In this document: positions 1 through 64,000 of the stretch, piece by piece
Layout: the number at the start of each line of letters is the position of its first letter
Position numbering within the stretch: the stretch's first letter is position 1
Assembly (NCBI RefSeq): GCF_024494645.1
Contig: NZ_JANHDJ010000001.1
Location: forward strand, 558,001-622,000
Source: Halohasta litorea
Lineage (GTDB): Archaea; Halobacteriota; Halobacteria; Halobacteriales; Haloferacaceae
Length of the DNA stretch: 64,000 nucleotides
Direction of reading: 5' to 3'
Program-made: the position numbers and the translations under genes
Notes under the pieces: model-generated
The model's database searches: none
The model's input: only the letters and a program-made list of their open reading frames with translations
Told to the model about the DNA's origin: nothing

Positions 1-2
1 AA

Positions 3-182
3 GAAGCGTTTGTTCGACTCCTCTGTTCGGAGTGTGGCAAAAGTTGGCAGAAGACACCGACCGCCGTGCCCGACGTCCGGTCGAACTTCAGCTGTCCGAA
101 CTGCCATGCGACGCGTCGGTTCGCGGAGTTCCTTCGCACCGAGCGGGATCTCGAAATGGTCAAACAGTTCCAAGGGGCCTAA
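3..182 (+). CDS. Zinc-ribbon protein, C-terminal part (5' end outside window)
   Basis: Reading frame 3 is open from the window edge to a TAA at 180-182 and encodes about 59 residues. It carries a CSECGK motif followed by CPNCH, two CxxC pairs about 25 residues apart, which is a four-cysteine zinc ribbon. The tail is charged and ends in a phenylalanine/lysine-rich helix. Small haloarchaeal zinc-ribbon proteins of this kind are common and mostly uncharacterised. The start codon and any upstream domain lie outside the window, so the full length and role are unknown. Confidence 0.6.
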   Translation, partial: EAFVRLLCSECGKSWQKTPTAVPDVRSNFSCPNCHATRRFAEFLRTERDLEMVKQFQGA

Positions 183-185
183 ACC

Positions 186-280
186 CCGTAGTAGGTGGCT
201 CCTACTCCCGTGTCGCTTACACCTGCAAACCTCAAGACAAGCCGTCTCTCGACTCCCAAACCGTAGTAGTCGCCTCCTAC
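186..280. repeat. Two 20-bp direct repeats, each with internal dyad symmetry
   Basis: Positions 186-205 (CCGTAGTAGGTGGCTCCTAC) and 261-280 (CCGTAGTAGTCGCCTCCTAC) match at 17 of 20 bases and lie 75 bp apart. Each has GTAG at one side and CTAC at the other, so each could form a short hairpin or bind a dimeric protein. They lie in the 296-bp spacer between the zinc-ribbon gene and UPF0058. The rest of the spacer holds a small GC hairpin near 382-396 (CCGAC and GTCGG around 5 nt) and TATA-like runs at 400-415, probably the UPF0058 promoter. Confidence 0.5.
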
Positions 281-478
281 AATAGGGAGCGATCAGGCTG
301 TGCGCGCCAGCGAATAGGTGGGTCGTGAGTCGAAATCGACACCCTCATATCCCGGATCATCATTATTCATTAGTATCAAACCGACCGTCAGTCGGGTATA
401 TAGAGGCTATATATGAGTTCCTTGTTAACTCGTCTCAAGATAGTACTATAACCCTCCGGTCGCTACGAGAGTTTGCTC

Positions 479-724
479 ATGAAGAAGCAGGAGCTCATTC
501 ACCTACACGGCCTGCTTGCCGAGGTACGTACTCAGTGTGAGGCGTGGGAAGGCGAATTCGAACTCACCGAATACGAAACTCTTGGCATCAAGCCGACATC
601 GATCCACAAGTCGAAGACCGATCACAAAGCAGCTGTTTTCAAACTGGCGAAGGGAATTACGTCCTCGATGGCCGAGGCCGAAGCGGAGTCCGAAGCCGAG
701 CCGCTGGCACCCAACGCGGACTAA
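479..724 (+). CDS. UPF0058 family protein
   Basis: An 81-residue protein beginning MKKQELIHLHGLLAEV, the typical start of the archaeal UPF0058 family, which is common in haloarchaea and has no established function. An in-frame TTG at 473 would add two residues, but the ATG at 479 matches the family start. The N-terminal half is helical with a His pair (HLHG). The C-terminal tail is a low-complexity Ala/Glu stretch. The gene stands alone: the next gene is convergent and starts on the other strand at 1334. Confidence 0.8.
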   Translation: MKKQELIHLHGLLAEVRTQCEAWEGEFELTEYETLGIKPTSIHKSKTDHKAAVFKLAKGITSSMAEAEAESEAEPLAPNAD

Positions 725-809
725 CACTTTCAATAGTGTTCTACAGCTCTCAACTGTTGAGCGACAGCTACTGAGCGCCGAGGTTTTCACACGCAGCCGG
801 GTGAACGCA

Positions 810-1334
810 TCACTCGGACTGCTCGTCGACACTGCCCAGCCGCTCGGCGATCGCTGCGCCGACTGTTCGGGGGTCCGCCTCGACGATTTCGATACTATCG
901 CCGACAGTGATCGTTCCCGGTTCGATCACTCGGGCACAGATTCCGCCGCGTCCCTCCCCGAGCGCGTTGGCAACGCCGTCCTCGCCAGCTACTTCCTCGA
1001 CGTGTGCACATGGTGGTCGCGGTCGAGTCCCCCGGAGTTCGGCGCTCCCGATTCGGACCGTCGACTCGAGCAAATCGTGAAGCGCCACCCCCCGAGTGAC
1101 GACGTTCCGGCGGTGTCGGCCGTCCCGAAGGTCAATCCCGAACTCCTCGTGAATCGTCTCCACGGATTCGGCTTCCAGGAGCGTTACTTCACACACGTCG
1201 TAGGGTGAGTAGTAGCCCGTTCCCTGGAGGTAGCGATCGCCGACAATTCCACCCTCGACGACCTCAATCGACCGTGTTTCGGCCATCGGCTCGCCGCTTT
1301 CCGGCGCAACGAACAGTTGTTCGACTGTTCCCAT
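810..1334 (-). CDS. MOSC domain-containing protein
   Basis: 174 residues, close to the size of a stand-alone MOSC domain. The fold's usual features are present: a GGIVGDRY turn near residues 28-35, a RRNVVTRG segment at 75-82, and a conserved Cys109 in RPPCAHVEE. MOSC domains are sulfur carriers related to the molybdenum-cofactor sulfurase C-terminus, and free-standing copies are thought to pass sulfur or act in Moco-dependent detoxification. The substrate cannot be read from sequence. The gene is downstream of trm5 on the same strand with a 36-bp gap, so the two may be co-transcribed. Confidence 0.85.
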   Translation of the reverse strand: MGTVEQLFVAPESGEPMAETRSIEVVEGGIVGDRYLQGTGYYSPYDVCEVTLLEAESVETIHEEFGIDLRDGRHRRNVVTRGVALHDLLESTVRIGSAELRGTRPRPPCAHVEEVAGEDGVANALGEGRGGICARVIEPGTITVGDSIEIVEADPRTVGAAIAERLGSVDEQSE

Positions 1335-1370
1335 ACCGACTGTAGCAGCCCGCTCGGTGTAACCGTTCGG

Positions 1371-2378
1371 CTACGAGCGTGTGAGCCGCACGTCGAGACA
1401 GACGTTCAGTTCGTGGGGCGCGTAGGATCGGACGACGTGTTCGGTTTCGACCCCCACGTCGTATTCGGGTTCGGCGGCCGCCCGGATCGCCTCGATACCG
1501 GGGCCGAAGGGGTCCGAATCGTGCTGGATGTCGTAGTAGTGGATCACACACTCCTCGCCCGCGAGGTCGACCGCCGTCTCCAGGAACTCTCCCGCACTGT
1601 GTGGGAGATTCATCACGAGTCGGTCGGCCCACCCGTGGTAGTCGTCGGCTACCGCTCGTACGTCGCCCGAAACCGCTGTTATACACTCACTAACGCCGTT
1701 TCGGCGGGCGTTTTCCCGGAGGTAGTCGATGGCCGTCTCGTTGAGATCGACGGCGACGACCTCGGCATCCCGGCTGGCTGCGGGAATCGCAAACGGACCG
1801 ACACCAGCGAACATATCCAGGACGCGTTCGTCAGCCTCGATCTGGTCGACGACGCGGTGGCGTTCGGTCGCCAGTCGGGGCGAAAAATAGACCGCCGCGA
1901 GATCAAGCAGGAACTCGTGGCCGTACTCGCGGTGGACGGTTTCGGTCGGCGATCGGTCGGTGTCGGGGTCCTCGCGTTCGGCCAGTAGTTCCCAATCACG
2001 GACCCGGAGTTCACCCTTGATTTTCGAGGCCCGATTGAGCACCGAGCGCACGGGGAGATCCGACGCTATCACCGCCGCGGCGATTTCGTCGGCCCGATCG
2101 GAGTCGTCCTCGTCGACGATGACGACATCGCCCAGCCGTTCGAGCGAGGGCTCGTAGCCGAGAATGTCGGCGGGCGTTTGGACAGTCTGTCGTGCCGGGA
2201 GCTCACGGATTGTCGTCTCGAATCGGTCGGGAACGGCCGTTGGGTCCGTCACCGGTATATAAAGGGTCTCGTTTTCCACGACGATCTGGTGGTCGTCGTC
2301 TAACACCCCTGCCGTAGCCAGTGCCTGTCTGCTCTCCTCGCCGTCTGCCCGTGGGACGGCGATACACGGAACCTCCAT
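1371..2378 (-). CDS. trm5: tRNA (guanine37-N1)-methyltransferase Trm5
   Basis: 335 residues, the normal length for archaeal Trm5. It makes m1G37 next to the anticodon, using S-adenosylmethionine, and so prevents +1 frameshifting. Visible parts are an N-terminal D1 region (residues 1-70), a D2 region with KGELRVRDWE (about 121-130), VYFSPRLATER (163-173), the SAM loop DMFAGVGPF (188-196), VAVDLNE (208-214) and the catalytic NLPHSA motif (257-262). In archaea the same activity feeds wyosine biosynthesis. The ATG at 2378 gives a natural N-terminus. Confidence 0.93.
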   Translation of the reverse strand: MEVPCIAVPRADGEESRQALATAGVLDDDHQIVVENETLYIPVTDPTAVPDRFETTIRELPARQTVQTPADILGYEPSLERLGDVVIVDEDDSDRADEIAAAVIASDLPVRSVLNRASKIKGELRVRDWELLAEREDPDTDRSPTETVHREYGHEFLLDLAAVYFSPRLATERHRVVDQIEADERVLDMFAGVGPFAIPAASRDAEVVAVDLNETAIDYLRENARRNGVSECITAVSGDVRAVADDYHGWADRLVMNLPHSAGEFLETAVDLAGEECVIHYYDIQHDSDPFGPGIEAIRAAAEPEYDVGVETEHVVRSYAPHELNVCLDVRLTRS

Positions 2379-2496
2379 ACGAGTCAGTAGTCGTAGGGCG
2401 AATGAGTAAGGGTGACGTTTCGAGGCGGTCGTCGAGATCGGATGGTTGTCGGCCTACAACCGGTGATTTTACCCTGTCGACACCAATTCGTGAGTA

Positions 2497-2775
2497 ATGG
2501 CCAACTCGGAGTTTCCGGAGCCCCAGCCCGGGCCGTCGTGGGAGCAGCTACGCGTTCGGCTCGCCTGTAGCGCGGGTGTGGCAGTCGTTCAGCTCGCAAT
2601 CTTCTGGGAGTTCGTTATTCGGTCGCTACCACTCCTCTGGCCGCCGATGGAGCCGCTCTCGCAGTGGGCGACGTTTCTCATGATCTCTGCGGGCTCGTTC
2701 ATTGTGATCTCCGGGTTCTTCGGTACGCTCATCGGCGACCAGATTTATAAGCGGTATCTGGCCGACGACCGGTAG
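2497..2775 (+). CDS. Small two-helix membrane protein
   Basis: 92 residues. Two hydrophobic segments (about 25-47 and 60-82) are separated by a proline-rich turn. The N-terminus is hydrophilic and ends in a GPSWEQLR-like stretch, and the C-terminus is basic (YKRYLADDR). This layout resembles the many short haloarchaeal membrane proteins of unknown function. It converges with the importer ATPase gene, and its stop codon lies inside a GGTAGCCACTGACTAC motif that recurs elsewhere in the window. No function is proposed. Confidence 0.65.
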   Translation: MANSEFPEPQPGPSWEQLRVRLACSAGVAVVQLAIFWEFVIRSLPLLWPPMEPLSQWATFLMISAGSFIVISGFFGTLIGDQIYKRYLADDR

Positions 2776-2786
2776 CCACTGACTAC

Positions 2787-3590
2787 TTATATCTCATCGG
2801 CCGACTCGTGGTCCGAGAGCGCAGTCACCCGTGGGGAGTCGGTTGTCGGGTCGGTTGAAACGACCGCGCGCGCATCGAACGCGGCTTCGAGCGTCTCGGT
2901 TGTGAGCACCGAGTCGGGGACGCCAGCCTCCAGGACCGATCCCTCTGTGAGCAACACCAGTCGGTCGCAGTAGCGGGCGGCCAGATTCAGATCGTGGATC
3001 GCTGCCACCGCCGCCCGTCCTTCGTCGACGACCGACCGGACCAGATCGAGGGTGTTGATCGCGTGGTTGATATCGAGGTTCGCGGTCGGCTCGTCCAACA
3101 ACAGCAGCGGCGTGTCCTGTGCGAACGCTCGGGCCAGCAGCACGCGTTGGCGTTCGCCACCACTGAGTTCGGTCACCGGTCGGTCGGCGAACGCCGACAG
3201 CGAGGCGTCCGCAAGGGCCTCCTGGACCTGCTGGCGGTCCTCCTCGTCGGCCGTGCCGAACCGGCCGATATGCGGATTACGGCCCATGGCAACCGCCTCT
3301 TCGACCGAAAATGAAAACGAGAGCCGTGTCTCCTGTGGCACCGTCGCGACCAGCCGCCCCGTCTGTCGTGCCGACAGCGCCGAGACCTCGTTCCCCTCGA
3401 CCGCAACCCGTCCCTGTGTTGCTCCCACGCTTCCCCGAATCGCCCGCAGGAGCGTCGTCTTCCCGGCCCCGTTCGGGCCGACGAGGCCGACGAGTTCACC
3501 CCTGTCGGCCGTGAACGACACGTCACTGAGAATGCCACTCCCGCCGAGATCGACCGAGAGCTGGTCGACCGCGAGTACGGGCTCGCTCAT
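2787..3590 (-). CDS. btuD: ABC transporter ATP-binding protein, BtuD/FepC type
   Basis: 267 residues. The ATPase of a metal-chelate or cobalamin importer. It has Walker A GPNGAGKTT (38-46), a Q-loop region in VATVPQETRL, the signature LSGGERQRV (about 138) and Walker B LLLLDEPTANLD. A His switch lies in AAIHDLNLA. The start at 3590 is chosen because MSEPVLAVDQ matches the family N-terminus and its ATGA overlaps the permease stop codon, a usual translational coupling. The longer open frame upstream runs antisense to the permease reading and is not coding. The substrate could be cobalamin, heme or a siderophore. Confidence 0.88.
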   Translation of the reverse strand: MSEPVLAVDQLSVDLGGSGILSDVSFTADRGELVGLVGPNGAGKTTLLRAIRGSVGATQGRVAVEGNEVSALSARQTGRLVATVPQETRLSFSFSVEEAVAMGRNPHIGRFGTADEEDRQQVQEALADASLSAFADRPVTELSGGERQRVLLARAFAQDTPLLLLDEPTANLDINHAINTLDLVRSVVDEGRAAVAAIHDLNLAARYCDRLVLLTEGSVLEAGVPDSVLTTETLEAAFDARAVVSTDPTTDSPRVTALSDHESADEI

Positions 3591-4684
3591 AGCTCGTGGA
3601 CCTCCCGGCTCCGAAGCAGGTAGAGGAAGAAGGGCGCACCGAGGGCGGCGGTGACGATGCCTACGGGGATCTCGGTCGCGCCTGCTCGGGCGATCGTATC
3701 CGTGAGGACGAGAAACGACGCCCCCGCCAGCGCCGCCGCGGGCAGCAGCACCCGGTGGTCGGGGCCGACGACCAGCCGGACCATATGGGGGACGATCAGC
3801 CCGACGAAGCCGATGACGCCGGAGACGGCGACTGCCGCGGCGGTAAGGACGGCCGACACTGCAAGCAGGAGTCGCTTGGTTCGTTCGACCTCGACGCCGA
3901 GCCCATGGGCGGCCTCCTCGCCGAGCAAAAGCACGTTGAGATCCCGGGCGTAAGCCAGGAGGATTCCGAACAACACCGGTACCGTGAGAAGGGTGACCGT
4001 CACGTCGTCCCATCCGGCGTTGCCGAGATGGCCCATCAGCCAGTGGACGACCTGCCGGAGGCCATCGCCGCTGTGGAGCTGGAGGAAGGCGATTACCGCC
4101 CCGAGGAACGCCTGAATGGCGACCCCCGCAAGCAGCAGCGTCGCAATCGGCGTCCGCCCGCCCTCGGTGGCGATCGCGTAGACGCCGAAAGCCGCCAGCA
4201 GTGCGCCGATGAAGGCCGCCCCCTGCAGGCCGAGCCCGAACGGGACTGCTACCGGGACGACCAGAAACGCGACTGCCCCCGCGGCCGCTCCCGAGGAGAC
4301 GCCGATGATCGAGGGGTCGGCCATCGGGTTCCGGAAAAACCCCTGCATGACCGTTCCCGCCGCCGCCAGCGCGAAGCCAACGACCGCTGCCAACAGGATG
4401 CGCGGGAGTCGTACCCGCATCACGATTGTTTTGTATGTGGTATCGACGCTGTAGGCGAACGGCGACTGCCACCGGATTGCCGGGGCGGGCAGTTGGAGCG
4501 CGTTGCCGATCGAGCTGCCGGTCAGCTCGATCCCGGTTGGCACCGAGACTGCGTTGAGCAGCACTTTCACCACCGCCAGCGGATGGATCGACACCGGGCC
4601 GATCCCGGCGCTCACGGTGATCGAAACCCCGAGTACAGCAGCTAACCAGATCGACCAGCCCACCGCACGCTGGCGTGCGTCCAT
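3587..4684 (-). CDS. btuC: FecCD-family ABC transporter permease, BtuC type
   Basis: 365 residues with about ten predicted membrane helices, the standard FecCD/BtuC topology. Family features include GFALAAAGTVMQG (helix 3), NPMADPSIIGVSSGA, a cytoplasmic coupling stretch ending in LLLGEEAAHGLGV, and GVIGFVGLIVPHMVR. The start at 4684 gives MDARQRAVGWS just before helix 1. The earlier in-frame ATG at 4774 would run across the divergent promoter and into btuF, so it is rejected. It works with the adjacent ATPase and the divergently transcribed binding protein. Confidence 0.88.
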   Translation of the reverse strand: MDARQRAVGWSIWLAAVLGVSITVSAGIGPVSIHPLAVVKVLLNAVSVPTGIELTGSSIGNALQLPAPAIRWQSPFAYSVDTTYKTIVMRVRLPRILLAAVVGFALAAAGTVMQGFFRNPMADPSIIGVSSGAAAGAVAFLVVPVAVPFGLGLQGAAFIGALLAAFGVYAIATEGGRTPIATLLLAGVAIQAFLGAVIAFLQLHSGDGLRQVVHWLMGHLGNAGWDDVTVTLLTVPVLFGILLAYARDLNVLLLGEEAAHGLGVEVERTKRLLLAVSAVLTAAAVAVSGVIGFVGLIVPHMVRLVVGPDHRVLLPAAALAGASFLVLTDTIARAGATEIPVGIVTAALGAPFFLYLLRSREVHEL

Positions 4685-4743
4685 GATTGAAAGCCACCTT
4701 GGAGTAGTGAAATACTTATTGACTTGCCACCGAAGACGGAGTA
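4685..4743. promoter_or_regulatory. Divergent promoter between permease and binding-protein genes
   Basis: Only 59 bp separate the two starts. The stretch around 4709-4720 (GAAATACTTATTG) is the only AT-rich element, and it lies about 25 bp from each start codon. It could therefore serve both genes as leaderless promoters. No clear operator palindrome is visible. Confidence 0.45.
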
Positions 4744-5883
4744 ATGGGTCAGTATTCACGACTTCTCGTTTCACTTGCCATCATCGTCGCGCTGCTGGCG
4801 ATCGCACCGGCCGCTGTCGCGGGGCAGTCCACGGCTCCTGCTGATGCCAACGATTCGTTCCCGATCACACTGACTGATGCGACCGGCACCGAGGTGTCGC
4901 TCGACGAACGACCCGAGCGCGTCACGACGACGAACCCGAGTGCCGCACAGGTGATGTGGGAGCTCGATGCCGACTCGCAGGTCGTCGGCCTCACGCAGTT
5001 CGCCCACTACCTCGATGGGGCCGAGAACCGCCAAAACGTCTCTTCGACTGAACTCGGTGTGAGTGTCGAACGCGTGGTCGACACCGAGCCGGATCTCGTG
5101 CTCGCGCCGAACGCGACGAGCGTCGAAACCGTCGAGACGCTTCGAGATGCCGGACTCACCGTATACCATTTCCCGGAAGCCACTGACTTCGAAGACGTCA
5201 AATCGAAGACCCAGACCATCGGTCGGCTGACCGGCAACGATCAGGCGGCCCGCGAGACGAACGCGTGGGTCGATGCCAACGTCGAGGCGGTGTCGGCCGC
5301 GACCGCCGACGCAGAGGAGCCTCGACTGATGTACCCCCTGCTCGGCGGCTTCTCGGTTGGCGGTGATACCTTTATCAACGAAATCATTGCTGCCTCGGGT
5401 GCCGAGAACGTCGTTGCCGACGAGTTCGACGGCTACGAGGTCGTCAACGACGAGACAGTCATCTCGCTCGATCCCGAGGTGCTGCTGGTGACTGATCAGA
5501 CCGAGGGCCAGATCCTCGACAGCGAGCCCTACTCGTTGACGACTGCCGGACAGAACAACGAATCGGTGTTCCTCGAAGTGAACTATATCAATCAGCCAGC
5601 CCCGCGGAGCCTCGTCTACTCGACGCGGAACCTGACCGCACAGCTCCACCCCGAGCTGTACGACGAGTCTGATTTCGTCACCCGCAGCGAGGCGGCCGCC
5701 ACCCTCGATCAGCCAACTACCGGGACCGAGGCGACCCCCGACCAGGCTGCTACCAACGAGACCGAGACGACTCCCGAACAGGACGATGAGACCGGCGTCT
5801 CGGCTCCTGGATTCGGTATCGCCGTCGCCATCGTGTCGCTGCTCGGCGGGAGCCTACTGGTGCGCCGCCGTTCGGGAGCCTAA
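4744..5883 (+). CDS. btuF: Cobalamin/chelate-binding lipid- or membrane-anchored protein with PGF-CTERM tail
   Basis: 379 residues. An N-terminal signal peptide (about 1-26, ending VAGQ) is followed by a periplasmic-binding-protein fold of the BtuF/FhuD type: TDATGTEVSLDERPERV near 38-54, and the long class III backbone helix in the middle. An Asp/Thr/Glu-rich linker (about 320-350) leads to a C-terminal PGF motif, a hydrophobic helix and an RRR cap, the PGF-CTERM signal processed by archaeosortase A. The protein captures the substrate outside the cell and delivers it to the divergently encoded permease-ATPase pair. BtuF-like is the best match; other chelates are possible. Confidence 0.85.
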   Translation: MGQYSRLLVSLAIIVALLAIAPAAVAGQSTAPADANDSFPITLTDATGTEVSLDERPERVTTTNPSAAQVMWELDADSQVVGLTQFAHYLDGAENRQNVSSTELGVSVERVVDTEPDLVLAPNATSVETVETLRDAGLTVYHFPEATDFEDVKSKTQTIGRLTGNDQAARETNAWVDANVEAVSAATADAEEPRLMYPLLGGFSVGGDTFINEIIAASGAENVVADEFDGYEVVNDETVISLDPEVLLVTDQTEGQILDSEPYSLTTAGQNNESVFLEVNYINQPAPRSLVYSTRNLTAQLHPELYDESDFVTRSEAAATLDQPTTGTEATPDQAATNETETTPEQDDETGVSAPGFGIAVAIVSLLGGSLLVRRRSGA

Positions 5884-5943
5884 CCGGGCGGCGGGCCGTC
5901 GACAGTCGTAACCGTATTACCACAGCACCACCGTCACACAGGT

Positions 5944-6219
5944 ATGGTAGAGAACGTGCTGTGGCCCGCCTATTTCGATGCCGGGCTGACGCGGTCGGAG
6001 GGCCGACGCGTGCCAAGGGATCTCGCGGTCGACGAGCCGACGGTCGATGAGATCGCCGACGCCGTCCAGCAGGTCGGCTACGATGCGGTAATCGAACGCG
6101 AGAAAACCTATTCGCGGGAGTTCGACCCCCGCGGCCGCGTCCTCGTCAAGGGGGCCGACGACAGCAAAAACGACCTCGTCCAGGCGATCGGGGCCTACGT
6201 CGAACTCCTCCGCGAGTAA
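5944..6219 (+). CDS. srp19: Signal recognition particle subunit SRP19
   Basis: 91 residues, the full archaeal length. The family pattern is clear: [20 protein letters not shown] (residues 7-26), then [23 protein letters not shown], the RNA-binding surface. SRP19 binds the tips of helices 6 and 8 of 7S RNA so that SRP54 can dock. The stop codon overlaps the next start (TAATG), so this gene and gar1 are translationally coupled. The pairing of SRP19 with Gar1 is common in haloarchaea. Confidence 0.93.
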
Positions 6220-6446
6220 TGCGGCGCATTGGCACCGTCGACCGAACCGCCCAGGGGTTGGCGATCGTCGCCGTCGAGAGCGACGATGTTCCCGACATCG
6301 GCCTCATGGTGATCAACGAATCGCTGTCGACCGTGGGACGGATCGTCGACGTCTTCGGTCCCGTTGACGGCCCCTACGTGGCGATCACGCCGACCGACTC
6401 GACGCCGCTGACCGAGCTCGTCGGGACGAAGCTGTACGCCCGGTGA
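6219..6446 (+). CDS. gar1: H/ACA RNA-protein complex subunit Gar1
   Basis: 75 residues, the short archaeal form without the eukaryotic Gly/Arg tails. It has the six-stranded barrel pattern with RRIGTVDR at the start, VGRIVDVFGPVDGPYV (about 39-54) and a terminal GTKLYAR. It is part of the H/ACA pseudouridylation particle with Cbf5, Nop10 and L7Ae, where it contacts the Cbf5 thumb loop and aids turnover. The start overlaps the srp19 stop. Confidence 0.92.
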   Translation: MRRIGTVDRTAQGLAIVAVESDDVPDIGLMVINESLSTVGRIVDVFGPVDGPYVAITPTDSTPLTELVGTKLYAR

Positions 6447-6525
6447 ACGCCTCGGGCCGAAACTGCACGCTCGGTGACGGGGCTGGAACACAACGCCCAA
6501 ACCCCCCTCGGCCCAACTCGATGAT

Positions 6526-7476
6526 ATGTTTCCCCGGGAGTACCGCGGTGTCGCGGGTGCGGTCCTGCTGTTTCTGCTGATTCAGCTCGGCTCGCTCGCG
6601 TTGGTCCAGACCTTCTTCGAACAGGGGTATCAGGCCGTCGAGAACCCCGACGATCCGACGAACAGCCTCCTGTATATCGGCGCGATCCTGTTGGCGACGC
6701 TCGGCTTTCTGGCCGCATTCAAGTACGATCTCGACTGGATCGTCCGCGTGGTCATCGTCGCCACCAGCGGGCTGTTGGCGTGGTACGTCTTCAGCGCCCT
6801 GTTCCCGATGGTCGTAGCAGTGGCCCTCGGTTCGGCGGTCGCTATCGCGCTGTGGGTCTACCCCGAATGGTACGTCGTCGATACCGCTGGCGTCCTGATG
6901 GGTGCGGGGGCCGCGGGACTGTTCGGGATCACCTTCGGGATTCTCCCCGCCTTGGTCCTGCTGTCGGTGCTGGCGATCTACGACGCGATCAGCGTTTATA
7001 AGACCGAACACATGCTCGACCTCGCCGACGGGGTGATGGACCTCCGCATCCCTGCCATTCTCGTGATTCCGCTCTCGCTGTCCTACTCGTTGCTCGACGA
7101 GGAAGCCGAGATGAGCGAGGACGAGGCGTCGACCGAGGGAGATGATGCTGACGAAGCCACCGACGATGACGACCGCGACGTGTTTTTCATCGGCCTCGGC
7201 GATGCAGTGATTCCTGGAGTACTGATCGCCAGCGCGGCCTTCTTTTCGCCAGCCCCGCAGTTCGCGGTGCCGATCATCGAACTCAATCTTCCGGCACTGC
7301 TCGCGTTGGTCGGCACGCTCGGCGGGCTGCTCGTCCTCATGCGAATGGTGATGAAGGGCCGCGCCCACGCCGGACTCCCGCTGCTCAACGGCGGGGCGAT
7401 CGCTGGCTACATACTGGGATCGCTGCTGGCCGGGATCTCCATGCTCGAAACGGTCGGGCTGACCGGTATAATATAA
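6526..7476 (+). CDS. Presenilin-like A22 family intramembrane aspartyl protease
   Basis: 316 residues with about nine membrane helices. The two catalytic aspartates are recognisable: AIYDAISVYKTEHM (Asp153) and FIGLGDAVIPG (Asp226). They are separated by a 30-residue acidic cytoplasmic loop (191-219), as in presenilin and archaeal PSH proteases. The C-terminal PAL-like motif is LPLLNGG, a variant of the usual PAL. Such enzymes cut membrane protein stubs within the bilayer; the natural substrates in haloarchaea are unknown. The gene follows gar1 by 79 bp and may share its transcript. Confidence 0.85.
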   Translation: MFPREYRGVAGAVLLFLLIQLGSLALVQTFFEQGYQAVENPDDPTNSLLYIGAILLATLGFLAAFKYDLDWIVRVVIVATSGLLAWYVFSALFPMVVAVALGSAVAIALWVYPEWYVVDTAGVLMGAGAAGLFGITFGILPALVLLSVLAIYDAISVYKTEHMLDLADGVMDLRIPAILVIPLSLSYSLLDEEAEMSEDEASTEGDDADEATDDDDRDVFFIGLGDAVIPGVLIASAAFFSPAPQFAVPIIELNLPALLALVGTLGGLLVLMRMVMKGRAHAGLPLLNGGAIAGYILGSLLAGISMLETVGLTGII

Positions 7477-7518
7477 AAGAAGTCACCGGCTACTGTCGCA
7501 TCGCTGGTTGGCCTCGTA

Positions 7519-8058
7519 TTAATCGTCGACGCCCTCACGCACCTTCACGGCCATCCCGCTGTCGAAATCGGCCATCCCGTCGGCCGACAGCTCGGCCCGG
7601 CCGACAGCCAGCAGCTCGCCGCGCTCGTGGACGACCAGTACTTCATCGCCGGGCCGGATTTCGGGGTCGACCTCACTCACGAACTTCGCAAACACGTTTT
7701 TGCCCTCCCGAACGAAGGGCTCGGAGTCGTCGCCGACGACCACGCGGTTCGCTGGGGCCGGAATCTCAAGGAGCCGCCGCCCGCCAGCGATACCGAGCGT
7801 AAACCGCCCGTCGACGCCGTAGGAAACCAGTCGTGCATCATCGGTGTGGACCTGTCGGGGCCGCCCGCCGGTCGACCGGCGGATCTCGAAACTTTCGTCA
7901 GCGGGGAACAGCGTCGTCCCCGCTTCCGCGCCGAACTGGTAGCTGGCGACCGTCCGCAGCGCATCGATATCACGGGCCGGACTACCACTGTCAACGCCGC
8001 CGGTGTCGCTGTCGGCGTCAGCATCCGAAACCGCAGTCGACGCAGGCTCCTCGCTCAT
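7519..8058 (-). CDS. PUA domain-containing RNA-binding protein
   Basis: 179 residues. The first 35 are an acidic, low-complexity leader. A pre-PUA region follows with a YQFGAEAG motif. A C-terminal PUA domain (about 95-175) contains GKNVFAKFV, then IRPGDEVLVV and VGRAELSADGMADF, as in archaeosine transglycosylase PUA modules. A stand-alone PUA protein of this sort probably binds tRNA or rRNA, or helps a modification enzyme; no catalytic domain is present. It has its own promoter: a TATA-like run at 8078-8087 is about 25 bp from the ATG, so the message is probably leaderless. Confidence 0.8.
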   Translation of the reverse strand: MSEEPASTAVSDADADSDTGGVDSGSPARDIDALRTVASYQFGAEAGTTLFPADESFEIRRSTGGRPRQVHTDDARLVSYGVDGRFTLGIAGGRRLLEIPAPANRVVVGDDSEPFVREGKNVFAKFVSEVDPEIRPGDEVLVVHERGELLAVGRAELSADGMADFDSGMAVKVREGVDD

Positions 8059-8077
8059 AGCGTGAGATTTCGCCGAG

Positions 8078-8087
8078 TATATAAAAA
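8078..8087 (-). promoter_or_regulatory. TATA element of the PUA-protein gene
   Basis: Read on the minus strand the box is TTTTTATATA. Its centre is about 25 bp upstream of the start codon at 8058, the archaeal TATA-to-start distance, so transcription would begin at or next to the ATG. Confidence 0.55.
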
Positions 8088-8097
8088 CGGGTGGATT

Positions 8098-8271
8098 TCA
8101 GACGGCGTCGACGAGTCGGTTACGGAGCCACCACAGCAGGCCGAACAGCACGATGCCGAGGGCGACCCCGGCCAGCGTGCTCCCGAGGACGGCCCGACCG
8201 AAGGCGATCCCGACTGCTCCCCCGAGTATGAGGGGAATCGCTGCCGATTCGATCTGTTCGGGGTCGACCAT
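8098..8271 (-). CDS. Small membrane protein, last gene of the TFE operon
   Basis: 57 residues, starting MVDPEQIESAAI and ending NRLVDAV. Two hydrophobic segments (about 11-31 and 33-48) form a helical hairpin, and the tail is short and charged. The start codon overlaps the last base of the NYN gene's stop codon, and an AGGAGG-like sequence lies just upstream inside the NYN gene. This argues strongly that it is a real, translationally coupled gene. The function is unknown. Confidence 0.7.
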   Translation of the reverse strand: MVDPEQIESAAIPLILGGAVGIAFGRAVLGSTLAGVALGIVLFGLLWWLRNRLVDAV

Positions 8272-8768
8272 TACAGGAGGAAGCGGTTCTCGTCGTCCGA
8301 CAGGTCAGTGAACTCGTCGGTCGCCTCGATCAGTTCCTCGGCAGTTGAAGAGCCGAAGGCCATCACCTCGACTTTGACGCCCTCGTGGCGGAGATGCGAG
8401 CAGAGCCGCGAGAAGTCGCCGTCGCCCGTACAGAGGACGACCGTGTCGACGTGGTTGGCCAGCGTCACCGCGTCGAGACTCATCCCCACGTCCCAGTCGG
8501 CCTTCTTGGTGCCGTCGCCGAACGTTTTGATCTCCTTGATCTTGGTCTCGAAACCGATGTCGATCAGCGCCTCAAAGAACTTCTCCTCTTCGGGGGAGTC
8601 GGCCCGAATCACGTAGGCGATCGCCCGGGTGAGTTCACGGTCCGAAACCGCCTCCGCAAGGAGCGACGAGTAGTCGATATTTCTGGAGTAGAGGCTCTGG
8701 GCCGTGTGATAGAGGTTCTGTGAGTCCGCGAGGACGGCGACCCGCTGGTTGGGGTGGATATCAGTCAT
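8271..8768 (-). CDS. NYN domain (LabA/DUF88) protein
   Basis: 165 residues. A PIN-like NYN fold: LADSQNLYHTA (near 12-22) supplies the first acidic residue, DWDVGMSLDAV the second cluster, and VVLCTGDGDFSRLC (about 109-122) the GDxDF motif. These acidic residues bind Mg2+ in RNases of this fold. LabA-type NYN proteins act in RNA processing or regulation; the substrate is unknown. The start at 8768 (ATGACTGA) overlaps the stop of the DUF2110 gene by 8 nt; an ATG two codons earlier is also possible. Confidence 0.85.
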   Translation of the reverse strand: MTDIHPNQRVAVLADSQNLYHTAQSLYSRNIDYSSLLAEAVSDRELTRAIAYVIRADSPEEEKFFEALIDIGFETKIKEIKTFGDGTKKADWDVGMSLDAVTLANHVDTVVLCTGDGDFSRLCSHLRHEGVKVEVMAFGSSTAEELIEATDEFTDLSDDENRFLL

Positions 8769-9438
8769 CCTCACCCCCGATCACACACCGGAGTTCGGAG
8801 CGCATATACTCGCCAATCGAGGCGAGCAGGCCGGGTGCATCTGTACCGTCGCCACAGATTATGGACTGTTCGAGCAGCCCGAGTCGCTCGACGGTGACGA
8901 TGTCCTGGGCGTGGCCCGCGCGGTTGACCGTCGCCCGCACCTCGCCGCGGGTGGCGCTGTTGACGTTGACCCGGCCGCGGCCACGACTCCAGTCGTAGAG
9001 TCGATCCCGCTCTTCGTCGGCCAGCCGTGAGGGCTCGCCGTAGACGAACTGCATGGGGAGATGCTGGACGAGGCCGAACCGCTCGCGGATCTGCGAGGGC
9101 GTTCCCTGTCCGAGTCCGAGTTCGTCGGCCGGAATCCGAACCTTCTCGCCCGCATCGAGGGTGATTCCATCGTCGTCCCATGATTCGAGCGTGCCGATGT
9201 AGGTCTCGCCCTCGGTGAAGTGGTCAGTGACTTCCCCCCAGCGTTCGCCGAGGACGTTCCGGGCGGCCGTCGCGTCGTCGCCGGTGAGGGTGACCGTAAC
9301 GAAGTCGTCCCGGCGGACGCCGAGTTCGGCCTCGACGCTGAGTTGGTGGATGTCGTTTTCGATCAGTGATCCGAGGCTCTTGAGCGCGCGCTCGCGGGCC
9401 TCGCCTTCGACGTAGCATTTGGTGGCTAAAACAACCAT
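8761..9438 (-). CDS. DUF2110 family protein
   Basis: 225 residues starting MVVLATKCYVEGEARERAL. This archaeal family is repeatedly found beside the TFE gene and has no settled function. A central segment (TYIGTLESWDDDGITLDAG) has the look of a small beta-barrel, and a VNVNSATRGEVRATVNRAGH stretch follows. The start codon shares one base with the tfe stop, and its own end overlaps the NYN gene. The operon order is TFE, DUF2110, NYN, small membrane protein. The context suggests a role in transcription or RNA handling; that is inference. Confidence 0.85.
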   Translation of the reverse strand: MVVLATKCYVEGEARERALKSLGSLIENDIHQLSVEAELGVRRDDFVTVTLTGDDATAARNVLGERWGEVTDHFTEGETYIGTLESWDDDGITLDAGEKVRIPADELGLGQGTPSQIRERFGLVQHLPMQFVYGEPSRLADEERDRLYDWSRGRGRVNVNSATRGEVRATVNRAGHAQDIVTVERLGLLEQSIICGDGTDAPGLLASIGEYMRSELRCVIGGEDD

Positions 9439-9962
9439 TAGGCGTGAATGTCGACGTTGAGTTCGTCGCGAAGAGCGTCGACTCGGTCCTCCAGGGCATC
9501 GACGAGCCGGTCGTTGTCCATCGACTCCAGCGGTGAGGCACACTCGGGACACTCGAAGCCGAAGTCCATCGCCTCGCCGAACTCGAAGCGGATCGAACAC
9601 ACTTCACAGAGGTAGAACTCGTGCATCCGCTCGTACTCCTCTCGCTCCTCGATGGCCTCCAGGAGGCGGTGCATCTCCTCTTCGAGATTCTCGGGAATGT
9701 TATCGTAGTGGAACGTCCACAGGTAGGTCAGCCACCCCGAATCCTCGTCGCGGAGCCGACGGTAGGAGGCCAGATCGTTCTCGTAGAGGATGAACAGCGC
9801 ACGCCGGACCGTGTTCAGTTCGAGATCCAACTGCTCTGCGAGCTCTTCGTCGGTCACTTCGCCGTCCGGCGGGGCCGCCGCGACGGGCATCCCCTCCGGG
9901 CCGACCAACTCGTGGAGGTACTTCTGGATAACCGGGTCGTTCAGCAGATCCTCAAAAGCCAT
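9438..9962 (-). CDS. tfe: Transcription initiation factor TFE (TFIIE alpha)
   Basis: 174 residues. An N-terminal extended winged helix (1-90, with TDEELAEQLDLELNTVRRALF) is followed by a helical linker and a C-terminal zinc ribbon with Cys119, Cys122, Cys138 and Cys141. TFE binds RNA polymerase next to the clamp and helps open promoter DNA. The start MAFEDLLNDP is typical for haloarchaea. A TTTTAA element at 9988-9993 lies about 26 bp upstream, so the transcript should be leaderless. Confidence 0.95.
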   Translation of the reverse strand: MAFEDLLNDPVIQKYLHELVGPEGMPVAAAPPDGEVTDEELAEQLDLELNTVRRALFILYENDLASYRRLRDEDSGWLTYLWTFHYDNIPENLEEEMHRLLEAIEEREEYERMHEFYLCEVCSIRFEFGEAMDFGFECPECASPLESMDNDRLVDALEDRVDALRDELNVDIHA

Positions 9963-9987
9963 TACCGGTATTCGGCGGTGAACTCGG

Positions 9988-9993
9988 TTAAAA
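9988..9993 (-). promoter_or_regulatory. TATA element of the TFE operon
   Basis: TTTTAA on the minus strand, centred about 28 bp from the tfe start codon. It would drive the four-gene operon down to 8098. Confidence 0.55.
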
Positions 9994-10018
9994 GCACCGA
10001 ACCGCCCCTGTGGTCGCG

Positions 10019-10585
10019 TTAGGCGTCGGGATTTCGCTCCTCGCCCTCGGCGTCGCCGCCCACGACCTTCTTGCCGGTCGACTGTGGAATCACCCGATTC
10101 TCCGCGTCGACCCACTCCTGTTCCAGCTCTCGGCCCTCGAACAGCCGATCCAAAAAGACGGCCAGTCCGGCGACCTCGGAGTGCGGTTGGTTGGTGACGC
10201 CGACGTTCCAGTCGGCGTACTCGTAGATCTCGAAGGGGACTTTCTCGCCACCGACGACGACCATCAGCGGCTCGTCTTCGAGGGCGGTTCGAACCTCGCC
10301 TTCGACCTCCTGGACCGGGAGGCCGTACATCGTGAGATGGGCAACGTTCCCGTCCCAGTTCTCGACGAGCGCCCGGAGGCTGTCGCTCTGTTCGATCTCG
10401 AAGGGGCCGCCGAACCGATCCGTAATGTCCTGGACCGTCTCGACGGATTGCCCCGCGTTGTCGGGGACGATCACCCGGTCGGCACCGAGCGCGCGGGCGG
10501 TGAGCCCGACGTGGGTCGTCATCCGGTCGTCCCGTCCCGGCCGGTGGCCGTAGCGGACGACGACGACCTCGTGTGGCGTTTGCAT
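10019..10585 (-). CDS. trm56: tRNA (cytidine56-2'-O)-methyltransferase aTrm56
   Basis: 188 residues. A SPOUT-class methyltransferase specific to archaea that 2'-O-methylates C56 in the T-loop. Family markers are the start VVVVRYGHRPGRDDRMTTHVGL (residues 8-29), LTARALGADR, the knot region MVVVGGEKVPFEIYEYADWNVGV and TNQPHSEVAGLAVFLDRL. The start at 10585 (MQTPHEV) fits; upstream in-frame codons extend into the promoter repeat region and are rejected. Confidence 0.92.
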   Translation of the reverse strand: MQTPHEVVVVRYGHRPGRDDRMTTHVGLTARALGADRVIVPDNAGQSVETVQDITDRFGGPFEIEQSDSLRALVENWDGNVAHLTMYGLPVQEVEGEVRTALEDEPLMVVVGGEKVPFEIYEYADWNVGVTNQPHSEVAGLAVFLDRLFEGRELEQEWVDAENRVIPQSTGKKVVGGDAEGEERNPDA

Positions 10586-10651
10586 AGCCGAAGGGAGTCG
10601 GCGACCCACCCTGTGGGTTTCGTTTTGTCGCTCGTGGGTCGATTTCGGACC

Positions 10652-10710
10652 GGTAGCCACCGACTACCGTGTCGACCACAACGTTCAATCCGCGGTAGTG
10701 AGTGGCTACC
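10652..10710. repeat. Inverted pair of 17-bp motifs between trm56 and peroxiredoxin genes
   Basis: GGTAGCCACCGACTACC at 10652-10668 and GGTAGTGAGTGGCTACC at 10694-10710 are reverse complements at 15 of 17 bases, separated by 25 bp. The second copy ends two bases before the peroxiredoxin ATG. Together they could form a hairpin in RNA or two operator sites in the divergent promoter. Each copy also contains its own GGTAG/CTACC dyad. Confidence 0.55.
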
Positions 10711-10712
10711 AT

Positions 10713-11201
10713 ATGGCATCTACCGGCAATCAGGCACCCGATTTCACCGCACCGCTCGTGAGCGACGACGACACCGTCGCCACGACGTTCTCCGATCACC
10801 TCGGCTCCGGGCCGGTCGTGTTGGCGTTCTTCCCGGCGGCGTTTTCGACGACGTGTACCGAGGAGGTCTGTACGTTCCGCGACCAGTTGGCCCGGTTCAA
10901 CGACGTTGGGGCGACCGTCTTCGGGGTCAGCACCGACACCTCGTATGCGCTCGAACGGTTTCGCGAGGAAAACGGCCTCACCTTCGGACTGCTCAGCGAT
11001 AACGATGGCTCGATCATCGAGGCCTACGACCTGGTCGATGACCACTCGTTCGCCGACAAGGGCCTGACCGGTGTGGCGACCCGTTCGGTGTTCGTCGTCG
11101 ACGCAGCGGGGACCATCCAGTACGTCTGGATCGCGGACAATCCCGGCCAAGAGCCCGACTACGAGGTGGTCGTCGAGGCGGTCGAATCACTGGCTAACTG
11201 A
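10713..11201 (+). CDS. Peroxiredoxin, PrxQ/BCP type
   Basis: 162 residues of the AhpC/TSA fold. The peroxidatic cysteine is Cys48 in AFSTTCTEEVC, and a second cysteine five residues later (Cys53) matches the CxxxxC spacing of PrxQ enzymes with an intramolecular disulfide. The enzyme reduces hydrogen peroxide and organic peroxides with a thioredoxin-like donor. The ATG at 10713 is chosen (MASTGNQAPDF matches the family); an in-frame GTG at 10698 lies in the repeat. The divergent neighbour is trm56. Confidence 0.9.
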   Translation: MASTGNQAPDFTAPLVSDDDTVATTFSDHLGSGPVVLAFFPAAFSTTCTEEVCTFRDQLARFNDVGATVFGVSTDTSYALERFREENGLTFGLLSDNDGSIIEAYDLVDDHSFADKGLTGVATRSVFVVDAAGTIQYVWIADNPGQEPDYEVVVEAVESLAN

Positions 11202-11248
11202 CAGATCGGGCCGAGTGTTTTTGCCGGTCGGGGCGAAACAGTGGCCGA

Positions 11249-12052
11249 ATGAGCGATTCCGAGCAGTCGACCTTCGAATACGACCCAGAGGCCGACCACC
11301 CGTATCCCGACGAGCGGCTCAACGAGATTCTGCCGGTGGTTACCTCCGACCCCGAGATCGTCACCTACCTGGAGGCCCAGAACGTCAACGCCGTCACCCG
11401 CAAACAGTACAGCGACCACGGCCCGAAACATATCGAGATCGTCCGGAACCGCGCCTTACGGCTGTACGAACTGCTCAAAGAGGGCGGCATCGAGTTCAAC
11501 GGCGCGACCGAACAAGGACTTGAGGAATCCTTCGAGCCGGTGATCCTCGCGCTTGCGGCGACGCTCCACGATATCGGTCACGTCGTCCACCGCGACAGCC
11601 ACTCGTATTACTCGATTCCGCTGGCGGCAGATGTCCTCGACCGACTGCTGCCGGAGCTCTACGGCACCGAAACCGCTGTCCGAGTGAAGGCTGAAGTCCT
11701 CCATGCGATTCTCTGTCACCATACCGAGGAGACCCCACTTACGAAGGAGGCCGGAGTCATCCGAATCGCCGACGGGCTCGACATGGAGCGCGGTCGCTCG
11801 CGGATTCCCTACGAGAGCGGTGGTCGCGGGATCAACACGCTATCGAGCCAGGCCATCGAGAACGTCCGGCTCATCCCCGGCGACGAGACGCCGGTGTTGG
11901 TCGAAATCGAGATGATCAACGCCGCGGGCGTCTATCAGGTCGACAATCTGCTGAAGGCCAAACTCGGCGGCTCACTGCTCGAAGACCAGGTGCGGATCGT
12001 TGCGGTCAACACGAAGGCCGACGATATGCTGGTCGAACGAATCGAACTGTAA
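11249..12052 (+). CDS. HD-domain phosphohydrolase
   Basis: 267 residues. The metal-binding HD signature is clear: DHGPKH at 56-61, LHDIGH at 106-111 (His-Asp pair 107-108), HAILCHHTEE, and IRIADGLDMERGR with the final Asp. The C-terminal third is a separate beta-rich domain (VEIEMINAAGVYQVDNL). HD enzymes of this group are usually nucleotide or cyclic-nucleotide phosphohydrolases. The substrate cannot be told from sequence. The gene stands alone behind the peroxiredoxin gene. Confidence 0.8.
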   Translation: MSDSEQSTFEYDPEADHPYPDERLNEILPVVTSDPEIVTYLEAQNVNAVTRKQYSDHGPKHIEIVRNRALRLYELLKEGGIEFNGATEQGLEESFEPVILALAATLHDIGHVVHRDSHSYYSIPLAADVLDRLLPELYGTETAVRVKAEVLHAILCHHTEETPLTKEAGVIRIADGLDMERGRSRIPYESGGRGINTLSSQAIENVRLIPGDETPVLVEIEMINAAGVYQVDNLLKAKLGGSLLEDQVRIVAVNTKADDMLVERIEL

Positions 12053-12161
12053 GTGGTTCGACCTCGATCTCCGAGAGAGCCCAATATATTAGGCCCTGTT
12101 CTTATTCGGTAACGGTACCTCCGAGTAATTGCGAACCCCCCAGACGGTCACCCCCTCCCCC

Positions 12162-12524
12162 ATGTCCACCCCTCCACACTACCCGACTACGGACTGTGCC
12201 GAACTGCTGTCGGACCCCACACGCCGACGGATCTGCTCGATACTCAGTAGCCCCGACCCACCCGTCTCCGAGCGGGATCTCGCAGTCGAACTCGCTACTC
12301 GGTTTCTCGATCGGCCAGCCGCCGACATCACCCCCGAGCAGCGACGGCAGCAACAGATTTCCCTCCACCACCACCAGCTCCCGAAGCTCGCCGACCATGG
12401 CCTGATCGTCTACGACCAGACGACACGAACGGTCTCGCTCACCGCCGAGGGGTATGAGGCACTGGCGGCCTCCACCGACACCCACCACCAGCCCCCGGCT
12501 ACAGCGTTTATACGCACGGACTAA
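12162..12524 (+). CDS. Winged-helix domain protein (DUF7344-like)
   Basis: 120 residues. A haloarchaeal winged-helix layout: LLSDPTRRRICSILSS (about 15-30), VSERDLAVELA as recognition-helix entry, QQQISLHHHQLPKLADHGLIVYD as the long helix and wing, and VSLTAEGYEAL at the end. Such proteins are DNA-binding regulators whose targets are usually local. It sits just upstream of the pilus operon, which it may control; that is inference. The ATG at 12162 is preferred over an in-frame TTG at 12129. Confidence 0.7.
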   Translation: MSTPPHYPTTDCAELLSDPTRRRICSILSSPDPPVSERDLAVELATRFLDRPAADITPEQRRQQQISLHHHQLPKLADHGLIVYDQTTRTVSLTAEGYEALAASTDTHHQPPATAFIRTD

Positions 12525-12604
12525 CGACCGGTTCCGCTGTCGTATCGACCCACGATTCTCCAGACTGACGCCGCTCCCAGCAGTCGGTTCTGGCCGACCT
12601 ATCT

Positions 12605-12676
12605 ATCAGATATATTTTATATATCGTACATACCTATCCGATTGATTATTAAGTGATCCGAACAGATACAGGAGGT
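12605..12676 (+). promoter_or_regulatory. AT-rich promoter and Shine-Dalgarno of the pilus operon
   Basis: The stretch 12608-12625 (ATATATTTTATATATC) is much more AT-rich than its surroundings and includes a good TATA element. GGAGGT at 12671-12676 is complementary to the 16S rRNA 3' end and lies about 15 nt before the ATG at 12692. This message therefore has a leader, unlike many genes here. Confidence 0.5.
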
Positions 12677-12691
12677 ACCTGAGCCACTAGT

Positions 12692-14431
12692 ATGTCTGAC
12701 TCCGAGTCTTCGCGGGAGATCCCAGGTGACGATTGGGATCGGGAACACGCCAGTCTCTCCAGCCGAGGGCGGCAGGACACCGCCGACAGCGATGGGTTTT
12801 TCGAGACTGCAGCGAGCCGGTTCGAGGAGCTTCGACACCGACTCGATCTGGTCGGCAAGATCATTCGCGGGTCGCCGATCTCCGTTCGGCCGTACCGTCC
12901 GGCGTCTGACGGCCATCTGTCTACCTTTGAGATCCCCGACGGCGAGGAGGAAGTCGACCGCTACTGGGTCAACGCCCCCTTCGCCTACGTCGTCATCACC
13001 TACGACGACACGGTCAGCGAGCGGTACTACAATGCGGTCGAACCCGACCTCGATAGCTTCGAACAGAACCTGTTGGCGAGACTCAAAACCGATATCCGGG
13101 CTCCCCTGATGTACCAATCTGCCGACGAATCCAGCACCGAGGAGGCGCTGGTCTCCGAACTCAGTCGGCTCCTGGAGACCTACGGGATCGAAGTCGGGAT
13201 GCGGACGTTTTATGCGCTGTTCTACTATCTCAAGCGGGATTTCCGGGATTTCGGGAAGCTCGACCCGCTGTTAAACGACGAACACATCGAGGACATCTCC
13301 TGTGACGGCTACGATCTGCCGATCTTCGTCTACCACGACGACTACACCGATATCGAGACCAACATCTCCTTCGGCGAGCAGGAACTCGACAACTTCGTCA
13401 TTCGGCTGGCCCAGCAGTCGGGTCAACACATCAGCGTCGGCGATCCGATGGTCGAGGCGACGCTCGAAGACGGCTCCCGCGCCGAGATGTCGCTGGGCCG
13501 CGAAGTAACGCCGCGGGGGTCGGCCTTTACGATCCGGCAGTACGCCGACGACCCCCTGACGCCGATCGATCTCATCAACTACAACACCTTCAGCATCGAG
13601 CAGATGGCCTACTTCTGGCTCTGTATCGAGAACAACAAGAGCCTCATTTTCGCCGGTGGTACGGCGTCCGGAAAGACGACGTCGATGAACGCGGTGTCAA
13701 TGTTCATCCCGCCGCGGTCGAAGGTGTTGACCATCGAGGACACCCGTGAGCTGTCGCTGTACCACGACAACTGGCTGTCGTCGGTGACCCGCGAACAGCT
13801 CAGCGAGGGGTCGGACATCGATATGTACGACCTGCTGCGGTCGGCACTCCGCCACCGACCGGAGTACATCATCGTCGGCGAGGTCAGAGGCAAGGAGGCC
13901 GTCACGCTGTTCCAGGCGATGAACACGGGCCACACCACCTTCTCGACGATGCACGCCGACTCGATCGAGACCGTCATCAACCGGCTGGAAAACGAGCCGA
14001 TCAACGTCCCGCGGGCGATGGTCCAGTCGCTGGATATGCTGTCGATCCAGACGCAGGCCCGGATCGACGAACAGCGCGTCCGGCGGGCCCGCGTGATCGG
14101 CGAGATCCGCGGCATCGACCAGCGTACTGGTGAGTTGGACTACGCCTCGGCATTTAATTGGAACGCCAACAACGACACCTTCGTCAGCAACGACAGCGAA
14201 CTCCTCGAAGAGATTCAAGACGAACGCGGCTGGAGCCGAAACCAGCTGCTCAGGGAGATGCGCAACCGCAGGCAGGTGTTGTCCTTCCTCCAGCAGAAGG
14301 GAATCAGCGACTACCGGCAGTTCACGGCGCTGATCAACGAGTACTACGCCCACAAACAGCGTGTCCTGGACCGCATCGCAGATGACGACTCGGTCGACGA
14401 GGTGTCGGTCGAACAGCCGGTCGACAGCTAA
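12692..14431 (+). CDS. Type IV pilus / archaellum-family secretion ATPase (PilB/FlaI-like)
   Basis: 579 residues. A VirB11/FlaI-type ATPase with an N-terminal domain rich in acidic residues, then FGKLDPLLNDEHIEDISCDGYDLP (near 188), which leads to the hexamer interface. Walker A is AGGTASGKTTSMN (about 319), the Asp box lies in LTIEDTRELSL, Walker B is RPEYIIVGEVRGKEA (about 388), and a His box is in TGHTTFSTMHADS. It powers assembly of type IV pilus-like filaments in archaea. Its stop overlaps the start of the membrane platform gene. No pilin gene is next to it. Confidence 0.9.
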   Translation: MSDSESSREIPGDDWDREHASLSSRGRQDTADSDGFFETAASRFEELRHRLDLVGKIIRGSPISVRPYRPASDGHLSTFEIPDGEEEVDRYWVNAPFAYVVITYDDTVSERYYNAVEPDLDSFEQNLLARLKTDIRAPLMYQSADESSTEEALVSELSRLLETYGIEVGMRTFYALFYYLKRDFRDFGKLDPLLNDEHIEDISCDGYDLPIFVYHDDYTDIETNISFGEQELDNFVIRLAQQSGQHISVGDPMVEATLEDGSRAEMSLGREVTPRGSAFTIRQYADDPLTPIDLINYNTFSIEQMAYFWLCIENNKSLIFAGGTASGKTTSMNAVSMFIPPRSKVLTIEDTRELSLYHDNWLSSVTREQLSEGSDIDMYDLLRSALRHRPEYIIVGEVRGKEAVTLFQAMNTGHTTFSTMHADSIETVINRLENEPINVPRAMVQSLDMLSIQTQARIDEQRVRRARVIGEIRGIDQRTGELDYASAFNWNANNDTFVSNDSELLEEIQDERGWSRNQLLREMRNRRQVLSFLQQKGISDYRQFTALINEYYAHKQRVLDRIADDDSVDEVSVEQPVDS

Positions 14432-16494
14432 TGTTCGCGTATCTCCCCCTGCTGGTCGGCCTCGGACTGTTTTCGGTGTTGCTGTTGCCACAGGTCAGCG
14501 ACCGCGCCGAGACCGTGATGGACGGCGTCGGTCAAGCGCTGTTGGGGGAGACCGTCAGCACGGAGGCCCGGCGGCGCGAGCAGCTGCCGGAGATGGAGGC
14601 CGCACACATCCCCCGTTCACACCGGTCGTTCAGCTCACAGACCGTGTTGTACTCGATTATCGCGGCCATCGCGGCCGGGTTGATGAGTCTCTCGGTGCTG
14701 TGGCTGCTGGTTTCGTTTCTGCAGGGATTGGCCGATTCGGTCAGTGTGATCGACCGGATCGAGGGCCTCGGTCTCCTGGAGTTCTGGCCCCGGCTTGCGG
14801 TAACGGTGTTCGGCAGTCTGGCTGCGACGGTCATCGTCGGCTTCACTGCCAACTGGCTGCGGTGGTTCGTCATCGACCAACAGGCCTACTCCCGTGGCTC
14901 GCAGATCGACGCGACGCTCCCCCGGACGGTGGCGTTCATGTACGCCCTCTCTCGGAGCGGGATGGCGTTCACCCAGGTGCTGCGGACGCTGGCCGACAAC
15001 CGGCGGGTGTACGGCGAGGCCGCCGACGAGGTCAACGCGACCGTCAGACAGATGGATCTGTTCGGCGTCGACCTCCAGACCGCCATCGAGGACATGGGCG
15101 AGCGAACCCCTTCCGACAACATGGCCGAACTCAGCGAGAACCTCGGCAGCGTGCTGGGCAGCGGTCGGAGCCTCTCGTCGTATCTCCACTCCCAGTACGA
15201 ACGCTACAAGGAGGAAGCCGAGGCCCAACAGGAGCAGTATCTCGAACTGCTGTCGACGCTGGCCGAAGCCTACGTGACCGTCCTCGTGGCGGGGCCGCTG
15301 TTCATCATCACGACGCTGGCGGTGATCGGCCTCGTCCTCCAGGACACCCTCCCGGTGATGCGGGTAATCACGTATGTCGGGATTCCGCTGGCGACGCTGG
15401 CGTTTATTATCTACGTCGACAGCGTCACCCAGTCGGTCGGGACGCCCGGCGATGCCGACCGCGAGGAGATCGACGACAGCCCGGCGGCCCAGCAGACCCA
15501 GCCGGTCGCCGACGGCGGTGTGGCTGAGGATCGCTGGCTGCGGCAGCGGGAAATCCTCGATACTTACGACAAACTCAACCGCGTGCTGACGTGGCTCACA
15601 CAGCCCGGTGAGATCATTCTCCGGCGGCCGACGCTCACTTTCGGCATCACGGTCCCGCTCGGCCTGCTGTGGGTCGTCCTGACGATCGGCGAGTTCGAGG
15701 TCGAGCTCTTCGACTTCCTCGAAGCCGTCGTCCCGCCGATAACCGAGGCCGGGATCGTCGCCCTCGGTACCTACGCGGTCGTCTACGAGCTCCGCAAGCG
15801 ACAGGCCCGCAGCATCGAGCAGGCGATTCCTGACTTCCTGGACCGGTTTGCCAGCGTCAACGACGCCGGGATGACGATCATCGAGAGCTTCCGCCGAGTG
15901 AAAAACAGCGATCTCGGCGGGCTCACACCCGAACTCGAACGGACGTGGCGGGATATCCAGTGGGGATCCGATGTCGAGACCGCGCTCAAACGGATGGACC
16001 GACGGATCGACTCGCCGGTCGTCACGCGTGCGGTGACGCTTGCGACCAATGCGATGCAGACCAGCGACGACATCGCACCCGTTCTCGAAATCGCGGCCGA
16101 CGAGGCGCGGTCGACCCACGTCCTGAACAAACAGCGCAAGCAGACGATGTTGACCTATCTGGTGGTCATCTACGTCGCCTTCCTGGTGTTCCTCGGCATC
16201 ATGGCCGCGCTCATGATCTCGTTCATTCCGGCCATCGAGGACGTGATGGCCCAAATGGCCGAAAGCACCTCCGGTTCCGGCGGGGCGGCTCCCGGCGCGG
16301 GTCTCGGACTGGCAGGAAACCCCGAGGAGCTCAACATATCGGGCTACGAGACTATCTTCTTCCACGTCACGCTCGTGCAGGCGACCTGCTCGGGACTGGT
16401 TGCCGGACAGCTCGGCCAGGGGTCGATCAAGGACGGCGTGAAACACTCGACGATCATGTTGGTCATCACCTACATCCTGTTTACCGTCCTGTAG
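14431..16494 (+). CDS. Type IV pilus inner-membrane platform protein (PilC/TadC-like)
   Basis: 687 residues. Two type II secretion F-type domains in tandem (about 140-340 and 430-640), each ending with a membrane-helix pair, plus further helices at both ends: eight or so in all. Between the halves lies a hydrophilic, acidic linker (about 330-375). Double-domain platform proteins are normal for haloarchaeal PilC and FlaJ. The start overlaps the ATPase stop by one base (TAATG), so the two are one operon. Pilins must be encoded elsewhere. Confidence 0.88.
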   Translation: MFAYLPLLVGLGLFSVLLLPQVSDRAETVMDGVGQALLGETVSTEARRREQLPEMEAAHIPRSHRSFSSQTVLYSIIAAIAAGLMSLSVLWLLVSFLQGLADSVSVIDRIEGLGLLEFWPRLAVTVFGSLAATVIVGFTANWLRWFVIDQQAYSRGSQIDATLPRTVAFMYALSRSGMAFTQVLRTLADNRRVYGEAADEVNATVRQMDLFGVDLQTAIEDMGERTPSDNMAELSENLGSVLGSGRSLSSYLHSQYERYKEEAEAQQEQYLELLSTLAEAYVTVLVAGPLFIITTLAVIGLVLQDTLPVMRVITYVGIPLATLAFIIYVDSVTQSVGTPGDADREEIDDSPAAQQTQPVADGGVAEDRWLRQREILDTYDKLNRVLTWLTQPGEIILRRPTLTFGITVPLGLLWVVLTIGEFEVELFDFLEAVVPPITEAGIVALGTYAVVYELRKRQARSIEQAIPDFLDRFASVNDAGMTIIESFRRVKNSDLGGLTPELERTWRDIQWGSDVETALKRMDRRIDSPVVTRAVTLATNAMQTSDDIAPVLEIAADEARSTHVLNKQRKQTMLTYLVVIYVAFLVFLGIMAALMISFIPAIEDVMAQMAESTSGSGGAAPGAGLGLAGNPEELNISGYETIFFHVTLVQATCSGLVAGQLGQGSIKDGVKHSTIMLVITYILFTVL

Positions 16495-16590
16495 GGGCCG
16501 ACTCCGATCCCGACTGTACGCCGATCCGCATCGAGCCCCACCGCCTGTGTCGACCCGAACCCCTTTGGCCGCCAGCGAGTACTCTCGGAT

Positions 16591-16875
16591 ATGCCTGCGG
16601 ACCTCATCGAGAAGACCGACCGCTACGAGCAGATGCTTGCCGACGCCCTCGACGTTGCCGAGGAAGTCCCACCCGCCGAGACGCCGCTGGCCGAGGCCGC
16701 GACCGACTGCCGGGTGATGGCCGCCTCGTATTTGGAGGACGGTCGACATTTCCGCGAGCACGATGATCCGGTCAACGCCTTGGCCTCGTTTTCCTACGGC
16801 TACGGCTGGCTGGATGCGGGCGTGCGGATGGGCCTGTTCTCGATTCCGGAGGACACCGAACTGTTCACGACGTGA
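16591..16875 (+). CDS. DUF357 family protein
   Basis: 94 residues, all helical. The family pattern includes ATDCRVMAASYLEDGRHFREH (about 44-64) and NALASFSYGYGWLDAGVR. DUF357 proteins are short, conserved in archaea, form helical bundles and have no known activity. The gene follows the pilus operon by 96 bp and may be independent. Confidence 0.85.
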   Translation: MPADLIEKTDRYEQMLADALDVAEEVPPAETPLAEAATDCRVMAASYLEDGRHFREHDDPVNALASFSYGYGWLDAGVRMGLFSIPEDTELFTT

Positions 16876-16903
16876 TTCCGTCGACCACTATCTGCGTCGG
16901 AAA

Positions 16904-17035
16904 TCAGTCGAACACGTTAACAATCGCTTTTAGGAGGAATCCGACGGTCCGTATCCCCTCTACGACCATCTCCACGCCATTGATAACTCGTTTCCAAATA
17001 CTGGTGTTCGCACTCTCATTGTCGTTACTCGACAT
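16904..17035 (-). CDS. Short hydrophobic peptide, 43 residues
   Basis: ATG at 17035 to TGA at 16904-16906. The first 12 residues are Ser/Asn/Glu-rich (MSSNDNESANTS). The rest is an amphipathic or membrane-seeking helix with Val, Ile, Leu and Phe, ending VNVFD. A TTTTATT element at about 17058-17064 lies 22 nt before the ATG, which fits a leaderless transcript. These features make it look like a real small gene in the 293-bp space between the DUF357 and cysS genes. The function is unknown, and an overlapping plus-strand frame is less convincing. Confidence 0.5.
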   Translation of the reverse strand: MSSNDNESANTSIWKRVINGVEMVVEGIRTVGFLLKAIVNVFD

Positions 17036-17128
17036 TGACGGTTGTTCCGAGACTGTCAATAAAAGAGTACTGTACGATTACAACGAACAGACGATTTAGG
17101 GAGACTGATAACACGTTACCTGCCGACT

Positions 17129-17144
17129 GGTAGCTGCCGACTAC
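17129..17144. repeat. Copy of the GGTAG...ACTAC dyad motif beyond the cysS 3' end
   Basis: GGTAGCTGCCGACTAC lies 25 bp past the cysS stop. It is followed by CGAACC and GGTTCG (17146-17165), a second small inverted repeat. Together they could form a terminator-like RNA structure for cysS. It matches the motif at 2771-2786 and 10652-10668. Confidence 0.4.
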
Positions 17145-17168
17145 TCGAACCGAATGCTTGGTTCGTGG

Positions 17169-18647
17169 CTACTCGATTCGGAACGTCGACCCATCACCGT
17201 CGTCTTCGACCTGCACGCCCAGTGCCTCCAGTTTGTCCCGAAGGGCGTCGGCCTGCTCGTAGTCGCCCGCGTCGCGGGCGTCCTCTCGAACGTCGAGAAC
17301 GAGTTCGACGAGATCATTCGCGATCCCGACATCGCCGTCGGTGACGGTCTCGAACTGCAGGCCAAAGGCGTCGCCGCCGAATCGCTCGAAGGTCTCGACC
17401 GCTTTTTTAAGTCCTTGATAATCGAACTGCTCGGCTGCGTCGACGTGTTTGTTGACCGCCGTCGTCAGTTCGAGTAAGGCGGCCATCGCCTCCCGGACGT
17501 TGAAATCGTCGTTCATCGCCGCGGTGAACTTGGCTTCGGTCTCCTCGACCGCCTCACGGAGGTCCTCGTCGGCGACTTTCGCGCGGCAATCGACCGAATC
17601 GAGGGCCGAAACGGCCGTCTCGTAGGCTCGCTGGAGGCGATCCCACCGCTCTTCGGCTTCAGCCATCGCGTCCTCCGAGAAGGTCTGTTTCGAGCCGTAC
17701 TCCGTCGAGAGGTAGAACGTCCGGATGACGTTGGGGCCGAACTCTTCGAGGGCTGCTTCGACGGTGAAGAAGTTGTCGAGGCTCGAACTCATCTTCTCGC
17801 CTTTGGTCTCCAGGAGCCCCGTGTGGAGCCAGTAGGTGGCGAACTGCTGGCCGGTGGCGGCCTCGCTTTGGGCGATCTCGTTTTCGTGATGCGGGAAGAC
17901 GAGGTCGTGACCGCCGATGTGGATGTCGATCTGGTCGGCCAGATGGGTCATCGACATCGCCGAGCATTCGATATGCCAGCCGGGCCGTCCCTCGCCCCAC
18001 GGCGAGTCCCACGTTTGACCCGTCGGTTTCTCCGCGCCGTGGTCGTGTTTGGCGTGCTCTTCGATGGCGGCCTCCGAGACGCCACCGGCCTTCCAGAGCG
18101 CGAAGTCCGCGGGATTGCGCTTTTCGGAGCGTTCGTCGGGTTCGCCTTGGGCTTCCAACTCGTCGACGCGCTGATTCGAGAGTTTGCCGTACTCCTCGAA
18201 GGAGGTCACGTCGAAATACACCGAGCCGTTGGTCTCGTAGGCGTGGCCTGATTCGACCAGCGTTTCGACCAACTCGATGATCTCGGGAATGTGTTCGGAG
18301 ACCCGCGGATAGACCGAGGCGCGTTTGAAGTTCAGCCCGCGCATATACTCGACGACCTTTGCGATGTAGTGGCGTGCCACGTCGGCTTCGGTCTCCCAGT
18401 CGGGCCGTTCGCCGATCCGGGCGGCGATCTTCTCGTTCACATCGGTGAAATTCTCGACGTGGGTGACGTCATAGCCCGCGACCTCCAGCCAGCGGCAGAT
18501 GACGTCGGCGTGGGTCCACAGTCGGGCGTGGCCCAGATGGGGATCGTCCGAGACCGTCAGCCCACAGACGTACACCAGGACGTCGTCGCCAGTCGGCTCG
18601 AAGGCTTCACGGTCGCCTGTCAGCGTATTCGTCACCGAAAGGGCCAT
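17169..18647 (-). CDS. cysS: Cysteinyl-tRNA synthetase
   Basis: 492 residues, full length. The class Ia active site shows the first zinc ligand in VCGLTV (Cys28), the HIGH-like motif DPHLGHARLW (35-44) and the zinc-site segment IHIGGHDLVFPHHENE. The KMSKS-like loop is GEKMSSS (about 284). A DALR-type helical domain and a small C-terminal domain complete it. The enzyme charges tRNA-Cys. It is a single gene with its own upstream region. Confidence 0.95.
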   Translation of the reverse strand: MALSVTNTLTGDREAFEPTGDDVLVYVCGLTVSDDPHLGHARLWTHADVICRWLEVAGYDVTHVENFTDVNEKIAARIGERPDWETEADVARHYIAKVVEYMRGLNFKRASVYPRVSEHIPEIIELVETLVESGHAYETNGSVYFDVTSFEEYGKLSNQRVDELEAQGEPDERSEKRNPADFALWKAGGVSEAAIEEHAKHDHGAEKPTGQTWDSPWGEGRPGWHIECSAMSMTHLADQIDIHIGGHDLVFPHHENEIAQSEAATGQQFATYWLHTGLLETKGEKMSSSLDNFFTVEAALEEFGPNVIRTFYLSTEYGSKQTFSEDAMAEAEERWDRLQRAYETAVSALDSVDCRAKVADEDLREAVEETEAKFTAAMNDDFNVREAMAALLELTTAVNKHVDAAEQFDYQGLKKAVETFERFGGDAFGLQFETVTDGDVGIANDLVELVLDVREDARDAGDYEQADALRDKLEALGVQVEDDGDGSTFRIE

Positions 18648-18704
18648 TGTTGGGAGAACACAGTCGGGGGGCCGATTTGAAGCCGTCGAAGTCGAAGCCT
18701 GTGA

Positions 18705-18995
18705 TTACCGCCGCAGCGAGTAGGCAATGAGAACGAAGCCGAGGAGAACGAAGACGCTCTCGATGATCACACCCACTGCGAGGCCGACATCCAGGAGTTC
18801 GTACACCAGCCCGGCGACCGCCGAGCCGAACAGTACCAGTCCGAAACCAGCCGCGAGATAGCCGAGCGATTCGTCTGCCGTCCGGCGATAGGCTTTGACT
18901 GCATAGTAGAGCACCGAACCGCCTGCAAGGAGCATAAGCGCCTTTACCGCGAGCAAGACGAGCGCGAGGACGGGGTCCGTCCCGGTGTGAGCCAT
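18705..18995 (-). CDS. DUF7521-like three-helix membrane protein
   Basis: 96 residues with three hydrophobic segments (about 10-30, 42-64 and 70-92). A LLAGGSVLYYAVKAYRRT motif and a LGYLAAGFGLVLFGSAVAG motif match the haloarchaeal DUF7521 pattern. In many haloarchaea such proteins sit next to winged-helix regulators, which suggests a sensor or partner role; no such regulator is adjacent here. It is transcribed toward cysS with a 57-bp gap. Confidence 0.75.
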   Translation of the reverse strand: MAHTGTDPVLALVLLAVKALMLLAGGSVLYYAVKAYRRTADESLGYLAAGFGLVLFGSAVAGLVYELLDVGLAVGVIIESVFVLLGFVLIAYSLRR

Positions 18996-19139
18996 ACCGG
19001 TCGTTCCAATGTGAGAGTAATAATATTTCCGAGTTATTGTCTACTGGTCATCAGTGTGTCACCACGGGGCTGTCCCCCCGATCCCCACAGCGAACGATCC
19101 GAACTCAATCCTTTTGAACCGGACAGTCCAACTGAGGGT

Positions 19140-19544
19140 ATGGATGATGCCGAGCGGGCCGACCTGCTCAGCCGCGTCAACCGACCGAGCGCGACCGTCG
19201 GTGCGACGATCCCCGAGACGATCACGATCCACGGCGAGGAGCTTGAACTCCGGGAGTTCCTGATCGAGACCCGAAAGGTAGACGAGATCTCACCCGAGAC
19301 CAGCGACATCCTGTCTGCAGCCAAACGAGCCTTTCGCGAGGAGCGCGCCCAGCGCGTCGAGCGACTCGAAACCGAGTCCCTCGACCGCGAGACCGCCGAA
19401 GGGCTCGCCGACGAAATCGTCGGGATCGACCGGGCGCTGAACGCCCTCGAAACGATCCGACACCCGGATTTCGGCGAGGAATCCCAGGCCTCGACGATCG
19501 ACGACCACAAGCGGTGGCTCGGCTTCCTGGAAGCCGTTCAGTAG
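19140..19544 (+). CDS. DUF5788 family protein
   Basis: 134 residues: a short N-terminal segment with PETITIHGEELELREF, followed by a long acidic helical region (EERAQRVERLETESLDRETAEGL). The pattern matches the haloarchaeal DUF5788 family, which has no known function. The ATG at 19140 is used because upstream codons lack coding character. The gene converges with the DUF7523 gene across a 13-bp gap. Confidence 0.8.
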   Translation: MDDAERADLLSRVNRPSATVGATIPETITIHGEELELREFLIETRKVDEISPETSDILSAAKRAFREERAQRVERLETESLDRETAEGLADEIVGIDRALNALETIRHPDFGEESQASTIDDHKRWLGFLEAVQ

Positions 19545-19557
19545 TCACCCTCTTCTT

Positions 19558-20079
19558 TTATATGTGATCGGCAACCGACTCGATCAGTTGGAGTGCTGTC
19601 GGTCCCTTTCGCCGCGGAACCACGACGACCATGGTTTCGGCCGCAAGGCCGGTCGCGGCGACCGGGATTTCGGCGATGCGGAGCCGGTCGAGCGTCCCGC
19701 TCAGGAGCCGGGCGTCGACATCGCCGGTCACTCGGAGAGCCGTTTGTCCGTCGGTGTCGATCCCGTTTTCATCGGCTGTCGAAACCGCTTCGGAGTAACT
19801 GACGCCGCAGCCGTCGACCTCCAGGAGCGCCTCCGGGCGGTCGGTCGGACTGAGATCGCTGTGGAGTCGAACCGTGATCGAGCGGTCGGACTGCGGGGCT
19901 GGCTCCTCGGCGGCCAACTCATCGGCGAACCGCCGGAGGGCGGTGGCGATCGCCTCGCGGTCCCCGTCGACTGGGAGCTCGTCGGCGGCGGCGGTGTAGT
20001 TGACGACTCCGGCCCGAAGTGCGTCGTACAGCGCGGGCCGGTCGCGGACGGCCTCACGGGTGGCGGCAGCGACTGACAT
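19558..20079 (-). CDS. DUF7523-like protein
   Basis: 173 residues starting MSVAAATREAVRDRPALY, a common start for this haloarchaeal family. The first 70 residues form a helix-turn-helix-like module (LYDALRAGVVNYTAAA). The rest alternates beta strands with an acidic pattern, and the end is VVVVPRRKGPTALQLIES. Family members have no established role; the second half looks like an ACT-type ligand-binding fold, which is a guess. It is divergent from the cbiX-like gene. Confidence 0.7.
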   Translation of the reverse strand: MSVAAATREAVRDRPALYDALRAGVVNYTAAADELPVDGDREAIATALRRFADELAAEEPAPQSDRSITVRLHSDLSPTDRPEALLEVDGCGVSYSEAVSTADENGIDTDGQTALRVTGDVDARLLSGTLDRLRIAEIPVAATGLAAETMVVVVPRRKGPTALQLIESVADHI

Positions 20080-20181
20080 ACCCAGTACGCACACCGAGAT
20101 CACAAGATCATTTCGCCACAGCTGAGCACCAGTAGGCCGAAACCCGAAGTCCCTAAGGCCGTTCCATTCCTTGTCATAGAT

Positions 20182-21060
20182 ATGCAATCGCTGGTAATCG
20201 TCGCCCACGGGTCACATCTCAACCCCGACTCTGCCACGCCGACACACACCCACGCTGACACCATCAGAGCAACGGGTGCGTTCGATGAGGTGCGAACCGG
20301 CTTCTGGAAGGAGGAGCCCTCGCTGCGTGAGGTACTTCGCACGGCTCGGGGAGACGACATTTACGTTGTCCCACTGTTCATCAGTGAAGGCTATTTCACC
20401 GAACGAGTCATCCCTCGCGAACTCCGGTTAGAGGGGTGGGACCCGAGCCTGTGGGAGTCCGATGGGATCTCGGCAGATACCGCCACACTGGTTGCGAGCG
20501 ATATCGACAAGGAGGTTCACTACTGCGGCCCCGTCGGCACACATGAAGCAATGACGGACGTGTTGATTCGCCGCGGGGAATCAGTAACCGGTGATCCGTC
20601 AGTCGGTGATGGGTTTGGTTTCGCGGTCGTTGGCCACGGGACCGAGCGCAACGAAAACAGTGCCAAAGCAATCGAGTACCACACCGAGCGAATCCGTGAG
20701 ACCGGTCGGTTCGACGAAGTCAAAGCGCTGTATATGGACGAAGAGCCGGAAGTCGACGATGTCACTGAGCATTTCGAAACCGAAGATATCATCGTCGTCC
20801 CGCTGTTTATCGCCGACGGATTCCACACCCAGGAAGACATCCCCGAAGACATGGGGCTGACTGACGATTACCGCAACGGGTACGATGTGCCCGCAACCGT
20901 CGAGGGCCACAGAATCTGGTATGGCGGTGCGGTCGGCACTGAGGAACTGACCGCCGATGTGGTTCTCGAACGCGCTGCCGACGCCGGTGCGGATATCGGG
21001 AACGCGATAGAGCGGGTGCGCCAGCGAACCAAACCGACGACAGGGGCGGCGGGTGATTAG
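20182..21060 (+). CDS. cbiX: CbiX-type sirohydrochlorin cobaltochelatase, two-domain
   Basis: 292 residues formed by two CbiX-like halves. The first has VIVAHGSHLNP with metal-binding His9, and the second has AVVGHGTERNENS with His152. Each half ends with a VVPLFI strand and a loop of ligand residues. This duplicated layout resembles long-form CbiX, which inserts cobalt into sirohydrochlorin early in anaerobic B12 synthesis. The gene ends one base before the DR2241-type gene, so the two form an operon. An equivalent role with another metal or tetrapyrrole cannot be excluded. Confidence 0.85.
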   Translation: MQSLVIVAHGSHLNPDSATPTHTHADTIRATGAFDEVRTGFWKEEPSLREVLRTARGDDIYVVPLFISEGYFTERVIPRELRLEGWDPSLWESDGISADTATLVASDIDKEVHYCGPVGTHEAMTDVLIRRGESVTGDPSVGDGFGFAVVGHGTERNENSAKAIEYHTERIRETGRFDEVKALYMDEEPEVDDVTEHFETEDIIVVPLFIADGFHTQEDIPEDMGLTDDYRNGYDVPATVEGHRIWYGGAVGTEELTADVVLERAADAGADIGNAIERVRQRTKPTTGAAGD

Positions 21061-22212
21061 ATGTCTGTTGTCGAACCAACGCTGTCGGAGACGCAACTGG
21101 CGGCGTTCAGAGAACAGCTTGCGGATGGGGTAATCGATCACGACGGGCTGGCTGCCGACTACGACGCCGACGAGAACGCCTATCACATCGAGACACCGGA
21201 CCGACAGACCACTGTCAGTGCCGACGGGCTCGAGACAGTCCCCGCCGAGCAGGCAGCGTACATTACGAACTGGTATTTCTACACCCAACAGGTCGGCACC
21301 GAGATCAAACAAGCGTTCTGTCAGTGGCTCGAACAGTCTGATGAACGCCCGGTTCCGGATCGCTACGCAGCGCTCGAATCCGGCATTGAGCGGGAGTGGG
21401 GGCAACTCGAAATAACGACGACCGTTTCGACCGACGGCACTCGCCACTACGAGATCCGTCACGTCGACGACAGCGACGCCGAGGCCAGCGCGCTTACGGC
21501 CCACACGGACCCGTTTGACGCCCGCGATATCGGGACACTCGATGCGGATGATCGATACCGCCCGCTCCGAACCGCGCCGTCGCTGAAACAGGGTTGGATC
21601 TTCCCCGAGCTCTCTGCAAACGGGGTGTACGACGCAGTCGAGGCGTTCTATCCGGCGACGGTCGTCAACTGGTACCGAGAAGGCCGCGGCGAGCTCGATA
21701 TCGATCACTGGCAGGACGAGCAGGACCGACAGAGCGGAATCTACAATCTCATTACGGTCCTGCCGGACGAGGCCGTCGACTGGGCGGCTGCGGCGTGCTG
21801 TGACGACTCACAGTGCCTCAAACGGCGCGAATGGGAACTTTCGGAGGACGAACCGCTCGATGCCGACGGCGGCGACGGCGTGTTCCCGTGTCGCGGGCCG
21901 TGTTCGATGGTTGTCGCTGCGGGTCGGGAGTGGGCCAAACTGGAACGGGAAGACAGCCAGACCTACGAGTTCGAGTTGACACCCACTGAAAAGGAACAGC
22001 TCGAAGCAATCATCGATGCCGTTGCGGACGACGAACTCGATGAGATTCGAGAGGCCGATATCGGTAACGGAGCCAACCGCTATCGGGTCCGGTATCTCCG
22101 TGAAAAACGGTTCGACGAGGACGGGAACCTCTCGGGAACGCCAACCCATCCCGACGCTCACGACGAGGGTCCTGGAGACGACGATCACGACGAAGAGGCA
22201 GACCAGAACTGA
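21061..22212 (+). CDS. DR2241 family protein, CbiX partner
   Basis: 383 residues. The family is named after a Deinococcus protein and regularly follows CbiX in haloarchaea. Five cysteines cluster in the middle: Cys246, Cys247 and Cys252, then Cys277 and Cys281 in FPCRGPCS. Their spacing suggests a metal or Fe-S site. The N-terminal half has a YITNWYFYTQQVG motif. The C-terminus is a very acidic tail. Tight coupling to the chelatase gene implies a role in tetrapyrrole or cobalt handling, but the function is unproven. Confidence 0.75.
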   Translation: MSVVEPTLSETQLAAFREQLADGVIDHDGLAADYDADENAYHIETPDRQTTVSADGLETVPAEQAAYITNWYFYTQQVGTEIKQAFCQWLEQSDERPVPDRYAALESGIEREWGQLEITTTVSTDGTRHYEIRHVDDSDAEASALTAHTDPFDARDIGTLDADDRYRPLRTAPSLKQGWIFPELSANGVYDAVEAFYPATVVNWYREGRGELDIDHWQDEQDRQSGIYNLITVLPDEAVDWAAAACCDDSQCLKRREWELSEDEPLDADGGDGVFPCRGPCSMVVAAGREWAKLEREDSQTYEFELTPTEKEQLEAIIDAVADDELDEIREADIGNGANRYRVRYLREKRFDEDGNLSGTPTHPDAHDEGPGDDDHDEEADQN

Positions 22213-22242
22213 TCGTCGGCAGCGTCGACCGCCGACCCCGTG

Positions 22243-22818
22243 TTAGCTTCGGCGTGTAATCGCCAGTGCGGCGACCACAGCGGCGATCACGGTCAGCGAG
22301 CCGAGAAACACCGCCGAATTTTCCGCGAGAGCCGCAACCGCGAGCCCGGCACAGACTGCGAGCGTGCCCACAGCGGCGACGCGTGGCGAGACCCCGCCGC
22401 CGACGGCCGCGGCCAGCCGCTCGCGGGGCGTCGACGGTTCCGGTTCGCTCCGCTGGGGTTTCGCCAACTCTTCGTCGACCGTGACGCGCTCGGTGACTGT
22501 TCCCGGCGGCGAGACCGTCACCGTCGTGTAGGCCGACTCGGCACCGTAGCTGGTGACGGTTTTCAGTCGCCCGGTAACGGGGGTGTCGATTCCCCTCGTT
22601 TCGATCTCGATCGACCGGCGACTGTAGGGGGCGACGTAGTGGTTGCTCTCGCCGAGGCTTGCGACTGCCGCCAGCTCCTCGTCGAGATTGAGATGGACGT
22701 GAATCGCCTCGCCGTGGTTGCGGAGCCGGATCTCGAAGGGCCCGTCAGTCTCGAACTCGGCGGGCGCGGCTATCTGGTGTAAGCCATCCCGGTTCAGGTC
22801 GACTGAGAGGCGGGCCAC
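22243..22818 (-). CDS. DUF7524-like membrane-anchored protein
   Basis: 191 residues. The N-terminal two thirds are beta-rich with a VHLNLDEELAAVASLG stretch and NHYVAPYSRRSIEIETRG, an extracytoplasmic or immunoglobulin-like pattern. Two membrane helices occupy the C-terminus (about 143-162 and 166-187). No signal peptide is visible. It matches a haloarchaeal family with no known function. Confidence 0.65.
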   Translation of the reverse strand: MARLSVDLNRDGLHQIAAPAEFETDGPFEIRLRNHGEAIHVHLNLDEELAAVASLGESNHYVAPYSRRSIEIETRGIDTPVTGRLKTVTSYGAESAYTTVTVSPPGTVTERVTVDEELAKPQRSEPEPSTPRERLAAAVGGGVSPRVAAVGTLAVCAGLAVAALAENSAVFLGSLTVIAAVVAALAITRRS

Positions 22819-22865
22819 GTTCGTGAGACGTTCCCATGTATCAAAAAGCTTCAGGCTCCCCCGAA

Positions 22866-23060
22866 TTACGCGGCCGCCTCATCCCGCATATCCGGCGGCA
22901 GCAGGTTCGGAATCCCGTCTTCGATCGGATACGACTCCCCGCACTCGGTGCAGGTGAGTGTTCCCTCCAGGATCTCCTCGTCGTCGCGTGTCTCCACGTC
23001 GAGTTCGAGGTCGTGTTTGTCGATCGGACAGCAGAGGATCTCCATGAGTGATTCTTTCAT
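22866..23060 (-). CDS. Trm112-family methyltransferase activator
   Basis: 64 residues with the start MKESLMEILCCP. Cysteines at 10, 11, 37 and 40 form the zinc knuckle, and SYPIEDGIPNLLPPDMR is the classic C-terminal strand. Trm112 binds and activates several methyltransferases of tRNA, rRNA and release factor in archaea and eukaryotes. The start at 23060 matches the family; a longer frame to 23084 adds a poor leader. Confidence 0.88.
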   Translation of the reverse strand: MKESLMEILCCPIDKHDLELDVETRDDEEILEGTLTCTECGESYPIEDGIPNLLPPDMRDEAAA

Positions 23061-23106
23061 TACTCCCTGTTCGGTGCGGATCAATCAAAAGGCTACGGGT
23101 TCGGTG

Positions 23107-23520
23107 TTAGCGCTCGACAGTCGAGGGGGGCTGGTGGGCCTGGAGGACGATCCGAATCCGGTTGGCCAGCACGTCCATATCGCCGGTTGCCTGATCACCC
23201 TTGTAAACGAACTCGGTGACGCCCGCCTCGATGGCCTCCTTGGCCAGCGGTTCGAGCGAGCGGCCGGTCAGGATAATCAGCGGCACCGACGGCACCGCCG
23301 ACTCCTCCCTGAGCGATTCGGCCAGTTCGACACCGCTCTCGTCGGGGAGTTCGTAGTTCGAGATGACACAGTCGTAGGAGCCGTTTTTCAGCGCGTTCCG
23401 CGCCTCGATGGCGGTGCTGACGGTCGTGATCACGAACTCGTGGGCAGACTCCAGGGTCTCGACGACTTTCGTCGCCATGAAATTGCTGTCCTCGACGAGC
23501 AGTATATGAGGTGTGTTCAT
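23107..23520 (-). CDS. Single-domain receiver protein lacking the phospho-acceptor aspartate
   Basis: 137 residues starting MNTPHILLVEDS. It is CheY-like, with the acidic pair Glu10/Asp11, Thr85 in IILTGR and Lys107 in FVYKGD. The position normally held by the phosphorylated Asp is Asn55, in CVISNYELPDESG. The codon is clearly AAC, so this receiver should not be phosphorylated in the usual way. It may work as a constitutive or ligand-driven pseudo-receiver. No histidine kinase is nearby. Confidence 0.8.
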   Translation of the reverse strand: MNTPHILLVEDSNFMATKVVETLESAHEFVITTVSTAIEARNALKNGSYDCVISNYELPDESGVELAESLREESAVPSVPLIILTGRSLEPLAKEAIEAGVTEFVYKGDQATGDMDVLANRIRIVLQAHQPPSTVER

Positions 23521-23580
23521 TTGGCCTTCATCTAGACTACTCCCACAAATAAATATAACATTCAATCAGAAATGATATGA

Positions 23581-23740
23581 CAGGATGTCGACGCTGCCGT
23601 CGCTGCCGTCGCTGCCGACCTCAACGACGAGGTCGAAGGCCGACTGAATGGTGTCGATCTTGAAGACCGAAAGCAGTATTCAGCTCCTCGAGAGCGTCGA
23701 AATCGGCGTTGATAGCGACAACGTCAGAAACCCCAACTAA
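23581..23740 (+). pseudogene. Possible decayed gene end in the 333-bp gap before the inositol-phosphatase gene
   Basis: From 23581 one frame reads about 36 sensible acidic residues (DLNDEVEGRLNGVDLEDR) and then turns into Arg-rich nonsense. A second frame takes over at about 23680 (LLESVEIGVDSDNVRNPN) and ends at a TAA at 23738-23740. The two could be one frame broken by an indel. The first 30 bp contain a CCGTCGCTG repeat. No start codon or promoter is visible, so this is a possible gene remnant. The rest of the gap (23521-23580) is AT-rich and probably the receiver gene's promoter. Confidence 0.3.
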
Positions 23741-23853
23741 CGCTCTCGTTGGCACCACCACCCGTTCGAATCGACTTTTTTACCGGCGCTCAAACAGCGA
23801 ACGACTGGTCCGTCGACCGACGGGATCATAGCGAACGGGATCGAGAACCCACC

Positions 23854-24654
23854 ATGCAGCAGTCGACAGCCGCCCTCGCGGCGGTCGCACGCGAGGCCGT
23901 CCAGGACACCGGCGACTATCTCCGCGAGGCGTTCAGAAACGGCCGCGTCGAGGGCGACTACGACAGCCTCGACGTGAAGGCGGTTGCCGACCGCGAGGCC
24001 CAACAGCGGGTTCGGTCGGTGATCGAGGCCAACTACCCCGACCACGCCTTCGATGGCGAGGAGTCCGACTTTACCACCACAGACCACGACTACCGTTGGG
24101 TGGTCGACCCGCTTGACGGCACCAACAACTTTGCCAGCGGCCTCCCGAAGTTCGCTTCCGCGGTCGCCGTCCTTTATAAGAGAGCGCCGGTCGTAGCGGC
24201 GATCTACGAGCCGCTGGTCGACGACTTATATATCGCCGAACGTGACGGAGGCGCAACGCTCAACGGCGAGCCGCTTCGGGCGGCCGATGGCTCGTCGCTC
24301 CCGCTGGCTCACGGCACGGTCGCGTTCGTGGTCGGCCTCGGTGCTGTGACCGACCCCGAGTTGGCCCAGCAGGTCGAGACGCTCGAAGACGCGCTGGGGG
24401 ACCACTGCAAGCGCGTCGTGACGACGTGGGCCCCCTGTGTCGACTGGGGGCTGCTCGCCCGCGGTTCGATCGAGGGGCTTGTGGCGTTTCATCCCGACGG
24501 CTACGAACAGCACGCCGGGAGCCTGCTTGCAGCCGAAAGCGGGATCGAGGCCGTCGACACGGTCGACGAAAACGGTCGGTACGTCGGCGCGCCCGACGCC
24601 GAGACGGCCGCCCGGCTTGCCGAAACCGTCGACGAGACCCTCTCGGGGTATTGA
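23854..24654 (+). CDS. Inositol monophosphatase / FBPase-family phosphatase
   Basis: 266 residues. Metal ligands are seen in FDGEE (Glu69/Glu70) and WVVDPLDGTNNF (Asp85, Asp88). The C-terminal WDxxAG motif of the family reads YEQHAG here, so the usual Asp is Glu. This conservative change may alter metal binding or substrate. Family members act on inositol phosphate, fructose bisphosphate or related sugars. The gene precedes the PH-domain operon by 69 bp. Confidence 0.83.
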   Translation: MQQSTAALAAVAREAVQDTGDYLREAFRNGRVEGDYDSLDVKAVADREAQQRVRSVIEANYPDHAFDGEESDFTTTDHDYRWVVDPLDGTNNFASGLPKFASAVAVLYKRAPVVAAIYEPLVDDLYIAERDGGATLNGEPLRAADGSSLPLAHGTVAFVVGLGAVTDPELAQQVETLEDALGDHCKRVVTTWAPCVDWGLLARGSIEGLVAFHPDGYEQHAGSLLAAESGIEAVDTVDENGRYVGAPDAETAARLAETVDETLSGY

Positions 24655-24723
24655 GACTTATACGGCCGCCGCCACTACATCCGGTATGTTTGGGTGTCGC
24701 CGACGTAGTCGGGAGGCAGGCGA

Positions 24724-25182
24724 ATGAACGATCTCCATCCACGGATCAGAGTGATCTGGATTCTCCGGGCGGTCGTCGTTGCGGTCGTCGTCGGAGCCGT
24801 GGGTGTCGGCATGGCGACCTTCTTCGACGTCTCGCCGCTGCCCCCGGTCGGGTTCGCCGTCCTCCTGGTGATCGTCGGTGTGATCCACGCAATCTTGCGC
24901 TACCGCAACTGGGCCTACGTCGTCCGTGCGGACGCGATCTATCTCGAACGCGGCGTGTTCACCGAGATCCGGACCGAGGTCCCGCTGGTCCGCATCCAGC
25001 ACGTCGACTCCCGGCGGTCGGCGTTCGAACGGCTCGTGGGACTGGCCAGCACCGTCGTCTACACGGCAGGCTCCCGCGGGGCGGACGTGACGATTCCGGG
25101 GCTGACACCGGGCGAGGCTGACGCCCTCCGCAAGCGACTGAAAGGGCTCGTCATCGAAAGCGACGGGGAGGACGCCGTGTGA
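24724..25182 (+). CDS. PH domain (bPH2, YdbS-like) membrane protein
   Basis: 152 residues. Two adjacent N-terminal helices (about 13-33 and 36-56) are followed by a bacterial PH-like domain with YLERGVFTEIRTEVPLVRIQ and VDSRRSAFERLVGLAST. The domain is a small barrel that may bind lipid or protein. A 13-codon frame at 24685 ends in the ATGA of this start, possibly a leader or chance. The stop overlaps the start of the larger PH protein (GTGA). Confidence 0.8.
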   Translation: MNDLHPRIRVIWILRAVVVAVVVGAVGVGMATFFDVSPLPPVGFAVLLVIVGVIHAILRYRNWAYVVRADAIYLERGVFTEIRTEVPLVRIQHVDSRRSAFERLVGLASTVVYTAGSRGADVTIPGLTPGEADALRKRLKGLVIESDGEDAV

Positions 25183-26840
25183 AACTCGCCCTGAAAGCCG
25201 TCCCCTACCGGGCGCTCCAGAAGACGACGACGCTGCTCATCTCGGCGGTGTTTATCGCCTCGATCGGGGTCGGCGTCCCAGTCGGGCCGCCGCAGTTCCT
25301 GGCCGTCGCCGTCGGGAGTTTTCTCCTCTCGCTGGGCTACGAGGTCGCCTACTACCGCCGCTTCGAGTACGAACTTACCGACGACACCCTCGATATCCGG
25401 TCGGGGGTGTTCAACCGCCGCGAGCGGGAGATCCCCTACGGACGGGTCCAGAACGTCGATATTTCACGGAACATTTTCCAGCGGCTGGTCGGGCTTTCGA
25501 AACTCGACATCGAGACCGCGGGCGGGGGGTCGACCGAAGCCTCCCTCAAATATGTCACCGCCTTCGAGGCCAACCGCCTCCAGCTCGACATCCGCCGCTA
25601 CAAACGCGGCGAGTCGCCGGAATCACACGCCGAGGGAGCCACCGTCGCCGACACCGATCTTGACCGCGACCGTGCGGTCGACGACGAGGAACTCCTGTTC
25701 GAGATCGCCCCCTCGGAGCTCGCTCTTGCGGGAATCCTCTCGTTCGACCCACGGGTTCCCGGCGCGCTTATCGCGCTGTTTACCGGCTCGGTACCGTTCA
25801 TCTCGCCGATCATTCCGTTTGATGCGCCGCCGCTGATCGTCTTCGGACTGTTGGCAGTGCTGTTTGCGGCCGGACTCGTGTTGGCGTGGATCGTCGGGGC
25901 GATCTCGGCGATCGTCAACTACTGGGGATTTCGGCTCACGCGCTCCGAGGGCGAACTCCGGTACGAACGCGGGCTGTTGCAGCGCTACAGCGGAACGATC
26001 CCCTTCGACAAGATCCAGGCGATCACGATCACCGACAACCCGCTCAAACGCCGGGCGGGCTACGCGACGCTGGTGGTCGAGACCGCGGGCTACGCGCCGG
26101 GGCAAACCGACGGCCGTGGCAGCGAGGCCGCGGTCCCGATCGGGAGCCGCGACCGCGTCGACCGGCTGGCCGACGAGATCTCCTCGATCGAAAAGCCGAC
26201 GTTCAACCGACCCCCGAAACGCATCCGGCGGCGCTATCTCGTCCGGTATCTGCTCGCCATCGCCGGGATGACCGGCCTGCTGTATGCGGGGCTCACCGTC
26301 TTCGATCTCGCCGACGCGATGCCGTGGTATCTCCCGGCGGTCGCCGCCCTCGGGACGCCGCTTGCGGCCCACTACAAGTGGCTCCACCGCGGCTACTGGC
26401 TCGGCGAGGATCACCTCGTCACGCGGAACGGCTTCTGGTCGAGGGAGACCAAACAGGTCGCCTACTACCGGATTCAGACGGTAATCGAGACTCGAACGAT
26501 CTTCCAGCGACGGTGGTCGGTCGCCACTGTCATCGCCGACACCGCGGGCTCGCTGTCGATCCTGGGGACCGGTGCGGCGGCCGTCGACATTGACCACCAG
26601 GACGCCACCCGGCTCCGCGAGACGCTGACCGAACGCCTCCGCACCGCGCTTGCGGAGCGTCGTCGGGACCGCCAGCGGTCGACAGCCTTCGAGTGGGTCG
26701 ATACTAAGGACGAGGAGCGATCCGACTCGACAGGGGCGTCGGGCAACGGACAGGATGTCGACCAGTCGCATACCAATCGATCGGATGACAGCCCGTCGGA
26801 TGTCGACCGATCCGACGACGATTCGTCGTCTCGAAAATAA
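25179..26840 (+). CDS. Multi-PH domain (YdbT-like) membrane protein
   Basis: 553 residues starting with GTG. Three bPH2 repeats are visible: DDTLDIRSGVFNRREREIPY with VQNVDISRNIFQRLVG (about 68-110), EGELRYERGLLQRYSGTIPF with IQAITITDNPLKRR (about 258-290), and a third with VTRNGFWSRETKQVAYYRIQ (about 413-432). They are separated by membrane-helix pairs, about six in all. The last 60 residues are an acidic Ser/Asp tail. It forms a two-gene operon with the preceding small PH protein. Such pairs are widespread in bacteria and archaea, and their role is unknown. Confidence 0.82.
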   Translation: MKLALKAVPYRALQKTTTLLISAVFIASIGVGVPVGPPQFLAVAVGSFLLSLGYEVAYYRRFEYELTDDTLDIRSGVFNRREREIPYGRVQNVDISRNIFQRLVGLSKLDIETAGGGSTEASLKYVTAFEANRLQLDIRRYKRGESPESHAEGATVADTDLDRDRAVDDEELLFEIAPSELALAGILSFDPRVPGALIALFTGSVPFISPIIPFDAPPLIVFGLLAVLFAAGLVLAWIVGAISAIVNYWGFRLTRSEGELRYERGLLQRYSGTIPFDKIQAITITDNPLKRRAGYATLVVETAGYAPGQTDGRGSEAAVPIGSRDRVDRLADEISSIEKPTFNRPPKRIRRRYLVRYLLAIAGMTGLLYAGLTVFDLADAMPWYLPAVAALGTPLAAHYKWLHRGYWLGEDHLVTRNGFWSRETKQVAYYRIQTVIETRTIFQRRWSVATVIADTAGSLSILGTGAAAVDIDHQDATRLRETLTERLRTALAERRRDRQRSTAFEWVDTKDEERSDSTGASGNGQDVDQSHTNRSDDSPSDVDRSDDDSSSRK

Positions 26841-26851
26841 CTGCTGCGGGG

Positions 26852-27502
26852 TTAGGACTCGCGGGCAGCCTCGATAACGCTCGTGAACTCCCGTGCCTGT
26901 TCGGTGATCGCCTCGAAGTCGCCGCGCTCGGCGGCGTCGTAGTCGACCAGCGCGCTCCCGGCACCCACACACTCGGCTCCGGCTTCGATGTAGTCGGCGG
27001 CGTTGTCGATGTCGACACCACCGGTCGGCATCAGCGGGATCTGGCTGTACGGTCCCTTGATCGATTTTAGGTGACCGGGACCGAGCGACGAGGCCGGGAA
27101 CACTTTGACGAGGTCGGCACCCATCTCGTAGCCGGAGATCGCCTCGGTCGGCGTCATGACCCCCGGCGCAACAAGTGTTCCGTACCGGTTGCAGATCTCG
27201 ATGACGTCCTCGTGGAGGCTCGGACTGACGATGAACTCTGCACCGGCCAGCATCGTCATCCGGGCGGTCTCGGCATCCAGGACGGTGCCGGTGCCGATGA
27301 CGATCTCGTCGCCGAACGAACCGGTCAGTGCCTCCAGCATCTCGGCCACATCGGGGTTGTCGGCGGTGAGTTCGATCCCCGTCACGCCGCCTTCGAGCAG
27401 GGCGTCGGTGATCTCGATCAGCGTGTCGGGATCGGCACCGCGCAGGACGGCGACGACGCCGCTGTCGACCAGCTGACCGTAGGTTTCGGCTTTGGCTTGC
27501 AT
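26852..27502 (-). CDS. KDPG/KHG-type aldolase (Eda family)
   Basis: 216 residues, standard Eda length. The Schiff-base lysine is Lys133 in DLVKVFPASSLG, Glu44 lies in GIELTADNP, and GTGTVLDAE and MPTGGVDIDN hold the phosphate-binding turns. It splits 2-keto-3-deoxy-6-phosphogluconate or a related keto-acid to pyruvate. In haloarchaea it may serve the semi-phosphorylative Entner-Doudoroff route or sugar-acid breakdown, and the true substrate is uncertain. A TATA element at 27525-27533 lies about 26 bp from the ATG. Confidence 0.87.
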   Translation of the reverse strand: MQAKAETYGQLVDSGVVAVLRGADPDTLIEITDALLEGGVTGIELTADNPDVAEMLEALTGSFGDEIVIGTGTVLDAETARMTMLAGAEFIVSPSLHEDVIEICNRYGTLVAPGVMTPTEAISGYEMGADLVKVFPASSLGPGHLKSIKGPYSQIPLMPTGGVDIDNAADYIEAGAECVGAGSALVDYDAAERGDFEAITEQAREFTSVIEAARES

Positions 27503-27524
27503 ATCCCACCGTTCCGCCTCGGTC

Positions 27525-27533
27525 TATTAAAAA
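27525..27533 (-). promoter_or_regulatory. TATA element of the aldolase gene
   Basis: TTTTTAATA on the minus strand, centred about 26 bp from the start codon at 27502, fits a leaderless transcript. No operator is obvious. Confidence 0.5.
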
Positions 27534-27696
27534 CGGTCGACCGTCTCTGTGATAGATACCCACTGTTAGGCAACCGTACCTGGAGCCGGAGCCGCGAAAG
27601 GGACCCACCGCCGTCGACGCCGCAAAACCGACCGACGGGAGCGTGTTAACCGGGCGTACCAAATTCCCTATTAGTTGCTCTCCGCACAGTACTGTT

Positions 27697-27969
27697 ATGA
27701 GCACCTCACCGACACCCGAGAGCCGGTCGACAGCCCTCCCCGCCGACTGCGAGGCCGACCTCTCCGTGAAACAGCAGCAGATCCTGGAGTACCTCCGCGA
27801 ACAGGCCGACAGCCAGACCTATTTCAAATCCCGGCTCATCGCCGAGGAACTCGGGATGAGCGCCAAGGAAGTGGGCACGAATATGCCGCCGCTGGTCGAG
27901 AGCGATGTCGACCTTTCGATCGAAAAATGGGGCTACTCCTCGGGCACGACGTGGATGGTGACGGCCTGA
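27697..27969 (+). CDS. DUF7123-like helix-turn-helix protein
   Basis: 90 residues. An N-terminal low-complexity leader is followed by LSVKQQQILEYLREQADSQT and a helix-turn-helix pattern SRLIAEELGMSAKEVGTNMP, then a hairpin with WGYSSGTTWMVT. It matches the haloarchaeal DUF7123 family, which looks like a small winged-helix DNA-binding protein. Its targets are unknown. The ATG at 27697 is preferred. Confidence 0.75.
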   Translation: MSTSPTPESRSTALPADCEADLSVKQQQILEYLREQADSQTYFKSRLIAEELGMSAKEVGTNMPPLVESDVDLSIEKWGYSSGTTWMVTA

Positions 27970-28052
27970 ACGGTCGAACAAACGAGACTGGCATCCAGTG
28001 GCTGTCTGATTGATCGAAACTATTAGTGTATTGCTAGAAACTATCGTAGCGT

Positions 28053-28364
28053 ATGCCGACGAAGCGAGAACTCATTGGAAGAGATGGGCCATCCGACGGT
28101 TTCCAGTGGTCGGACGTTCGGTGGCACCGAATCGGTGCCTTCGTTGGCGGCGTGGTCTGTAGTCTGCTTTACGTTCGGATCGATCCGTTCCAGTATCTCC
28201 CAGGGTGGGTTGCCATCTCACTTGCCTCCGTTCCGATCGGATTGCTGTTCTATGGGCTCACCGAACAGTCGTGGCAGACCGCGCTGAAAGTCACCGTCGG
28301 TGTCGCCGTCGGAACCGGACTTCCGCCCGTTCTCGGGTCACTCGATCTCGCCTTCCTACCGTAA
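28053..28364 (+). CDS. Hypothetical membrane protein, three helices
   Basis: 103 residues. The first 28 are hydrophilic. Hydrophobic segments follow at about 27-44, 50-66 and 74-90, with short turns. No family is recognised. A gap of 83 bp separates it from the DUF7123 gene on the same strand. A TAA stop and an AT-rich spacer follow it, and then the large reductase gene converges. Confidence 0.55.
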   Translation: MPTKRELIGRDGPSDGFQWSDVRWHRIGAFVGGVVCSLLYVRIDPFQYLPGWVAISLASVPIGLLFYGLTEQSWQTALKVTVGVAVGTGLPPVLGSLDLAFLP

Positions 28365-28506
28365 TATTACAGCACATCGACTCAGAGACGGTTCCGAGAC
28401 AACGACTGTCTGTCGACGCACACACGAGGGAGGCCGTAGAAAACAAATAGCGATCCAAAAAACGTCTGCAACGCACCTTCTTTTATAAGCGGTTACGCGA
28501 TGCTAC

Positions 28507-31500
28507 TCAGCACTCCGACCAGCCGCAGGACTCGCAGGTCTTGCAGCCTTCCGAGAAGTACAGCGACATGCTGCCACACTCGGGACACTCCGGCGACTCA
28601 CCGGCTGCGAGCAGGTCGTCGGTCGCATCGTTGGTTTCGGCCGACTCGGTCGCTGGGCCGGGCGTCGCGCCGTTGGCGGTCGTGTCGTCGGAGACTGCGC
28701 CGCCGTCGGTCTCGTGGGCCGTCGGCGTGCCGTCGGCGAGCTCCGAGAGGTTCTGCTGTTTCGGATACGGGTTGTCGATCTCGCCGTCGAGATAGCGCCG
28801 CAGGGCGGTGCCGATCGCATCCGGGATGGAGTTGATCTGCTCGCCTTTGTCCCAGGCGACCTTCGGCGACCGGATGCCGTTGAGTTCGCCCGCGATCTCC
28901 TCGGGATCGACGCCCGATCTGAGGGCTGTGGAGATCGTCTTGGCGAGTGCCTCGGTGAAGGAGGCCGTAAAGCCACCCGAGTTGCCGATGTTGGCGAACA
29001 GTTCGAACGGCTGTCCGTTCTCGTCCTCGTTGATGTTGACGTACACCTTGCCGTAGCCGGTGTCGACACGTTGGGTGACGCCGTAGAGCACGTCGGGGCG
29101 TGGCCGCTTCTTGCCGAGGCCTTCCTGGCTCGCCGTTTCGGGCTGGGTGAACAGCTCGTCGAGCTCCGCGCCGATCTCGGCACGGACTTCGTCGTTGTCC
29201 AGGAAGCCCTCGATGCCGCCGAAGACTTCCTCGATCTGGGCGGTGATCTGTTCGGCTGCCTCGCCGTCGTCGGCGAACTCGGTATTTTTGGCGCGGGTGG
29301 TCAGGACCTGTTTCGAGCGCGTGCCGTCGCGGTAGACAGTGACGCCCTTGCCGCCGTTGTTGTAGATGTAGCGGTAGACCTCGTCCATGTCCTCCACACT
29401 GGCGGAGTTCGGGAAGTTACAGGTCTTCGAGATCGCCGAGTCGACGCCCGCCTGACAGGCACACTGGACACCGGCGTGTTCCTTGCCGGTGAGGTCCGAG
29501 GTGACGACGAACAGCTCGCCGATGGCCTTCGGGACGGTGTCGAGCCCCTCGACGCCGTCGAACTCGTTGGCGGCCATCTGCTCTTGGGCTTCGGCCTTGA
29601 CCGCGTCGACGTCGATGTCGTTTTCCTCCAGGACGCGGAGGAAGTAGTCGTCGAACTCGACGAGCATCTCGTCGCCCTGCACGTCGTCGGAGACGTTCTT
29701 GTAGTAGGCAACATTATAAATCGGCTCACAGCCGCCGGTCGTGTTGCCGATCATCGAGGTGGTGCCGGTGGGTGCGATGGTCGTCGTGTTGTGGTTCCGG
29801 ATCGGGAAGCCGTCGGCCCACTCGTCGGCGTCCTCGCCGGTGTGGTGTTCGAACCACTCGCGGTAGTCGGTGGGGTTGGCGTACTTCGAATCCTCGTAGT
29901 CGGCGAACGGACCCCGTTCGGCGGCGAGTTCGTGGGAGGCCCACTTCGACTCGTGGTTGATGTGGGTCATCAGCTCTTCGGCGATGGCGTTGCCCTCCTC
30001 GGAGCCGTAGCGGACGCCGAGCTGGATGTACAGTTGGGCCAGCCCCATGATGCCGAGGCCGATCTTCCGCATCTCGCGGACCTTCTGCTCGATCTCCTCG
30101 ACGGGGAAATCCGACATGGTAACGACGTTTTCGAGGAAGCGGGTGCCCGACTCGATGCGCCGGTTGAACGCCTCCATGTCGACAGCCTCGTCTATGAAGG
30201 CTTCGGCAGCCTCGTTGAGGTCGGCGTACTCCTCGCCGTTGTTGTCGTACCAGACACGCCAGTCGGGGGCCTCGGCATCCGCGAGCGTCGAGAGGTTGAT
30301 GTGGCCGAGGTTGCAGGCCTCGTACTCCTCTAGGGGCTGCTCGCCGCAGGGGTTGGTGGCGAGGATCTCGTGGTCGGGGTGTTCCTCGACGTCGAAGGAG
30401 TGTTCCTTGTTGACGCGCTCCAGATAGATGATGCCGGGCTCGCCGTTCTCGTGGGCCCCGTTGACGATGTGTTGCCACAGCTCTTCGGCCGGGATCGACA
30501 GCTCTTCACCGACCTCGACGTGCTCGCCGAGACCGTGGAGTTCGTACAGTTCCTTCGTCTCGGGGGTGGCGATGTGGGGTTCCTCGGTGCGAGGGTTGGT
30601 GAAGGTGAACTCCTCGTCGTTGAACAGCGCCTCCATGAAGTCGTCGGTGACGCCGACCGAGATGTTGAAATTCGAGAGGTGGCCTTCGACGGCGTTGCGG
30701 AGGTATTTGGGGACTTTGCCGTCCTCGTCGATCAGCTCGCGGGCCTCTTCGAGGGCATCGGCGAAGGAGTTGTGCGTGAAGTCGTCGGGGTCGTTGAGGC
30801 GCAGCGAGTGGGCCAGCGAGACGTCCTTGTTCTTGGCGTGGATGAACTGGATGACGTCCGGATGCGAAACGCGCATGACGCCCATCTGGGCCCCGCGTCG
30901 GGCCCCACCCTGGGCGATGGTCTCGCACATCTGGTCGTAGGTGCGCATGAAGGTGATCGGCCCGGAGGCGATGCCGCCAGTCGAGCCGACCGAATCGCCG
31001 TAGGGGCGGAGTTTCCAGAACGCATACCCCATGCCACCACCGGACTGGAAGACCTCGGCGGCCTCCTTCATCGTCTGGTGGATGTCGGTGATGTCGTCGC
31101 CGGGAGAGTCGACGAAACACGCGGAGAGCTGCTGGAGTTCGTCGCCGGCGTTCATCAGGGTCGGCGAGTTCGGCATAAAGGACAGCTGGGTCATCAGCTC
31201 CTCAAACTCGTCGGCGACCTCCTCGACGTGGCTCGCAACCGAGTCGGGGAGTTCGGGGACGATCGTCTCGTAGGCGAACTTGTTGACGTTGTAGACCGAC
31301 AGCATGGCTTCGGCGTTGTCGTCGGCGGTCGTGCCTTTGCCGAAGACCTCGGCGGCGAGTTCGTCGCGGCGTGGGTGGTCGGGCTTGATCTGATCGGGAG
31401 TGACCGTGATTTCGAGGTCCTGCTTGTCGGCCTCGAAGACGGCCTCCGCGAGGGCGACGTTCTGGGCGACGCGTTCGAACAGCTCCTCTTGGCTCTCAGC

Positions 31501-31647
31501 GAGGTTACCGTCGGCGTCCTTGCGGAGATACCGGGCGGGGAGGATGTTGTTGTAGGCGTTGCTCGTCAGGCGGTCTTCGAGCGTGTCGCCGGTGGTGCGT
31601 TTGATCGGCAGTTCGAGTTCGTCGGCCGAGAGGTCGGTGCGGCTCAC
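28507..31647 (-). CDS. nrdJ: Adenosylcobalamin-dependent ribonucleoside-diphosphate reductase (class II)
   Basis: 1046 residues. A class II ribonucleotide reductase using coenzyme B12 to reduce ribonucleotides for DNA synthesis. The barrel signature appears in FVDSPGDDITDIH, GGGMGYAFWKLRPYGD and NPCGEQPLEEYEACNLGH, with the catalytic cysteines, and a late GTTSMIGNTTGGCEPIYNV loop. The C-terminal end is a CPECG...CKTCESCG zinc ribbon with redox-type cysteines. Start choice: GTG at 31647, which overlaps the TGA of a 20-residue upstream frame. Another GTG at 31656 would add three residues. This gene explains the cell's need for the cobalamin importer. Confidence 0.93.
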   Translation of the reverse strand: MSRTDLSADELELPIKRTTGDTLEDRLTSNAYNNILPARYLRKDADGNLAESQEELFERVAQNVALAEAVFEADKQDLEITVTPDQIKPDHPRRDELAAEVFGKGTTADDNAEAMLSVYNVNKFAYETIVPELPDSVASHVEEVADEFEELMTQLSFMPNSPTLMNAGDELQQLSACFVDSPGDDITDIHQTMKEAAEVFQSGGGMGYAFWKLRPYGDSVGSTGGIASGPITFMRTYDQMCETIAQGGARRGAQMGVMRVSHPDVIQFIHAKNKDVSLAHSLRLNDPDDFTHNSFADALEEARELIDEDGKVPKYLRNAVEGHLSNFNISVGVTDDFMEALFNDEEFTFTNPRTEEPHIATPETKELYELHGLGEHVEVGEELSIPAEELWQHIVNGAHENGEPGIIYLERVNKEHSFDVEEHPDHEILATNPCGEQPLEEYEACNLGHINLSTLADAEAPDWRVWYDNNGEEYADLNEAAEAFIDEAVDMEAFNRRIESGTRFLENVVTMSDFPVEEIEQKVREMRKIGLGIMGLAQLYIQLGVRYGSEEGNAIAEELMTHINHESKWASHELAAERGPFADYEDSKYANPTDYREWFEHHTGEDADEWADGFPIRNHNTTTIAPTGTTSMIGNTTGGCEPIYNVAYYKNVSDDVQGDEMLVEFDDYFLRVLEENDIDVDAVKAEAQEQMAANEFDGVEGLDTVPKAIGELFVVTSDLTGKEHAGVQCACQAGVDSAISKTCNFPNSASVEDMDEVYRYIYNNGGKGVTVYRDGTRSKQVLTTRAKNTEFADDGEAAEQITAQIEEVFGGIEGFLDNDEVRAEIGAELDELFTQPETASQEGLGKKRPRPDVLYGVTQRVDTGYGKVYVNINEDENGQPFELFANIGNSGGFTASFTEALAKTISTALRSGVDPEEIAGELNGIRSPKVAWDKGEQINSIPDAIGTALRRYLDGEIDNPYPKQQNLSELADGTPTAHETDGGAVSDDTTANGATPGPATESAETNDATDDLLAAGESPECPECGSMSLYFSEGCKTCESCGWSEC

Positions 31648-31706
31648 GCGGACCACTCCTCGGCGGTAGTGACGGGCTGGACGGGGTTTTCAGTCGATGT
31701 ACTCAT
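31644..31706 (-). CDS. Short leader frame overlapping nrdJ start
   Basis: ATG at 31706 to TGA at 31644-31646 encodes 20 residues (MSTSTENPVQPVTTAEEWSA). The stop overlaps the nrdJ GTG start in a GTGA arrangement, so ribosomes finishing the short frame could restart on nrdJ. The peptide is hydrophilic. It may be a translated leader or the remains of an older N-terminus. Confidence 0.4.
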   Translation of the reverse strand: MSTSTENPVQPVTTAEEWSA

Positions 31707-32052
31707 CAGTTGAACACTCATTTGGGACGAGAATGTGGTACCCACGGGACCCTCATAACGGCTTTGGTTGTAGTAGCGAAACTCAATTTTCATTCGCTAA
31801 CGCAGTCGCTAGCGGGAAATGCGGGATGACCATCACGTCGACAGTATCGACTTCCGGTCAGTAGGCGTAGTACGGGGGCAGCCAGTATAAGGATACGTGA
31901 TCCGGAGTGAAAGTAATATTCAAATAAGAGGCCTGGAGACGGCCGACGGTCGGTCTCTATCGGCGGGCTACTCATTCAACACATAGTGAAAGTAGTGTAG
32001 CTGATACATCAGCTACCCACACGTTTATTTTTGCTCACCGATGAGGGCCGGT
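31707..32052. other. Intergenic region between nrdJ and a small membrane-protein gene
   Basis: 346 bp. No cobalamin-riboswitch-like core was recognised on the minus strand before nrdJ. Short inverted repeats occur at 31795-31815 (CGCTAGCG and neighbours). Near 32000-32015, GTAGCTGATACATCAGCTAC forms an 8-bp stem with a 4-nt loop. A TTTATTTT element at about 32022-32029 precedes the plus-strand start at 32053 by about 25 bp. No gene was found inside. Confidence 0.45.
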
Positions 32053-32252
32053 ATGTCACTGAATAGCCTCCTCGGAGCCCTCTCACAGACGGGGCTGCTC
32101 GGGACCGAACTCGGGCAGTTGCTCGTCGCCCTTATCGGGATGTTGATCGTCCTCGTCGTCGGTCGTGTCGTCCTCAAAATCGCCTGGCGGCTCGTCACCA
32201 TCGGCGTGGTGCTGGTCGGTGCTGCGCTGCTCCTCACGCAGTTCGGCCTTAT

Positions 32253-32256
<4 letters not shown>
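32053..32256 (+). CDS. Small membrane protein, two helices
   Basis: 67 residues. A short amphipathic start (MSLNSLLGALSQTGLLG) precedes two hydrophobic segments (about 20-40 and 45-65). The ATG at 32053 is preferred because the TATA element is then 25 bp upstream; the in-frame ATG at 32041 would be only 12 bp away. Its stop codon overlaps the trpG stop on the other strand by two bases. No function is known. Confidence 0.6.
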
Positions 32257-32893
<637 letters not shown>

Positions 32894-32897
<4 letters not shown>

Positions 32898-34495
32898 CGG
32901 TCTCCCTCCTCGATCCGGTCGATGGCTGCAAGGACACCGTCCATCTTCTGTTCGGTCTCCTCGTACTCGGAGGTCGGGTCGCTGTCGGCGACCAGACCCG
33001 CGCCTGCCTGCACAGTGATCTCGTCTTCGTCGCCGCTGTGATCGATGGTTGCGGTGCGGATCACGATCGCGAGTTCGGCGTCGCCGCTCCAGGAGAAGTA
33101 CCCCACGCCCCCACCGTACACGCCCCGCGGCGTCAGTTCGAGCTCGTCGATGATCTCCATCGCTCTGACTTTGGGCGCGCCGGTCAATGTCCCGGCCGGG
33201 AACGTCACGCGGGCGGCGTCGAAGGCGTCGTACTCGGCGGCCATCCGGCCCGTCACGGTCGATTCGATATGCTGGACGTGGCTGTATTTCAGGACGCTCA
33301 TGAACTCCTCGACGGTGACGCTGCCGGGCTCGGAGACGCGTCGCACGTCGTTTCGCGCGAGATCGACGAGCATCGTATGCTCGGCGCGTTCCTTGCCGTC
33401 GGCCAGCATCTCGCCCGCGAGGCGGCGGTCCTCGACCGGGCTGGTCCCGCGCGCGCAGGTGCCCGCGATCGGGTTCGAGACGATCTCACGGTCCTGGACC
33501 GAGACGAGCGTTTCGGGACTCGCCCCCACGATCGAAACATCGTCGTGAGCCATGAGATACATGTACGGCGAGGGGTTGATCTCCCGGAGCGCTTTATAAA
33601 GGCCGATCGGGTCGACATCGCCGGTGAGCTGGCGGCGGCGGGAGATCACGCCCTGATAGATGTCGCCGTCCAGGACGCGCTGTTTGGCCGTCCGGACCGC
33701 CGCCTCGTAGGCGTCCTGTGGGCCTGCCGTCTCACCGGTACGGTCGAAGCCACCTGTCTCGGGGTCGGTTGCCGCCGCGAGCGTCTCGGCAATCTCGACG
33801 GCTTCGGCGCGGAGATCGTCGTAGGCCTCGCCGGGGTCGTCGTCAGGAGCGATGACGGGTGTGAACACCAGTTGGACGGTGCCTTCGGCGTCGTCGAAGA
33901 CGACCGTGCGGGTCGTGAGTGCGAACTGAGCATCGGGCAATCCGGAGTCGGGTCGGTCGAGCCCCACGTCTTCGAGCACGAGATCGTAGACGGTCTCGTG
34001 GGCGAGGAATCCCACGAGGCCGCCCGAAAGCTGTCGACGGTCCGTCTCGGGGAAGCCGACGCGTTCGATGGCAGGGAGGCCGCGTCGGAGGCGGTCCAGG
34101 ACATCCCCCTGGGTTTCGGCCTCGCCCGCGTAGGCGTCGACCAGTAGATCCGCGGCCGGACCAAGGCGGTCGATCTCGGTGCGGTCGGGGTACACCGAGA
34201 CGATTGCTTCGGGGTCGTAGCCGACGAAGGAGTAGCGGGCGTGGCGTTCGGCATCCGTCTCGGGGGCGAACGCGCCGTCGGGGTCCGAGGAGGCGGTCTT
34301 TTCGGCGCTCTCTAAGAGGAAGTTGTACGGGCTTCGATCGGCCAAGGCGGCATAGGCCGCCAGTGGCGAGGTGTCGACATCCAGCGTGACCGCCAGTCGG
34401 GCGACGACCGGCTCGTCGTCGGCGTGGTTACCAACGAGGTCGACGAATTCTCCTCGGTCGCGGTCGGGGGTGATCCGGTCGGTGGCCGTGTTCAT
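32894..34495 (-). CDS. trpE: Anthranilate synthase component I
   Basis: 533 residues. It turns chorismate and ammonia into anthranilate. The chorismate-binding domain fills the C-terminal half, with NPSPYMYLMAHDDVSIVGAS, IAGTCARGTSP, DLARNDVRRV and TFPAGTLTGAPKVRAMEIID in order. The N-terminal half holds the usual tryptophan feedback pocket, with SPYNFLLESAE near residue 50. The overlaps with trpF and trpG are 4 bases each. Confidence 0.94.
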
Positions 34496-35139
34496 ACCGG
34501 CACCTCCAGCTCGCGGCCCGCGTTCTGGACGAACGTCGCCAGCGCGGTGTGGTCTTTCTGTCCGGGCTCCCGTTCGACACCCGAGGCCACGTCGACCGCG
34601 AAGGGAGCGGCCGTCCGCACCGCCTCGGCGACGTTGTCGGGGGTGAGTCCCCCGGCGAGGATGACCGGCGACGTGAGGGTTTCGGCGAGATCGGCGGTCG
34701 ATTCCCAGTCGTGGGTCTCGCCGGTGCCGCCAGCGCCCTCGTCGGTCGTCGAGTCGACGAGGATCGCGTCGGCCGCGGCGTCGAGGTCGTGGGCTCGCTC
34801 GGTGTCGGTGTAGTCGATCGCCGGGATGACTTTGATCCCCGTCTCGGCGCGGATGTAGCCGATGTCCTGGACACTGAAATCGCCGTGGAGCTGGATCGCG
34901 TCGGGGCGGATCGCCCGGATCAGGTCGACCGCGTGGTCGGCGTCCTCGGGCATCGTCACGAGGGTTGCGGTGACGAACGGCGGGACTTCGGCGACCAGTT
35001 CGGCTGCCGTTCCACGGTCGACCTCGCGTGGGGTGTCGACCGAGACCGAGGAGATGATCCCCACGGCGTCGGCTCCGGCCTCGATCGCGGCTCGGAGATC
35101 GGCGGGGTCAGTGAGTCCACAGATCTTCACGCGGGCCAT
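34492..35139 (-). CDS. trpF: Phosphoribosylanthranilate isomerase
   Basis: 215 residues, a TIM barrel. MARVKICGLTDPAD holds the catalytic Cys7, DAIQLHGDFS is the conserved middle strand, and VILAGGLTPDNV and DVASGVEREPGQKD carry the phosphate-binding loops and the catalytic Asp. It catalyses the Amadori rearrangement after TrpD. The start overlaps the trpD stop by one base. Confidence 0.93.
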   Translation of the reverse strand: MARVKICGLTDPADLRAAIEAGADAVGIISSVSVDTPREVDRGTAAELVAEVPPFVTATLVTMPEDADHAVDLIRAIRPDAIQLHGDFSVQDIGYIRAETGIKVIPAIDYTDTERAHDLDAAADAILVDSTTDEGAGGTGETHDWESTADLAETLTSPVILAGGLTPDNVAEAVRTAAPFAVDVASGVEREPGQKDHTALATFVQNAGRELEVPV

Positions 35140-36164
35140 TAGGCCTCCACGTCTGCTTCGGGCTCGGCGGTCTCGTCGCGGAGGGCCGCCAGTTTGGCCG
35201 CCGCGCCGCCGGTGTCGATCGCCGCGGCGGCGGCTTCGACGCCGTCGGTCAGCGACTCGGCCTCGCCTGCAATATAAATCGCCGCGCCAGCGTTGGCCAG
35301 GATGAGATCGCGTTTCGGGCCCTGCTCCTCGCCGGTGAGGATCGCTTCGAGATCGGCGGCGTTTGCCTCGGGGGTACCGCCAGCCACGTCGGCGATGGGC
35401 GCGGAATCGAGGCCGAGGTCTTCGGGTGTGAGCGTGTATTCGGTGATTTCGTCGCCGTCGACTTCGGCCACCGTGGTCTCGTCGTGGAGACCGATCTCGT
35501 CCATGCCGGAGCCGTGGACGACCAAGGCGCGCTCGACGGGCATCTGGGTCAACGCACGGGCGATGACGGGCACGAGGTCGGCATCATAGACGCCGAGCAG
35601 CTGGGCGTCGGCGGCTGCGGGGTTCGTGAGTGGCCCGAGGACGTTGAAGATGGTGCGCATGCCGAGCTCCTTGCGCGGGCCGATGACGGCTTTCATCGCC
35701 GGATGGAAGACCGGCGCGAGCATGAAGCCGATGCCGTCGCGTTCGATGGCGTCTTCGACGGCGGGTGGTTCGGCGTCGACCGTGACGCCAGCGACCTCCA
35801 GGACGTCCGCGCTGCCGGACGATGAGGAGACCGAGTAGTTGCCGTGTTTAGCGATGGGGACGCCCGCGCCCGCGGCGACGATGGCGCTGGTCGTCGAGAC
35901 GTTGATCGTATCGTAGTCGTCGCCGCCGGTGCCGCAGGTGTCGACCAGCGGCGTGCGGTCGGGGTCGATGGTCCGGGCCGCATCGCGCATCCCCTGAGCG
36001 AAGCCCGCGATCTCGGTTTCGGTCTCGCCCTTTGCCCGTAACGCGGACAGCAGCGCGCCGATCTGGGCCTCGGTCGCCCCATCGAAGACGGCGGTTGCCG
36101 CCTCGCGTGCTTCGTTCTGTGTCAAGTCCTCGCCCTCGGTCACTCGCCGAATATAGTCCTGCAT
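35139..36164 (-). CDS. trpD: Anthranilate phosphoribosyltransferase
   Basis: 341 residues. The signature DTCGTGGDDYDTINVST (around residues 74-90) and KHGNYSVSSSSGSADVLE are the phosphoribosyl-pyrophosphate and anthranilate sites. It is the first gene of the operon. The start is ATG at 36164, giving MQDYIRRVTEGEDL. The paired TGTACA boxes sit 34 bp upstream. Confidence 0.94.
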   Translation of the reverse strand: MQDYIRRVTEGEDLTQNEAREAATAVFDGATEAQIGALLSALRAKGETETEIAGFAQGMRDAARTIDPDRTPLVDTCGTGGDDYDTINVSTTSAIVAAGAGVPIAKHGNYSVSSSSGSADVLEVAGVTVDAEPPAVEDAIERDGIGFMLAPVFHPAMKAVIGPRKELGMRTIFNVLGPLTNPAAADAQLLGVYDADLVPVIARALTQMPVERALVVHGSGMDEIGLHDETTVAEVDGDEITEYTLTPEDLGLDSAPIADVAGGTPEANAADLEAILTGEEQGPKRDLILANAGAAIYIAGEAESLTDGVEAAAAAIDTGGAAAKLAALRDETAEPEADVEA

Positions 36165-36197
36165 TGTTAGTCACCAGTGTATGGGATCGTCTTATGA

Positions 36198-36213
36198 TGT
36201 ACAAGTCTGTACA
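36198..36213. promoter_or_regulatory. Tandem TGTACA boxes upstream of the trp operon
   Basis: TGTACA at 36198-36203 and 36208-36213, each itself a palindrome, start 10 bp apart and so lie on the same face of the helix. A TTTTA-like element read on the minus strand (36216-36221) lies just beyond. The boxes therefore fall between the TATA element and the trpD start. In Methanothermobacter the TrpY repressor binds TRP boxes with consensus TGTACA. A similar regulator here is an inference. Confidence 0.6.
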
Positions 36214-36411
36214 TTGGTAAAACGTTATCGGCGGCCTATGTGTTTGGGTTGTGGTGGCAGTCGACACGCGCTGTGGGCTGGGGAGGTCGGTTTTGAGGGT
36301 TCTCAACGTGGTGTGGCACCGTGTCTGAAACCACCAGCCGGAGCCGTGATTCGAAACCTTCAATTACATCCCCCGGATACGATAGGATGCGTTCGAAAGC
36401 ACAACCGGACC

Positions 36412-36486
36412 GGGTTTGTGGTCTAGTCTGGTTATGACACCTCCTTGACATGGAGGAGGCCGGCAGTTCAAATCTGCCCAAACCCA
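36412..36486 (+). tRNA. tRNA-Val (GAC)
   Basis: 75 nt. Acceptor GGGTTTG pairs with CAAACCC, with discriminator A. The anticodon arm is CCTCC-TTGACAT-GGAGG with anticodon GAC, which reads GUC and GUU valine codons. The T arm is GGCAG-TTCAAAT-CTGCC. No intron and no encoded CCA. The 190 bp between the TGTACA boxes and the tRNA hold nothing recognised. Confidence 0.93.
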
Positions 36487-36807
36487 TACCGTATTTAAAG
36501 AAAGCTGTTTTCTCAGTTTTTTAACATTTATTGGTCAAAAACCGACTATCTGTATCTCCGTCGACCGGGTGCTGTCACTCAGTTATTCAAAAAACATCTC
36601 ACAGTAAAAACGACTACAGTATATCTAAGTAGGGCACCATATACCCAACCGGGAGTGTTTGTTCGCATACTAGAGGGGAAGCTAGTATGCAACAGCTGGC
36701 CCTCCCTCCCCCGTAGCCCCCATTTTACGGCTCGTGTGGCTTCAGTCGATCCCACTACGAAGCGTTACGAGCACGGTACCCGATCGCCTTGCGGCGTCTC
36801 GATCGCG
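36487..36807. other. Intergenic region after tRNA-Val
   Basis: 321 bp, AT-rich in its first half, with poly-T runs just after the tRNA (36506-36522) that would end its transcript. The second half contains a strong hairpin (see 36665-36690). No open frame with coding character was found. Confidence 0.5.
36665..36690. repeat. Perfect 9-bp inverted repeat (hairpin)
   Basis: GCATACTAG at 36665-36673 and CTAGTATGC at 36682-36690 with an 8-nt AGGGGAAG loop. AT-rich sequence with a possible TATA element (about 36620-36628) lies upstream on the plus strand. It could be part of a small RNA, an attachment-type site or a protein-binding site. Confidence 0.45.
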
Positions 36808-38397
36808 TCAGTCGAGGTCGACGCGGACTTCGTTGTGGCTGACATGGAGGTACTTGAGTAGATCGGCCGCGCCGGTGAGTTCGATCGTGGTTCCCGAGAG
36901 ACTCGAATCGTACTCGACCTTGGAAGCCCCTTTCAGTTTCTCCACTCTGTCGACGACGAGCGCACCAGTAAAGTCGGGAGTTCCGGCGATATTGAGGACC
37001 GCATCCGGGGCGTAGACCACCGCATCGAACCTGATTGTCCCCCCACCCGAACTATCGTCCAGGAAGCCGTCAGCGACGTAGAACACGTTTCGGTCGGCCT
37101 CCGGTACGGGACGGTCATCCGGAACGTCCGGGTCGTCAGTGCCGACGAAGCCATTGCCCTGGGCGCGCAGCGAGCCGTCGACGTAGTAGGTGACCCCGTT
37201 TTCCGGCGTGGAATTGTCAGTCACCGTCACATCCCTGTCGTTGATGTCAAACGAGCCGTCGACGATGATCGTGATGTTGCCGCTGCTGGTATCGAGATCC
37301 AGATCGTCGCTCAACGCCAGATCCTCGTCGTAGAAGTAGGTCCCGGCGTCGAGTTCACACGAACCGCTCCCGAGACAGCCACTGCTGACATCCGATTCGT
37401 TGGCCTCGCTGACTCGCCGTTCGATGAGTGGTTTTGCCGACCGATGGGCGACGTTGTCCTCGACGGAGTCGACCTCGGCGTTCTTTGGATCGTAGGGGCC
37501 ACTGACCGACAGCGCAGTGTCGAAGGCGACCCGATCCGGAACAGTGAGCCGCGAGACGACCGTCTGATTGCTGTGGTAGACCTTCGTCTCACCCTCGGTG
37601 CGCTGGCTGAGATACTCGTCCCACCCGTGGTAGTACTCGCTTTGGATCTTCACCTCGATGGTGCCGTTCTCCAGGGGCGTCGATACATCCGGAATGGCGT
37701 CAGTGGCGACATCGACCGGCGTGATCCGGCCGCTGGGCTGGCCGCCGACCGCCCCCTCGCCGGAGACCTGGATGATCGGCAGCGTCAGCGTCGTCCCGCG
37801 ATAGTGGTACTCCGGCGGCGACGAGAGCCTGCTGGTGTCGCCGTCTTTCGTCCAGATGCCGCCGCCCTGATAGGCGACCTCACGGCTCTCTCCGGCGTAG
37901 ACGATCGCGCCCAACTCGCTTTCGAACAGTTCCGTCCGCGAATCGTCGGTCACGTTGGAGATCGTGATCGATCCCGCCTCAGGCTGGACCGATACCGTTC
38001 CCTCGCGCATCAATCCGAGGCTGAACCGCTGGGAGTCCGCATCACCCAGCGCGACCAGACTCACTTTCGAACTCAGATGTGACAATCCGTTTTCGGCGTT
38101 ATCGGCCTCGGCCGTCGAGACCAGATCGGCCAGCGCGACCCCACCCAGCCCGACCGAGGTACCGATTACTGCCATCGAGAGCCCGAGAATCAGCACCGTT
38201 CCCACCAGCTCCGACTGTCCACGGTCCGACAGCCGCCCTTTCGACTCTTGCTCGGCTGCCCGCCCGCTTGCCGCCTGACCGCCTGTCGCCCGCCTTCGAC
38301 CCGACGACTTGCTCGCCGACCCGCCCGTCGACCTGTCGCTGCCGACTGCCGCTGCGAGCCGACTAGCGAGCTGGCCAACGAGCCGACGAAGCATCAT
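36808..38397 (-). CDS. Pilin-like surface protein (DUF7289 family)
   Basis: 529 residues. An unusually long basic and Ser/Gly-rich leader (1-58) ends at SDRGQSELVGT, followed by one hydrophobic helix (about 64-90) typical of haloarchaeal type IV pilin-like starts. The large remainder is beta-rich, acidic and extracellular in character, with one Cys pair in GCLGSGSCEL. It matches the haloarchaeal DUF7289 pattern, and its role may be in surface filaments or the envelope. The start is one of two adjacent ATG codons; 38397 is used. Confidence 0.75.
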   Translation of the reverse strand: MMLRRLVGQLASRLAAAVGSDRSTGGSASKSSGRRRATGGQAASGRAAEQESKGRLSDRGQSELVGTVLILGLSMAVIGTSVGLGGVALADLVSTAEADNAENGLSHLSSKVSLVALGDADSQRFSLGLMREGTVSVQPEAGSITISNVTDDSRTELFESELGAIVYAGESREVAYQGGGIWTKDGDTSRLSSPPEYHYRGTTLTLPIIQVSGEGAVGGQPSGRITPVDVATDAIPDVSTPLENGTIEVKIQSEYYHGWDEYLSQRTEGETKVYHSNQTVVSRLTVPDRVAFDTALSVSGPYDPKNAEVDSVEDNVAHRSAKPLIERRVSEANESDVSSGCLGSGSCELDAGTYFYDEDLALSDDLDLDTSSGNITIIVDGSFDINDRDVTVTDNSTPENGVTYYVDGSLRAQGNGFVGTDDPDVPDDRPVPEADRNVFYVADGFLDDSSGGGTIRFDAVVYAPDAVLNIAGTPDFTGALVVDRVEKLKGASKVEYDSSLSGTTIELTGAADLLKYLHVSHNEVRVDLD

Positions 38398-38546
38398 ATC
38401 ATCCGATAGATCCTCGATCCTGATAAACACTCTCACGAAACAGTCGCTGGCAGGGGCCCACGGGACAGTGAGGCATATCGGGATCGGAGACAGACACGGA
38501 AATTGCCAATATACTGATTAGTTTGGCTGTGGTACTTCGGGCAAAT

Positions 38547-38819
38547 ATGGCCGATAAAACGAACCATGAGACGACGCTGTCACGATCGGATGCCGCGGAG
38601 TACCTTCAATCGCTGGGGGTCGGCCTCGGCGACGATCGGGAGTCCTGGATCGTCCCGGTCGGGAACAAGACCGTCGACGTCACTCCCGGGCGGGAGCTCA
38701 CCGTCGAGACGACCGTCGACGAGCGCTCCCGGATGCTCGGCGACGATATTACCGAAGTGACCATCCAGCTCAGCTGGACAGACGGCAGCGAGTCGTCCGA
38801 GGGCGGTGAGGCCGAATGA
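38547..38819 (+). CDS. amphi-Trp domain-containing protein
   Basis: 90 residues. The family pattern has LSRSDAAEYLQSLGVGL at the start, then WIVPVGNKTVDVTPGRELTVET, and ends with VTIQLSW, its characteristic Trp. It is a small beta-sheet protein with an amphipathic helix; its function is unknown. The ATG at 38547 suits the family. Its end overlaps the following membrane-protein gene in an ATGA. Confidence 0.82.
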   Translation: MADKTNHETTLSRSDAAEYLQSLGVGLGDDRESWIVPVGNKTVDVTPGRELTVETTVDERSRMLGDDITEVTIQLSWTDGSESSEGGEAE

Positions 38820-39184
38820 TCCTCCAATCACTCACCGGCTCGCTGATCGTCCTGCTGGTCAACCTGATCATCGGGACGATCGCGATCTATGCCGGGGCGC
38901 GGCTGATCATCGACGCCGACACCGACGTCGCTCGGGCGGCCGTCACGGCTCTGCTCGGCGCGCTTGCGTGGGCGATCGTGAGCTTCTTCTTCGGGTTTAT
39001 CCCGCTTTTGGGGCCGCTACTGACGCTCCTCGCGTGGGTCGGCATTATCAACTGGCAGTACCCCGGCGGCTGGGGAACCGCCGCCGGAATCGGGCTGGTC
39101 GCGTGGCTGGTCGCGGTCGCCGCGCTCGTGGTGCTCAACAGCCTCGGCCTCGTCGGCTTCGAGGCCCTCGGTGTTCCGACCTAA
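38816..39184 (+). CDS. Four-helix membrane protein
   Basis: 122 residues. Hydrophobic segments lie at about 3-27, 38-56, 60-78 and 86-112, with glycines and prolines between them. No catalytic motif is seen. The start overlaps the amphi-Trp stop, so the two form an operon. It converges with the peptidase gene across a 15-bp gap. Confidence 0.6.
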   Translation: MILQSLTGSLIVLLVNLIIGTIAIYAGARLIIDADTDVARAAVTALLGALAWAIVSFFFGFIPLLGPLLTLLAWVGIINWQYPGGWGTAAGIGLVAWLVAVAALVVLNSLGLVGFEALGVPT

Positions 39185-39199
39185 CGGCGGGACAGTCCC

Positions 39200-41023
39200 C
39201 TATTCGACGTGCGCCGACAGGAACTCGACGATCGCCCGGTAGGCCTCGATCCGGTTGTCGAGTTTGGTGATCCCGTGACCCTCGTCCTCGAAGACGAGTT
39301 TCTCGACCGGAACCCCCTGTTCGCGGGCCTCCTCGACGATCTGTTCGGCCTCGCCGACCGGCACGCGGGGATCGTTTTCGCCATGCAACACGAACAGTGG
39401 TGCATCGATCGCTTCGACCCTGTTGATCGGCGAGATCGACTCCAGGAACTCTCGATCCTCCTCCAGGGAGCCGTACTCGGCCTCCCGGAGCTCGCGCCGC
39501 CACTCGCCGGTGTTTTCGAGGAACGTCACGAAGTTGGCGATGCCGACGATGTCGACGCCCGCGGCCCAGAGCTCCGGAAACTCGGTCATCGCCGCCAGGA
39601 CCATGAATCCGCCGTAGGAGCCGCCCATGGCGACGATTCGGTCGCGGTCGACCGCCGGATGATCGTGGAGCCACTCGACGGCGGCTTGTAAATCTTTGAC
39701 CGAATCCATCCGCTTGTCGACGTCGTCGAGGGCAGCATACGATTTGCCGTACCCCGACGACCCCCGGACGTTCGGCTCGAAGACGGCGTAGCCGTTGGCC
39801 AAGAGGTACTGTTTGACACTGTTAAAGGAGGGGCGGCGCTGTGATTCGGGGCCGCCGTGGATGTCGACGATCACCGGCGTTTCGCCGTGGCCGGTGTCTG
39901 TCGAGGGAAGCGAAAAATAGGCCGGAATCTCCCGGCCGTCGAACGTCGGATAGTGGACGAGTTCCGACGCCACAAACGTCTCGCGGGGAATCCCGGCGGT
40001 CGGGGCGTCGGTCCAGCGTTCGGTTTCGCCCGACCGGATGTCGACGACGTAGACGTTGGCGTTCTCGGTGTCGGCCGTCACCGTGAGCGCGAACCGGTCG
40101 CCGTCGGGGCCGAAGCTCACCCCGCCGGAGACACCCCGCGGCAGGTCGGGATCGGGGAAGGGATCGATCCGGTCGGGGGCGACGAGTTCGCCCGCCGTCC
40201 ACTCGGTGTAGCCGTCGACGTTCCGGCCGTAGACCAGCCGCCGAGAGTCCTCGTCGATCGCCAGCCCACCGACGTTCCATTCGTCGCCCGCGTGGTCGCG
40301 GCGCTCGGTGTCGACAACCGAGAACTCCCCGGCGTCGACTGCGAGCCGTTCGAGCCGGAGGGTGTCGGTCTGCCGGTCGGTGACGAGATAGATGTTCTCG
40401 CCGTCCGGTCCCCAGCTGGCACTGTTGTACCTGACTGACCCCTCGTGGGGCGTCAGATGGTCGATCTCGCCGGTCTCGATGTCGAGGACGTAGAGGTCGC
40501 CGTCGAATCCCGAGTAGGCCTGATGGACGATCAGTCGGCTGTCGTCGGGGCTCCACCCCGCAAGCGAGAGCCAGCCGTCGCCCTCAAATACGAGTTCGGC
40601 ATCGTCGCCGACCGCCTCGCGGTCCTGGACGTAGATATCGAAGACGGACTCGTCGCGGCGGTTCGAGGCGAAGGCGAACTGCTCGCCGTCGTGGCTCCAG
40701 CCGCCCCACCGGTGTTTGGCGTCGGGATGCTGGGTGCAGTCGACGATCGTCCCGTCGGTCAGATCCAGGAGATGGAACTGGGTGCGTTCGTTGCCGCCCG
40801 TGTCCTTTCCGAAGACGACCTCCTGGCGTTCGGGCGAGTAGTCGGCGAAGGTGACTCGCTCCTCGAAGAAGGTGTGTTGGTCGGGCCACGCGCCGGGGTC
40901 GGTGAGGCTCCAGAGCTGTGGGGTGCCGGTCGTATTGAGCCGGAAGCAGAGCCGGTCGCCCTCGGGGCCGAAACTCGGCCCGAAGGCGCTGCGGACGTTG
41001 AGGTAGCGGTCGATCTCGTACAT
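39200..41023 (-). CDS. S9 family serine peptidase (prolyl oligopeptidase fold)
   Basis: 607 residues. An N-terminal seven-bladed beta-propeller (about 1-340) with repeated WSPDDSRL/WGPDGENI-like motifs is followed by an alpha/beta-hydrolase domain. The catalytic triad is Ser469 in GGSYGGFM, Asp551 in GENDPRVP and His583 in DEGHGI. No signal peptide is visible, so it acts in the cytoplasm. It cleaves short peptides as an acylaminoacyl or prolyl oligopeptidase; the exact specificity is unknown. Confidence 0.9.
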   Translation of the reverse strand: MYEIDRYLNVRSAFGPSFGPEGDRLCFRLNTTGTPQLWSLTDPGAWPDQHTFFEERVTFADYSPERQEVVFGKDTGGNERTQFHLLDLTDGTIVDCTQHPDAKHRWGGWSHDGEQFAFASNRRDESVFDIYVQDREAVGDDAELVFEGDGWLSLAGWSPDDSRLIVHQAYSGFDGDLYVLDIETGEIDHLTPHEGSVRYNSASWGPDGENIYLVTDRQTDTLRLERLAVDAGEFSVVDTERRDHAGDEWNVGGLAIDEDSRRLVYGRNVDGYTEWTAGELVAPDRIDPFPDPDLPRGVSGGVSFGPDGDRFALTVTADTENANVYVVDIRSGETERWTDAPTAGIPRETFVASELVHYPTFDGREIPAYFSLPSTDTGHGETPVIVDIHGGPESQRRPSFNSVKQYLLANGYAVFEPNVRGSSGYGKSYAALDDVDKRMDSVKDLQAAVEWLHDHPAVDRDRIVAMGGSYGGFMVLAAMTEFPELWAAGVDIVGIANFVTFLENTGEWRRELREAEYGSLEEDREFLESISPINRVEAIDAPLFVLHGENDPRVPVGEAEQIVEEAREQGVPVEKLVFEDEGHGITKLDNRIEAYRAIVEFLSAHVE

Positions 41024-41105
41024 GGGGGAGAAAGGCGGGCCGTCGACAAACCGTTTCGGGTCGGAACGCCGGGGTTTTTACCGCCCGCATCCCTCGGGCC
41101 GAACA

Positions 41106-42179
41106 ATGCGTGTCGCGTTCGTATCGATGTATACGCTCCACACGCGTGACACCGATGTCACCCGCCGACTGGCCCGACTCGCCGGGCTGCTGGCCGAGGC
41201 AGGCCACGACGTCCACGTGCTCTGCGGGCGCTGGTGGGACGGTTCGCATCCGACCTTCGAACAGGACGAGATCACCTACCGGGCGGTCGACGGCGACTTC
41301 TCCTCGCGGCTGTTCGTCTCCAAACTCCCCTTTGCCCTCCGACGGACGGCCCCCGACGTGGTCCACGTCCCCAATAGTCCGGTCGGCCACGCTCGGGCGG
41401 CCAAGGCCGCCTGCCGACTCCTCCGCACCCCGCTTGTCGTCGACTGGTGGGCCGATGGCGTCGGCGACTCCGAGGCCGACTACCGGAAGCTCGCCCGGAG
41501 CGCCGACGCCCTGATCGCCCCCTCGGAGACGGTCAAAACGGTGGTCCGCGGCCACGGTGGTCCCGAAGACAACATCTCGGTGCTCCCGCCGAGCATCGAC
41601 TTCGACCTCGTCGAGTCCGCCGAGGTCGACGATCGGATCGACTACGTCTACAGCCGCCGTTTGGACGCCGAGGCCAACGTCGAGACGTTTCTGCTCGCAC
41701 TCGCCGAACTCCGGACCCGCGAGTGGCAGGCCGCGGTCATCGGCTCCGGTCCCGCACTTGATGATGCCAAACGCACCGCCAAGGATCTCCGCATCCAGGA
41801 TCGGGTCGCCTTCCTCGGCGAACTCCCCGAAGCCGAGCGGATTCCCATATTTAAAGGCGCACAGGTGTTCGCCCAGACCGCGACTCACGAGCCGTTCGCC
41901 ACCGAGCTGCTGTGGGGGGTAGCCTGCGGCTGTGTCGGTATCGCGGAGTATCAGGTCGACTCGGCGGCCCACGAACTAATCGAACGCAAATCCCGGCTTC
42001 CTGGAACCCGTGGCAGCATGGTCTCAACGCCCCAAGAACTGGCCGACGAGATCGTCGCCGCCGAGGGGATGGACCACCGGACGGTCAACCCCACCTACGA
42101 GCAGTACGACCACGATCCCGTCATCGACCAGTACGTGGACTGTTACAGGCGAGTAGTCGACGACTACGGCTTCTTTTAA
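41106..42179 (+). CDS. Glycosyltransferase family 4 protein
   Basis: 357 residues with a GT-B layout. The N-terminus MRVAFVSMYTLHTRDTD and ARLAGLLAEAGHDVHVLCGR form the first Rossmann half. The C-terminal half holds FKGAQVFAQTATHEPFATEL, with the conserved Glu near the nucleotide-sugar site, and VACGCVGIAEY. It probably adds sugars to glycolipids or surface glycans. The start at 41106 replaces a longer frame. It is divergent from the S9 peptidase gene. Confidence 0.85.
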   Translation: MRVAFVSMYTLHTRDTDVTRRLARLAGLLAEAGHDVHVLCGRWWDGSHPTFEQDEITYRAVDGDFSSRLFVSKLPFALRRTAPDVVHVPNSPVGHARAAKAACRLLRTPLVVDWWADGVGDSEADYRKLARSADALIAPSETVKTVVRGHGGPEDNISVLPPSIDFDLVESAEVDDRIDYVYSRRLDAEANVETFLLALAELRTREWQAAVIGSGPALDDAKRTAKDLRIQDRVAFLGELPEAERIPIFKGAQVFAQTATHEPFATELLWGVACGCVGIAEYQVDSAAHELIERKSRLPGTRGSMVSTPQELADEIVAAEGMDHRTVNPTYEQYDHDPVIDQYVDCYRRVVDDYGFF

Positions 42180-42233
42180 GCAATCGTAGCCCAGTAGACA
42201 GCCTCTAACACCCGTCTGTCGCCCACGTATTTG

Positions 42234-44516
42234 TCAGCTGTATCGTTCGCGCTCGGCGGCGGCCACATCGCCACCGAACGCCTTACAGAACGCTCGCGCG
42301 ATCGCTCCCATCTCGCGCATACACTGGCTCGTCGACGGGAAGTCAAGCTCCGAGGCGACCGATTCCCACGGCTCGCCCTGCAAGACCTTTCGGACGAGGA
42401 GCCGTGCTTGGCGGTCCGAGAGCTCGCCGGTCGGATTTATAAGGTAGGCCATGGCTACCGTGCGGAACACGTGGGGGGCGGCCTCGTAGGTACCGGGTCC
42501 GTAGCCGACCCCGGCGATCACTCGCCAGTCGCGGTCGTCCAACTCCCCGAGCCGGTCGGCCTCGGGCGGTCCGGCGGCCGCGAGGCCCCCCCGAACGATG
42601 TCCGGGTCGAGATCCGAGAGCACGTCGCTCAGCATGGCCGGAGTACGGTCACGGAACCAGCCGACGTGCCGGTCTGTCAACTCCCGTCCGGCCGCCGAAC
42701 AGGGCCGCAGCATGAGCGCCGAGTGTTCACCGCTGCGGTCGTTGCTGGTGATCGAGAGGTGGACCGTCCGGTAGCCGTTGGCCCGCCAGAAATCGAGCAG
42801 TTGTGGGGTCGCCCCGAAGCCCACACCGAGCCAGTCGACGCGGTCGCCGAACTCCGCATAGCACCGATCCAGGAGCTGCGAACCGAGCCCCGAAGAGCGA
42901 ACTGCGTGGTGGGTGGCGATCCGCATCACGCGGTAGCCGACCGGCTCGGCGGCGGCTTCGTCCCGGAGTTGGCTTGTGAGCACGTCGGGGAGCATATTCC
43001 CCCGTACACGCTGGCCCTCGTACATCGCCGCCCGCAGATCGGCGTCGAGTCCCCCCTCGCGGGCCAACACGGCGACCGAGACGACGTGGCCGTCGTATTC
43101 GAGCGCCCGGACTTCCAGATTGGGGGCGTCGAGCAGCCGCACCAGATCCGTCGGTTCGGTCCGGTAGTGGGCGACTACTAATAAGCCGAACACCGAGCGG
43201 AGGAGCTGTTCGTCGTCTGCGAGCTCATCTTGAGTGAGCTTGCGGTAGGTGACGCTCTGGGGAGTGGCTTCCGCGACCAGTTGGTCGACCGGCGGCTGGG
43301 CATCGAGCAGCAGCGTCCGAAACAGCCACGATTCGACGGGGTCGCCGCGGGCATATCGGATCGGCTCCTGGAGCTCGACATCGTCTACGGTGTGGCGGCT
43401 CTCGGCGAGTCGGTCGCGGAACCGCACGGCGAACCCGCGGCCGGTTCCCTCGTAGCCGTGGACGGTCGTACAGAACGCCACGGCGGGAGCCGCCAGCAGC
43501 GATTCGAGGCGTTCGACGGGGATCGCGGCGGCCTCGTCGGTGATAACGACGTCGACCGCCTCGGCCAGCGCGGCCGCCTCCGGCGGGGTTCGGAACCTGA
43601 TTCGCCCGCCAGTGGTGGTGGTGAGTTGTGGGAGGTCAGTGTTGGCGGCCGTCGACAACAGATCGAGCCCATCGAGTAGTCGCTCGGCGCGGGTGAAAAT
43701 CGGTGCGGCGTTCTCGAAGGCGGGGGCGGTGACGAGCACGTCGCGGCCCGCGGCCGCCAGCGAGCCCGCCGCCAGCCCCGCAGCGCTCGATTTTCCCCGT
43801 CCCCGGTTGGCTTCGAGAACGACAGCCTGGTCCGGCTCTGAGAGCGCCGAGAGGTGGGCTACCGCGCGGGCCTGATCGTCGGTCAGGCAGGCCGCGAAGG
43901 CGGCGGTCGGAAACGGCGTCCCATGCCGGTCGGTCGATCGCTGGTTCGGTTTCGGTGGCTGCTCGACCGTCGGCTGGGTGAGCCCGTCGCGGTCGACGCT
44001 GACCGACAGCGGGCCGTCAGTGTCGGCCGCCGTTTCGACGGTGGCGATGGCGACCCCCGGGTGGGTGGTGAGTGTCTCGACCAACCGGTGGCGGAACCGG
44101 TTGCCGACCGCCGAGCGGTCGAACGGGGGGACGGCGACCCGGTCGACGAGCGCGTCGAGCTGGTCGGGCAACTCGGCCAGCGGCGGGGTAAGCAAGACCA
44201 ACAGGCCACCGCCATCGACTGCGCCCGCGACTTGTCCGAGCGTGTTCGCCGAGAACTCCTCGTGGCAGTCCAGGATAACCATCTCGCGGGTGGTCCCAAG
44301 GAGGTCGCCTGCACCTGCTGGTGGGAGCCGGTGAAACCGGAACCCCTCGCGTGTGGTGACGAAACTCACGGCATCCGGATCGACCTCGGCAGACTCGATA
44401 ACGCTGTAGGCGGCGTCGATACCCGCTTCTCTCGGACCGGCCAACACCAACAGTCGGCGCTCGTTGGTCCGGCGGGCCTCCGCACGAAGATCGCCGACGA
44501 GTTCGGCGAGTGTCAT
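42234..44516 (-). CDS. tmcA: tRNA(Met) cytidine acetyltransferase TmcA
   Basis: 760 residues. A DUF1726-type N-terminus, a helicase-like ATPase domain with Walker A EANRGRGKSSAAGL (about 233-246) and DVVITDEAAAIPVERLE as Walker B, then a GNAT acetyltransferase domain with IATHHAVRSSGLGSQLLDRCY, and a C-terminal tRNA-binding segment. It makes N4-acetylcytidine using acetyl-CoA and ATP. In archaea related enzymes also modify rRNA and other RNAs. The start is MTLAELVGDL. Confidence 0.93.
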   Translation of the reverse strand: MTLAELVGDLRAEARRTNERRLLVLAGPREAGIDAAYSVIESAEVDPDAVSFVTTREGFRFHRLPPAGAGDLLGTTREMVILDCHEEFSANTLGQVAGAVDGGGLLVLLTPPLAELPDQLDALVDRVAVPPFDRSAVGNRFRHRLVETLTTHPGVAIATVETAADTDGPLSVSVDRDGLTQPTVEQPPKPNQRSTDRHGTPFPTAAFAACLTDDQARAVAHLSALSEPDQAVVLEANRGRGKSSAAGLAAGSLAAAGRDVLVTAPAFENAAPIFTRAERLLDGLDLLSTAANTDLPQLTTTTGGRIRFRTPPEAAALAEAVDVVITDEAAAIPVERLESLLAAPAVAFCTTVHGYEGTGRGFAVRFRDRLAESRHTVDDVELQEPIRYARGDPVESWLFRTLLLDAQPPVDQLVAEATPQSVTYRKLTQDELADDEQLLRSVFGLLVVAHYRTEPTDLVRLLDAPNLEVRALEYDGHVVSVAVLAREGGLDADLRAAMYEGQRVRGNMLPDVLTSQLRDEAAAEPVGYRVMRIATHHAVRSSGLGSQLLDRCYAEFGDRVDWLGVGFGATPQLLDFWRANGYRTVHLSITSNDRSGEHSALMLRPCSAAGRELTDRHVGWFRDRTPAMLSDVLSDLDPDIVRGGLAAAGPPEADRLGELDDRDWRVIAGVGYGPGTYEAAPHVFRTVAMAYLINPTGELSDRQARLLVRKVLQGEPWESVASELDFPSTSQCMREMGAIARAFCKAFGGDVAAAERERYS

Positions 44517-44756
44517 GCGGGGGGTTTCGACAGCCGACTCAAGGCTCTTTCCCTGTCGACACCGCGATTCGAATGACTAGCCATGCCACCACTGACCTCT
44601 CGGAACCCGACGGTGAATCACACATCACGTTTATCGGTAGTCTGATCAAACTGAGTATTTGCTACTGACGGTCTCGAAAAAACGTAGTTGTGAGCGCCTT
44701 AGGAGTGGCCCAAACGCATTTTCCGCTGGGCGTGGCCTCTATTCATAGACTGACAA
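44517..44756. other. Intergenic region between tmcA and the acidic four-gene operon
   Basis: 240 bp. A 31-codon frame (44573-44668, starting MTSHATTDLSEPD) is possible but has no clear support. The CTATTCATAGA stretch (about 44739-44749) lies about 12-20 bp before the ATG at 44757 and may be the operon's TATA region. Otherwise nothing was recognised. Confidence 0.4.
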
Positions 44757-45761
44757 ATGTGTTACAAATTCTCCAAGCAGCTGCGCCGAACAGCGTCGAA
44801 AACACCTCTCTCGGGCCTGTTCGCCGACTTGCGACAGGACGACACGGCCGCGCAGTCGACCACAGAGGGTGGGCCGAACGGTGGTCGACGGTTACTGACC
44901 GATGGTGGTGAGGAAGGGTCCGCCGATGACGGCGGTGAGAGTGCCGAGGACAGCGGCAGTGATGAGGGTGGTGACGAGGAGATGGCACCACCCGAACAGG
45001 AAGGGGAAGCCGGTGTCGAAGAAGCCCAGCAAGAAGCGCCGGAAGAAACAGAGGCTGAGGAGGCCGAAGAGCAAAAAGAGCCGGAAGAAGCCGAAGCCGA
45101 GGAGGCCGAAGAAGCGGAAGAGGCCGAGGCTGAGGAGGCCGAAGCGGAAGAAGAGCCAGAAGAGGCAGAAGCTGAGGAGGCCGAAGAGGCGGAGGCCGAG
45201 GAAACCGAAGCGGAAGAACCGGAGGGAGTCGTCGACGTCCCGCAGAGTGATGTCGAAAGCGTGGGTGCGACCGAAGACGAGAGCACGACAGTGTTGTTTT
45301 TGGATCTCTACGGGCTCGATCTCGATCTCCTTGGCCTGGAAATCGAACTCCATCAGCTCGTCCTGGACGTCTTTGCGACCGAAGGCGACGGCAACCTGCT
45401 GGGCAATCTGCTGTCGGCGGTCGCTGGCCTCACCGATCCGGGTGGGCTCTCGGATCTGCTGCCCGACGTCTCGGAGATGATGCCCGAGGGCGGCCTCTCG
45501 GGGATGCTCCCAGGCGGAGACGGGATCAAAAACGCGCTTGGTCTCGGCGGCGGCCAAGAGGGTGAAGAGGGTGAGGAAGGCGAGGAAAGCGAGGAAGAAG
45601 GAGGTGGATTCCTCTCGTCGGCCGCAAGCACGGTTCGGGACTCGGTGCCCAGTCTCCCGGTCAAACAGCTCCTGATCGAAGTCATCGCCGGGGTGATCAA
45701 ACAGCTGCTCGAATCCCCCGAGAAGGAATCCGGCGAGGAAGCCTCCGGTGAAGGGTCATGA
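44757..45761 (+). CDS. Gas-vesicle-linked acidic repeat protein, unknown
   Basis: 334 residues, extremely acidic. Order: a basic start (1-25); LLTDGG (46-51) followed by an acidic tract; an EEAEAEEAEE-type repeat (95-156) that is probably a single rigid helix; a compact hydrophobic core FLDLYGLDLDLLGLEIEL then DGNLLGNLLSAVAGL (about 181-225), a motif also seen in bacterial secreted proteins; a Gly/Met/Leu stretch; a second Glu-rich tract; and a C-terminal amphipathic helix VKQLLIEVIAGVIKQLLES. No signal peptide. It is first of four overlapping or closely spaced genes that converge on gvpO. It is not a known Gvp protein. A role with gas vesicles is inferred from location and the shared LLTDGG layout of GvpO. 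Confidence 0.65.
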   Translation: MCYKFSKQLRRTASKTPLSGLFADLRQDDTAAQSTTEGGPNGGRRLLTDGGEEGSADDGGESAEDSGSDEGGDEEMAPPEQEGEAGVEEAQQEAPEETEAEEAEEQKEPEEAEAEEAEEAEEAEAEEAEAEEEPEEAEAEEAEEAEAEETEAEEPEGVVDVPQSDVESVGATEDESTTVLFLDLYGLDLDLLGLEIELHQLVLDVFATEGDGNLLGNLLSAVAGLTDPGGLSDLLPDVSEMMPEGGLSGMLPGGDGIKNALGLGGGQEGEEGEEGEESEEEGGGFLSSAASTVRDSVPSLPVKQLLIEVIAGVIKQLLESPEKESGEEASGEGS

Positions 45762-46132
45762 GCGACACGAACGGTCGCATCGATTACGGTCGACTGGTGA
45801 GCGATATCGACTTCGCCAGTGCCTTCGAAGGAACCCGGTTCGAGCAGTACACCGACAGAGAGGAAGGACTCGGCAGTATCCTCGGCGGCTGGCTCGGGGC
45901 CATTATCGGCCGGTTTGTCGGCCTAGCGCTGGGACAGGTCGCCCAAGAACTACTCGTCGACGAACTGTTCGGGGCCGGAGAGGACGACGAAACGGAACCC
46001 GATCAAGCAACAGGCGAGAACACGGAAAGTGAAGCCGAAGATGGCGACACCAATGCAGAGGGAGAGCCAGCCGACGCGGAGGGGTCCACAGACGAGAGTG
46101 ACGAGGAGACAGCGGAGGCGGATGTCAAATGA
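45758..46132 (+). CDS. Gas-vesicle-linked small acidic protein with Gly-rich hydrophobic helix
   Basis: 124 residues. Start in an ATGA overlap with the preceding stop. An N-terminal region (IDYGRLVSDIDFASAFEG) leads to one Gly-rich hydrophobic stretch (about 43-65, with LGGWLGAIIGRFVGLALGQV), which could insert in a membrane or pack against another helix. The rest (70-124) is almost entirely Glu, Asp, Thr and Ala. No family is recognised. The overlap implies co-translation with the first protein. Confidence 0.6.
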   Translation: MSDTNGRIDYGRLVSDIDFASAFEGTRFEQYTDREEGLGSILGGWLGAIIGRFVGLALGQVAQELLVDELFGAGEDDETEPDQATGENTESEAEDGDTNAEGEPADAEGSTDESDEETAEADVK

Positions 46133-46166
46133 GTACTCGCCGAACGGCGTCTGGGGGTGAGAGACA

Positions 46167-46793
46167 ATGAGTGGGAAGACACTCGACGTGCTCAAAGAGA
46201 ACCTGCCGAACAGCCTTCGAGAGGAACTCACAGAAAGCGAGTTGGCCACGAAGGTCGGTGGCTCCTACGGCGAGGAGGCCGGTCGACAGGTCGGCCAGGA
46301 GGTCGGCGCGGAGCTGGAAGGGCGGTTTCGCTCCCGGCTCGATGCTGGCGCCGACATCGGCCGGGCACTCCGTGACACGCTCAAGGCACTCCCGGCGGTA
46401 CTGCTCGGCGCTCTCCGCGGCGGGGCGTCGCCGAGTGGTGTCGTCTCCGAACTCAAATCACAGCTCAAAACGGAAGCGAGGTCGCTTGTCACCGACGAGA
46501 CCGAGGAGGTTGATGAGGAGACAGCCGACACTACGGCGGACACTGCTGAGACGGCCAGCGAGGCCGCAGAATCGATTCCAGGACTCCCCGACAGCGTCGA
46601 TCAACTCCGCCGGGAGACGATCCGCGACCTGCTCGAAGTGATGTCGTACCGCGATCTCCAATCGACGGCCAAAGCCGTCGGCGTGAAAGCCAACCAGAGC
46701 CACGAGGAGATTGTCGACGATATCATCGAGCAGTTTGTCGGCGAAAACGGGGACGACGGGACTGAGTCGGCAGAGGCGGAATCGGAGTCCTGA
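46167..46793 (+). CDS. Gas-vesicle-linked acidic protein with SAP/Rho-N-like C-terminal module
   Basis: 208 residues. The N-terminal part is helical with a glycine-spaced stretch (GGSYGEEAGRQVGQEVGAEL, 31-50). LPAVLLGALRGG follows at 75-86. An acidic linker (110-138) leads to RETIRDLLEVMSYRDLQSTA and HEEIVDDIIEQFVGE (149-193), a short helix-turn-helix pattern like SAP or Rho N-terminal modules that bind nucleic acid or protein. No known family is claimed. It is third in the operon, 34 bp after the second gene and 2 bp before the fourth. Confidence 0.6.
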   Translation: MSGKTLDVLKENLPNSLREELTESELATKVGGSYGEEAGRQVGQEVGAELEGRFRSRLDAGADIGRALRDTLKALPAVLLGALRGGASPSGVVSELKSQLKTEARSLVTDETEEVDEETADTTADTAETASEAAESIPGLPDSVDQLRRETIRDLLEVMSYRDLQSTAKAVGVKANQSHEEIVDDIIEQFVGENGDDGTESAEAESES

Positions 46794-46795
46794 CG

Positions 46796-47584
46796 ATGGC
46801 GACCGACACCCACCAGCAGGTCGACGAACTCCTCGCGGACCTCGCTGCGGTCTTCGAGGACGAACCGACAGCCGACGGCCACCCCGATTCGGAAGCACTC
46901 GTCGAGCTTGCCGACCGGGCTGACGAACTCGTGGCCGTCACTGAACTCTCCGAGCTATCGGATGCGAGTGGCCTCGGTGACGAAGCCGAACCGCCCGCAT
47001 CGTTGCCAGCAGCAGTCGCCTCGGGAGCCCCCGAACACGTCGCCAGGCTCCGGTCGCTGCTTACAGCCGCGAAGGTATCGAGAGCTGATGGCGACCGGCG
47101 CGCAGCACTCGTCGACGAACTTCGGTCGCTCGTGGCGGTCGCACAGGGAGAATCAGCGGAAGGTGAGCCGACCAGTGAGGCCACCGGAGACGACACTGAG
47201 TCGACCAGCGGTGCTGCGAGCGACGGGCCAGCGCCAACCGAGACCGAAGCCGAGGAGGCTGAAGAACCGACATCCCCGATTCGGGATCTACTCCGGTCTC
47301 AACTCGAAGATACCCACGGCATATTTGATGGGATTCCAGACATAGAGACGCTCACTGGCGGTCTCGACGAGAACGAGGACGACGAGGAACAAACAAAAAC
47401 TGCCGATGCGGACGAGAGTCACGAAGAGCAGTCGACCAGAAAGAGCGATGGCACGCGTTGGCGGCCTGGCGGCGGCACACAGCGAACGACCCATTCGACG
47501 GTTCCGACTACGGGTCGGCGGGATATCGGTCGACGACCGGGGCGGTTTTCCTCGGTGCGTGGATCGACGGTCTCGAAACGATAG
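46796..47584 (+). CDS. Gas-vesicle-linked acidic protein with basic C-terminus, paralog-like to the gvpI-position protein
   Basis: 262 residues. An acidic helical N-terminus with DELVAVTELSELSDASGL (43-60), LPAAVASGAPEHVARLRSLL (70-89), then FDGIPDIETLTGG (177-189), an acidic tract and an Arg/Thr-rich tail (215-262) containing TTHSTVPTTGRR. The same order, with similar motifs, occurs in the protein at 50160-51146. Its end is 19 bp from the gvpO stop on the other strand, so the two operons converge. Confidence 0.6.
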   Translation: MATDTHQQVDELLADLAAVFEDEPTADGHPDSEALVELADRADELVAVTELSELSDASGLGDEAEPPASLPAAVASGAPEHVARLRSLLTAAKVSRADGDRRAALVDELRSLVAVAQGESAEGEPTSEATGDDTESTSGAASDGPAPTETEAEEAEEPTSPIRDLLRSQLEDTHGIFDGIPDIETLTGGLDENEDDEEQTKTADADESHEEQSTRKSDGTRWRPGGGTQRTTHSTVPTTGRRDIGRRPGRFSSVRGSTVSKR

Positions 47585-47603
47585 TCCAGTAGTTGCAACA
47601 GCC

Positions 47604-48152
47604 TCAGTGCTGGCTGGGTCCGGTGTCGCTCCGGCGGTATTTTTCGAGCCGACGGTAGCCGATCACTTCGCCCTGTTCGTCGAGTTCGATCTCGTACTGG
47701 CCGAGAATGTCCTGGGTGTCGGGCACCGATCGGCGCTCGATAATTTCGACGACCGCTCGCCAGTTGTCTTCGTCGCGTGAGACCTCGATGATGCCATCCA
47801 GCCCGCGGCCGATCACGTCGGTCGACAGTTCGATGACTTGATTCCTGATCTCGATAATACTCGCCGTGTCTCCCTCGCCATCAAGCGAGGGCGTCGACTC
47901 GTTTTCCTGCGGTTCGACACCGGCATCGCCGCTCTGTTCGGCGACCGCCTCGTCGTCGGCTTCGATTTGGGCGGGTTCCGCAGGCGTCTCTTCTTGCTCT
48001 TGACCTTCGTCTGCCTCCTGGTCTCGGCTTTCGTCGTTTTCGTCGCTCTCGTCGGAGGCTTCCTGCTCGGCCTCGGAACCGCCGTCTGTGAGTAGCACTC
48101 TCGCTTTTTGCGTGCTCGGTTCGTCCCTGTCGTCTGTGGAATCGTGTCCCAT
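47604..48152 (-). CDS. gvpO: Gas vesicle protein GvpO with long acidic N-terminal extension
   Basis: 182 residues. The GvpO domain is at 98-172: IIEIRNQVIELSTDVIG, IIEVSRDEDNWRAVVEIIER and YEIELDEQGEVIGYRRLEKY. The first 97 residues are extra: LLTDGG (20-25) and a Glu/Asp/Gln-rich tract. Known haloarchaeal GvpO proteins are shorter. GvpO is required for vesicle formation in Halobacterium and seems to affect gvp expression. The start is the ATG at 48152. It follows gvpA on the same strand. Confidence 0.88.
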   Translation of the reverse strand: MGHDSTDDRDEPSTQKARVLLTDGGSEAEQEASDESDENDESRDQEADEGQEQEETPAEPAQIEADDEAVAEQSGDAGVEPQENESTPSLDGEGDTASIIEIRNQVIELSTDVIGRGLDGIIEVSRDEDNWRAVVEIIERRSVPDTQDILGQYEIELDEQGEVIGYRRLEKYRRSDTGPSQH

Positions 48153-48225
48153 GGTCAGTGTGTAAAATAGCAAACTGGTGTTCGTTGGTGACTGGCCCGA
48201 CCGTCTGAGACGCCAGATTAGGCGA

Positions 48226-48510
48226 TTAGGTCGCCTCGGGGTACTGGGCCTGCGTCGCGGGCGTCCGCCTGATTTCGAGGTCCTGGAGATCCTCCAGATC
48301 GCCCTCCTCGGTCACCTCTTCGATCTTCGATATCTCGGCGGCGTAGTGGAGGAACGTGTCGACCGATGCCACCACGACCCGGGCTTCGACGGTGAGAATT
48401 TCGATCCCCACGACCGAAATCCGCGCCCAGATGTCGATGACGACACCTTTGTCCAGGATGCGGTCGAGTACGTCCGCCAAACTATCCGCACCGGGTCGGT
48501 CTGATGCCAT
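48226..48510 (-). CDS. gvpA: Gas vesicle structural protein GvpA
   Basis: 94 residues. The highly conserved core reads [20 protein letters not shown] (10-29), then [31 protein letters not shown] and a short tail. GvpA forms the ribs of the gas-filled vesicle shell. The tail (70-94) is longer and more charged than in the Halobacterium protein. The ATG at 48510 matches the family start; a TATA-like CTAAATA element at 48533-48539 is centred about 26 bp upstream. Confidence 0.95.
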
Positions 48511-48774
48511 ACCATGAGCAAGTCCTGTCAGGTATTTAGGTATCGTGGCCGCACCGACGAATATCCTACTCAAAACCATCTAAAACCCGAACTACACACT
48601 TTTTAAGAAATCAGTTCGGCCTACTTTCGCCCAAACATACCATTTTGCCGTCATTGTTTAGCGTGTTGGCGCGCTAGCCACTCACAGACCACTGATGAGA
48701 CCCGAATCCCCCCTGATAGCTCCCTCCACACGTCCCCGCCACCCCCGACCATCCAGCCGACCGATCGACGGCCA
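48511..48774. promoter_or_regulatory. Divergent gvpA / gvpF control region
   Basis: 264 bp between the divergent starts. The gvpA TATA element is at 48533-48539 (minus strand). A TTTTTAAG element at about 48599-48606 could serve either direction. A GCTAGCCACTCAC stretch at about 48672-48684 resembles the dispersed motif seen elsewhere. The half nearest gvpF is GC-rich and C-rich on the plus strand. No gvpD or gvpE gene, the usual regulators, lies here. Confidence 0.5.
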
Positions 48775-49404
48775 ATGAGTTCGAACCGCTACACCTACGG
48801 CGTCATCGAGCAGGCACCGCTCGATCTCGACGTGACGGGCGTCGACGGCGCGCCGATCGAAACCGTCGACTACCGCTCGCTGTCGGCGGTCGTCAGCGAG
48901 ATCGGGACGATGGAGCCCGAACGAACCGACGAGAACGCCGCCGCCCACGACGAGGTGCTGCGGGCGGTCCTCCAGTCGGACGGCGGCCGGACGGTCGTCC
49001 CGATGCGGTTCGGGATGGTATTTAAAACCGAGAACGCGCTGAAAAACATTCTCCGCAACGGGCGGGTGGCGTTCCGTCGCTCGCTCAACGATCTCGACGG
49101 GATGGTCGAACTCGGTGTCAAACTCGTCACGAAAGACGAGGCGACCGTCGATCGTCCCGCTGTCGTCGAGGATGTCGCCACACGACTCCGCGCGGTCGCC
49201 GACACCGAGGCGGGCAACGACCTCTACAGCGACCGGCTGGTGTTCAACCGCTCGTATCTCGTCGAGCGCGACGACCAGACGGCATTCGACGACGCGGTGG
49301 CCGCAATCGAGGCCGAGTACGACGAGGACCTCCACGTCCAGTACAACGGGCCGTGGGCCCCCTACAACTTCGTCGACATCGAGATCGGCGCGGAGGGTCG
49401 CTGA
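48775..49404 (+). CDS. gvpF: Gas vesicle protein GvpF
   Basis: 209 residues of the GvpF/GvpL family. Key stretches are YTYGVIEQAP near the start, VVPMRFGMVFKTENALKNIL (about 76-95), a long helix with LVFNRSYLVERDDQTAFDDAV and the closing QYNGPWAPYNFVDIEI. GvpF is an accessory protein that contacts GvpA and helps assembly. It is first in the rightward operon, and its stop overlaps the gvpG start. Confidence 0.93.
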   Translation: MSSNRYTYGVIEQAPLDLDVTGVDGAPIETVDYRSLSAVVSEIGTMEPERTDENAAAHDEVLRAVLQSDGGRTVVPMRFGMVFKTENALKNILRNGRVAFRRSLNDLDGMVELGVKLVTKDEATVDRPAVVEDVATRLRAVADTEAGNDLYSDRLVFNRSYLVERDDQTAFDDAVAAIEAEYDEDLHVQYNGPWAPYNFVDIEIGAEGR

Positions 49405-49655
49405 TGTTCGTTATCGATGACCTCCTTATCAACCCCTTCGTCTCGATTATGGAGGCCGTCCACTCGATGGCGATCAGCGAACTGTACGATACGGCCGCAA
49501 TCAAAAACGAGATCAAGGAAAACAGGCTGCTGTACGAACTCGGCGAGCGATCCGAGGCCGAGTACGAACGGCGGAACGAGGAACTCGAAACACAGCTCGA
49601 AATCGCGCGTGAGGCACACGAACAGACTCGCGGCAAAGTCGAGGTTATGCGATGA
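49404..49655 (+). CDS. gvpG: Gas vesicle protein GvpG
   Basis: 83 residues, almost wholly helical: FVIDDLLINPFVSIMEAVH, then ELYDTAAIKNEIKENRLLYE and EAEYERRNEELETQLEIARE. It matches the size and pattern of GvpG. It is an accessory assembly protein required for vesicles in Halobacterium. Start overlap with gvpF (TGATG) and stop overlap with gvpH show coupling. Confidence 0.9.
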   Translation: MFVIDDLLINPFVSIMEAVHSMAISELYDTAAIKNEIKENRLLYELGERSEAEYERRNEELETQLEIAREAHEQTRGKVEVMR

Positions 49656-50167
49656 CTGAGAATCCACCACCCACTGACGACGACCGAGATGGCGACCAGC
49701 CCCGATCGGGGACCGAAGAATCCAGGCACGGCGGCGTCTCGGGACTGCTCAGAGGACTCCTCGAAACGATTCAGCGACTCGACGAGTCCGGCCGCTCCGT
49801 CGAGCGAGGCCAGGGCCGCCGCCGTTCCGGCAACACCGCCTTCGAGTACGAGTACAGTGTCAACATGGGACTCGGTGAGGCCGACGCGGCCGACAGCACT
49901 GCCGCGTCCACAGCGCCGGACCATCCTGTGAGTGTCCAGGAGACCCTCGACGGCGCAAGCGTGACAATCGACCTCCCGGCAGTCGATCCCGAGACGCTCC
50001 GGGCGGCCGTTCGCGGCCGACGGCTCGTGGTGGCCGCAGGCGACGAGCGGCTAGCCCGTGTCACGCTTCCGGCCGACGACTACACCATCCGGACGGCGAC
50101 CTACAACAACGGCGTCCTGGAGATCCGCCTAGAGCGCAGCGACTCGGAGGTGATGGTCGATGACTGA
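49652..50167 (+). CDS. gvpH: Gas vesicle protein GvpH (Hsp20-like)
   Basis: 171 residues. A hydrophilic acidic start with GVSGLLRGLLETIQRLDES (30-48), then a C-terminal alpha-crystallin-like domain with VSVQETLDGASVTIDLPAVD and LVVAAGDERLARVTLP, ending VLEIRLERSD. GvpH is thought to be chaperone-like and is not essential in Halobacterium. The gene overlaps both neighbours. Confidence 0.85.
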   Translation: MTENPPPTDDDRDGDQPRSGTEESRHGGVSGLLRGLLETIQRLDESGRSVERGQGRRRSGNTAFEYEYSVNMGLGEADAADSTAASTAPDHPVSVQETLDGASVTIDLPAVDPETLRAAVRGRRLVVAAGDERLARVTLPADDYTIRTATYNNGVLEIRLERSDSEVMVDD

Positions 50168-51146
50168 GTCGGATGACGACCTGCTCGATGTGGAGGCCGT
50201 CGACGAGCTCGACCTCGACGATGTCGACAGTGTCGAAGCGCTTAGTACGGACGACCTTCCGGACGCCAGCGAGCTCGATCTCACACAGCTTGGCCCGCTT
50301 GTTGGGCTGGCCAAATCGGTGCTCGAGTCGGTGACAGCGGGCGACGACGATCCATCGGCGGGGAAACTACAGGCGCTGTTGCACCTCGTGAATCTCATTC
50401 AAGGGGTTCTCACGACGACCGACACAGACGAACTCCTGGACACCCTCGACCTCGACGAACTCGATTCGGTCGTCGATCTCGATTCGCTACCGGAGGCGCT
50501 CGAATCCGGGGACGTTGGCGATGCGGTCGAACTGAAAAACCTCCGGAAACTCATCGAGTTCGGCCAGCTGTGGGATGCGGTCGATCTCACCGAACTCATG
50601 GGGTCGAAAGACGAGATCAGCGACACGGTCGGCGAGCTAACCGGGGATGACGACGGCGAGGGTGGGCTGTTCGACGGGCTGGAGATGGAGGACCTCACCG
50701 GCGGCGACGACGAGGGTGAGATGGGCAGTCTCACCGACCCGGAGATGATCCAGGCGGCGACACAGGCCCAACTCGATAGCGCAATCGATGGCTTTCGGGA
50801 GCTGTTGGTCGAAACTCACGCTCGGCTCGACGAGCTCCGTGAAGCGAATCAAGCGCGGTTCGACGGCGTCGACCAGCCCAGTTCGCGGAATCCAACGGCG
50901 TTCTCGACGCTGACGACACATCGAGGGGCACCGAAAGACGCCTCACGAGCCTCCACAGTACCGCGGAACGTCCGTCACTCGACGGGACCGAGCCGACGCC
51001 GGATCTACGGTCGACGGTTTACACGACTTATGGAAGAAAAACAGGCCGACGAAAAAGCGGCTGGCGAATCGGTCGAGGAAGAAACGGTCGACGAGCAGAC
51101 GGCCGCCGACGAGCCGACAGCAGACGATGGAGGTGAAGACCGATGA
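50160..51146 (+). CDS. Large acidic protein in the gvpI position
   Basis: 328 residues, much bigger than typical GvpI. It lies between gvpH and gvpJ, where gvpI is expected. Asp/Leu-rich helices (1-180, with LDTLDLDELDSVVDLDSLP at 93-111) are followed by FDGLEMEDLTGG (171-182), a coiled-coil stretch (195-235), and a basic Arg/Ser segment (243-287) with STVPRNVRHSTG and RRRIYGRRF. GvpI is known as a basic protein, so the basic segment may be the true GvpI core with an acidic extension. It shares its layout with the protein at 46796-47584. Confidence 0.6.
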   Translation: MTESDDDLLDVEAVDELDLDDVDSVEALSTDDLPDASELDLTQLGPLVGLAKSVLESVTAGDDDPSAGKLQALLHLVNLIQGVLTTTDTDELLDTLDLDELDSVVDLDSLPEALESGDVGDAVELKNLRKLIEFGQLWDAVDLTELMGSKDEISDTVGELTGDDDGEGGLFDGLEMEDLTGGDDEGEMGSLTDPEMIQAATQAQLDSAIDGFRELLVETHARLDELREANQARFDGVDQPSSRNPTAFSTLTTHRGAPKDASRASTVPRNVRHSTGPSRRRIYGRRFTRLMEEKQADEKAAGESVEEETVDEQTAADEPTADDGGEDR

Positions 51147-51640
51147 GCGGTGGTGGCCCGATGCGCAAGAAGGATTCCCTCGCCGATGTCGTCGAGATGC
51201 TCCTGGACAAGGGGATCGTTGTCAACGCCGACATCATCGTCACGATCGGCGAGACCGAACTCCTCGGCATCCACCTCCGGGCGGCGATCGCCTCCTTCGA
51301 GACGGCCGCCGAGTACGGCCTGGAGTTCCCCGACGGCACCGACACCGACCGGATCGACGAGATCACCGGCCGCCAAAACCATCTCGAAACGATTCGGGCG
51401 ACCGGCGGCGAGCCGGATATTATCGACGAGGACGACGAGACCGCGACCTGGACTGTCCGGCCACCGGTGGTCGTCCGTGAGGACGACGCAACCGAATCAT
51501 CCACCCCGGGCGACGAATCGCCCACGCCGGACGACGAATCGGACGAGGGGGCCTCCCAGACCAGCGATGCGGGCGAGTCGGCTCCGGAACCCGAAGGCGA
51601 GACGGAGCCAGCGACGGAGGAGGGCGATGGAGACGATTGA
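51143..51640 (+). CDS. gvpJ: Gas vesicle protein GvpJ
   Basis: 165 residues. A GvpA-like core (9-60): SLADVVEMLLDKGIVVNADI, then ETELLGIHLRAAIASFE. A long acidic, Pro/Glu-rich tail (110-165) is extra compared with the usual protein of about 110 residues. GvpJ is a minor relative of GvpA required for assembly. The start may be the ATG six codons later (MRKKDS). Overlaps both neighbours. Confidence 0.9.
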   Translation: MSGGGPMRKKDSLADVVEMLLDKGIVVNADIIVTIGETELLGIHLRAAIASFETAAEYGLEFPDGTDTDRIDEITGRQNHLETIRATGGEPDIIDEDDETATWTVRPPVVVREDDATESSTPGDESPTPDDESDEGASQTSDAGESAPEPEGETEPATEEGDGDD

Positions 51641-52031
51641 TCTCGACGGCGAGGAGGCCAGCGACGGGCTGCTGGCGTTGGTGATCGCGGTCGTCGAACT
51701 CCTCATTGAGGCACTTGAGCAGGAGGCCATCCGCCGGATGGAGTCCGGCTCGCTGACCGACGCGGAGATCGAGCGGCTCGGCGCGCAGCTGGCGGCGCTC
51801 CACGAGGAGATCGCGCAGCTGAAAGCCGACAACGACCTCGAAGACGACGTTTCGCAGCTCCGGACCAGCCTCTCGGATCTCGTCGAGGATGCACTTGAGC
51901 GCGTTGACGAAGACGAGCCGCATCCTGGATTCGCGTTTCTCGACGACGTGAGCCGCCCGTCGCCGGAGCAGCCCGATCGGTCCGAGCAGCCCGACCAGCA
52001 ACCCTCGTCCTCGGAGGGGTCGAATGACTGA
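51627..52031 (+). CDS. gvpK: Gas vesicle protein GvpK
   Basis: 134 residues. The family core is IDLDGEEASDGLLALVIAVV then ELLIEALEQEAIRRMESGSL and TDAEIERLGAQLAALHEEIA. An acidic/Ser/Pro tail follows. GvpK is essential for vesicle formation in Halobacterium. The start overlaps gvpJ by 14 bases, and the stop overlaps gvpL. Confidence 0.9.
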   Translation: METIDLDGEEASDGLLALVIAVVELLIEALEQEAIRRMESGSLTDAEIERLGAQLAALHEEIAQLKADNDLEDDVSQLRTSLSDLVEDALERVDEDEPHPGFAFLDDVSRPSPEQPDRSEQPDQQPSSSEGSND

Positions 52032-52872
52032 GATCGAACGGGGGCGGTATCTCTACTGTTTGGTTTATATACCGTCGGCCGACGAGGATACTAACCACGA
52101 AGTCGCTCCCGACTGGTCGACCGAGGGCATCGACGACGAGCCGGTGTCGGTCATCACCGCCGGGGACGTGGGCGCGGTCGTCCACGCCTGTGACTCTCTG
52201 TATGATACTGACGACCCCCAGACGATCCAGCAGTGGCTGTTGAGCCACCAGGGAGTCGTCGACGAGGCTGGCGAGGTCTTCGGGACGCCGATTCCGTTCC
52301 AGTTCGATACGATCCTGACCGGCGGCGACGAGGCGGTCCGCGACTGGCTTCGCTCGGAGTCCGACCGGCTCGAACCCGAACTCTCGGCGCTGGCTGGCCA
52401 CTGGGAGTATCGCATCGAGGTCACCCACCACGAAGACGCCCGCTCGGCGATCGCCGACAACGACGAGGAGCTGTCGGCGCTCAGCCAGCGGATCGACGAC
52501 GCGGCCGCGGGCACTTCGTATCTGCTCGAACAGCAGTACGACAAGGAGATCAACAAACGACTCCGCCAGCACCGCCAACAGCAGGCCCGATCGATCGCCG
52601 ACCGGATCGCCCCCCACGTCGACGCGCTCGAATCGCTCGGCAAACGACGGTCGACGGGCGTCGACATCGATACCGGCCGTGACGACGAACCCGAGCCGAT
52701 CGCCCGCTTTGCCGTGCTCGCGACCGACGAGGGAGCCGAGGCGTTGGGCGAGGAACTCGACGCGATCGCCGCCGAGCCGGGCCTCGAAGTACGGTTTACC
52801 GGCCCGTGGCCGCCGTACACGTTCGCCCCGGAGATCGATAGCCATGGAGGACAGGATGGAACCGACCGCTGA
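52024..52872 (+). CDS. gvpL: Gas vesicle protein GvpL
   Basis: 282 residues of the GvpF/GvpL family. It starts with GRYLYCLVYIPSADE, carries VFGTPIPFQFDTILTGGDEA (about 83-102), the long YLLEQQYDKEINKRLRQHRQ helix, and the closing GPWPPYTFAPE. It is thought to bind several Gvp proteins during assembly. Start overlap with gvpK and 17-base overlap with gvpM. Confidence 0.92.
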   Translation: MTEIERGRYLYCLVYIPSADEDTNHEVAPDWSTEGIDDEPVSVITAGDVGAVVHACDSLYDTDDPQTIQQWLLSHQGVVDEAGEVFGTPIPFQFDTILTGGDEAVRDWLRSESDRLEPELSALAGHWEYRIEVTHHEDARSAIADNDEELSALSQRIDDAAAGTSYLLEQQYDKEINKRLRQHRQQQARSIADRIAPHVDALESLGKRRSTGVDIDTGRDDEPEPIARFAVLATDEGAEALGEELDAIAAEPGLEVRFTGPWPPYTFAPEIDSHGGQDGTDR

Positions 52873-53374
52873 CTCCGAGGACGTGATCGTCGACCTCCTG
52901 GATGTCCTGCTCCAGAAGGGAGTCGTCCTCGAAGCCGATGTCGTCATCGGGATCGCGGACATCCCGCTGGTGGGGATCAAACTCCGGGCGGCGATCGCGG
53001 GGCTGACGACGATGCGCGAATACGGAATGTTCGAGGAGTGGGACCTCCAACAGCGCCGCCAGCGGCGGTCCCACGCGCCGATACCGGGCGGCTCGATGAC
53101 TGGCCGACCGAACCCGCGGCGCGCCCGCGAGCCCGAGACGGAGCCAACCGTGGCAAGCGGTCGACCGGCCGACAGTCAGCGGCCGAAGAGAACGGACCGC
53201 CCACGCCACAGCGACCGCCCCGAGCAGGGCCGTCGACCGACTGCCCAGCAGGACCACAACGACACTGAGGCCGACAGTGCGACCGATGCCGAGGACGATG
53301 CCCCGGTCGACGATGAGAGCGACGCTCCGACCGCGGCTGCAGACGAATCGAGCCACCACCACGGCTCGGAGTAA
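52856..53374 (+). CDS. gvpM: Gas vesicle protein GvpM with long C-terminal tail
   Basis: 172 residues, twice the usual length. The GvpA-like core is at the N-terminus: DVIVDLLDVLLQKGVVLEAD, then IADIPLVGIKLRAAIAGLTT and EYGMFEEWD. The following hundred residues are Arg/Pro/Asp/Glu-rich and disordered, ending in a His-rich HHHGSE. MEPTADSED matches other haloarchaeal GvpM starts, so 52856 is used; the ATG at 52844 is possible. Confidence 0.88.
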   Translation: MEPTADSEDVIVDLLDVLLQKGVVLEADVVIGIADIPLVGIKLRAAIAGLTTMREYGMFEEWDLQQRRQRRSHAPIPGGSMTGRPNPRRAREPETEPTVASGRPADSQRPKRTDRPRHSDRPEQGRRPTAQQDHNDTEADSATDAEDDAPVDDESDAPTAAADESSHHHGSE

Positions 53375-53425
53375 GCGCCAGCACCGCTGGCGACCTTATT
53401 TAAATCGGGGGCGTTGGGGCGGCAG

Positions 53426-53875
53426 CTACTCCGCCTCTTCGGCTTCGGCGGCCCCGCCGGACTCCGCGCTGGCGGCGTCGGCGGCCTCGTGGGCCTCCTG
53501 GAGATCCCCGCGCAGGGCCGGAATCGTCGCGGTGAGTCCGCTGACCTCGTCGCTGGCTTCGTCGACGGTTTCGAGGAGCTGTTCGACGGTTTCGATCTCC
53601 TCCTGAAGCTCCTCGGGGTTCTCGAATGCCTCGGCCCGCGAACCGAGTGTAAACCACTTTTTGGCCTGTCGGAGGTGGTCGGCGGCCTCGCCCACGTCGA
53701 GGGCGGATTTGAGGCCGTTCAGCACGCCGAGAACGTTGTCCGCTTCCGTCTCCCAGATGGAGTCGGCGGTCGGGAGTTCGGTACGGGCCGCCGCTAGGTG
53801 CTCTTCGACATCCGCGCTCATCTCCTCGGCGGCCTCGCCGAACAGGTCGTCGTCATCGAAGCTGGTTTGGCTCAT
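53426..53875 (-). CDS. DUF5790 family protein
   Basis: 149 residues, helical and acidic. The start SQTSFDDDDLFGEAAEEM and ADNVLGVLNGLKSALDVGEA (45-64) with AKKWFTLGSRAEAF match the haloarchaeal DUF5790 family. Function unknown. It is convergent with gvpM across 51 bp that includes a TTATTTAAAT run suited to termination. A short tandem run of GAEAEEAE-like residues ends the protein. Confidence 0.82.
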   Translation of the reverse strand: MSQTSFDDDDLFGEAAEEMSADVEEHLAAARTELPTADSIWETEADNVLGVLNGLKSALDVGEAADHLRQAKKWFTLGSRAEAFENPEELQEEIETVEQLLETVDEASDEVSGLTATIPALRGDLQEAHEAADAASAESGGAAEAEEAE

Positions 53876-53969
53876 ATATACTCATTGGTTCCCGATGGTA
53901 TAAAAACGAGCCCGAAAGTGAAAGTGAAACCCGCCCGTTGGGCGGATGAGACGGGGATTGCGGGCGGGA

Positions 53970-54311
53970 TTATTCGTCGATGTCGAGGAGCTTCATCAAG
54001 GGATAGCCGTCCTCCATTTCCATGCGCGTGCGAGCGGTGACGCCCTCGTAGTCGATCCGCATCTCGACGGTCATGAGGCTGCCCGTGAGCTCCGTATACC
54101 CGTTTTCGTGGTCGATAGCCGCGGCGACACGCTCGTCGTCGATCGAGACGTCGACCGACTCACAGAACGGTTGGTTCTCGATGGCCTCGGCCATTGCGGC
54201 CTCTAAACTCCGAGTGCTGTCGGGGCTGACGGGGGTGCCAGCGAACTGGTGGTACAGCGAGCCGAATTTGATTCCGGCCTCGAAACAGGCCTGTTGGGCG
54301 TCGGTAACCAT
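53970..54311 (-). CDS. mptD: Archaeal dihydroneopterin aldolase-family protein (MptD-like)
   Basis: 113 residues. The compact fold includes FEAGIKFGSLYHQFAGTPVS (9-28), SLEAAMAEAIENQPFCESV and a C-terminal MEDGYPLMKLLDIDE. MptD is the archaeal 7,8-dihydroneopterin aldolase in folate/methanopterin-type pterin synthesis. Haloarchaea need pterin for folate-like cofactors. The start is ATG at 54311. It lies alone, divergent from azf. Confidence 0.8.
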   Translation of the reverse strand: MVTDAQQACFEAGIKFGSLYHQFAGTPVSPDSTRSLEAAMAEAIENQPFCESVDVSIDDERVAAAIDHENGYTELTGSLMTVEMRIDYEGVTARTRMEMEDGYPLMKLLDIDE

Positions 54312-54443
54312 ACGTCCCCTTCGGAGCGGCGGGTTAAGGGCTGTTGGCTTCGGTTCGAGCGTGTCGAGAGGGGGTGTCGACCCCTCGCATTGGCGGGACG
54401 GAACCGCGCGATACTTAGGCATCGTACACGCTTTGCCGAATGA

Positions 54444-55235
54444 ATGGCGAGATCTGTGCTGCTGACCGGGGCTGGCGGTCGGGTCGGGCAGGCCATCCTT
54501 CGGGATCTGGGTGAGGCCCACGACTGGCGATTGCTGGATCGTGAGCCGCTTCCCCGAGGGAAGCTCCCGGACGGAATCGACAACAGTGACGTCTATGTCT
54601 CCGATGTGACCAACAAACAGGCGGTCAAAGAGGCTGTCCGTGGCTGTGAGGTGATCATCCACCTCGCGGGCGATCCGCGACCCAACGCGCCGTGGGAAAG
54701 CGTCCTCCGGAACAACATCGACGGCACCCAGACGGTCCTGGAGGCCGCCGTCGAGGTCGGCGTCGAGAAGGTCGCCTTCGCCTCCTCGAACCACGCGGTC
54801 GGCTTCTACGAGGACGAACGCAAGCCCGACCTCTACCGTGATCACGACGAGTTCCGCCTCGATGGCACCGAACTCCCGCGACCCACGAACCTCTACGGCG
54901 TCTCGAAGGCCACCGGCGAGACGCTGGCCCGCTACTACCACGACGAACACGACCTGTCGGTCGTCTGTGTCCGGATCGGCAACCTCACCGAATCCCACCC
55001 GCCACGCAACTACGAGCGCGGCCAGGCGATGTGGCTCTCCTACACCGACTGCGCCCACTTGTTCGACTGCTGTGTGAAAGCCGACTACGGCTACGAAATC
55101 GTCTACGGCATCTCCGACAACGACCGGAAATACTACGATATCGAGCCGACCCGGAGGGTGCTGGGCTACGAGCCGCGGGACAACTCCGCGGAGTACCACC
55201 TCGACGGCACGCCGAAAGACGAGTTCGACGAGTAA
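54444..55235 (+). CDS. azf: NAD-dependent glucose-6-phosphate dehydrogenase (Azf-type, SDR fold)
   Basis: 263 residues. The extended short-chain dehydrogenase pattern has LLTGAGGRVGQAI (7-19) for NAD binding, HLAGDPRPNAPWESV (73-87), and the catalytic Tyr151 and Lys155 in NLYGVSKATGE. SSNHAVGFYEDE and RYYHDEHDLSVVCVRIGNL are close to the characterised Haloferax azf product, which uses NAD+ for the first step of the oxidative pentose phosphate route. The start is the ATG at 54444. Confidence 0.85.
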   Translation: MARSVLLTGAGGRVGQAILRDLGEAHDWRLLDREPLPRGKLPDGIDNSDVYVSDVTNKQAVKEAVRGCEVIIHLAGDPRPNAPWESVLRNNIDGTQTVLEAAVEVGVEKVAFASSNHAVGFYEDERKPDLYRDHDEFRLDGTELPRPTNLYGVSKATGETLARYYHDEHDLSVVCVRIGNLTESHPPRNYERGQAMWLSYTDCAHLFDCCVKADYGYEIVYGISDNDRKYYDIEPTRRVLGYEPRDNSAEYHLDGTPKDEFDE

Positions 55236-55616
55236 CACGAGCTTGCCATCGGTGCGCATGGCTGGCCGGTTTTCCGCTTCGGTTCCAGTGATCAACAGCG
55301 ACGAGCCTGCCGATGACTGGCCGACCCTGGTATCGTCGACCGGCAGTTCATGGTTCGTTCGCTGTTTGAGACACGTCTCTGTCGGATCGGTGGTCGGCCA
55401 CTGGCTCCTGGAGATGATAATTATACGCCCCACACCGATAGGGTGCGGATCGTCTGGCCGGAGATGAACGAAACGGACGGTACTCGGCCCGCGGACGGGC
55501 GACGGCGCGTCCTCACCTACGGTACTCGCAGCGCTCGATCCACCGGTTGAGGAGCGGTTGATCGCGCCGATTCGGCGGTCGACGCCGAACACGTGTCGTA
55601 AGCGACCAACGGTGGT
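55236..55616. other. Long intergenic region between azf and the ZIP-like gene
   Basis: 381 bp between two convergent genes. Open frames here lack haloarchaeal codon character and family matches. A GATAATTATACG element (about 55416-55427) is the only TATA-like site. No repeat, RNA gene or clear terminator was found. It may hold decayed sequence. Confidence 0.4.
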
Positions 55617-56351
55617 TCAGACGTGGCGTTGGGTTCGTCGGTGGGCAACGACCGATTGGTATTCGGTGACACTGGCGACGAAGAGGACGCCACCAACAGC
55701 CGCGAGAAGCGGGACTGTAACTGGTGAGAGGATATCGACAAGGAACGCTCCTGCCAGTGCGCCGCCAACGAACGCGAGTTGGACGGCGACGACGGTTGCG
55801 ACAGCCCACCAGCGGCCCAGTGGCGCGTAGAGACCGCCGACAGCGGCCGTCTCCGCGCCCGCATGAACCGTGAGCAAAGCGAGTCCGACGAGTCCGAGCG
55901 CGGCACTCGCCGCATAGATGCTGGCGACGACTGCGCCTTCGACCGTCCGATGGGCGACAATCGCTCCCAGTGCCGCATCCGCACAGCCACCGTGGGGTGT
56001 CTGGTCTCGGCCGAGCCATGCCACCGTCCCACCGACGATGCCGCCGCCGACCGCCAGTGGCCAGTGCTGTGTTGCTGCTGCCAGCAGCGCCACGACCCCG
56101 ACCGCTAGTAGCAACACCGGTAGCCCCCAGTTCGAACGTGGGCTGTGTCGGTCGTTGTACTGCTGCCACCGCATAACGGCCATGGCACCAATCAGCAGGC
56201 TTGCACCCACTGAAACCCCGATTACTACGGCAAACGGGATGGCCGATTCATGCGTCGCTGGGTTCGCATGTGTTTCGTGTCCAGCAACCACTGTCGACCA
56301 CCTCATCACAACGAACAGCATGGCGGCTGCGCTCCGTCCGACCCATCTCAT
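55617..56351 (-). CDS. ZIP-like metal transporter family membrane protein
   Basis: 244 residues with a signal-like or first hydrophobic segment and about seven more helices. Two helices carry metal-ligand patterns like ZIP transporters: AHRTVEGAVVAS (His-x3-Glu-Gly) and LTVHAGAETAAVGG (His-x3-Glu). A luminal stretch GHETHANPATHES is His-rich. The start MRWVGRSAAAMLFVV at 56351 is 10 bp after the SBP56 stop, so both share a transcript. ZIP proteins move zinc, iron or other divalent metals, and the direction is unknown. Confidence 0.65.
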   Translation of the reverse strand: MRWVGRSAAAMLFVVMRWSTVVAGHETHANPATHESAIPFAVVIGVSVGASLLIGAMAVMRWQQYNDRHSPRSNWGLPVLLLAVGVVALLAAATQHWPLAVGGGIVGGTVAWLGRDQTPHGGCADAALGAIVAHRTVEGAVVASIYAASAALGLVGLALLTVHAGAETAAVGGLYAPLGRWWAVATVVAVQLAFVGGALAGAFLVDILSPVTVPLLAAVGGVLFVASVTEYQSVVAHRRTQRHV

Positions 56352-56361
56352 ATAGGGGTGG

Positions 56362-57747
56362 CTACATCCAGACATCGCTGGTGCAGTCGCCGTCGGGCCA
56401 GCGGATCTCGTGGGCGCGGGCGGGCCCCTCCGGCAGCGTACCGAAGTCGACGAGGAATGCCTCATCGAGTTCCATTGTTCCCTTTCGCGGGTCGACATCT
56501 GCCTTGAGCATCACCGAACCCCGCTCGCCCTCTTCGGGGAAGAACTGGTCGTCCCACGACGAGTACAGCGAGGTCGTGAAGTACAGTCGCTCGCCATCGA
56601 GACTCAGTTGGAGCATCTGCGGACCGGCGATGATCTCGCGGTCCTGGACCTTCCGAACCTCGCCGAACAGGCCGCCCACCGAGATGGTGTCAGTCAGCCG
56701 CGGGGTCGACGGATCGGAGATGTCGTACATCCGGACCTCGCCGTGGAGCCAGTTCACGAAGAACAGGTACCTGTCGTCCATGGACACTACCAGGTCCGTG
56801 ATGAGACCCGGGACCGGCATCTCCCAGTCGTCGTGGTCGCGTGACTCGATGTCGATCACCTTCGTCGCCTGCCACTGTCCATCGTCCCGGTGGAGATGGA
56901 ACATATTCGACGACAGCGCCGCCCCGACGTAGGCGTGGGCCGCCTCCGGGGTGTGGAGGAAGCGCACTTCCAGCGGGATCAGTCCATCTTCGCCGAGATC
57001 GATGGTCTGCTCGACGGTTCCCTCCTCCCAGTTCCAGAAGTGAAGCTGCTGGCCGTAGTTTCCGGCCTCGACGTCGTCGAGATCGAACCCCGGCTGGTAG
57101 GTCTTCGGGGCGGCCCACTCGCTGGAGACCATCACGTTCTGACGGGGCTGGTACCAGAAGTCGTAGTTCATCTCGATCTCGCCCGGCGTGTCCCAACGGC
57201 CCTCGATCTCGAACTCATCGTTGAGCAGCAGAAAACCGCCGGGAAGCTCGCCTTCGGCGTTGCCGAGCATACTGATCATGATCTTCCCGTCCGGGATGCA
57301 GTGGACGGTGTGGGGAGCCGACAGATCGTACTCGAAGACCTCCTCGGGTTCGATCACCTTCACGAGTTCTGGATTCCTGCGGTCTTCGGTGTCAATGATA
57401 TGAATACGCGAGGATCGGTTCCCGGGCACGACGAGGTAGCGCCGCTCCATCGCCTCCATGTGGCAGGACGACGAGCAGGCGTTCCAGCCGAAGTGGTGGA
57501 GTTCGTCGCCTTTGGTCGGCATCTCGATCCGGTCGATGATGTTGCAGTAGGTCTCGGACTCCGGATCGACGTCGACGACAGTGAGCATATCCGGGGCGTC
57601 GACATCGGTCCCAACGTAGAGCGCCGGAACGTAGGCGACCGTTTCGCGCTCCGACTGCTCGATGGCGGCCTGTGGCGTCGCATACCCTGGCCCTTCGGCG
57701 TGGTGTTCGTGGTGTTCACTGTGTGAATGGTCTGTGTGAGTGCTCAT
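56362..57747 (-). CDS. Selenium-binding protein SBP56 family (methanethiol oxidase type)
   Basis: 461 residues. A beta-propeller of the SBP56 family, with ELHHFGWNACSSSCHMEAM (about 86-104), which holds a conserved Cys/His cluster, SAPHTVHCIPDGKIMISMLG, and RFLHTPEAAHAYVGAALSSN. The first 20 residues are rich in His, possibly metal-binding. Characterised homologs oxidise methanethiol with copper. The adjacent ZIP-like gene fits a metal-dependent role; that is inference. Confidence 0.85.
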   Translation of the reverse strand: MSTHTDHSHSEHHEHHAEGPGYATPQAAIEQSERETVAYVPALYVGTDVDAPDMLTVVDVDPESETYCNIIDRIEMPTKGDELHHFGWNACSSSCHMEAMERRYLVVPGNRSSRIHIIDTEDRRNPELVKVIEPEEVFEYDLSAPHTVHCIPDGKIMISMLGNAEGELPGGFLLLNDEFEIEGRWDTPGEIEMNYDFWYQPRQNVMVSSEWAAPKTYQPGFDLDDVEAGNYGQQLHFWNWEEGTVEQTIDLGEDGLIPLEVRFLHTPEAAHAYVGAALSSNMFHLHRDDGQWQATKVIDIESRDHDDWEMPVPGLITDLVVSMDDRYLFFVNWLHGEVRMYDISDPSTPRLTDTISVGGLFGEVRKVQDREIIAGPQMLQLSLDGERLYFTTSLYSSWDDQFFPEEGERGSVMLKADVDPRKGTMELDEAFLVDFGTLPEGPARAHEIRWPDGDCTSDVWM

Positions 57748-57904
57748 ATATGAGAGATCGTTATAGATGCCAATGAACGCGTATTGTCATCCGATAGCAC
57801 TTATGTTCGGTGTTACTGCGTATTCACACATCATACCGAGTACTATCTGCAGATGTAGGTCGGTTCCTGTCGCATGAGTGTCAATATTATGAAATGTTTC
57901 GGTT

Positions 57905-58075
57905 TCAGAGTTCTTCGATATATGGTGCAACGTCTTCATCGGAGACCTCTCGTCCGTGGATGTCTTTTAAATGGGAGCGCGCGGCCTCGTATATCGACTC
58001 CTCGAACTCGCTGTAGACGACGACATCACAGTCGGCGACGTCACGACACTCGAAGCGGTATCGTTCGGTGACCAT
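57905..58075 (-). CDS. DUF1059-like small protein
   Basis: 56 residues: RYRFECRDVADCDVVVYSEF (5-24), then IYEAARSHLKDIHGREVSDE (28-47), ending APYIEEL. The Cys-x6-Cys spacing and the terminal helix with His match the DUF1059 pattern, small Cys/His proteins common in haloarchaea and bacteria. ATG at 58075. The 157 bp to the SBP56 start holds its promoter region and nothing else recognised. Confidence 0.75.
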   Translation of the reverse strand: MVTERYRFECRDVADCDVVVYSEFEESIYEAARSHLKDIHGREVSDEDVAPYIEEL

Positions 58076-58173
58076 ATGCCACCACGCACCGCGAGCGCCA
58101 TGTAGCTGCTGCCCACATCCCCGTTTCCCTGCTTTTCTCGAAGCCTATGTACGCTGGTCACGTTGCGTAGTTC

Positions 58174-58935
58174 ATGGTCGACACGGGTGCGGTCATCTCG
58201 GTTCTTGCCGGGGGCGTGACTGCCCTGTTCGCCGTGCTGCTCACCTTCTACCTTCGAAACCAGTGGCGGGAGATCCAGTCGCTGCGGGCGATCCAGACGG
58301 AGTTAGAACAGAACACCGAGCGGATCCGCGACCTCGCTGAACTCCTCGTCGGTGATCTCCAGCGCCAGCAGGTCGACCTCCCAATCGAGGTGCCACCCGG
58401 AACCAGAATGGAGATCCGGTACGTCGTCTCCTTTCCTAGTGGGCTGTCGACGACCGCCTTCGACCAACTGAAACACACCGGGATGTTCCTCCGGCTTCCG
58501 GCCGAGACGCGCCGGTCGCTGTTCGAGCTGTACGACACCGTCGACCGGATCAACCGCCTGCGCCAGCACCGAGAACGGATTCATTTCAACGATATTGGAA
58601 ACGTCCACATCGTGATCGATCCCGACGAACTCGACGTCGAGCCGGGCGAGTCCGTCTCCGAGGCCGACCTTCCAGCCGAGACCAGACGGCGGCTGGACGA
58701 TCTGCGGCGGATGCGGCGGGCGATGAAAGGTGTTAACCGGTCGACGCTGCGACTCATCGCATCGATCTCTTCGCCGGAGATGGTTGCGGACCTCGAATTG
58801 GGGTCGTTCGTTGAATCCGACCACAGACCCGAATCGAGAGTCGGGTCGAAACGAGTCGACGGGATCGATCTCCAGGAGATGCACGCAGTCCTGAGCGATA
58901 TCGAGCGGACCTCTCTGTGGGCTCGGTTTATGTAA
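58174..58935 (+). CDS. Membrane-anchored helical protein, unknown
   Basis: 253 residues. One N-terminal membrane helix (about 6-26, VISVLAGGVTALFAVLLTFY), then a coiled coil (28-58, with REIQSLRAIQTELEQNTERI) and a mixed domain ending with an Arg-rich helix (RRRLDDLRRMRRAMKG) and a charged tail. It resembles small signal-anchor proteins. No family is recognised, and no partner is adjacent. Confidence 0.55.
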   Translation: MVDTGAVISVLAGGVTALFAVLLTFYLRNQWREIQSLRAIQTELEQNTERIRDLAELLVGDLQRQQVDLPIEVPPGTRMEIRYVVSFPSGLSTTAFDQLKHTGMFLRLPAETRRSLFELYDTVDRINRLRQHRERIHFNDIGNVHIVIDPDELDVEPGESVSEADLPAETRRRLDDLRRMRRAMKGVNRSTLRLIASISSPEMVADLELGSFVESDHRPESRVGSKRVDGIDLQEMHAVLSDIERTSLWARFM

Positions 58936-59094
58936 CGTGGCGAGCCTGTCACACTCCTCTTCTGGAGAGAAGAGGTAGTGACCGCCAGCTTCCAGAAGCC
59001 GAACTGCTGTTCTCCGGCTCTGATAGATCGGCTGCCAGTTCCGTCTCGCTGACTGGGTCCTCGCTATTTGAGGGTCGACGTGGTACACCGCTGT

Positions 59095-60612
59095 ATGCCT
59101 TCGGGAGGCTCTCCTTCCAACGGGAGTTCTCAACGCTTTCCGGACGGGACGACGCGCCTCCAGTACTGGGCCCCAGCACTCGCGGTGAGTCTGACGACGT
59201 TCATCATCGTCGTCAACGCCTCGCTGATGAACGTGGCCATCCCCACGATGGTCGCGGAGTTCGATACCACAGTCACCGTCATTCAGGGGGCGGTCGCCCT
59301 CTACTCGCTGGTGATCGCTGCGCTGATCCTCCCGGCCGGGACGCTGCCGTCTCGGCACAGTAGCAGGCGTGTCATGGCCGTCGCACTGCTCGTCTATGCC
59401 GGTGGGACGGTGGTGGCGGCGATCAGCTGGAACACGATGGTCCTCTATCTGGGGTGGGCAGTCATCGAGGGCGCGGCGGCCGCCGTGTTGTTTCCCCTGA
59501 CGTTCACCGTCCTGACGGTCAGCTACGAAGACGACGACCGGGCGACCGCGTTCGGCCTGCTGGCTGGTATCAGCGGGCTTGGGTCGACGCTGGGGCCGAT
59601 CATCGGCGGCGCACTCACCACGTACGCGAGTTGGCGGTGGGGGTTCGCGCTCCAACTCGTCGGTGTGGCGGTGATTCTCTACTTTGTTCAGTACGTGACC
59701 CTCAATCCGTTCGGGACGTCGCCAGCCATCTGGTTGCTCGCGGTGGGCCTCCTCGCGTTTGCGGCGTTCGTGCAGTACGAGCGCAGGCTGGAACGCGCCG
59801 GAGGATCGCCGCTGGTGCCACTGGGCGTGCTGACGAACCGGCCGTTCGTCGCGGGGGTGATCGCGTACAATCTGCGCTCGATCATCTCGGCTGGCTTCTT
59901 TTTCATCTTCCCGGTGTATCTGCAGGCCGTCCTCGGCTACACTGCCTTCGACACCGGGCTCGCGCTGTTGCCCTACTCTATCGCGTCGGTCTGCTTCGCG
60001 GCGTTTACGACCGGCTGGCGCAACTATGTCTCACCGAAGACGCTCATTCAGGTCGGCATCGTCTGTATGGGCCTCGGACTGGTGGTGTTGTACGAACAGA
60101 CCGGCCCCGGCCAGACGATCATCGGGATGGCGCTGCCGGTGGCGGTCGTCGGCACCGGGGTCGGTCTCATCCTGGCGCAGATCTCGAATATGACGATGTC
60201 GGCCGTGCCGACCGTCGACTCCGCGGCGGCCTCGGGCGTCCTGAACGTCAGCAGTTCGATCGGCTACGCGATGGGGACGGCGGTCGTCGGCTCGTTTTTC
60301 CTCGGGCAGTTCTACGGGAGCGTCATCGACGGCGTGCTCCGCGCCGAAGGGGAGACCGTCTCGGCCGCCGAGCGAACCGACCTCGTGATCGCGCTCGAAG
60401 ACTTCGCCGAGACGGCGACCGAAGCCACGCGACAACAGTTCTTAGAGCAGCTGCCGCCGACCCAGCGGCAACTCCTGGAGAGGATCTTTGAGGCGGCGAT
60501 GTTCGACGCTCAACAGGCGGCGCTGTTGCTGCTGGTACTGCTCGTGTTGGTGTTGCTCGTGGCGTCGACGTTCCTGCCACGGGAGATTCCAGATGTGGAT
60601 GATTCTGAATAG
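59095..60612 (+). CDS. MFS transporter, DHA2-like 14-helix type
   Basis: 505 residues with fourteen predicted helices, typical of drug:H+ antiporters of the DHA2 subfamily. Motifs: NVAIPTMVAEFDTTVTVIQG in helix 1-2, LPAGTLPSRHSSRRVM (a motif-A variant), GLLAGISGLGSTLGPIIGGA in helix 5, and repeated small-residue helices. It probably exports small toxic compounds; the substrate is unknown. The ATG at 59095 is used. Confidence 0.85.
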   Translation: MPSGGSPSNGSSQRFPDGTTRLQYWAPALAVSLTTFIIVVNASLMNVAIPTMVAEFDTTVTVIQGAVALYSLVIAALILPAGTLPSRHSSRRVMAVALLVYAGGTVVAAISWNTMVLYLGWAVIEGAAAAVLFPLTFTVLTVSYEDDDRATAFGLLAGISGLGSTLGPIIGGALTTYASWRWGFALQLVGVAVILYFVQYVTLNPFGTSPAIWLLAVGLLAFAAFVQYERRLERAGGSPLVPLGVLTNRPFVAGVIAYNLRSIISAGFFFIFPVYLQAVLGYTAFDTGLALLPYSIASVCFAAFTTGWRNYVSPKTLIQVGIVCMGLGLVVLYEQTGPGQTIIGMALPVAVVGTGVGLILAQISNMTMSAVPTVDSAAASGVLNVSSSIGYAMGTAVVGSFFLGQFYGSVIDGVLRAEGETVSAAERTDLVIALEDFAETATEATRQQFLEQLPPTQRQLLERIFEAAMFDAQQAALLLLVLLVLVLLVASTFLPREIPDVDDSE

Positions 60613-60641
60613 GTCGGAGGGTCGTCGAATGGGGAAGTTAC

Positions 60642-60649
60642 CAACTAGT
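60642..60649. repeat. Left copy of an 8-bp direct repeat flanking the AT-rich island
   Basis: CAACTAGT. The right copy is at 61411-61418. The sequence between is AT-rich. It may be a target-site duplication or chance. Confidence 0.35.
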
Positions 60650-60692
60650 GTGTAAAAGAATATACCACAATAGTAATTGAAATCATTTACGA

Positions 60693-61388
60693 ATGAATTT
60701 CAATCAATTTGATTTGTGGGACGTACTGGCAGATATTGTTCCCGGCGCAGTTGGGATAATTCTCTTCGCTTCAATTCTCCCAAAAGGATATATCCTGTCA
60801 AAATTGAATACACTACCTGTTACTGGATTACCTGGATTATTCACGTTTGTTATTGTTAGCTATGTAATTGGTTGGGTTATACAAGCTACTGCACTGAAAA
60901 TTGATGGTGTCTTCACAAGAGACTATGATCCATGGGAGACGCAAATCAAAAAGGTCAAAAAAGCTCAAGAAGATGACAAATGGAATTTTGCACGAAGGTA
61001 CTATGAAGAATGTCAGTTATTTTTTAACACTTCCAATTATGATGACTACTCAGCTATTGAAAATGAAATAAGTAGTAGTGATTTGAGGAGTATCACGTAT
61101 AATTATTTAAACAACAATAACATTGGCCGTTCATACCGTTTTCATATATTATTTATCCTCTCCAGAAGCCTATATGTAATTTTTGCAATTTCATTGATTA
61201 CACACCTATCTATTCTATTTCTAAACTCTAACGGAATATATTACACAGCTCTCTCTTTCACGGAGGGTGTAGTTCTAGTCATATCCCTAATGTGGGGGTC
61301 ATTTATAATGTGGAAAACTCGATTATATATGGAAAGAAGTATGATAAAATCGCTAATGGGTGATTTCTATATGTCTCTATCAAACTAA
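60693..61388 (+). CDS. AT-rich foreign membrane protein, unknown
   Basis: 231 residues. Lys, Asn, Ile, Phe and Tyr-rich, unlike the acidic, Ala/Asp-rich proteins around it, and its codons favour A or T at the third position. Four hydrophobic segments are visible (about 15-28, 45-65, 150-172 and 185-205). A hydrophilic, Tyr/Lys-rich loop (about 70-150) separates them. No family is recognised. The composition change marks horizontal acquisition from an AT-rich source. Confidence 0.6.
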   Translation: MNFNQFDLWDVLADIVPGAVGIILFASILPKGYILSKLNTLPVTGLPGLFTFVIVSYVIGWVIQATALKIDGVFTRDYDPWETQIKKVKKAQEDDKWNFARRYYEECQLFFNTSNYDDYSAIENEISSSDLRSITYNYLNNNNIGRSYRFHILFILSRSLYVIFAISLITHLSILFLNSNGIYYTALSFTEGVVLVISLMWGSFIMWKTRLYMERSMIKSLMGDFYMSLSN

Positions 61389-61410
61389 TTATGTCCTTGG
61401 TTAAGATGTA

Positions 61411-61418
61411 CAACTAGT
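61411..61418. repeat. Right copy of the 8-bp direct repeat
   Basis: CAACTAGT, the same orientation as the copy at 60642-60649. The copies bracket about 760 bp that contains the AT-rich gene. Confidence 0.35.
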
Positions 61419-61429
61419 ATTGAAATTAA

Positions 61430-61552
61430 TTAGATGATTTTATAATAGATATCCGCATCTTTTGTATATTTAATGCTACTTTGAAGGCCTCGGTACTCAT
61501 AGGGCTCGTCACCGACAGGTGCCACCCCGTCTCGGAGCGGTGCGTTCGTCAT
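61430..61552 (-). pseudogene. Possible truncated gene start at the island boundary
   Basis: ATG at 61552 starts a 40-codon frame whose first 25 residues (MTNAPLRDGVAPVGDEPYEY) have normal haloarchaeal composition. The frame then enters AT-rich DNA at about 61490 and reads Lys/Ile/Tyr until a TAA at 61430. This looks like a native gene whose 3' part was replaced by the island. A CTTAAAAAGG element at about 61608-61618 could have been its promoter, shared divergently with the thioesterase gene. Confidence 0.35.
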
Positions 61553-61639
61553 CGGCCAGTCGACCCAACGACCAACACCCCAAAGACGGTTTCCATCGGG
61601 TCGACTGGCCTTTTTAAGTAGCCTGTGTTTACTAAACCC

Positions 61640-62083
61640 ATGCCAACCGTCCAGGACACCTTCATCGAGAACCGCCACCGCGTCCAACCCAACCACACCA
61701 ACAACTACGAGACGGCCCACGGGGGGATCGTCATGAAGTGGATGGACGAGGTCGGCGCGATGGCGGCGATGCGGTTTGCGGGCGAGACCTGCGTGACCGC
61801 GAGCATCGACCAGATGAACTTCCGGCGGCCGATCCCCCAGGGCGATACCGCCTTCATCCAGGCCTATGTCTTCGACCACGGCGAGACGAGTATTAAAGTC
61901 CGACTCCGGGCCTTCCGCGAACAGCCACGCAGCGGCGAGCGAACCTTGACCACCGAGAGTGTCTTCGTCTTCGTCGCGCTGGGCGACGACGGCACCCCGA
62001 CCCCGGTGCCCGAACTCACTGTCGAGTCCGATCGGGATGCCGAGCTCCAGGACGCCGCCCGCGAGTGGGCCGAAACCGAGTAA
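61640..62083 (+). CDS. Acyl-CoA thioesterase (hotdog fold)
   Basis: 147 residues. The hotdog thioesterase pattern includes NHTNNYETAHGGIVMKWMDE (18-37), with the Asn/Asp of the active site, CVTASIDQMNFRRPIPQGDT (55-74) and TTESVFVFVALGDDG. Single-domain acyl-CoA thioesterases of this type hydrolyse medium- or long-chain acyl-CoA. ATG at 61640, 22 nt after a TTTTTAAG element (61611-61618), suggests a leaderless transcript. Confidence 0.85.
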   Translation: MPTVQDTFIENRHRVQPNHTNNYETAHGGIVMKWMDEVGAMAAMRFAGETCVTASIDQMNFRRPIPQGDTAFIQAYVFDHGETSIKVRLRAFREQPRSGERTLTTESVFVFVALGDDGTPTPVPELTVESDRDAELQDAAREWAETE

Positions 62084-62107
62084 TCCCTCGGCGACTAACA
62101 GCCCCCA

Positions 62108-63703
62108 ATGACCCGGCTCGCCGTTTTCCTCACGACCCTCTTGCTCCTGTCGGCCGGAGTCGCCCCGGCGGTTGTGACCGCCGGACCCACTCCCAGTGGC
62201 AGTATTGACTCCGGGTCGCTGTCGTCGGCCCAGTCGCCATCACCCATCTCAACGGGGTCATCGACCACCTCGACACCCCAGGTAGCGAGTGAATCCGGGC
62301 CTGACTCACGGCTCGGCTGTGTCGACGGGGTCTGCCACGACGACGAACTCGGGTTCGACGAGCCGACGAACCTCACCGACGAGGAACTCGATCGGCTGGT
62401 CGACCGATCGATGGCCCGCGTCGAGGAGCTCCGTGGCGAGCAGTTCGACTCGACTGTCGACGTCGAGGTCCGAAGCCGCGAGTCGTTCCGCGCCGACAGC
62501 GTCCTGACCAACTCCACACGTACCGATAGCTTCCAGCAGTGGAACGACCAGGTCTGGGAGGCGCTGTTCGTCGTCGGCGAAGACCAGCGGTCGGCCGAGG
62601 CGATCGATTCGACCGTCGGCGCGGCCGTCAACGGCTTTTATATGCCATCGGAGGACCAGATCGTCATCGTCTCCTCGACGCCCGACGAACCGACCGTCAG
62701 CGAGCGGACGCTGGTCCACGAACTCGTCCACGCGTGGCAGGACCAACAGTACGATCTGACGAGCCCGGAGTATCGCGCGGCCACACAGGACGCTGATCTC
62801 GCAGTCGACGGCGTCGTCGAGGGCGAAGCGGGCTACATCGAAGCCCGCTACGAGGAGCGCTGTGCCGCGGGGCAATGGGCGTGTCTCGACGAACCAGCTA
62901 CCGCAGGCAGCAACAGTGACTCGCCCAGCAATCAGGGCATCCTGCTGACCTTGCTCCAGCCGTACTCCGACGGCCCGGCCTACATCCACGAGGTCAGGTC
63001 GACCGAGGGATGGGACGGCGTCGGCGAGCGTGTCGCCTCGCCGCCCGAGACGACAAGCACCATCATCCACGGCGAGCCACCCGAGGCCGCGTCGCTCGAC
63101 GTTGCCGACGAGTCGACCGACGGCTGGCAACGGTATCCCGACGAGGGTGTCGGCGGCGCGGAGACCGTCGGCGAGGCCTCGATCTACGTCATGTTCTGGT
63201 ATCAGGCCGCCGAGTACGGGGCCGACACGGTCGACACCGATTCGCTGCGGCAGGCCACCGGCGCGTACGACCAGTACAACTACTCCGCCGCGCCGTCCGA
63301 CGGCTGGGTCGGTGACAAGCTCTACCCCTACACACGCGGCGACGACGACGGCTACGTCTGGACGACCCAGTGGGAGTCGACCCAAGATGTCTCCGAGTTC
63401 GTCGAGGCCTACGGTGGAATCCTGGATGCCCACGACGCCACCGAAACCGATTCGGGTGCCTACGTCGTCTCGGATGGCTCGTTCAGCGGCGCCTACGCGG
63501 TCGATGTCACCGACACCCGCGTCACGATCGTCCACGCACCCACAGAGGAGGGGCTGTTTGAATTACGACCGGCGCTTGAACCGACAGCGATCAACGACAG
63601 CGCTGGACCGGCAGTTCTCGAAGACGACATCCCCGGCTTTGGCGTGGCGGCTGCGGTGGCCGCGCTGGTCGCGTTCGTCGCTGTCGGGCGGCGGCTGCGC
63701 TGA
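62108..63703 (+). CDS. Hvo_1808 family surface protein with HExxH motif and PGF-type tail
   Basis: 531 residues. Signal peptide (1-25) ending VTAG, a Ser/Thr-rich linker, then a mostly extracellular domain. A zinc-protease-like motif LVHELVHAWQDQQYD is at about 202-216. A C-terminal PGFGVAAAVAALVAFVAVG segment with an RRLR cap is a PGF-CTERM-like sorting signal, the second in this window. Hvo_1808 family proteins are haloarchaeal surface proteins. The HExxH motif suggests a metallopeptidase, not proven. A 24-bp gap follows the thioesterase. Confidence 0.78.
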   Translation: MTRLAVFLTTLLLLSAGVAPAVVTAGPTPSGSIDSGSLSSAQSPSPISTGSSTTSTPQVASESGPDSRLGCVDGVCHDDELGFDEPTNLTDEELDRLVDRSMARVEELRGEQFDSTVDVEVRSRESFRADSVLTNSTRTDSFQQWNDQVWEALFVVGEDQRSAEAIDSTVGAAVNGFYMPSEDQIVIVSSTPDEPTVSERTLVHELVHAWQDQQYDLTSPEYRAATQDADLAVDGVVEGEAGYIEARYEERCAAGQWACLDEPATAGSNSDSPSNQGILLTLLQPYSDGPAYIHEVRSTEGWDGVGERVASPPETTSTIIHGEPPEAASLDVADESTDGWQRYPDEGVGGAETVGEASIYVMFWYQAAEYGADTVDTDSLRQATGAYDQYNYSAAPSDGWVGDKLYPYTRGDDDGYVWTTQWESTQDVSEFVEAYGGILDAHDATETDSGAYVVSDGSFSGAYAVDVTDTRVTIVHAPTEEGLFELRPALEPTAINDSAGPAVLEDDIPGFGVAAAVAALVAFVAVGRRLR

Positions 63704-63751
63704 CGGGGCCATCCCGTCTCCTTTTTGAGACCGCCACCCGAATCGGGAGCC

Positions 63752-64000
63752 ATGACCGATCCTACGTTCGATATCGTCTCTCCCGAAGCGATCCGTTCGG
63801 GACGGGCGACCGACGCCTACTTCGAGCGCACCGAGTCGACGCTGCGAGCGGCCGACCGCAACCCACACGTCGCCGCCGAGGTGACCGCCGACCAGTTCCC
63901 CGACGGCGAGTTCGAACTGCTGGCAGGCCTCAAGGACGCCGCCGTCCTCCTCTCCGAACGATCGGTCGACGTCGACGCGATCCCGCCGGGGCGGCTGTTC
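63752..64000 (+). CDS. pncB: Nicotinate phosphoribosyltransferase, N-terminal part (runs off window)
   Basis: 83 residues before the window ends. The start MTDPTFDIVSPEAIRSGRAT and the stretch NPHVAAEVTADQFPDGEFEL match haloarchaeal nicotinate phosphoribosyltransferase, which turns nicotinate and PRPP into nicotinate mononucleotide for NAD synthesis. The catalytic domain lies beyond the window. The ATG at 63752 has a CTTTTTG run about 25 bp upstream. Confidence 0.8.
   Translation, partial: MTDPTFDIVSPEAIRSGRATDAYFERTESTLRAADRNPHVAAEVTADQFPDGEFELLAGLKDAAVLLSERSVDVDAIPPGRLF

Follow-up and report, generated by a model that had tools for sequence, protein, structure and literature searches.

Do the four genes that converge on the gas-vesicle (gvp) cluster of Halohasta litorea belong to the gas-vesicle system, and what may they contribute to it? 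The question arises from a window of 64,000 nucleotides, i.e. the whole stretch of DNA that was analysed. A preliminary description of its sequence had proposed two readings of the genes, either shell-associated or assembly factors that take over from the absent gvpC and gvpN, or an independent surface system whose adjacency is a coincidence.

The operon P1-P4 and its proteins

The operon consists of four genes on the plus strand, namely P1 (44757..45761; 334 aa) and P2 (45758..46132; 124 aa), both supported as open reading frames with orthologues, P3 (46167..46793; 208 aa) and P4 (46796..47584; 262 aa). The spacings described before proved exact (4-bp overlap of P1 and P2, gaps of 34 bp between P2 and P3 and of 2 bp between P3 and P4), and the P4 stop at 47584 lies 19 bp from the end of the convergent gvpO at 47604. 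All four proteins are very acidic, as had been noted, with pI values of 4.05-4.28 and net charges of -25 to -85, and none has a Pfam or NCBIfam family match. Collinear P1-P4 orthologues are present in three further genomes of the genus, and both the gene order and the P1/P2 4-bp overlap recur in other genomes. In a comparison of the window with a congener, dN/dS was 0.13 for P1, 0.23 for P2, 0.28 for P3 and 0.35 for P4, and 0.13-0.24 for five gvp genes used for comparison. Because order and overlap are conserved and the dN/dS values lie near the gvp range, P1-P4 are real genes and not chance frames.

The neighbouring cluster comprises gvpO-gvpA on the minus strand and gvpFGHIJKLM on the plus strand. 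The genes gvpO (47604..48173, minus strand; Pfam GvpO, E 2e-25) and gvpA (48226..48579, minus strand; NCBIfam halo_gas_GvpA and alignment) were assigned by family matches. The gvpA open reading frame is over-extended; the conserved start is an internal MASDRPG, likely the true start, giving a product of about 95 aa. Its acidic C-terminal tail is typical of GvpC-less clusters, in which a tail of the GDLEDLxELEI type was present in 32 of 33 mapped GvpA, and is absent from three classical GvpA. A role of the tail as a partner specific to P1 was rejected, since clusters without P1 have it too; it is thus a mark of the entire GvpC-less class.

P1 is built of an acidic disordered N-terminal half, a hairpin-helix core and a C-terminal helix, and has no evident signal sequence. 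Both the EEAEAEE repeat and the LDLLGL/GNLLGNLL core of the preliminary description are present. The core (STTVLFLDLYGLDLDLLGLEIELHQLVLDVFATEGDGNLLGNLLSAVAGLTDPGG; 45282..45446, plus strand; alignment A1) is predicted to form a beta-hairpin (residues 180-203) and a helix (residues 214-226), and in the AlphaFold2 model the chain is disordered up to residue 178 and ends in a C-terminal helix of residues 302-318. The pLDDT of the core is about 58-67, with moderate confidence limited to the hairpin, the helix 214-226 and the C-terminal helix. Pfam and PDB searches of P1 yielded no significant match, and a GvpA-like nature of the core was rejected on the basis of hhalign probabilities of 0.4-0.5% against GvpA, GvpJ and GvpM. 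The conserved short motif LLTDGG (44892..44909, plus strand) has counterparts in 39 of 49 P1 proteins versus 2 of 609 background open reading frames; it was discarded as a motif common to P1 and GvpO, being found in only 2 of 36 GvpO. A promoter motif common to P1 and gvpA was likewise abandoned: the P1 promoters of Halohasta resemble one gvpA promoter over 12 bases, but this failed to generalise.

In some lineages P1 is enlarged to 589-840 aa (L162, L166, L167, L174). Haladaptatus halobius has P1 copies on two plasmids, and tblastn of the P1 core against plasmids gave no match. The core, a domain without a Pfam family, is also carried by Salipaludibacillus proteins (L139:5644-6231, L142:5641-6231; LDLLGL...GNLLGNLLSAVAGLL) which appear to have a signal peptide and are not encoded near gvp genes; the domain is thus of greater age or wider spread than gvp.

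The glycine-rich hydrophobic helix and acidic tail ascribed to P2 were found, and P2 is homologous to the N-terminus of P3 (hhalign probability 97.0), the glycine-zipper segment being common to both. The AlphaFold2 model of P3 contains a long glycine-zipper helix (residues 23-59) and a three-helix domain (residues 144-195), with pLDDT mostly 80-95 in both; the core used as search profile A2 lies at 46578..46739 on the plus strand. The SAP-like C-terminus that had been seen in P3 is present as a predicted fold, similar to SAP/Rho-N type domains, with several SAP/Rho neighbours in Foldseek (3'hExo, DEK and Rho; probability up to 0.97). The E values of about 1 to 9 do not prove membership, however, and there is no sequence-family match: the Pfam search of P3 gave no SAP match, and Pfam and PDB searches no significant match of any kind.

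P4 had been said to resemble the protein in the gvpI position, and this likeness is one of homology. After removal of two doubtful members, hhalign aligned P4 to the long form of GvpI over 225 columns (99.4%, E 7e-22), which matches in strength the GvpF-GvpL control (99.2) of the same method, the other controls being GvpA-GvpJ (98.1) and GvpJ-GvpM (98.8). Compared directly by profile, P4 matches the short classical GvpI weakly (42.7%), but long and short GvpI are themselves homologous (98.3), in agreement with a remark on Natrialba magadii in PMC3403918, where a long GvpI was already noted in 2012. P4 has an acidic N-terminal part and a basic tail with HSTVP-type motifs; the basic STVP-type tail is also found in classical GvpI, whereas the long acidic N-terminal part and the encoding of a second copy together with P1-P3 set P4 apart. 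P4 follows P3 and does not lie between gvpH and gvpJ; as that slot is occupied by a separate long gvpI (50160..51146, plus strand), P4 is a paralogue and not the gvpI gene itself. Extra gvpI genes beside P3-P1-P2, apart from the main gvp cluster, were also observed in Haladaptatus (L122, L143, L153) and in two further regions (L126, L129). The profile-type checks recommended for the operon have placed P4 with GvpI, given SAP-like neighbours for P3 at E values of 1 or more, and yielded no relation of P1 to GvpA, GvpJ or GvpM.

Occurrence with gvp genes, GvpC and GvpN

The P1-P4 set was found across haloarchaea, mostly far from the gvp cluster, and outside the genus far from gvpO. In one fixed class-wide set of 391 genomes, gvpO was present in 161, P1 in 130, P3 in 131 and P1 together with gvpO in 129 (hypergeometric log10 P = -70). 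Since species are not independent, a count was also made at genus level, in which P1 occurs in 40 of 86 genera, all within the 53 with gvpO (log10 P -12.8). The tabulation of gvp loci suggested in the preliminary description thus did not reveal homologues consistently present in gvp-less genomes, and with gvpO in all but one of the P1 genomes the proposal of a gas-vesicle factor is strongly supported. The sole exception, Natribaculum breve (G256; L192, L216:9088-9792), has intact P1-P4 and a gvp cluster reduced to a fused, decayed gvpJ/M-like remnant, and represents gvp loss in progress. Within 170 genomes of the family, the P3 search returned 23 matches, 22 of them true and all in carriers of gvpO, which numbered 44; the remaining match (G065/L075) was a false positive, by the look of its sequence a TFB-type transcription factor. 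Six genomes with neither gvpO nor P1 (G181, G205, G227, G307, G354, G418) also have matches to the P3 profile, probably representing other SAP-like proteins. The P1 carriers include congeners of Vac-negative species in Halopiger, Haladaptatus, Natrinema and Natrialba.

Physical links were mapped in 61 regions. P1 adjoins gvpO in several families, as in G019, the only gvpO genome of its genus (g6). In seven regions, P1 lies within a gvpFGH-gvpIJKLM operon (L159, L160, L161, L163, L164, L165 and YIM A00010, L113), where it immediately follows gvpH, precedes gvpI and as a rule has a P2- or P3-like gene downstream. In the Haladaptatus mini-cluster, gvpI stands beside P3-P1-P2 (L122, L143, L153).

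The absence of gvpC and gvpN was borne out for the whole genome, as neither gene was found anywhere in it. A GvpC query against 74 genomes detected gvpC in 15, comprising all 14 tested classical P1-negative genomes and one of 54 P1-positive genomes, so that all 15 tested classical clusters had gvpC and no GvpC match beyond that one genome was obtained among the P1 carriers tested. The genome with both (G174, family f4; L179, L180) has two gvp loci, one GvpC-less and the other classical with gvpA-gvpN-gvpO. In contrast to gvpC, gvpN is present in 82 of 130 P1 genomes. Given the near-exclusion of gvpC and P1, P1-P4 behave as an alternative to GvpC; the gvpN pattern shows no such relation between P1-P4 and GvpN. 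Of the takeover suggested earlier, the GvpC part is accordingly supported by the gene distribution, and P1-P4 as a GvpN substitute were rejected.

P1 and a classical gvpN are both missing from seventeen gvpO genomes, and gvpC is absent in all six of these that were tested; some lineages can thus do without the module. One of the 17, G293 (L210:6432-6776), retains P2-P4 and a P1 remnant of 114 aa without the core, apparently a natural core deletion. The classical gvp type amounts to about 16 of the 391 genomes, i.e. about 16 of the 161 gvp genomes.

P1-P4 share with GvpC the acidic character, the gvp association, the variable length and the occurrence of one where the other is absent. They differ from it in that no GvpC-type helical repeats were seen in P1 and in that four genes stand against one; a sequence query with haloarchaeal GvpC gave no match in G000. 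GvpC strengthens the shell, yet is dispensable (PMC9372576, PMC9501494), which makes its replacement by other proteins plausible.

Possible role of P1-P4

Co-occurrence with gvp, common operons in several lineages, a second GvpI and the exclusion of GvpC make it very probable that P1-P4 belong to the gvp system. The explanation favoured here, with some reservation and from genomic evidence, is that they are accessory proteins of a GvpC-less gas-vesicle system which act as follows. The amphipathic hairpin-helix core of P1 would attach to the outside of the GvpA shell or to the assembly complex during its growth, and the acidic chain of P1 would keep the particle in solution at saturating salt. 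P4, being GvpI-like, might hold acidic partners together by its basic tail, as GvpI is basic and induces oligomers (PMC7688916). P2 and P3 would pair via their glycine-zipper helices to form a scaffold, and all four would jointly do the shaping or strengthening job done elsewhere by GvpC. A GvpC-like surface role as such is possible but somewhat doubtful. Against the explanation as a whole, congeners of P1 species are recorded without gas vesicles (PMC4390858), so that these clusters are only putative producers of gas vesicles; furthermore, the P1 core occurs in the secreted bacterial proteins without nearby gvp genes, and P1 shows no relation to GvpA, GvpJ and GvpM by hhalign.

In the foremost alternative, P1-P4 would work at an earlier stage, in assembly or as chaperones, as a second GvpH/GvpI-type complex that controls nucleation or length, and would be absent from the finished shell. 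It draws on P4 as a GvpI paralogue, on the binding of GvpI to GvpH, GvpF and GvpL and the very long vesicles formed upon GvpI loss (PMC7688916), and on the fact that gvpH and gvpI flank P1 in some of the operons. It is nevertheless rather unlikely, as it leaves the GvpC exclusion unexplained and most of these clusters already have GvpH and GvpI.

According to a further alternative, GvpC-less clusters and P1-P4 build a GvpA-based structure other than a buoyancy gas vesicle. In 2012, only 8 of 137 species were gas-vacuolate (PMC4187190), a share suggestively close to that of the classical type and far below that of gvpO (161/391), although the two shares come from separate samples, the genomes and the species list. 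Moreover, GvpA carries the conserved extra acidic tail, and the review PMC4390858 describes GvpC-less vac regions of 11 genes, sufficient for vesicles, in species called Vac-negative. On the other hand, wall and accessory genes are all conserved, and Vac-negative may mean silence in laboratory media. This alternative is therefore considered improbable, and the same low probability is given to the view that most haloarchaeal gvp clusters form a second class (P1-P4, no GvpC, tailed GvpA) making a GvpA-based compartment that serves something other than flotation.

That the operon is a surface or envelope system of its own, beside gvp by chance, might be suggested by the secreted bacterial proteins with a P1 core and the hydrophobic helix of P2, yet is highly improbable: the genes co-occur with gvp even where the two are unlinked, P1 is inserted in gvp operons, the operon contains a GvpI paralogue, and P1 has no evident signal sequence.

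Significance for haloarchaeal gas vesicles

Clusters that lack GvpC and have a long GvpI, that of Natrialba magadii among them, have the same gvp gene content as the cluster described here, and the passages on them in PMC3403918 and PMC4390858 make no mention of P1-P4. No description of the operon was found in the literature searched, subscription papers and preprints lying outside the search. It is very likely that P1-P4 form a part of the gas-vesicle machinery that has escaped notice, being usually unlinked to gvp. The clusters on which haloarchaeal gas-vesicle genetics rests are of the GvpC type, to which few of the gvp genomes surveyed here belong (about 16 of 161). If the favoured explanation is true, four accessory genes belong to the majority gvp type, and there would be reason to re-examine the absence of vesicles in many gvp-bearing species. 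It would also allow a direct test of possible GvpC replacements and provide new parts for engineered gas vesicles.
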